Shown here piece after piece: positions 1 to 20,131 of a stretch of DNA of 20,131 nt. Both the position numbers and the translations under genes were made by a program. Every line of letters begins with the position of its first letter. Within the stretch, counting starts at the first letter, position 1. The stretch is from a virus. Where the stretch lies: IMG/VR virus record IMGVR_UViG_3300028422_001981, positions 1 through 20,131 of that record; one strand, written 5' to 3'. Under the pieces are notes generated by a model. The model saw only the letters and a list, made by a program, of their open reading frames with translations. It made no database searches and had not been told where the DNA came from.

Positions 1-519
1 AAATTTGCGGCAATAAAAAAATTACCTACAGGTAAAACAAATGGCGCAGATTTGAAGTATGAGCGTGCCATTGGGGAATTGTTACCTTCACTATTCTACC
101 CTTACCTTGATTTTGCGCAGGAACAAGCTCGTACAGACGACGGGGTCAGCATAAGAGATCTAATTTTCTATAACAGTCGAAGCCATGACTTCTTACGTGA
201 GATCATGGATGATTATGGGTCTCGCCAAATAACATTTGAAATAAAAAACGTAGATCACATAACACGAAATCATGTTGATCAGCTCAATAGATACTTACAT
301 GATGAGCTCGGAAGATTCGGGGTATTTGTTACGCGCAACCCATTAAAGAAAGCTGAGTTAAAAAGGACAATAAACTTATGGGCGGGACAGCGCAAAGCAA
401 TAATTACTTTGACTGATACAGATTTGGAACAAATGGTTGAGGTGTTTGACAGCAAGCAGCGACACCCACTTGAGTTTATCATCAGAAGCTACACTCAATA
501 CAGAAGACAGTGTCCATAA
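1..519 (+). CDS. PD-(D/E)XK-like nuclease, C-terminal part (5' truncated by window edge)
   Basis: The frame is open from base 1, so the gene begins outside the window; the TTG at 52 is only an internal codon. The visible 172 residues carry an early glutamate region (YERAIGELLPS), a hydrophobic strand with an aspartate (SIRDLIFYN), and a strand ending in FEIKN. They continue through a helix-rich stretch (QLNRYLHDELGRFGVFVTRN). An acidic residue followed by E-x-K on the next strand is the pattern of the PD-(D/E)XK restriction-endonuclease fold, so I infer a DNA- or RNA-cutting domain at the C-terminus of a longer protein. It lies 10 nt upstream of two small paralogous genes on the same strand, probably one operon. 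The DNA is AT-rich compared with the phage genes to the right. The exact family is not recognised. Confidence 0.6.
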   Translation, partial: KFAAIKKLPTGKTNGADLKYERAIGELLPSLFYPYLDFAQEQARTDDGVSIRDLIFYNSRSHDFLREIMDDYGSRQITFEIKNVDHITRNHVDQLNRYLHDELGRFGVFVTRNPLKKAELKRTINLWAGQRKAIITLTDTDLEQMVEVFDSKQRHPLEFIIRSYTQYRRQCP

Positions 520-529
520 AGAGGAAATA

Positions 530-913
530 ATGAAATCATCTGAAGATGTGGAAAAGTTAGAGAAAGTAATTGGCCAGCTCCAAGCCGCCCATACGGAAGT
601 AGCAGCTCTTTCGAAAAAATCACCGACTGATACTCTCAACCCATTTAAACTCAAAATAATAAATGCCGTACTTATCGAGTCAAACAAAGTACTTGGCAAA
701 AAATACAAGCCTTTTGTTGACTTCGAAATGTTCGACGAAGAAGATCTCCCAAGCAATAGTGATGTAATCATGATATTGGCTCAATACATGGGAGAAGCCG
801 AACGATTCAGATCTGACAATGTAACCATGGAATACGGCCACTGGTATTATGTAGTAAATGGAGGGACAAGTGATATTGAATCAGGCGCACCAAGCAAGGT
901 AGGGCGTAAATGA
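530..913 (+). CDS. small acidic protein, first of a paralogous pair
   Basis: The start is ATG 530, chosen because GAGGAAA (521-527) sits just upstream; the frame is open further upstream but that overlaps the nuclease. The 127-aa product is helical and acidic with no known domain that I recognise. Its core (LSKKSP, then KIINAVLIES, then DEEDLPSNSDVIMILAQY, then YGHWYY) aligns with the core of the next gene, showing an old duplication. It is 10 nt after the nuclease-like gene, and its stop overlaps the next start as ATGA, so the three genes are very likely co-transcribed and translationally coupled. It may be a partner or regulator of the nuclease, by context only. Confidence 0.75.
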   Translation: MKSSEDVEKLEKVIGQLQAAHTEVAALSKKSPTDTLNPFKLKIINAVLIESNKVLGKKYKPFVDFEMFDEEDLPSNSDVIMILAQYMGEAERFRSDNVTMEYGHWYYVVNGGTSDIESGAPSKVGRK

Positions 914-1335
914 TTAACTTACAAAATACAACAACAGAAGAAGCAGTTGCAACATATCATTCAACAAAAGATATTTTCTTAGGGCTTCTTAAAGAAATTC
1001 GGGAGCTATCAAAGAAAAAACCAGACGCGATAATGAGCACCAGCAAAGTCGGCATTATCAATCGGGTTCTGACTGATTTGAAGGTCATACTAAATGAAGA
1101 ACCAGAGGGAAAATATCTCGATATTTTAGATAACGACAACTTGCCCCAAATGAGTGATGCCGTACTGATTATGGTGCAATATGAAACCGCATTATCCTCA
1201 TTCAAAAAACGTTACTATCAAAGCTATGGGCATGGATACGCCAAGGAATGGACATGGATAACTACAGAATTTGTGAAGGAGTATCTAAGTGAAGAAAGTG
1301 AAGATAATGAATTCGAAGACGAGGAGACATCATAA
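910..1335 (+). CDS. small acidic protein, second of a paralogous pair
   Basis: This 141-aa protein starts at ATG 910, overlapping the previous stop (ATGA). It is a diverged copy of the preceding gene: ELSKKKPD, VGIINRVLTD, NDNLPQMSDAVLIMVQY and SYGHGYA occupy matching places. It differs by a longer N-terminus and a strongly acidic C-terminal tail (SEESEDNEFEDEETS). The family is not recognised. Retention of two diverged copies next to a nuclease-domain gene suggests a heteromeric partner, an immunity protein, or an acidic DNA-mimic type regulator; none of these is shown by the sequence. The gene ends about 20 nt before the first of three hairpin motifs. Confidence 0.75.
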   Translation: MINLQNTTTEEAVATYHSTKDIFLGLLKEIRELSKKKPDAIMSTSKVGIINRVLTDLKVILNEEPEGKYLDILDNDNLPQMSDAVLIMVQYETALSSFKKRYYQSYGHGYAKEWTWITTEFVKEYLSEESEDNEFEDEETS

Positions 1336-1354
1336 ACAATCGCAAGCACCGGGG

Positions 1355-1393
1355 TTAGGTCTTGAAGCGCCGTAAGATGCGGCTTACATCTCT
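1355..1393 (+). repeat. hairpin motif copy M1
   Basis: This is copy 1 of a roughly 40-nt motif also found at 2525-2565 and 3546-3584. The shared core reads GGTCTTGAA, then GCGCCGTAAG (1358-1376), a 6-nt loop and CTTAC (1383-1387), which forms a short stem. It lies in the 86-nt gap between the small acidic protein gene and the AlbA_2-domain gene; I see no gene in the gap. The distal part (accctatcgttgaatcaac) loosely resembles the 3' end of the BRCT gene at 3623-3641, so this may be a more decayed version of the same junction. Confidence 0.6.
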
Positions 1394-1421
1394 ACCCTAT
1401 CGTTGAATCAACTTACATCCG

Positions 1422-2411
1422 ATGCGAACCACCCTTATGGATAAGATTTCAGATTGGACAGAGAAAGACCTCCTTGCTCTGATCGACAACCAAGTAGAAG
1501 AGAACATCGAACTCGACTATAAGGCGTGCGGAGCGTTACAGAACACGGACAAGAAGAAGACTGAAATCAGCAAGGATGTCTCTGCGTTCGCGAACTCAGC
1601 AGGCGGGATTATCGTCTACGGCATCAAGGAGGAGGGCCACATACCCTCATGCTTGGACGATGGCTTTGACCCAGCGGAGATCACCAAAGAGTGGCTGGAA
1701 CAAGTCATCCACTCCAACATTCAACGCAAGATCGAAGGCATCCTCATCAAGCCTATACCACTACACAAGACCCACCCCGGAAGGGTCGCATACGTGGTCA
1801 GCATCCCACAGAGCACACGCGCCCCACACCAAGCCTCAGATAAGCGCTTCTACAAGCGGTACAACTTCACATCCGCTCCAATGGAAGAGTACGAGGTAAG
1901 GGATGTATCACGCAGAAATGATGGCCCCCTGCTTAAGTTGTCTTTCACGTCAATGCAAGTACATCAATGGAGCACGCTAGATCAGAAAAGTGCTGTACAG
2001 TTAGAAATAAGTCCAACTATCGAAAATCACTCAGAGATCCCAGCTGAATACATATCCATACAAATATATATTGATCAAAGCATTTCTAAGTTAGTGAGTA
2101 CCGGGGAATGCACCAAGACCAATACCGTCGTATCAAAACGTATCGACAAAAAGCAGATAGCGTTCAATACACTTCATATCAATCATCACACTCAGAACAA
2201 GTTACCTATCTTCAAAGGCACGGGATTTTCGTTGCTTTCGAGACCCATAATCATAAATGCTGAACTAGGCAATCCTTTTTATTTGGCATATGAGCTATTC
2301 GCTCCTCACATGGACATGGCCTCTGGAGCAACTAAAGTAATTCCTGAATCTAATTATTTCAGTTTTTCACCTGCTAGCATCGAAGATGTAGCGGAGTTTA
2401 TAGATGACTAG
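1422..2411 (+). CDS. AlbA_2 (Schlafen-type) putative DNA-binding domain protein
   Basis: Residues about 28-160 match the AlbA_2/Schlafen ATP- and nucleic-acid-binding domain: a glutamate-rich entry (ENIELDYKACG), then ISKDVSAFANSAGGIIVYGI, then a basic region with RFYKRYN. In this family the domain occurs in transcription regulators and in defence-linked proteins, with variable C-terminal domains. Here the C-terminal half (about 170-329) is beta-rich and not recognised. Neither ATG 1422 nor ATG 1437 has a clear ribosome site; 1437 (MDKISDW) gives a start more typical of the family. Base composition changes inside the gene: the 5' half is GC-richer and the 3' half, from about 1920, is AT-rich. 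That suggests a fusion of modules of different origin. Total length is 329 aa. Confidence 0.8.
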   Translation: MRTTLMDKISDWTEKDLLALIDNQVEENIELDYKACGALQNTDKKKTEISKDVSAFANSAGGIIVYGIKEEGHIPSCLDDGFDPAEITKEWLEQVIHSNIQRKIEGILIKPIPLHKTHPGRVAYVVSIPQSTRAPHQASDKRFYKRYNFTSAPMEEYEVRDVSRRNDGPLLKLSFTSMQVHQWSTLDQKSAVQLEISPTIENHSEIPAEYISIQIYIDQSISKLVSTGECTKTNTVVSKRIDKKQIAFNTLHINHHTQNKLPIFKGTGFSLLSRPIIINAELGNPFYLAYELFAPHMDMASGATKVIPESNYFSFSPASIEDVAEFIDD

Positions 2412-2448
2412 AGCGACTGACCAATGACCTGAAATCTTCCGATAGTAG

Positions 2449-2524
2449 TCATCCTATCACCTTCAACCTAGCCCGCTCAGAAAGAATGAGAATTCCACTC
2501 TCCTCATTCCGGTAGTTCAACAAG
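2449..2524 (-). pseudogene. remnant of a second BRCT gene 3' end
   Basis: The DNA at 2453-2521 matches 3624-3692, the 3' end of the intact BRCT gene, at about 60 of 69 positions by eye. Read on the minus strand it still encodes LLNYRNEESGILILSERARL followed by KVIG and a stop (2451-2449), against LNYRSEGSEILILSERGWLK and AIG in the intact protein. Nothing upstream of it matches; the copy stops abruptly and is followed by hairpin motif M2. It is therefore a fragment of a duplicated or recombined BRCT gene, evidence that the module 2.45-3.6 kb was inserted next to, or swapped with, a former BRCT gene. The gap 2412-2576 holds only this remnant and M2. Confidence 0.8.
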
Positions 2525-2583
2525 CCGTGTCAGATCTCGAAACGCCGTAAGCTTCTACTTACGTAGCGGCCAGCAGTCAGATC
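2525..2583 (+). repeat. hairpin motif copy M2
   Basis: The motif AGATCTCGAAACGCCGTAAG lies at 2532-2551. It is followed by loop cttcta and CTTACG (2558-2563), a perfect 6-bp inner stem with 2546-2551. AGATCT is present on both sides (2532-2537 and 2578-2583) and, being self-complementary, can close an outer stem. It overlaps the stop codon of the minus-strand toxin-like gene. It may double as its terminator, since TTTTT follows on the plus strand and the hairpin lies at the gene's 3' end. Confidence 0.6.
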
Positions 2584-3227
2584 TTTTTGTACCAGGAGTT
2601 GGTGCGGTTCTTGGGGTCAAAGTACCCAATGACGCAGTTGGGATTGATTACGCAGAGCTGAATGTGGTTTTTGGCTCTGAATCCGGCACCCTCGTAGAGC
2701 TCTTCTCCCTCAGGGAACATGCCTCTGACAGAGTCGATGAACTGGGGGTGATGCTGAATCTCACGTTTGTTGCTGCCTTCTGTGTTTGGCAGACCAAGCT
2801 CAGTCGCTATGGCTTCGTTATTGAATTGCTGAAGCCTCAGCATGACGTCGCAGTCCAGCTCTCGGCTCATGTCGATACCGTTGACCTTGGCTTTATTGGA
2901 GGGGAGTGCCTTGCCCAGCGCCATGCACTCTTGCACGAGGAGCTCGTGTGCCACTTTCACTTTAGCAAGGTCTTTGATATCGAGGAGCTCCAGGCAGTTG
3001 CCTAGTTTGATGAAGGCGCCTATGACGGCTGGGGTCTTGACGGTGTTGCTATTCTTGGCCCATTCCAGGGCCCGGTCGTAACTGCCTTCCCAGAAATACA
3101 TGCCGTGGCCGAGCCAGTCGTAGTTGTTGACGCTCTCCTTCAGACCCTCACCGCGCTTGATGACCTTATTGAACACGGTCTTATCACACCCATGAAAACC
3201 AACGACGATCTCGGGTGTTACATGCAT
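2577..3227 (-). CDS. putative ADP-ribosyltransferase-fold toxin-like protein
   Basis: The 216-aa protein has the N-terminal signature VVGFHGCDKTVF, followed by YDWLGHGMYFWEGS and ALEWAKN. A buried HG dipeptide, then a glycine-rich G-x-G-x-Y-F segment and a helix with A..WA, is seen in DUF3990-like and other ADP-ribosyltransferase-fold families (H of HG, Y of GMYF). I infer an NAD-using or related toxin/effector; the third catalytic residue cannot be placed with confidence. The start ATG 3227 lies 23 nt after the stop of a 55-aa gene on the same strand, the usual arrangement for a two-gene toxin-antitoxin-like cassette. It ends at motif M2. It could instead be an uncharacterised effector without a toxin role. 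Confidence 0.65.
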   Translation of the reverse strand: MHVTPEIVVGFHGCDKTVFNKVIKRGEGLKESVNNYDWLGHGMYFWEGSYDRALEWAKNSNTVKTPAVIGAFIKLGNCLELLDIKDLAKVKVAHELLVQECMALGKALPSNKAKVNGIDMSRELDCDVMLRLQQFNNEAIATELGLPNTEGSNKREIQHHPQFIDSVRGMFPEGEELYEGAGFRAKNHIQLCVINPNCVIGYFDPKNRTNSWYKKI

Positions 3228-3250
3228 GGGAGGGCTCTACGCAGCGTCGT

Positions 3251-3418
3251 TCAGGATGCGACCTTTTTGATCATGGCACCCTTGCTGTTGAGGATGCCTG
3301 CTCGCTTGAGGCTGAGTTCGATACTGCTGTTGGAAGGACGTGCCGCACTCTTAACCCTGCCGCCGCCTTGCTTGAGGGCCTTGAGACGCTTTTCGAGTTC
3401 TTTCTGAAGGTCGTACAT
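3251..3418 (-). CDS. 55-aa basic protein upstream of the ART-like gene
   Basis: This short gene runs from ATG 3418 to TGA 3251. The product begins MYDLQKELEKRLKALKQGGG, has a short leucine/lysine-rich helix, then a serine-rich basic segment (RPSNSSIELSLKRAG) and ends KGAMIKKVAS. It has no recognised domain. It is immediately upstream of the ART-like gene on the same strand with a 23-nt gap, so the two are probably one transcript. Position and size fit an antitoxin or accessory partner, but that is inference. The ribosome site is weak (AAAGG about 11 nt upstream). Confidence 0.6.
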   Translation of the reverse strand: MYDLQKELEKRLKALKQGGGRVKSAARPSNSSIELSLKRAGILNSKGAMIKKVAS

Positions 3419-3468
3419 AGCGGCGTGCCTTTGGGTTGCTTGTTCGTAACAGCTTGATTTTTAGCAAG

Positions 3469-3505
3469 TTATACACGTTGACCGGGCGTAAAATCTTACA
3501 CGTGG
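3469..3505. promoter_or_regulatory. direct repeat upstream of the 55-aa gene
   Basis: Two direct copies of TACACGT (about 3472 and 3498, 26 bp apart) lie roughly 50-80 bp upstream of the 55-aa gene start. The stretch is AT-richer and contains TATAAC on the minus strand. Location and spacing fit a promoter with a small operator, as expected if the small protein autoregulates the pair. No well-spaced -35/-10 pair was found. The rest of 3419-3619 has no gene and ends in motif M3. Confidence 0.3.
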
Positions 3506-3545
3506 GTGCGTTGATTGTCCACTGGGATGCCGCGCGTGAATCACG

Positions 3546-3594
3546 GTGTCTGGTCTTGAAACCCCGTAAGCTACTACCTACGCCGATACAAGAC
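3546..3594 (+). repeat. hairpin motif copy M3
   Basis: GGTCTTGAAACCCCGTAAG (3552-3570) is followed by CTACTA and CCTACG (3577-3582); the inner stem has one mismatch. An outer stem GTCTTG (3553-3558) with CAAGAC (3589-3594) closes the structure. Similarity to M2 extends leftward through GTGTC. M3 lies 25 nt beyond the stop of the BRCT gene, at its 3' side. M1, M2 and M3 all have the same orientation in the window although the genes around them do not. Confidence 0.6.
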
Positions 3595-3619
3595 TAAAAC
3601 TCTTAGGCTCCTGTGTGCC

Positions 3620-4519
3620 TTAACCTATCGCCTTCAACCAACCCCGCTCAGACAGAATGAGAATCTCACTCCCCTCACTCCGGTAGTTCAACGCCTGCTC
3701 GATCTTCCGCCCGTGGCTGGTAAAGCGCCAGTCCCGGCTGGCGATAGTCCCCAGCACCAGCAGGTCGAGCTTCTTGGTGACCGTCTTGCTGACGATGCCG
3801 CCCCTGCTCTTGGCGAGGCTCTCACAGGCACTGCGGGTGCCTGAGACGAACTTGCCGGTGAAGCAGACCACCTTCCCGGCCAGCTCGATGCCGTCGACGG
3901 CATCCGAGAAGACCTCGGCCACGGCGCCGTCGGCGCTGCCGGTCTCGTCGAAGCGCTGGCCGGAGAACTGCTTGAGTGTTTCGAGGAGGTCTGAGCGCTC
4001 CTCTTCATCCAGCACGCCATCGGCCATGATGGCCTCGATGCGCTTGATGAGCTGGTTGGCGGGCCAGGTGTCGGCCACCTGGGGGTTGTCGGCCAGCCAC
4101 TGGCGCAGGGCCTGGAACTCCAGGTCGGTGAGGCGGTTGTCTGCCGCCATGCCCATGAGCAGGCCGAGGAGTTGGTTGATGCTCTCCTCGGCGCCGCCGG
4201 TGCTTTGGTCGCCGTGGGCGAGGATGTCGTCAATCAGGGCGTGGAGTTGCTGGAGTTCAGCGGCGGTGATGACGCCGTCGGCAAGGATGCTGTCTACCGT
4301 TTCGAGCAGGTCCGAGACTTCGCCCTTGTCGGTGAGCTGCTCCTGGGAGCGCATCCAGGCGTCGAGGAAGAGCGCCTCGGCCTCGACCAGCACCCTGTCT
4401 GCCGTGATGCCGGTAAGGATGCCACGCAAGGCGGCAGCGGCCTTGTCGCGGTTGCGCTTGAAGTTGAAGCCGGTGAAGGCGGGTTGTCCGTCGTCGTCCA
4501 TGCGGGTGGGGGTAGCCAT
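3620..4519 (-). CDS. BRCT-domain protein with duplicated helical N-terminal repeats
   Basis: ATG 4519 is chosen because GAGGG lies about 8 nt upstream on the minus strand; a longer frame to 4693 would run through the divergent promoter. Residues 210-299 form a BRCT domain (GIELAGKVVCFTGKF, ESLAKSRGGIVSKTVTKKLD, LLVLG), like the one at the end of NAD-dependent DNA ligase, which binds DNA ends or phosphopeptides. Residues about 33-97 and 119-185 look like two copies of one helical unit: each has G-I/M-L-x-G-x-x-A-D, then a W-M/L helix, then I-x-A-D-G-V followed by acidic residues, recalling TerB-like repeats. No ligase catalytic domain is present. A broken copy of the last 24 codons lies at 2449-2524. 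The role is unknown; a DNA-damage or DNA-end sensing accessory protein is possible. Confidence 0.85.
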   Translation of the reverse strand: MATPTRMDDDGQPAFTGFNFKRNRDKAAAALRGILTGITADRVLVEAEALFLDAWMRSQEQLTDKGEVSDLLETVDSILADGVITAAELQQLHALIDDILAHGDQSTGGAEESINQLLGLLMGMAADNRLTDLEFQALRQWLADNPQVADTWPANQLIKRIEAIMADGVLDEEERSDLLETLKQFSGQRFDETGSADGAVAEVFSDAVDGIELAGKVVCFTGKFVSGTRSACESLAKSRGGIVSKTVTKKLDLLVLGTIASRDWRFTSHGRKIEQALNYRSEGSEILILSERGWLKAIG

Positions 4520-4557
4520 GGTGTGTCCCTCTGTAGGTCCGTTTCCCTGGAAGCATG

Positions 4558-4576
4558 ATACAGAGGTAATCTGTAT
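4558..4576. promoter_or_regulatory. palindrome in divergent promoter region
   Basis: A perfect inverted repeat ATACAGA (4558-4564), spacer GGTAA, TCTGTAT (4570-4576) lies in the 121-bp space between the divergent BRCT gene (start 4519) and the 124-aa gene (start 4641). It is the right size for a dimeric repressor operator and could control both. It resembles an inside-out LexA-like half-site arrangement but lacks the LexA spacing. Confidence 0.45.
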
Positions 4577-4640
4577 AGTAACAGCTAACACCATAAGGGC
4601 CACGGGGTCATCGACCCGCCCAGACAAGGAGCAAGTCACC

Positions 4641-5015
4641 ATGCAATACCTCATCCTCACCGAACGTGTCGCGGCAAAGAGCAGTGTTCTCAACGAGGAC
4701 CGCCAGCGCCTTTACTTCAAGGACAACCGGGGTAGACAGATCGGCTTCTTCGGTAGCACCAGCAGTACGCACAATCTGGACGCTCTACGCGATCAGCGGC
4801 TGCCTATTCTGCTGGCCGTACCGCCTGATCCTAATGCGGCGCGGTACAAGGGCAAGCTTGGGCTGGACGTTACGGTCTCGGAATCCACTCCCATCGTGCT
4901 GTTCCCCTATGATGACCAGCTGTTGACGATAGCCAAGCTCGCTAAGGATCCGGCCTTCCTAGAGGAGTACTGTGCGGGGCGTTGGATGGCGCTGTTTACC
5001 GGCTCAAGTAGCTGA
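4641..5015 (+). CDS. hypothetical protein, 124 aa
   Basis: The start ATG 4641 is supported by AAGGAG at 4625-4630; the frame stays open far upstream but only as the antisense of the BRCT gene. The product starts MQYLILTERVAAKSSVLNED, has an alternating strand/helix pattern (RLYFKDNRGRQIGFFGS, PIVLFPYDDQLLTIAKL), no transmembrane segment and no cysteines in metal-binding spacing. I do not recognise the family. It is divergent from the BRCT gene and shares its promoter region with the palindrome at 4558-4576. Confidence 0.7.
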   Translation: MQYLILTERVAAKSSVLNEDRQRLYFKDNRGRQIGFFGSTSSTHNLDALRDQRLPILLAVPPDPNAARYKGKLGLDVTVSESTPIVLFPYDDQLLTIAKLAKDPAFLEEYCAGRWMALFTGSSS

Positions 5016-5118
5016 TCTCCCACCATACGCACGCATACGCGCAGGTAATAGCTTGTTAATCACTTGGACGATAGACATGGTGAACCTCATGGAGATTTCT
5101 GTTAAGGCATTGATTACA

Positions 5119-5142
5119 CGTAACAACGAATCCGGCGTTACG
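5119..5142. promoter_or_regulatory. inverted repeat upstream of the zinc-ribbon gene
   Basis: CGTAAC (5119-5124) and GTTACG (5137-5142) are perfect complements separated by 12 nt, 26 nt upstream of ATG 5168. It could be an operator or a short leader hairpin. The rest of 5016-5167 shows no gene. Confidence 0.3.
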
Positions 5143-5167
5143 GGGTTTGGTTGCGGGGGTCAGTACG

Positions 5168-5533
5168 ATGCTTAAGCTGCTGGAAAAACTGATCAACGAG
5201 CACGGCTCGTCTACGGTCCTGCGCCAGCATCTTGTTCTGCTCAAGGCGGAATACGAGGCTATAGAGCGTAAGTGCGCCGATCTTGAGGCCAAGAGCTGCG
5301 CGCAGGAGCTTGAACTTGAGCAGGCAAAGACGCGCGCGGAGGCGCTTCAGCGCGAGCTGGAGGTGCTGAAGTCGGGCGCGCTTGCTACGTATGTTTGTGA
5401 TCATTGCGGTAGTCCTGATTTGACGCGGGTGGGTAGTCGACCTGATCCCATGTTTGGTGACCTGGGCATCAAGCAGAAGGTGTTCAGGTGCAACGCCTGT
5501 GGGCTGGAGAGTGCGTTCACTCCTGAGCGCTGA
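5168..5533 (+). CDS. coiled-coil plus zinc-ribbon hypothetical protein
   Basis: ATG 5168 is chosen because a GGGGGT stretch lies 9 nt upstream. The 121-aa product starts MLKLLEKLINEHGSSTVLRQ. It then forms a long charged coiled coil (about residues 22-80: LKAEYEAIERKCADLEAK and on) and ends in a two-knuckle zinc ribbon (CDHCG at about 89 and CNACG near the end, 30 residues apart). Proteins of this plan are frequent in bacteria and prophages and have no assigned function. The gene is convergent with the Mor-like gene, and a strong hairpin lies between them. Confidence 0.75.
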   Translation: MLKLLEKLINEHGSSTVLRQHLVLLKAEYEAIERKCADLEAKSCAQELELEQAKTRAEALQRELEVLKSGALATYVCDHCGSPDLTRVGSRPDPMFGDLGIKQKVFRCNACGLESAFTPER

Positions 5534-5554
5534 CACCTCTGGTTTGTGATGATT

Positions 5555-5580
5555 CGCCGCGCCCGGCTGTTGGCGCGGCG
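5555..5580. terminator. hairpin between convergent genes
   Basis: A perfect 9-bp GC-only stem (5555-5563 with 5572-5580) with an 8-nt loop fills the 47-nt space between the stop of the zinc-ribbon gene and the stop of the Mor-like gene. There is no U-tract on either strand, so it is a likely bidirectional, possibly factor-assisted terminator rather than a textbook intrinsic one. Confidence 0.55.
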
Positions 5581-5946
5581 TCATGCTACCCGCCCTCCCC
5601 GTTCCTGCCCTGTGCCCTCTTGGCACTCTCTCACTGCGCCCTCCCGAGCCTGCCCGAGAATATTCCGCACCTGCCGCTCACTGATCCCATAGCGCCGCGC
5701 CAGCTCGTGGTGGTTGTGGCCGGTGAAGTGGCGTCGGATGAGGGCGTTGCGCTGCTCGCGGGAGGGGGCCGGGACGTAGAAGCGCGTGCAGGCGTACTCC
5801 CGGCGCAGCTCCATGACGACGTCGTCGGCCAGGGCGGAGGCGGCGGACTCGCTGAGGCCGAAGGCGCGGCGGAGGCTGTCGGTCATGGCGCTGTGCAGCT
5901 CTACGGCGCTGTCGGTGTCGTGGGTGTGGGGCTGTTCTGTGGGCAC
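5581..5946 (-). CDS. Mor-family transcription activator-like protein
   Basis: The 121-aa protein fits the Mor/C activator family of phage Mu in length and pattern. A helical dimerisation part (LRRAFGLSESAASALADDVV) is followed by ELRREYACTRFYVPAPSREQ, then RNALIRRHFTGHNHHELARR and a helix-turn-helix (YGISERQVRNIL). In Mu these proteins switch on middle or late genes. GTG 5946 is taken as start because GGGAG lies 7 nt upstream; the longer frame to 6183 runs antisense to other genes and has odd composition. Which promoter it activates is not visible, since no late structural operon lies in the window. Confidence 0.8.
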   Translation of the reverse strand: MPTEQPHTHDTDSAVELHSAMTDSLRRAFGLSESAASALADDVVMELRREYACTRFYVPAPSREQRNALIRRHFTGHNHHELARRYGISERQVRNILGQAREGAVRECQEGTGQERGGRVA

Positions 5947-5959
5947 GGTGGGTCTCCCT

Positions 5960-6202
5960 CTACTGGCTGGGCGGGGTGTGCGGATGCGGTTCGTGAGGCG
6001 GCGTGGTAGTTTTGGTGGTGCACCCGAGGCGGCGGTTCCAGGCGGCTTCGGACTCGTCATCATCGAAGACGCTGAGGTATGTGCGTACGGGACCACGGGC
6101 GCCGCAGTGGCCGCAGCTGATGAAGGAGAGTTCTCTGCCGTCGGGGTGGGTGCCGTAGGAGTAGCCGACATCATCACTGGCACAGAAGGGACAATTGTTC
6201 AT
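5960..6202 (-). CDS. Lar-like zinc protein (restriction alleviation family)
   Basis: The 80-aa product begins MNNCPFCASDD, continues with ISCGHCGARGPVRT, and has an acidic linker (FDDDESEAAWNRRLG). The pattern CPFC, C-x-x-C, G-P and a terminal A-x-x-x-W-N-x-R defines the small Lar/restriction-alleviation zinc family common in prophages, thought to help foreign DNA survive restriction; the function here is by family only. ATG 6202 has an AAGAGGT ribosome site. It precedes the Mor-like gene by 13 nt on the same strand. Its start codon overlaps, on the opposite strand, the start codon of the HNH-like gene. The C-terminus is a low-complexity H/P/T tail. Confidence 0.75.
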   Translation of the reverse strand: MNNCPFCASDDVGYSYGTHPDGRELSFISCGHCGARGPVRTYLSVFDDDESEAAWNRRLGCTTKTTTPPHEPHPHTPPSQ

Positions 6203-6587
6203 GGTGAATACCTCTTGGAAGAATGAGATCAAGTACCCGGACCGGGCCTGCCGCCGTTGCGGCGGGAAGGGCTGGGGGATTGGGCATTACGTGGATGCCG
6301 GAGGGAACCCGAAGTATCCGTTTTACTGTTTGGGATGCGGCACGCGCATACCCGGCTTTGCCAAGCGCCGTGCGGTGGAGGCGTCGGGCGTGGCGGTGAA
6401 AGAGATGTTCCCGCTGACGCCGCCGTTTATCTGCGAGGTGTGTGGGGCCGAGGGGGCGGAGGAGCACCACTGGGCACCGACGCATCTGTTCGGTGACGAG
6501 GCGGACGGGTGGCCGAAGTCGTACCTGTGCCCGAGCTGCCATCGGCGCTGGCATGCGCTGGTGACGCCGAGGATGAGTGAGCGGTGA
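6201..6587 (+). CDS. HNH-like/multi-zinc-knuckle protein
   Basis: The 128-aa product has four CxxC-type knuckles: CRRCGGKG, CLGCG, CEVCG and CPSCHRRWH. Between the last two lies EEHHWAPTHLFG. The cluster C-x-x-C, H-H, then C-x-x-C-H-x-x-W-H recalls HNH endonuclease-type zinc-bound folds, often found beside terminase genes and in some phages needed for packaging. ATG 6201 is preceded by AAGGGA, with TTG 6195 as an alternative. It is the only plus-strand gene in this stretch. It is head-to-head with the Lar-like gene with overlapping starts, and convergent with the large terminase, 5 nt apart. Nuclease activity is not proven. Confidence 0.7.
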   Translation: MVNTSWKNEIKYPDRACRRCGGKGWGIGHYVDAGGNPKYPFYCLGCGTRIPGFAKRRAVEASGVAVKEMFPLTPPFICEVCGAEGAEEHHWAPTHLFGDEADGWPKSYLCPSCHRRWHALVTPRMSER

Positions 6588-6592
6588 TGGCG

Positions 6593-8812
6593 TCATAGCT
6601 TGCGGCTCCATTCTGATTTGGCGAGGCCGCTCCTGGAGGCTGGGCGTGGTTTGGGCCGGTGAGCGACTGGAGGCGTCTTGGTGGGCGCGGTTGCGGTTGA
6701 TTCCGCCGCCTGTGTGGCGCTGACGGCCTCCTGGGGCGGTGTCCAGCGTTTGGGCTTGGCGCTGGCCGGGAGGGCGAGCAGGCGCAGGGCAGCGAGTGCG
6801 TACACGAGCGCATCAAGCGTCTCATTCCGAGGGCGAAGCTGGACCCACTCGTAGCGCAGGCGGTAGCCCTTCTCCCGCGCGACCATGCGCTCGGCGGCGA
6901 GCTGGGCGAAGTACTCTTCATCGAAGCTCTCGGAGATGGGGAAGTGGATGTAGCGCGGGCCGGGCTTGGGCAGGCGGACGCGCTGGTAGATGAGGGTCTT
7001 GGCCTGGTCGACGCCGATGGGTTCGATGGGGGCGCCTTTGCGGCGGCGGTAGCGCAGGCGCTGTTTGCGTTTGCGCTCGTCTTCCACCAGGGGGCGGTCC
7101 ATGCCGGCGTTGCCTTTGATGGCACGGCACCAGGCGCGGGGCTGGACGAAGTCGGTGACCATGCTGGTGAGGTAGCCGGTGTCGAGGGCGGCGAGGTCTA
7201 CGCTCCAGGTTTTGAGGCCCTCTTCGAGGTCGGCCCAGACGTCGGGCTCTTCGGGATTTCCCGGGAAGATGAGGTGTTCCAGGAGCCAGCACTCTTCCTC
7301 GACGCCCCAGGCGACGATGGAGGCCTCGATGCGGTCTTTTTGTACGTCCACCCCGGCGGTGATGGCGAGGATGGGCAGGGCGGCGAGGGTGTGGAGGTAG
7401 GGCTCGCGGCGGTTGTAGAGCGGGAGGTCGGCGATGTCGTCGCCGGGTTCGGTGTACACGAGGCCTAGGTGGGTGTTGTAGAAGGCCTTGAGTTTGGAGG
7501 TGTCGCCCTGGGCCTCGATCCAGTCTTGGGCGATGTCGGCCCAGGTGACGCCGAGGCCGACGGGGGAGTAGAGGGCGTTGATGTGGTAGCCGCGGTTGCG
7601 CTTGATGTGGGGGCGTGCGGCGATCCAGCGGCCGCCCTGGAGGAGGTCGGTCTTGTGGGTCTCGGGGATGCGCACGCCGCACTCGGGGCAGAGGAGCCAG
7701 GCCTCTTGGACTTGGGCGCCGAGGGTGGCCTCGTCGATGACCTCGGTGACTTCGGGGTGGTCGGTGCGCCAGCGGAGGTTGTCGAAGTCGAGGGTGTGTA
7801 TGTGGCCGCAGTCGGGGCAGTGGATGTGGTAGCGGCGCTGGTCCGAGGCGCGGTAGAGCTGGTCGATGCGGGAGGCGCCCTCGACGGTGGGGGTGGAGAT
7901 GAAGTAGCTCTTGGCGCGGCCGGAGAAGGCGCGCTGGCGGTTGGCGATGAGCTTCATGGGGTCGCCCTCGCCGCCGACGTCCCAGGGGTAGGCGTCGACC
8001 TCGTCGCAGATGACGTAGGGGAGGTGCTCGGAGCGCATGGAGTCGGGGGAGTTGGCGCCGGATTTGATGACGCGGGCGCCGCCGTTGTATTCGAGCACTT
8101 CGGCGCTGTTGCGCTTGTCGCGCTGTTTGGAGCTGACTAGGTCGTTGAGCACGGCGGTCTCGGCGAGCATCTTGCGCAGGCGCGGGTTGAAGGTGCGGTC
8201 GCGCACTTCGATGCTGGGGACGATGAGCAGGAGGTCTTTGTTGCCGAGGTGGTGCATGACGTAGCCGAGCCAGTTCCACATGGCCTCGGAGCCGCCGACG
8301 CCGGAGGATTTCATGAAGGTGACGGAGCGCACGGGGCTGTGCTCGGAGAGGGCGTCCATGATCTCGACGAGGTAGGGCGTGCGCTCGTTGCGCCAGGGGC
8401 CGGGGGCGTTGGTGCCGGTGTCGAGGTGGCGGTGACGCTCGGCCCATTGGGCGACGCCGAGGAGGTCACGGGGCTTGAGGCCACGGGCGAGGTGGTGGCC
8501 GAGAGCGGGGATGTGGCTGGCGCGGGTGGCCTGGACGAGGGCGGCGCCGGTCTCGCGCAGGCTGTCGAAGACGGTCTCGGTGAGGCGCTGGTGGAGGCGC
8601 TCGACGGTGCGCTCGCCCTCGGTGGCGTCGAGCAGGGCGGCGGGGAGGTCGGCCAGCAGGCGGGCGAAGGGGCCGAGGGCGTGGCGGGAGGCGGCGCGCA
8701 GGTCGGGGGCGAGGACGGTGCCAGCCTCGGCGCGCTCGTAGGCGGCCTGGGCGTCTTCGGCGCGCAGGCGGTCGCGTTCGAGCTGCTCTTCGGCGAGGCG
8801 GGCGGTGGTCAT
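6593..8812 (-). CDS. phage terminase large subunit, GpA type
   Basis: This 739-aa protein is the ATPase/nuclease motor that cuts and packages phage DNA. It shows an ATPase A-loop (KSSGVGGSE, residues 168-176), Walker B (VICDE, 267-271), and two zinc knuckles (CPDC 332-335, CPEC 375-378). The C-terminal nuclease has acidic residues at D489 (AGVDVQKDRIE), D544 (ALDTGY) and D667 (RNETLDALVYALAALR). This layout is the GpA family of lambda-like phages. It is longer than lambda gpA (641 aa) because of a charged helical N-terminal region of about 110 residues and a P/T/A-rich tail. The start ATG overlaps the preceding stop (ATGA). No portal or capsid gene follows; the next gene is convergent. Confidence 0.95.
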   Translation of the reverse strand: MTTARLAEEQLERDRLRAEDAQAAYERAEAGTVLAPDLRAASRHALGPFARLLADLPAALLDATEGERTVERLHQRLTETVFDSLRETGAALVQATRASHIPALGHHLARGLKPRDLLGVAQWAERHRHLDTGTNAPGPWRNERTPYLVEIMDALSEHSPVRSVTFMKSSGVGGSEAMWNWLGYVMHHLGNKDLLLIVPSIEVRDRTFNPRLRKMLAETAVLNDLVSSKQRDKRNSAEVLEYNGGARVIKSGANSPDSMRSEHLPYVICDEVDAYPWDVGGEGDPMKLIANRQRAFSGRAKSYFISTPTVEGASRIDQLYRASDQRRYHIHCPDCGHIHTLDFDNLRWRTDHPEVTEVIDEATLGAQVQEAWLLCPECGVRIPETHKTDLLQGGRWIAARPHIKRNRGYHINALYSPVGLGVTWADIAQDWIEAQGDTSKLKAFYNTHLGLVYTEPGDDIADLPLYNRREPYLHTLAALPILAITAGVDVQKDRIEASIVAWGVEEECWLLEHLIFPGNPEEPDVWADLEEGLKTWSVDLAALDTGYLTSMVTDFVQPRAWCRAIKGNAGMDRPLVEDERKRKQRLRYRRRKGAPIEPIGVDQAKTLIYQRVRLPKPGPRYIHFPISESFDEEYFAQLAAERMVAREKGYRLRYEWVQLRPRNETLDALVYALAALRLLALPASAKPKRWTPPQEAVSATQAAESTATAPTKTPPVAHRPKPRPASRSGLAKSEWSRKL

Positions 8813-9024
8813 GCGCGGGGCTCCTGGTGGGCGCTGAGGGTGTTGGCGTGGTCGTCGAGGTGGGTGGCTGTGGTGTCGAGGTCGATGGCGATCTCGGCGC
8901 TGATCTCGTCGGCCTCTTGCTGGGCGAGGGTGTAGAGCGCGGCGGCGGTGTCGCCGAGCTGGGCGGAGAGGTCGCGTAGGCGGCGGCTGAGGCTCTCGCG
9001 AGTGATGGGGTCACTGGTGGTCAT
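8809..9024 (-). CDS. small phage protein between terminase subunits
   Basis: The 71-aa, acidic, helical protein (starts MTTSDPITRESLSRRLRDLS, continues QEADEISAEIAIDL) has no recognised domain. It overlaps the small terminase stop (ATGA) on one side and the large terminase start (ATGA) on the other, so it is translationally coupled to both and probably takes part in packaging or is stoichiometrically linked to it. The real-gene call rests on this coupling and on consistent GC-rich codon use. Confidence 0.7.
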   Translation of the reverse strand: MTTSDPITRESLSRRLRDLSAQLGDTAAALYTLAQQEADEISAEIAIDLDTTATHLDDHANTLSAHQEPRA

Positions 9025-9635
9025 GCGGTTTCTCCGGTGCTGGCGCGCAGGCGGCGCTGGGCGCGGGCGTGGTCGCGTTGCAGGGCGGCGGCGAGGCGGC
9101 GCACCTCGGCGTGGATGAGGTGGGCGCGGGTGGCGCGGTCGGCGGCCCCGGCAAGGCGTGGGGCGAGTTCGTCGATGAGGTGCTCCAGGGCGGCGCGGGT
9201 GCGGGCGCCGAGGCCGTAGGCGGCCTGGGTGACGTCGTCGAGCGGGTAGCGGCGGTGGGCGGCGAGGTCACGTTCCAGGCGGGCCAGGGCGTTGGTGTAG
9301 CGCAGGGCGGTGGCCTGGTAGCCGGCGCGGGATTCGTTGAGGGCGATGTCGGTCTCGTCCGGCTCCTCGGTGGCGGTGTGGGCGCCCTGCCCTGCTGCCG
9401 CACCGCTGGCCTGCGGGATGGCGTTGCCCCGCTCGGCGGCGTGCTGGGCCTGCAGGTCGGTGCGGTGGCCGGTGGTGGCGTGCCAGCGCTCGAGGCTGGG
9501 CTCGACCAGGACGCGGCCTTGGTCGTCCAGGACGAGGCGGCCCTGGGCGGCGGCGCGGGTGATGGTGCTGCGGGCGACGCCCAGGCGGCGGGCAAATTGG
9601 GCTTTGCTTTCGGTGGTGGGGCTATCGATGGCCAT
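9021..9635 (-). CDS. phage terminase small subunit, Nu1-like
   Basis: The protein starts MAIDSPTTESKAQFARRLGV and has a helix-turn-helix/MerR-like fold (ARSTITRAAAQGRLVLDD, VLVEPSLERW). It continues with a linker and a C-terminal helical region (YQATALRYTNALARLERDLA, AALEHLIDELAPRLAG). This order matches Nu1-type small terminases, which recognise the packaging site and contact the large subunit. ATG 9635 has GGGAG 8 nt upstream and gives 204 aa, a normal length. The same frame is open upstream to ATG 9929, which overlaps the replication gene stop (ATGA) and has GAGAGGG before it; that start would add 98 residues encoded by the iteron array. Both starts may be used. The core call is firm; the start is not. 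Confidence 0.85.
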   Translation of the reverse strand: MAIDSPTTESKAQFARRLGVARSTITRAAAQGRLVLDDQGRVLVEPSLERWHATTGHRTDLQAQHAAERGNAIPQASGAAAGQGAHTATEEPDETDIALNESRAGYQATALRYTNALARLERDLAAHRRYPLDDVTQAAYGLGARTRAALEHLIDELAPRLAGAADRATRAHLIHAEVRRLAAALQRDHARAQRRLRASTGETA

Positions 9636-9653
9636 GTTTTCAGCTCCCAGACG

Positions 9654-9919
9654 ATGTGACAGGGGATGTGACGGGGTATGTGACAGGTTTAATCTCTTTA
9701 ACCTTTTGATTTTTTTGATATGTGACAGATGTGACGGGCGTGACGGGTGGCGCGCGCGTAGGCGGGCGGGCGCGCGGGTGTGTGCGCACGCATGTGCGCG
9801 CATACGTGCGCGGGAGCCCGTCACGTCTGTCACATCCGTAACATGGCCATTAGAACAATGGGTTACGCACACAGAGCCCGTCACATACCCTGTCACATAG
9901 CCCGTCACATCCGTCACGT
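9654..9919. other. mirror-symmetric iteron array, candidate origin or initiator-binding site
   Basis: Thirteen 10-bp units of consensus RYGTGACRGR (A/T/G variation at the ends) are present. On the plus strand they start at 9654, 9666, 9678, 9720, 9729 and 9738. On the minus strand they occupy 9817-9826, 9826-9835, 9835-9844 (one mismatch), 9877-9886, 9889-9898, 9901-9910 and 9910-9919. Six plus units pair exactly with six minus units about position 9782, with spacings of 12, 12, 42, 9 and 9 bp on each side. The left 42-bp gap contains an AT-rich, T-tract stretch (9688-9719). The centre (about 9751-9812) is an alternating GC/GT tract with the palindrome GTGCGCAC at 9782-9789. Short iterons beside an AT-rich stretch, next to a primase-helicase gene, are typical of P4-like and SaPI-like origins. 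A terminase recognition site is the alternative. Confidence 0.75.
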
Positions 9920-9925
9920 TGAGGC

Positions 9926-12349
9926 TCATTGGTCCCTCTCCATGGCGTTTTTGAACTCCAGGATGCGGTCGGTCAGCCACTGCGTTTTGGTCTTGGCGGT
10001 GGGTTGGGCGCGCCCGGCGGCTTCCAGCACCTCCTGCGGCGGGATGATGACGCGCCGTTGGATGGGCTGACCGGTGTAGTGGGCGGTCTCGTAGTAGCGC
10101 TGTGGTTTGTGCGTCCAGCCGGTGAGCTTGCCGACGGTGCCGAGAAACTGGTTCGACTCACGAGGGTGCTTGACGCCGTTGGTGCGGCAGTAACGCAGGT
10201 AGAGTGCGTAGAGGTCGGCGCTCAGGCAGGGGCCGATGGGGACGCCCAACTCGCCATCGAGCCAATCGTCGATGAAGCGCAGCTCCGAGGGCTTGGAGAA
10301 GTTGATGAGTTCCTGCTTGGCCTTGGTCATCGGCGGGCGCTTCTTGGGGTGGAAGTCGCCGAGGTCAATGTTGAGCAGAAAGTGGTAGAACGCCTCGATG
10401 CCGCCGTTCTCGATCTCCAGCCAGAGCTTGTCGTAGAAGGCCTCGGACTGTGCGGGCGGTGTCCAGATGACGAGGTGTGGCCGGTCATCGTTGTCCAGCG
10501 GCAGCGGCTGTGATTCGTTGGAGTTGAAGATGACGTTGATGTAGTTGCGCTGGCGGTAAGCTGGCGTGTGTTTGCCGTTGACGCGCAGCCATTCGCCGGT
10601 GACCAGCTCCTTGAGCTCGTTCTTGATTTGCCACATCTCGGAGCGGGTGACGACCTCCTCGGCCACCAGCAGCAGTTTGCGGTCTACCCAGTCGTCGTTG
10701 AATTTGTCTTCGAGGCCGCGCTGGTTGAGCACGGTGGCGTAGCTGCCGTAGATCTTGGCCAGGACGTGGCCGAAGATGGCACTTTTGCTAGTGCCTTGGG
10801 GGCCGTGCATGATGACCGCCGAGGCCATCTTGGCGCCGGGGTTTTGCAGTGGGTAGGCCATCCAGCGCAGCAGCCAAGCGGTGAGCGACAGGGGGTCGTC
10901 CTCTCCGCTGCAGAGAAACTGGATGGTCTGGAGGATCATCTCGCAGTCGCCCTCTTTGGGCGTCAGCTCCCAGCCGCTCCAGGTGTTGAGTTCGATCACC
11001 TCATCCTTGCCGGAGGGGTCGAAACCGATCTGGTCTTCGTAAAAGGCGCCCCGCTGTTGCCATACGGGATCACCCTTGATCTCGTCCCAGCTGACCTTGG
11101 CGGGCAGGAGCGCGAGCATCTGGTCACGATGCACGCGGCGCTGAGTCCAGTAGTCGAAGAGGTGCTTTCCGGTGCCGTCGTCGATGGGCACGAAGCGCGC
11201 GATGGCGGCGTCCTTGCTCATGACCGAGACGGCCTTACGGCGGCCCTTGGCGTCTTCCCCCTCCCCCTCGCTGTTGGGCGGCGCGGCCTGATGGGGCAGC
11301 GCCCAACCGGCGCGCTCGATGGCCTGCTCGATCTGCACGCGCACCTGGGCGAGGTCGCCCTCTCGGTGGGTGGCCAGATCGTTGAAGTCGGTGAGCTTCT
11401 TGCCGTCACGATCAAACGGAAACTGTGGGACGCACCAAGCCCCGGCCACTGCCAGGGCGGCAGCGGTGGCGGCCTTGACGCCGGTGTTCTCCTTGCCGTG
11501 CTCTTCGTCGCAGTGGGTGCATAACTCCTCGGCGACGTTGGTCCACTCGCCGCAGGCCCGGCACTTCTGGATGTAGTCGTCGTCACCGCAGACGAGGAGC
11601 TGTACACCCTTGTGCGCCTTGGCCAGCGCCATCACCACCGGCAGCAGATTGCCCGCATCGAAGGCAACGGCCACGGGCAGGCCGGTGGCCTCGTGCAGGG
11701 TGGCGGCGGTGGCGTAGCCCTCGGAGACGAGGATGATGGGGCCGATCCCGCCGATAAGGTGGTAGTGACCGACCTTGTCGACGCCCTTGGGCCAGTACTG
11801 CTTTTCGAGCTTCTTGCCGCGATTCTTGCCCCGGATGATCTCCAGGCCGTGAATGCGCCCGGCGGCGTCCATCATGGGGATGGCCATGGTGCCGTGGCCC
11901 TCGGGGTCGAAGCGGACACCGTAGCCGAGCACCTGTTTGCGTGCGAGGTAGTCCGACTGGCCCCGGCGCGCGTAGGCACGCCAGACGCGGGTCGCCTCAG
12001 CGGCGGCCTTGTCGGCCTCGGCCTGACGGATCGCCTTGGCCCGCTTGGCGTTGGCCTTGTGGCGCTCAGCCAAAGCCCGGCGCTCGGAAGCGGTCAGACG
12101 CTTGGCCGCCGCCTTGAGCTGCACCTTGCGTTTGCCGTTGTCGTCGCCCTCGTAGACGCCAAAGGAGCCGACCAGGTAGAGCTGGCCCTCGATGGGGAAT
12201 TCACTCAGCCAGTACCAGCCGCGCTTCTCACTGCCACGGCCCTCGACCGTGACGCACTTCGGCCTCGGCGTGTCGACTTCCAGGTGGTCGATCTTCAGCC
12301 CGGCGGCGCGCAGCTGGTCGACCACATCGTCGTAGTTGACCCAACTCAT
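9926..12349 (-). CDS. toprim/primase-helicase replication protein
   Basis: ATG 12349 overlaps the stop of the preceding small gene (ATGA); GTG 12388 in the same frame is the alternative. The 807-aa product has an N-terminal region with a basic helix, then a toprim domain (LVSEGYATAATLHEATGLPV near 208-227, with the DDD of CGDDDYIQ near 256-258). A zinc knuckle pair follows (CRAC and CTHC, about 263-280). The C-terminal SF3/DUF5906-like helicase has Walker A GPQGTSKS (about 516-523) and Walker B LLLVAEE (about 559-565). This is the plan of P4-alpha-like and VapE-like proteins that start replication, unwind DNA and make primers. The iteron array starts 6 nt beyond its stop, so it is the obvious candidate to bind it. 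Its length is normal for such multidomain proteins. Confidence 0.9.
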   Translation of the reverse strand: MSWVNYDDVVDQLRAAGLKIDHLEVDTPRPKCVTVEGRGSEKRGWYWLSEFPIEGQLYLVGSFGVYEGDDNGKRKVQLKAAAKRLTASERRALAERHKANAKRAKAIRQAEADKAAAEATRVWRAYARRGQSDYLARKQVLGYGVRFDPEGHGTMAIPMMDAAGRIHGLEIIRGKNRGKKLEKQYWPKGVDKVGHYHLIGGIGPIILVSEGYATAATLHEATGLPVAVAFDAGNLLPVVMALAKAHKGVQLLVCGDDDYIQKCRACGEWTNVAEELCTHCDEEHGKENTGVKAATAAALAVAGAWCVPQFPFDRDGKKLTDFNDLATHREGDLAQVRVQIEQAIERAGWALPHQAAPPNSEGEGEDAKGRRKAVSVMSKDAAIARFVPIDDGTGKHLFDYWTQRRVHRDQMLALLPAKVSWDEIKGDPVWQQRGAFYEDQIGFDPSGKDEVIELNTWSGWELTPKEGDCEMILQTIQFLCSGEDDPLSLTAWLLRWMAYPLQNPGAKMASAVIMHGPQGTSKSAIFGHVLAKIYGSYATVLNQRGLEDKFNDDWVDRKLLLVAEEVVTRSEMWQIKNELKELVTGEWLRVNGKHTPAYRQRNYINVIFNSNESQPLPLDNDDRPHLVIWTPPAQSEAFYDKLWLEIENGGIEAFYHFLLNIDLGDFHPKKRPPMTKAKQELINFSKPSELRFIDDWLDGELGVPIGPCLSADLYALYLRYCRTNGVKHPRESNQFLGTVGKLTGWTHKPQRYYETAHYTGQPIQRRVIIPPQEVLEAAGRAQPTAKTKTQWLTDRILEFKNAMERDQ

Positions 12350-12573
12350 GCAGTCGTCACCCTGTTGCTGTTGCCTGTACGCCGACACGAAACCCTAGCG
12401 ATAGGCCGCGGCTCCACGCCCCCGCGTGCAACTGACTCCAGGGAGGACCCATGACCCGGAAGACCCACGCAACAACACGCGCTGTTGCGCCGAGGCACGG
12501 GCGAAACACGCAACGGGCGGCGGCCCGCCATCATCACGAGGGGAGCGGGGAACAGGAGGGGAAACTCAGGCAT
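12346..12573 (-). CDS. small unassigned protein, 75 aa
   Basis: The frame runs from ATG 12573 to TGA 12346. It has a good ribosome site (GGAGG, about 8 nt upstream). It overlaps the end of the preceding gene by 8 nt and the start of the replication gene by 4 nt (ATGA). The product (MPEFPLLFPAPLVMMAGRRP at the start, SVARGGVEPRPIARVS in the second half) is basic and proline/arginine-rich with three adjacent cysteines and no recognised domain; it loosely recalls small Ash-type phage proteins. The coupling on both sides is the main support. It could be a leader whose translation feeds the replication gene. Confidence 0.45.
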   Translation of the reverse strand: MPEFPLLFPAPLVMMAGRRPLRVSPVPRRNSACCCVGLPGHGSSLESVARGGVEPRPIARVSCRRTGNSNRVTTA

Positions 12574-12763
12574 GCACCGCCCTCCCCTTGCGCTGTTCGC
12601 AGTCAGCACGCAGGCGAAAGACCAGACGCACATACGCCTCGACATAGGCGCGGCGCTCTTCGGGCACCTCGGCGAGACGGGCGCGACGCTCCTCTGGGGT
12701 CGCTCCACTGCGCACGTAGATATTCCACTGGCCGTAGCCCCACTCGCTGCGGTCCTTACTCAT
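12566..12763 (-). CDS. small charged protein, 65 aa
   Basis: The product starts MSKDRSEWGYGQWNIYVRSG, then forms a charged helix (TPEERRARLAEVPEERRAYV) and ends with a basic tail. No domain was recognised; short proteins of this type are common in GC-rich prophages between regulator and replication genes. The start may be ATG 12763, or ATG 12772 or GTG 12766 in the same frame, since GGAGG lies at about 12777-12781; spacing suits the GTG best. It overlaps the membrane protein gene upstream by 8 nt and the 75-aa frame downstream. Confidence 0.65.
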   Translation of the reverse strand: MSKDRSEWGYGQWNIYVRSGATPEERRARLAEVPEERRAYVEAYVRLVFRLRADCEQRKGRAVHA

Positions 12764-12887
12764 CACGCCCATGCTGCCTCCAGGCGATCCATCCAAGCCC
12801 CTCGATGAGCAGGCCGAGGACGAAGACGACCAGCGACAGGGGCACTCGGACCAGCAGACACAGCCCACGCATCAACCCGCGAACCAT
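12756..12887 (-). CDS. 43-aa single-span membrane protein
   Basis: ATG 12887 has a strong ribosome site, GGAGGTG, at a good distance. The product begins MVRGLMRGLCLLVRVPLSLV and continues VFVLGLLIEGLGWIAW, giving one hydrophobic segment of about 22 residues with positive residues before it (inside-positive rule). It overlaps the preceding 37-aa membrane gene by 16 nt and the following gene by 8 nt. Function unknown. Confidence 0.6.
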   Translation of the reverse strand: MVRGLMRGLCLLVRVPLSLVVFVLGLLIEGLGWIAWRQHGRDE

Positions 12888-12985
12888 GCGAGCACCTCCA
12901 GGCCGAGGCCGATGAGCGAGAAGACGATGGCGGAGATCACCATCAGCCAGTCGAACCAGGTCATGGGTGTGCGGGGTAAACTCAT
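12872..12985 (-). CDS. 37-aa single-span membrane protein
   Basis: ATG 12985 overlaps the previous stop by one base (TGATG), an arrangement typical of re-initiation. The product starts MSLPRTPMTWFDWLMVISAI and continues VFSLIGLGLEVLAWF, with one transmembrane segment. The internal ATG 12964 is a possible alternative start. It sits directly before another tiny membrane protein; the pair may work together at the membrane, but nothing in the sequence says how. Confidence 0.5.
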   Translation of the reverse strand: MSLPRTPMTWFDWLMVISAIVFSLIGLGLEVLAWFAG

Positions 12986-13581
12986 CAGCCCACCACCTTG
13001 AGCTGCGGACAGGGCGGCGGCTCCACGCCCTCGGGGAGGATGGCGGTGATCCGGGCCTGCATGGTGACCAGGGCGGCCAGCGCCTCGTTGATCTCGATGA
13101 GCGCCCGCTTGGCGTGGGGGGCGTCGTGCTCGTCGACGCGCCCGTCGGCCATGATTGGGCCCAGCGCCTGAATCGCCTCGCCGGTCTCCTTGAGGATGCC
13201 CGAGAGGTTGGCCGCGTCATCACTCGGCGTCGGGTGCGGGATGGCGGCGGGCAGCAGGTCGTAGCGCTCGGCCAGCTCACGCAGGCAGGCGCCGCGCGGC
13301 TGCTCGGGCAGCGCCAGGACCAGCGCCTCCTCCAGGTCCACCGGCATCTTCACCGTGCGGTGGAGGATGCGTGCGATGAGCTGGCCGTTGGCCTTCATGT
13401 CCTTGATGGCATCGCCACCGCTGTGGAACTGCATCACCCGCGCCTTCGGGTCAGTGACCCGCGCGTGGTAGAGTGCGCGCACCTCCTCGGCATAGGTCTC
13501 CACGCTGATGGAGCTGGCCAGCAGGTGGGCCTGCACATGGCGCAGGACGGTGTGGGAACGGGGTTCGTGAAGATCACTCAT
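12985..13581 (-). CDS. phage regulatory CII/CP76-like protein
   Basis: This is the first gene of the long leftward operon. ATG 13581 is preferred over ATG 13584 because AAGGAG is then 6 nt away. The 198-aa product starts MSDLHEPRSHTVLRHVQAHL. A region like VMQFHSGGDAIKDMKANGQL followed by MPVDLEEALVLALPE, CLRELAERYDLLPA and a helical C-terminus (ETGEAIQALGPIMADGRVDE) matches what I recall of the Phage_CP76/CII family, DNA-binding regulators of P2-like and other prophages. The position beside the immunity region fits. The family assignment is moderate; the gene itself is sure. Stop and next start overlap as TGATG. Confidence 0.65.
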   Translation of the reverse strand: MSDLHEPRSHTVLRHVQAHLLASSISVETYAEEVRALYHARVTDPKARVMQFHSGGDAIKDMKANGQLIARILHRTVKMPVDLEEALVLALPEQPRGACLRELAERYDLLPAAIPHPTPSDDAANLSGILKETGEAIQALGPIMADGRVDEHDAPHAKRALIEINEALAALVTMQARITAILPEGVEPPPCPQLKVVG

Positions 13582-13709
13582 CATTCACTCCTTGACGGCC
13601 CGGTGCTCTACTCCGGGGCATGGGAAACGAGTCAGATACAACCTGCAACCAACGGCGCTCTTCTGGTGTATCGTCAGTGTTCGGCAACTAACGCTTTCAG
13701 GAGACCGCC

Positions 13710-13982
13710 ATGGATACGTTTGAAAGAGACGAACTGCTCCGCGAAGTCACACAGATGATTCACAAGGAATTTCTGAAGCCACAGTCTCAAGCGATGGCTG
13801 CACTGGCTGAGGCGCTTGCGAAGCAGCTCGACTCGGACAGGTTGGCTGCTGACATCGGTCACATCCTCGAAGAAAAAACCACAAAAGGGCTTTTGCCGCG
13901 TACTGCTCAGGCAGTACTTGCTGAGAGTTGGGCACGAGTGTGCGAACAACGCGACCGCGATCGAGCAGCGCGTAAGGGATAA
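13710..13982 (+). CDS. hypothetical protein, 90 aa
   Basis: ATG 13710 follows a clear CAGGAG ribosome site. The product is a charged helical protein (starts MDTFERDELLREVTQMIHKE, then QAMAALAEALAKQLDSDRLA, ends RDRDRAARKG) without a recognised domain. It is divergent from the CII-like gene and convergent with the Cro-like gene, so it stands alone between the two regulators. The 128 bp upstream of it must hold promoters for two directions; I see no convincing consensus pair there. Confidence 0.65.
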   Translation: MDTFERDELLREVTQMIHKEFLKPQSQAMAALAEALAKQLDSDRLAADIGHILEEKTTKGLLPRTAQAVLAESWARVCEQRDRDRAARKG

Positions 13983-14066
13983 ACACCCACGGTGATCCGC
14001 AGAAATATTCGTCGTCGGCGTAACTCTTCATCGGCTAGTTAACCTCTGCTGTTGGTTTCGGCTGGC

Positions 14067-14327
14067 TCATGCGGCATCACCCTCCTCGGGGACAGGTGAC
14101 CACCACTCGGCATCGAGGGGCGGCACCCAGGCGGGGTCTGGGTAGAGATCTGGGCGCATCTCGTGAGGGGTCACCGCGCCGAGGGTGGCGCGGTAGATAG
14201 GAAGAACTTTCTCGGGCGGGATGCCCTTCAGAGTCCATTTCTGGACAGCTTGGTAGGTCACACCACACGACCGCCCTAGGGCGGTCTGGCTCCCCGCAAT
14301 CTTGATCGCCTTATCGAGTGCATTCAT
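14067..14327 (-). CDS. cro: Cro-like helix-turn-helix repressor
   Basis: The 86-aa product starts MNALDKAIKIAGSQTALGRS and has a Cro/YdaS-type helix-turn-helix (QTALGRSCGVTYQAVQKWTL, residues about 13-32), followed by a region typical of the family (IPPEKVLPIYRATLGAVTPH) and a W/D-rich tail. ATG 14327 is chosen by homology to short Cro proteins; there is no ribosome site, and the -10 box ends 7 nt upstream, so the message is probably leaderless. It is divergent from the CI-like gene with 75 bp between, the standard lysogeny switch. It should repress the same operators as CI, with the opposite outcome. The symbol is by role and position. Confidence 0.8.
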   Translation of the reverse strand: MNALDKAIKIAGSQTALGRSCGVTYQAVQKWTLKGIPPEKVLPIYRATLGAVTPHEMRPDLYPDPAWVPPLDAEWWSPVPEEGDAA

Positions 14328-14334
14328 GCGGGAA

Positions 14335-14363
14335 AGACTACAACCGATAGTTGTTATAGTCAA
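14335..14363 (-). promoter_or_regulatory. cro promoter with embedded operators
   Basis: On the minus strand, -35 TTGACT (14363-14358), a 17-bp spacer and -10 TAGTCT (14340-14335) are present. The spacer contains operator CAAC-N5-GTTG (14341-14353 read on plus). A second, weaker operator (CAACTGATTATTG, 14364-14376) abuts the -35. A larger perfect palindrome AGTTGTT-N6-AACAACT (14349-14368) overlaps both. The layout is nearly base for base that of the promoter at 15911-15939. Confidence 0.65.
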
Positions 14364-14366
14364 CAA

Positions 14367-14395
14367 CTGATTATTGCCTTAAAGGTCAATAAACT
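14367..14395 (+). promoter_or_regulatory. possible repressor maintenance promoter
   Basis: A weak -35 (CTGATT, 14367-14372), a 17-bp spacer and -10 TAAACT (14390-14395) end 7 nt before ATG 14403. As for cro, no Shine-Dalgarno sequence precedes the start, suggesting a leaderless mRNA. Proximity to the operators would allow autoregulation. The match to consensus is modest. Confidence 0.4.
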
Positions 14396-14402
14396 ACAAC
14401 TC

Positions 14403-15104
14403 ATGGTTGCGAATCAAAATGAAAAAGCGAAGTTTGCCCAGCGCCTCTCTCAGGCGCTCACGCATGCAAACATCCCCGATGATCGAGGCCGCCGAGCGCA
14501 GGTCTCGAAGATGTTCCGCGTCTCCACGGAGGCCGTCAGGAAGTGGCTCGCCGGTGAATCCATCCCGGATACGAAGCGAATTCCTGAACTCGCCAAGGCG
14601 CTCGGCGTCAGGGCTGAGTGGCTACTGGCAGGAGTTGGCGCGATGATCGAGGGCGAGATGCAGAAGCATGAACTGGTCGAGCACCAGTTGAGTGGAAGGT
14701 CACGTCACGTTCCAGTGGTTGGCATGGCCAGGATGGGCGCGGAGGGTTACTACGAGGAGATGGGATATCCAGTGGGGCATGGCGACGGTTTTGTCGATGT
14801 CCCCACCACTGACCCCGATGCCTACGCGTTGGAGGTGAAGGGCGACAGCATGATGCCTGCCTTGCGTCCCGGCTGGTTGGTGGTGATCGAACCCAATCAG
14901 GCACCTATCGTCGGTGAGTTCGTCATGGTCAAGACAAAGGCTGGCCAGGTGATGGTCAAGGAGTTGACCTTTGATCGGGACGACGAAGTGACGCTATCGA
15001 GCATCAACGAGACTCACGGGCGCATCACGCTCGATAAGGTGGATATTGAAAAGATCCACCCGGTAGCTTACATGCTGCCACCGAGTCGGCGCAGGTCAAG
15101 TTAG
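14403..15104 (+). CDS. CI-like phage repressor with S24 peptidase domain
   Basis: The 233-aa lysogeny repressor has an N-terminal helix-turn-helix (about 12-78: RAQVSKMFRVSTEAVRKWLA) and a C-terminal LexA/CI S24 domain with the nucleophile Ser149 (GDSMMPALRPG) and Lys186 (GQVMVKEL). A linker near residues 104-113 (PVVGMARMGAE) is the likely self-cleavage region, so the protein should be inactivated by RecA after DNA damage and release the promoters at 14335-14363 and 15911-15939. The length is typical. It starts at ATG 14403 with no ribosome site (probably leaderless) and runs 2 nt short of the next gene, with which it is likely co-transcribed. Confidence 0.92.
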   Translation: MVANQNEKAKFAQRLSQALTHANIPDDRGRRAQVSKMFRVSTEAVRKWLAGESIPDTKRIPELAKALGVRAEWLLAGVGAMIEGEMQKHELVEHQLSGRSRHVPVVGMARMGAEGYYEEMGYPVGHGDGFVDVPTTDPDAYALEVKGDSMMPALRPGWLVVIEPNQAPIVGEFVMVKTKAGQVMVKELTFDRDDEVTLSSINETHGRITLDKVDIEKIHPVAYMLPPSRRRSS

Positions 15105-15106
15105 AT

Positions 15107-15598
15107 ATGGCAGCGCAAGGATGCGGCAACTCAATCGAAGATATCTGGCGACAAACAGAGATCCCAGTCATCTATCGCCCTCCCGATAGGGGCAAAGTCC
15201 TCCTAAAATTGCCCTACACCAAACGGCCTTACTCGCGCTCCCATCAGGAGTGGATACGAGCAGGAAACCAGCGCAAACCCGAGTGGCTACCTCGCTACAA
15301 ATGCTGGAAAGTCCCACGAACTTGGTTTAATCGTCTGGTTGAGTCGACGCTCAAAGGATACAAACGCCTCTACATCATCCAACCCTATCGGGAGCAAGAG
15401 GTTTGCGCCGCAGCTTGCTGGAACGCCAAGGGCCATGAGTGTCAGTGCTCATGTATGGGAGCAAACCACGGAGGAGGATATCCTGGCGGCAACTGGTTTG
15501 AGGTCTCTGAAACCTTCGCCACTCGCTGGCGCGAGCAACACCTCGCCTGCCGCCTCCTCCAGGTCAATCACCGCCCCGCTGATTCCACAGCGCGATAG
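15107..15598 (+). CDS. cysteine-rich hypothetical protein, co-transcribed with CI
   Basis: ATG 15107 begins 2 nt after the repressor stop, so it is expressed from the prophage state. The 163-aa product has a basic N-terminal half rich in W/R/K (RYKCWKVPRTWFNRLVESTL) and a metal-binding-like cluster CAAACWNAKGHECQCSCMGA followed by NHGGG. The C-H-x-C-x-C-S-C plus N-H-G pattern suggests zinc or Fe-S binding. The family is not recognised by function. As a gene carried next to the repressor it may be a lysogenic-conversion or exclusion gene (inference from position). The end overlaps the convergent Lar-like gene by 35 nt. Confidence 0.75.
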   Translation: MAAQGCGNSIEDIWRQTEIPVIYRPPDRGKVLLKLPYTKRPYSRSHQEWIRAGNQRKPEWLPRYKCWKVPRTWFNRLVESTLKGYKRLYIIQPYREQEVCAAACWNAKGHECQCSCMGANHGGGYPGGNWFEVSETFATRWREQHLACRLLQVNHRPADSTAR

Positions 15599-15842
15599 CC
15601 TTGGGTCTAGCCCTCACTGAATCGGCATCGCTATCATCATCGTCATCTTCTCTCAGCTCCTCATGGACCAATGGTCCCCCTCCAGAACAGCGCTCGCACA
15701 TGACGTAGCCCGATCCGCATCTAAAGTGATAACTGACTAAACTGCTTCGGCAAAAAGGACAGGGCTTCATCTCACTGGCTCCTCCTTCGAGAGAGCCTCC
15801 ACTCCCTACTGCTCTTGGTTGGTGTTCTGTCTCCGCATTCAT
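15564..15842 (-). CDS. second Lar-like zinc protein
   Basis: The product has CPFC at residues 28-31, a second C-x-x-C (MCERCSGGGPLV), an acidic run of aspartates (EDDDDDSDADS) and the terminal IALWNQRGG. These are the hallmarks of the Lar/restriction-alleviation family, also seen at 5960-6202. ATG 15842 and ATG 15770 both have AGGAG at good spacing; the shorter form (68 aa, MKPCPFC start) is closer to the family, the longer adds 24 G/S-rich residues. It is on the minus strand, opposite its neighbours, with its 3' end overlapping the CI-linked gene. Confidence 0.7.
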   Translation of the reverse strand: MNAETEHQPRAVGSGGSLEGGASEMKPCPFCRSSLVSYHFRCGSGYVMCERCSGGGPLVHEELREDDDDDSDADSVRARPKAIALWNQRGGD

Positions 15843-15875
15843 CTCATTACTCCTGATTTGATACGCCCAGGAATA

Positions 15876-15939
15876 TAACTATCGGTTGCATTGTGCGCAA
15901 CCTTTAGTTGTTGACATGCGCAACTTTCGGTTGTACTTT
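15876..15939 (+). promoter_or_regulatory. rightward early promoter with three repressor operators
   Basis: A consensus -35 TTGACA (15911-15916), a 17-bp spacer and a -10-like TACTTT (15934-15939) are present. Three operators of the form YAAC-N5-GTTG sit at 15876-15888, 15898-15910 and 15921-15933, centres 22-23 bp apart (about two helix turns). The third fills the spacer and the second touches the -35. The 12-bp AACTATCGGTTG at 15877-15888 is the exact reverse complement of the operator inside the cro promoter, so the same repressor must act on both. The leader to ATG 15973 is about 30 nt and contains GAGGAG. Confidence 0.75.
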
Positions 15940-15972
15940 TCCTCAACGGTCCCCACCGCTGAGGAGAACAGC

Positions 15973-16209
15973 ATGACCCCCTACACCAAGATCGCCGCCC
16001 TCTACGCCTACCGCTGCACAGGTGGCGCCGTGGTGCGCATCACCCGCCAGGGCCACACCCACCGCTACATCGTCGGCCCGCGCCGCTTCGCCCAACTCAA
16101 GCGGATTGAGCGTGGCTACGGCGGCCACCCCACCCGCCAGACCAGCGGCTTCACTGGCGCCAGCACCATCGACCTGAACATCTGGGAACACCGGGAGGTG
16201 GCCCAGTGA
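15973..16209 (+). CDS. small hypothetical protein, first gene of the right operon
   Basis: ATG 15973 is preceded by GAGGAG (15961-15966). The 78-aa product is basic and begins MTPYTKIAALYAYRCTGGAV, then VRITRQGHTHRYIVGPRRFA, with a compact beta-rich look and no metal motif. The family is not recognised. It is the first gene under the repressor-controlled promoter and is coupled to the next gene by a GTGA overlap. Confidence 0.7.
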   Translation: MTPYTKIAALYAYRCTGGAVVRITRQGHTHRYIVGPRRFAQLKRIERGYGGHPTRQTSGFTGASTIDLNIWEHREVAQ

Positions 16210-16484
16210 TCAAATACCTGCGCCTCCAGCCCATCCCGGGCTCTGCCGTCAACGGCCTGCTGCTCTTCCCCGGTTACCTATCCCACGCCGATGTCGCCGC
16301 CGGTCGCCCGGTGCTGAGTGCCGGTTTCATCGACCCATCCGACTGGCACTGCTTCGGCGAGTCCGACTCCCTTGGCATCGGGACAGACCCGGGAGACACC
16401 GCCCGTCTGCGCTCGCTCTTCCCCTATCCCGCCGCGCCCGTCGGGCAGCTCTATTCCGAGAAGGAGATCACCCCATGCGCCTGA
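16206..16484 (+). CDS. small hypothetical protein, 92 aa
   Basis: It starts at GTG 16206 within the preceding stop (GTGA). The product (starts MIKYLRLQPIPGSAVNGLLL, middle SAGFIDPSDWHCFGESDSLG) has no known domain. Coupling on both sides, by 4 nt upstream and 10 nt downstream, and high-GC codon use support a real gene. Function unknown. Confidence 0.65.
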   Translation: MIKYLRLQPIPGSAVNGLLLFPGYLSHADVAAGRPVLSAGFIDPSDWHCFGESDSLGIGTDPGDTARLRSLFPYPAAPVGQLYSEKEITPCA

Positions 16485-16696
16485 TTATCGACACCAGCTT
16501 CAACCACCTGCCCCTGCACCAGCTCACCGCCGAATACACCGCCAGGGGCAAGCGTCTGGTATGGCGCTGCGGTCCCCTGTTCCGCCCCACCAGCGCCGAG
16601 CGCCACGGCAACGCCACCGTCGTGCCGATGTTTTCCGGGAAACGTGGCCGTCTGGCCCAGCAGTACACTCCCGGCCCGGGAGGTGACGCCGCATGA
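16475..16696 (+). CDS. small hypothetical protein, 73 aa
   Basis: ATG 16475 has AGGAG 8-9 nt upstream. The product is a basic protein (starts MRLIIDTSFNHLPLHQLTAE, then RGKRLVWRCGPLFRPTSAER) without a known domain. It overlaps the preceding gene by 10 nt and the ParB-like gene by 4 nt (ATGA), so it is likely translated together with it. Confidence 0.65.
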   Translation: MRLIIDTSFNHLPLHQLTAEYTARGKRLVWRCGPLFRPTSAERHGNATVVPMFSGKRGRLAQQYTPGPGGDAA

Positions 16697-18330
16697 ACAC
16701 CGCCATGCAACCCGGGCAGGTCGCCCAGCTCCCGCTGGCCATCATCGACCGCGACCCGCAGCAGCCCCGCACCGACTTCGACAAGGCCAGCCTGCGCGAC
16801 CTGAGCGCCGACATCGCCGCCCACGGCGTGCAGCAGCCCATCACCGTGCGGCCACACCCGGAGAAGCCGGGGCGCTACTACATCGTCTACGGCGAGCGGC
16901 GCACCCGCGCCTCCAAGATGGCCAAGCTGGAGACCATCCCCGCGCTGCTGCTCGGCGAGCAGCAGCCCACCGACCCGTTGCGCCTGATGCTTGGGCAGGT
17001 GAAGGAGAACCACAACCGGCGCGACCTCAACGGCATGGAGTGGGCCGAAGTGCTCACCCGCATGCGTACCGACCACGGCATCAAGAGCCTGAAGGAGATC
17101 GAGACCACTCTGAAGGCGAACGGCATCCACAACATCGGCCGCTCCTACATCAGCAACCTGGTCAGGCTCGCCGAGTTGCCGCCCTGGGCCCAGGCGATGA
17201 TCCGTGCCGAGCGCCTCAGCGCTGCCCACGGCAAATACCTCCTCACCGCCACCTGCAGCCCGCAAGTGATTGAGGCGCTGGAGGATGCCCTCACGGAGGA
17301 TGACGGCGTCACCGTCCGCGGCCTGCAGAACCTCATTTTCAACTACTTCATGAGTTTCCATGAGGTGCTCGATGGCCATACCTGCCGCTTCGACTGGAAA
17401 GAGAGCTGCGTGGGCGTCGGGTGTCAGAAGATGCGCAAGGCCGCCCCGGCCGATGGCGACAGCTACACCTTCTGCCTGGATAGCGAGTGCTACCAGGGGA
17501 AGCAGCAGGCCACCGTCGATTCGCACAGGGAAGCGCTCGAAGCGCACAGCGACCATCAGGACGACGACCCGCCCGAAGCACCCGAGCGGATCGAACTGAC
17601 ACCCCAGCAGCCTGCAGAGCAACAGCCACTCACCGAACAGACGCCCGCTGCCCCAGTCGAGCGCGACCCCAACGACTACGTCACCGTCTCCATCGACCGC
17701 GACAACCCGCACGTGGTCAACGGCACGCTCGACCTCGATCAGCACGACAACCACCGCTGGGCCAGCCTCGAACCCGACTGGGTACGGTTCAGCCCACACG
17801 GCTGCACCGACTGTCCTCACCGCATCCGCGCCATCGGCGGCAAAGCTGGGGAGAGCGGCATAGACGCCTGTTTCAATCTCGACTGCTACAACGAGAAACA
17901 TGGGCAAGGCGACGAGTTCAAAGACCGCGTCCTCGATGCCCTAGTAGTCCTGCTGGAAATGCACATCCGCGCCAACCGCGACCTGCCCCGCCGCCTGCTC
18001 ACCTGGTTCGCCGCAGGCCGCCCGAGTTTCGGCAAGAAACGCCCCGGCAAGACCGACTTCGAGTACATCGTCAGCCCCCCGGAGAGCATGCGCGATCAGC
18101 TCGAAGAGGAGGGCATGACCACCCTCACCGCCTTCGTGCAGATGGGCAACCTCGGCCCCTCCTACGCCGTCGCCTGCGCCCTCCTCCAACGCATGGACCC
18201 AGACGAACTGGCCGAGCTGGCCACCGCCTGCGGCATCGGCGCCGAATCCCTCCCGCACATGGACAACCCCGACTACCGCCACGCCTGGCGCTGGCTCACC
18301 CGCAACCAAGGAGACGCCCCCCATGCCTGA
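16693..18330 (+). CDS. ParB-like protein with two cysteine clusters
   Basis: The 545-aa product has a ParB/Spo0J nuclease-like N-terminal domain (IDRDPQQPRTDFD at 18-30, GERRTRASK at 67-75) and a KorB/HTH-like middle (about 130-165, NIGRSYISNLVRLAELP). Then come two cysteine clusters with similar endings: one at C231-C266 (ending FCLDSECYQGK) and one at C371-C398 (ending CFNLDCYNEK), separated by a Q/P/E-rich linker. The size and the C-terminal cysteine clusters recall the ParB-like protein of the PRTRC plasmid/genomic-island system. ParB proteins bind DNA sites and use CTP; this one may act in element maintenance or in gene control. No ParA partner is in the window. Confidence 0.85.
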   Translation: MNTAMQPGQVAQLPLAIIDRDPQQPRTDFDKASLRDLSADIAAHGVQQPITVRPHPEKPGRYYIVYGERRTRASKMAKLETIPALLLGEQQPTDPLRLMLGQVKENHNRRDLNGMEWAEVLTRMRTDHGIKSLKEIETTLKANGIHNIGRSYISNLVRLAELPPWAQAMIRAERLSAAHGKYLLTATCSPQVIEALEDALTEDDGVTVRGLQNLIFNYFMSFHEVLDGHTCRFDWKESCVGVGCQKMRKAAPADGDSYTFCLDSECYQGKQQATVDSHREALEAHSDHQDDDPPEAPERIELTPQQPAEQQPLTEQTPAAPVERDPNDYVTVSIDRDNPHVVNGTLDLDQHDNHRWASLEPDWVRFSPHGCTDCPHRIRAIGGKAGESGIDACFNLDCYNEKHGQGDEFKDRVLDALVVLLEMHIRANRDLPRRLLTWFAAGRPSFGKKRPGKTDFEYIVSPPESMRDQLEEEGMTTLTAFVQMGNLGPSYAVACALLQRMDPDELAELATACGIGAESLPHMDNPDYRHAWRWLTRNQGDAPHA

Positions 18331-18505
18331 CGAAATAGACCGCGCCCAAGAGCGCACAGAGCAGGACCTCGCCCGCGCCATCGCCGCCGCCCGTGGCGAC
18401 ATCCCACCAGGCAAACCCGGCGAGTGCGACCTCTGCGGCGAGCACAGCCCGCGCCTCATCGACGGCGCCTGCGCCCCCTGCCGCGACAAGTACAAGCTGG
18501 GGTGA
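18323..18505 (+). CDS. DksA/TraR-type zinc-finger small protein
   Basis: The 60-aa product starts MPDEIDRAQERTEQDLARAI, with a helix followed by a C4 zinc finger (CDLCG at about 35-39, CAPC at about 50-53, then RDKYKLG). Short proteins of this shape are common in phage and plasmid early operons and resemble the C-terminal half of DksA/TraR, which binds RNA polymerase; the coiled coil is too short for full DksA action. It overlaps the ParB-like gene by 8 nt. Confidence 0.75.
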   Translation: MPDEIDRAQERTEQDLARAIAAARGDIPPGKPGECDLCGEHSPRLIDGACAPCRDKYKLG

Positions 18506-18509
18506 TGGG

Positions 18510-18752
18510 ATGAAGAGCTACCTGATCGAAGTGAAGACCAGCCGCGCCGCCTGGGCCCCACAGGTCGAGGGCTTCCCCTTCGCCTGGCGCGTACTCTGCG
18601 GCCAGAACACCCTCACCGGCGTCGGCACCAGCCGCGAAGACGCCCAGCGCCGTGCCGAGGCCGCCCGCGACCGCCAACTCGCCCAGCTGAAGCTCGACAA
18701 GTGCACCAACTACGGTCGCCAATCCATCAGCAACAGGCACAAAGCGGCATGA
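18510..18752 (+). CDS. hypothetical protein, 80 aa
   Basis: ATG 18510 lies 4 nt after the preceding stop and GGGGTGATGGG precedes it. The product (starts MKSYLIEVKTSRAAWAPQVE, then WRVLCGQNTLTGVGTSREDA) has two or three beta strands followed by a charged helix (QRRAEAARDRQLAQLKLD). It has the look of small single-domain phage proteins, but the family is not recognised. Confidence 0.65.
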   Translation: MKSYLIEVKTSRAAWAPQVEGFPFAWRVLCGQNTLTGVGTSREDAQRRAEAARDRQLAQLKLDKCTNYGRQSISNRHKAA

Positions 18753-18795
18753 TGCTGTTCAGGGGCCTATCCAGCCTTCTAATCGGGAAGAATCC

Positions 18796-19035
18796 ATGAC
18801 CACCAACACTCTCAACCTGACCGAATCGGAGATCCAGGAGATCACCGGCGCTGTCCGCCGCACCACTCAGGTCAAGCGTCTGCGAGAGATGGGGATCACG
18901 GTCATCGTCCGACCCGATGGGCGGCCCCTTGTCGCCCGTCAGCACTATCTGCTCATCACCGGGTCTGTCTCGACCAAACAGAAGGCCGCAGACAAGCCCA
19001 CACCGGACTTCGGAGCACTCACGCATGTCGCCTAA
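18796..19035 (+). CDS. DUF4224-family protein upstream of integrase
   Basis: The 79-aa product matches the DUF4224 pattern: LTESEIQEITGAVRRTTQVK, then LREMGITVIVRPDGRPLVAR. These small proteins are almost always found directly before a phage tyrosine integrase and may act as excisionase-like or integrase-control factors, although the function is not established. The stop overlaps the integrase start region by 11 nt, so they are probably co-translated. No strong ribosome site was seen. Confidence 0.8.
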   Translation: MTTNTLNLTESEIQEITGAVRRTTQVKRLREMGITVIVRPDGRPLVARQHYLLITGSVSTKQKAADKPTPDFGALTHVA

Positions 19036-20131
19036 AAAACGGCTGCCCAAGAATCGTCAGCACCCGTCAGGCTGGCGCTGGAAGAATGGCGCCTGGCGCT
19101 ATCGTGTCCCCAAGGGGTTGGAGCACCTGTGGGAGGGCAAGACCGAGTACAGGCTGGGCAGCAGTGAGGCAGAGGCGTATCGCGCCTGGCATGAGCGGAT
19201 CGACCTGCAGGGTGTAGACACCGACATCACCTCCATGGCCCATCTGGTCGACCGCTACCTTGCCGAGGTCGTGCCGGCCAAGTCACCCAAGACGCAGGAG
19301 AGCAACCGGATCAGCCTCACTCGGTTGCGCCCTGTCTTTGGGCAGATGAAACCCGACGACATCACACCGCGTCATGCCTACCAGTATCGAGACATCGTCT
19401 CACGGCAGAACGGCGCGACCAGTGCCAACCGTGACCTCGAGGTGCTCTCGCATCTGCTCAGCATGGCCGTCGAGTGGGGCGTGATCGACAGGAACCCCGT
19501 GAAGGGCCAAGTGAAGAAGGCCAGCATCAAACCGCGCGACCGTCTGATTGAAGACTGGGAGATTGCCGAAGTACTCAATCTGACAGAGGCCACGGATGCA
19601 CGCACGGCGCGGAACGACAGGCTGGTCAAACTCTACATCCAACTCAAGCTCGCCACAGGGCTGCGCAGAGGCGACCTCTTGCGCCTGCGCCTCGGCCACC
19701 TGAAGGCCGACGGCATTCACGTCAAACCGCACAAGACCGCCGAAAGCAGCGGCAGGCGGCTGATCATTACCTGGGACGAGGGAGGAGAGTTGAGAGCTCT
19801 GGTGGATGCCATCCAGCAGATCCCACCCAGGCGTATCGGCGATGCCTATCTGTTCACCACCCGAGCAGGCAAGCCATTCATCAACGAAGAGGATGGCCGG
19901 GCCAATGCCTTCGATTCACTGTGGCAGAGATTCATGCAGCGGGTGATGACCAAGACACGGGTCCTGGAGCGCTTTCAGGAACGCGATCTACGCGCGAAGG
20001 TGGGGAGCGAGTCGGAGAGTTTGCAGGCGGCGTCGGAGCGTCTTGGGCACAGCTCCACGGAGATCACCAAGCGTGTTTACCGCCGCAAACCGGTGTCAGT
20101 CACGCCGCTCATCCGTAAGAGGAATGGGTGA
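19025..20131 (+). CDS. int: tyrosine recombinase/phage integrase
   Basis: ATG 19025 (MSPKKRLPKN) is chosen because it gives the usual 368-aa length and lies within the DUF4224 stop region; the frame extends to 18917 only through the DUF4224 gene. It has an Arg-rich N-terminal arm-binding region, a SAM-like core-binding domain (about 70-160) and a catalytic domain with R214 (TGLRRGD), K237 (HKTAES), R323 (RDLRAK), H342 (LGHSS) and Y352 (VYRRK). The residue three before R323, usually His, is Arg320 here; this is tolerated in some family members. The enzyme inserts and excises the element at an attachment site expected just right of the window. The stop is the last base of the window. Confidence 0.95.
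   Translation: MSPKKRLPKNRQHPSGWRWKNGAWRYRVPKGLEHLWEGKTEYRLGSSEAEAYRAWHERIDLQGVDTDITSMAHLVDRYLAEVVPAKSPKTQESNRISLTRLRPVFGQMKPDDITPRHAYQYRDIVSRQNGATSANRDLEVLSHLLSMAVEWGVIDRNPVKGQVKKASIKPRDRLIEDWEIAEVLNLTEATDARTARNDRLVKLYIQLKLATGLRRGDLLRLRLGHLKADGIHVKPHKTAESSGRRLIITWDEGGELRALVDAIQQIPPRRIGDAYLFTTRAGKPFINEEDGRANAFDSLWQRFMQRVMTKTRVLERFQERDLRAKVGSESESLQAASERLGHSSTEITKRVYRRKPVSVTPLIRKRNG

Follow-up and report, generated by a model that had tools for sequence, protein, structure and literature searches.

A two-arm iteron array downstream of a primase–helicase gene as a candidate replication origin in temperate phages

Introduction

Several described systems place a replication origin beside the gene for its own initiator. 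PICI origins lie immediately 3′ of rep, carry two sets of iterons and act as functional plasmid replicons (PMC6092414). SaPI Rep reads its iterons through a C-terminal domain, apparently as two hexamers, and Cch2, a SaPI-like helicase of SCCmec, uses its C-terminal domain to bind direct repeats located just 3′ of the gene that encodes it (PMC7581432). In pRN1 and the Bordetella phage BIP-1, an inverted element without iterons, described as a stem–loop, is found 3′ of a primase/SF3/winged-helix gene and has been proposed as the origin of both; BIP-1 is near-identical to phage BPP-1 (PMC4234260). Satellite phage P4 combines TOPRIM, SF3 helicase and winged helix in the single protein alpha; in the layout given by its record, alpha is directly followed at its 3′ end by the crr element (L183, 4291–4590), in which 8-bp repeats of both orientations are arranged as two direct 120-bp repeats, and the origin is bipartite, with ori1 about 4.7 kb from crr.

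Here we analyse 20,131 nucleotides of viral DNA (the window; IMG/VR record IMGVR_UViG_3300028422_001981, positions 1 to 20,131), in which a first-pass annotation made from the letters alone had picked out short mirrored repeats between replication and terminase genes. We conclude that this array, at 9654–9919, is very probably the replication origin of a prophage, and that its probable initiator is the primase–helicase encoded immediately upstream.

Structure of the array

The 20-kb window holds 12 exact matches to RYGTGACRGR, all of them within 9654–9919; shuffles of the window gave a mean of 1.06 and a maximum of 4. The first-pass annotation had counted 13 copies of this type; all of its coordinates hold and 12 of the copies are exact, whereas the thirteenth (9835–9844, minus strand, ATGTTACGGA) is a GTTAC variant with one mismatch in the GTGAC core. 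Outside the array, the motif is only scattered through the 4.58-Mb host genome at background frequency, with a total similar to that of a reversed-pattern control. No RNA family in Rfam matched within the window.

The sites form two arms. On the terS side, a plus-strand outer block (9654–9687; copies at 9654, 9666 and 9678, 12-bp spacing) is separated by a gap (9688–9719) from an inner block (9720–9747; copies at 9720, 9729 and 9738, 9-bp spacing). Across the centre (9748–9816) lie, on the minus strand, an inverted inner block (9817–9844; copies at 9817–9826, 9826–9835 and 9835–9844, the last being the variant), a second gap (9845–9876; 42 bp from start to start, 53% A+T) and the rep-side outer block (9877–9919), with four copies (9877, 9889, 9901 and 9910) spaced by 12, 12 and 9 bp. 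With 7 and 6 sites, the arms of the window are not exactly 6 + 6. Six pairs of plus- and minus-strand sites nonetheless share the sum 19564, which bears out the exact dyad at 9782 claimed from the first reading. Random placement of sites in the same two spans gave six pairs in none of 20,000 trials, but when the 9/9 and 12/12 block spacings were fixed and the gaps varied independently, six pairs appeared in 4% of trials; the information is therefore in the block structure and the equal gaps. What is remarkable is that blocks built and spaced alike are set in inverted order.

Three further elements of the first-pass description also proved real. The gap at 9688–9719, inside the terS-side arm, is T-rich (78% A+T between sites) and is a likely melting segment. 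The centre contains a perfectly alternating purine–pyrimidine tract of 35 nt (9778–9812), the longest in the window and Z-prone. The last iteron copy is separated by only 6 nt (9920–9925) from the primase–helicase gene, which ends at 9926. The minus-strand frame of terS stays open through the array (ORF 9021–9980), and the spacings in the window are multiples of 3, but relatives have spacings that include 8, 10, 11, 31, 32 and 43 bp, and coding was therefore rejected as the cause of the array.

Gene neighbourhood and the Rep protein

The order on the minus strand is rep, array, terS, a 71-amino-acid ORF and terL. The rep gene (9926–12388, minus strand; phrog_2249) encodes a TOPRIM primase, a DUF5906 SF3 helicase and a C-terminal winged helix; its probable start is the ATG at 12349, giving 807 amino acids. 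The neighbouring genes terS (9021–9635, minus strand, start ATG at 9635; phrog_57 small terminase), which lies outside the origin, and terL (6593–8812, minus strand) encode the terminase, the large subunit of which is GpA-type. To the right of rep are genes for a CI-like repressor, a CII-like activator, a ParB-like protein and an integrase. Although int, repressor, rep, terS and terL are all present, no portal or capsid gene occurs before the end of the window, and we read the element, without these genes downstream of terL, as a possible remnant, satellite or rearranged prophage. The region downstream of terL (3600–6600) encodes a Mor-like late activator, a Lar-like zinc protein and a BRCT protein (phrog_3989). 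At the AT-rich left end (1–3300), we found matches to the candidate defence families PDC-M36A/B, a Schlafen AlbA_2 protein and a PD-T4-9_A-like protein, and this end is likely to be a defence island beside the prophage.

Among 42 aligned members of the Rep family (phrog_2249), the DUF5906 SF3 helicase is present in all 42 and TOPRIM in most. The AlphaFold model of Rep (mean pLDDT 89) has as its best structural matches the hexameric NrS-1 helicase region and SaPI5 PriRep1, and the NrS-1 region is also its best sequence match among solved structures (E = 8e-28). The NrS-1 helicase region forms a hexameric ring in crystals (PMC7102993). The model is that of a hexamer-type SF3 helicase bearing a winged helix at its C terminus. 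The last 130 residues (9929–10318, minus strand) are predicted with high confidence in the AF2 model (pLDDT 96) to fold as a winged helix (helix–helix–β-hairpin). Among the structural neighbours of this domain are winged helices of ORC proteins and 1ka8, the origin-binding domain of P4 alpha (Z = 5.0), a Z of about 5 being middling here and tied with unrelated winged helices; a Foldseek search with the domain alone returned no significant match. We propose that these 130 residues are the iteron reader.

Recurrence of the layout in related phages

Single-protein scans for near relatives returned 2 viral contigs and no genome contig, so that an alignment query was needed; a profile search then supplied a sample of 80 viral and 80 genome loci. 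Scans of the genus, family and order of the host found no close copy. Two IMG/VR contigs with Rep proteins 43–45% identical to that of the window have a two-arm array between rep and terS with the iteron GGCGTAGTT (also that of L013), and Stenotrophomonas phage S1 (Rep 39% identical) has a two-arm array with the iteron GTGCGGG. In phage S1, the annotated hypothetical protein gp2 (L001, 2454–2804) corresponds to an ORF that runs straight across the array of iterons and is unlikely to be a real gene.

Because a position weight matrix (PWM) motif finder is biased towards dyads and calls too many sites where arrays are GC-rich, we used the count of exact 7-mers as the unbiased test of recurrence. 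At least seven exact copies of one 7-mer occur in the 480 bp 3′ of rep in 95 of 132 non-redundant loci, compared with none of 5440 control windows drawn from the same loci. The PWM scan found at least four mirrored pairs in 87 non-redundant loci; as the loci are phylogenetically related, neither tally counts independent events. The mirrored layout is found again at about a hundred distinct loci of related phages and is not a local curiosity.

The family arrays comprise 12–14 sites over about 260 bp in a fixed two-arm geometry. The number of sites per arm peaks at six (111 of 214 arms), and the commonest pair is (6,6). The spacing seen in the window is kept at the same locus in its relatives, where distances peak at 9, 12, 31–32 and 42–43 bp; the common layout is one of inverted arms of about six sites, with 9-bp inner and 12-bp outer spacing and gaps of 31–43 bp. 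Symmetry is likewise largely retained: among 107 classifiable loci, the inner blocks are inverted in 98, and the outer blocks form a mirror image in 75; in 20 the outer blocks are repeated directly, and this group includes Pseudomonas and Halomonas phages. Groups that have the third copy in reversed orientation reverse it in both arms alike (L025, L028, L098, L103, L114 and L129; --+---+++-++), which suggests that the dyad itself is under selection.

While the layout stays, the iteron sequence changes from phage to phage. Iterons that fit TGTNNNGG fully are found in 27 of 87 arrays, including that of the window, compared with 2 in shuffles. We rejected TGTNNNGG as a universal iteron, as these 27 arrays are a large subgroup and not the whole. 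Within the subgroup, the middle triplet is variable (GAC, GCA, GCG, TCC, GAT, GTT or ACC), and it may possibly be a specificity code for the winged helix.

An alternating centre and AT-rich segments

The alternating centre is also a property of the family. Its longest alternating purine–pyrimidine run has a median of 16 nt, compared with 6 nt in control windows. Runs of at least 16 nt occur in 61 of 111 loci (55%) but in only 0.07% of 12,288 controls, and runs of at least 20 nt in 31 of the 111 loci and in no control. In 100 of the 111 loci the run in the centre is over 3 nt longer than the average for mononucleotide shuffles (mean of 17.4 versus 6.4 nt). Alternating steps are not in excess in the gaps within the arms or in coding DNA (0.51 each, versus 0.65), and this 340-bp region holds the longest alternating run found anywhere in the locus for 82 of 106 long loci. 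The identity of the bases varies among loci, which use CG, CA/TG and TA steps; it is therefore alternation, and not sequence, that is conserved. From this pattern we infer that the centre could form Z-DNA.

Base composition follows a looser pattern. The A+T content of the centre averages 42% across the family, against 24% in the window. An AT-rich 25-mer (at least 80%) is present in 27 of 87 arrays, and in 17 of these 27 it is in the gap of the downstream arm, as in the window; an AT-rich downstream gap is thus a tendency, seen in 17 of 27 strong cases, and we rejected it as a universal melting site. GC skew, which had been suggested as a check, does not switch at the array (it increases in 32 of 74 loci) and provides no support for fork direction.

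Linkage to rep and alternative functions

In most close relatives of the window, terS is the next gene after the array. Lambda-type cosB sites are also directly upstream of terS, and the terminase here is GpA-type, so the array could in principle be a packaging site (cos or cosB), the small terminase binding the repeats and the large terminase cutting at the dyad. The family argues against this. Halomonas phage H4907 and Pseudomonas phage PG1 both have the array after rep, with terS about 2–2.7 kb beyond it. The linear record of Pseudomonas phage pAN, with ends as deposited, begins 70 bp before terS and breaks between an HNH gene and terS; its array is about 2 kb from the record end, and terS is at the opposite end of the linear record. 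Several loci have arrays but no detectable terS or terL of the window type downstream. The similarity of iterons correlates with Rep identity (ρ = 0.34 for the helicase and 0.27 for the C terminus) and least with TerS (ρ = 0.16), although these correlations are weak and indicative only. The array does not stay with terS, as a cos site would, and the deposited pAN record ends next to terS and not at the array; the role once considered for the small terminase finds no support. A packaging function is highly unlikely; across these loci, the array is linked to Rep and not to TerS. We rejected covariation between the iteron and the Rep C terminus as proof of which domain is the reader, because it is weak and does not exceed covariation with the helicase domain.

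Two other functions were also weighed. In a stem–loop (cruciform) origin, as proposed for pRN1 and BIP-1 from inverted structures 3′ of a prim–pol/SF3/winged-helix gene (PMC4234260), the arms would pair with themselves and Rep would recognize the hairpin. The arms here are indeed inverted repeats over 95 nt, with 73% complementarity. Yet complementarity between arms is 70% in iterons, 44% in spacers and 30% in the centre, where composition alone predicts 25–32%, a pattern that fits protein-binding sites better than a hairpin; part of the excess in the spacers may come from degenerate iterons. Moreover, spacings and block orientation vary, and in the group that repeats the outer block directly the outer stem is removed. 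We consider a hairpin origin very improbable. In BPP-1 (L181, 4600–4720, 3′ of bbp29), tandem and inverted copies of a 9-bp repeat, TTTGCCTCG, within this stem–loop flank a 14-nt alternating purine–pyrimidine run, which raises the possibility that the BIP-1-type stem–loop is itself a reduced mirrored-iteron origin rather than a hairpin.

The array could otherwise be an operator array or terminator region that controls transcription of rep or the terminase without being an origin. It lies between two genes that are read in the same direction, and iterons often autoregulate their own Rep as well. However, it is 3′ of rep and so outside the rep promoter, it has the 12–14 sites and fixed two-arm geometry described above, and the same position is a proven origin in PICIs. 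A purely regulatory function is scarcely credible.

Comparison with known origins

An origin read by Rep remains our preferred interpretation. As in PICI, SaPI and P4-like rep–ori modules, the array is directly 3′ of an SF3 primase–helicase gene, has two oppositely oriented iteron sets (in the window and in 98 of 107 classifiable loci) and is accompanied by a C-terminal winged helix in the AF2 model of Rep (pLDDT 96), for which DNA binding is predicted. The two-sided initiator complex at an origin that was envisaged on first reading is strongly supported by comparison, through a layout that follows Rep in about a hundred loci, the predicted fold of Rep and the PICI and SaPI origins.

The pri–rep–ori modules of SaPIbov1, SaPI5 and EcCICFT073 share the position 3′ of a primase–helicase or helicase gene and the two sets of short iterons, and SaPI5 PriRep1 is among the matches of the Rep model of the window. 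Compared with published descriptions of PICIs and SaPIs, the array family differs in that it is carried by temperate phages that encode a terminase themselves (phage S1 and relatives like it are full phages), in that each arm consists of two blocks, an inner one with 9-bp and an outer one with 12-bp spacing, and in that the centre is alternating purine–pyrimidine and not AT-rich. AT-rich DNA, if there is any, tends to be inside the downstream arm; the AT-rich region between iteron sets of a strict PICI or SaPI origin is replaced in the window by an AT-rich stretch inside one arm. Rep here has a TOPRIM primase, whereas SaPIs have been reported with the AEP type.

P4 alpha has the same domains as Rep, and P4 crr shows the 9-bp and 43-bp spacings of the array family. 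The array is, however, a single compact dyad, with neither the bipartite organization nor the 120-bp direct repeats of P4, and no alternating purine–pyrimidine run of at least 12 nt is present in P4 crr or ori1. Like the elements of pRN1 and BIP-1, the array is inverted and 3′ of a primase/SF3/winged-helix gene, but its pairing is mostly within iterons and its centre is unpaired. With lambda-type cosB it shares repeats upstream of the terS of a GpA-type terminase, although its linkage follows rep instead. In the literature we searched, which included few subscription papers, we found no description of the origin of this family or of the alternating core. By analogy, the array would work like the PICI, SaPI and P4 rep–ori modules, and its 6 + 6 grammar and Z-prone core appear to be new.

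Proposed mechanism and implications

We hypothesize that Rep monomers recognize the 9–10-bp iterons (here TGTGACRGG) through the C-terminal winged helix, and that each arm assembles about six monomers into an SF3 hexamer. The inverted arms would place the two hexamers face to face across the dyad. Torsion generated by loading could be absorbed by the alternating centre, the T-rich gap of the downstream arm or both, either of which may be where the duplex opens. The helicases would then travel outward, the TOPRIM domain would prime synthesis and host enzymes would take over, establishing presumably bidirectional forks. PICI origins lend support by analogy to a mechanism based on Rep and iterons. 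A further, more doubtful idea is that a structural code (the number of sites, their spacing and purine–pyrimidine alternation) is kept while every base of the recognition sequence changes.

The family shows a plan closely similar to that of known rep–ori modules, with stricter geometry, across a large set of temperate-phage loci. As the layout is conserved while the iteron changes, these phages offer natural swaps with which to study the assembly of one ring on each side of an origin by a self-loading SF3 helicase. The conservation of a Z-prone core was not expected, the role of this core is directly testable, and the array pattern provides a means to mark origins in unannotated phage genomes.
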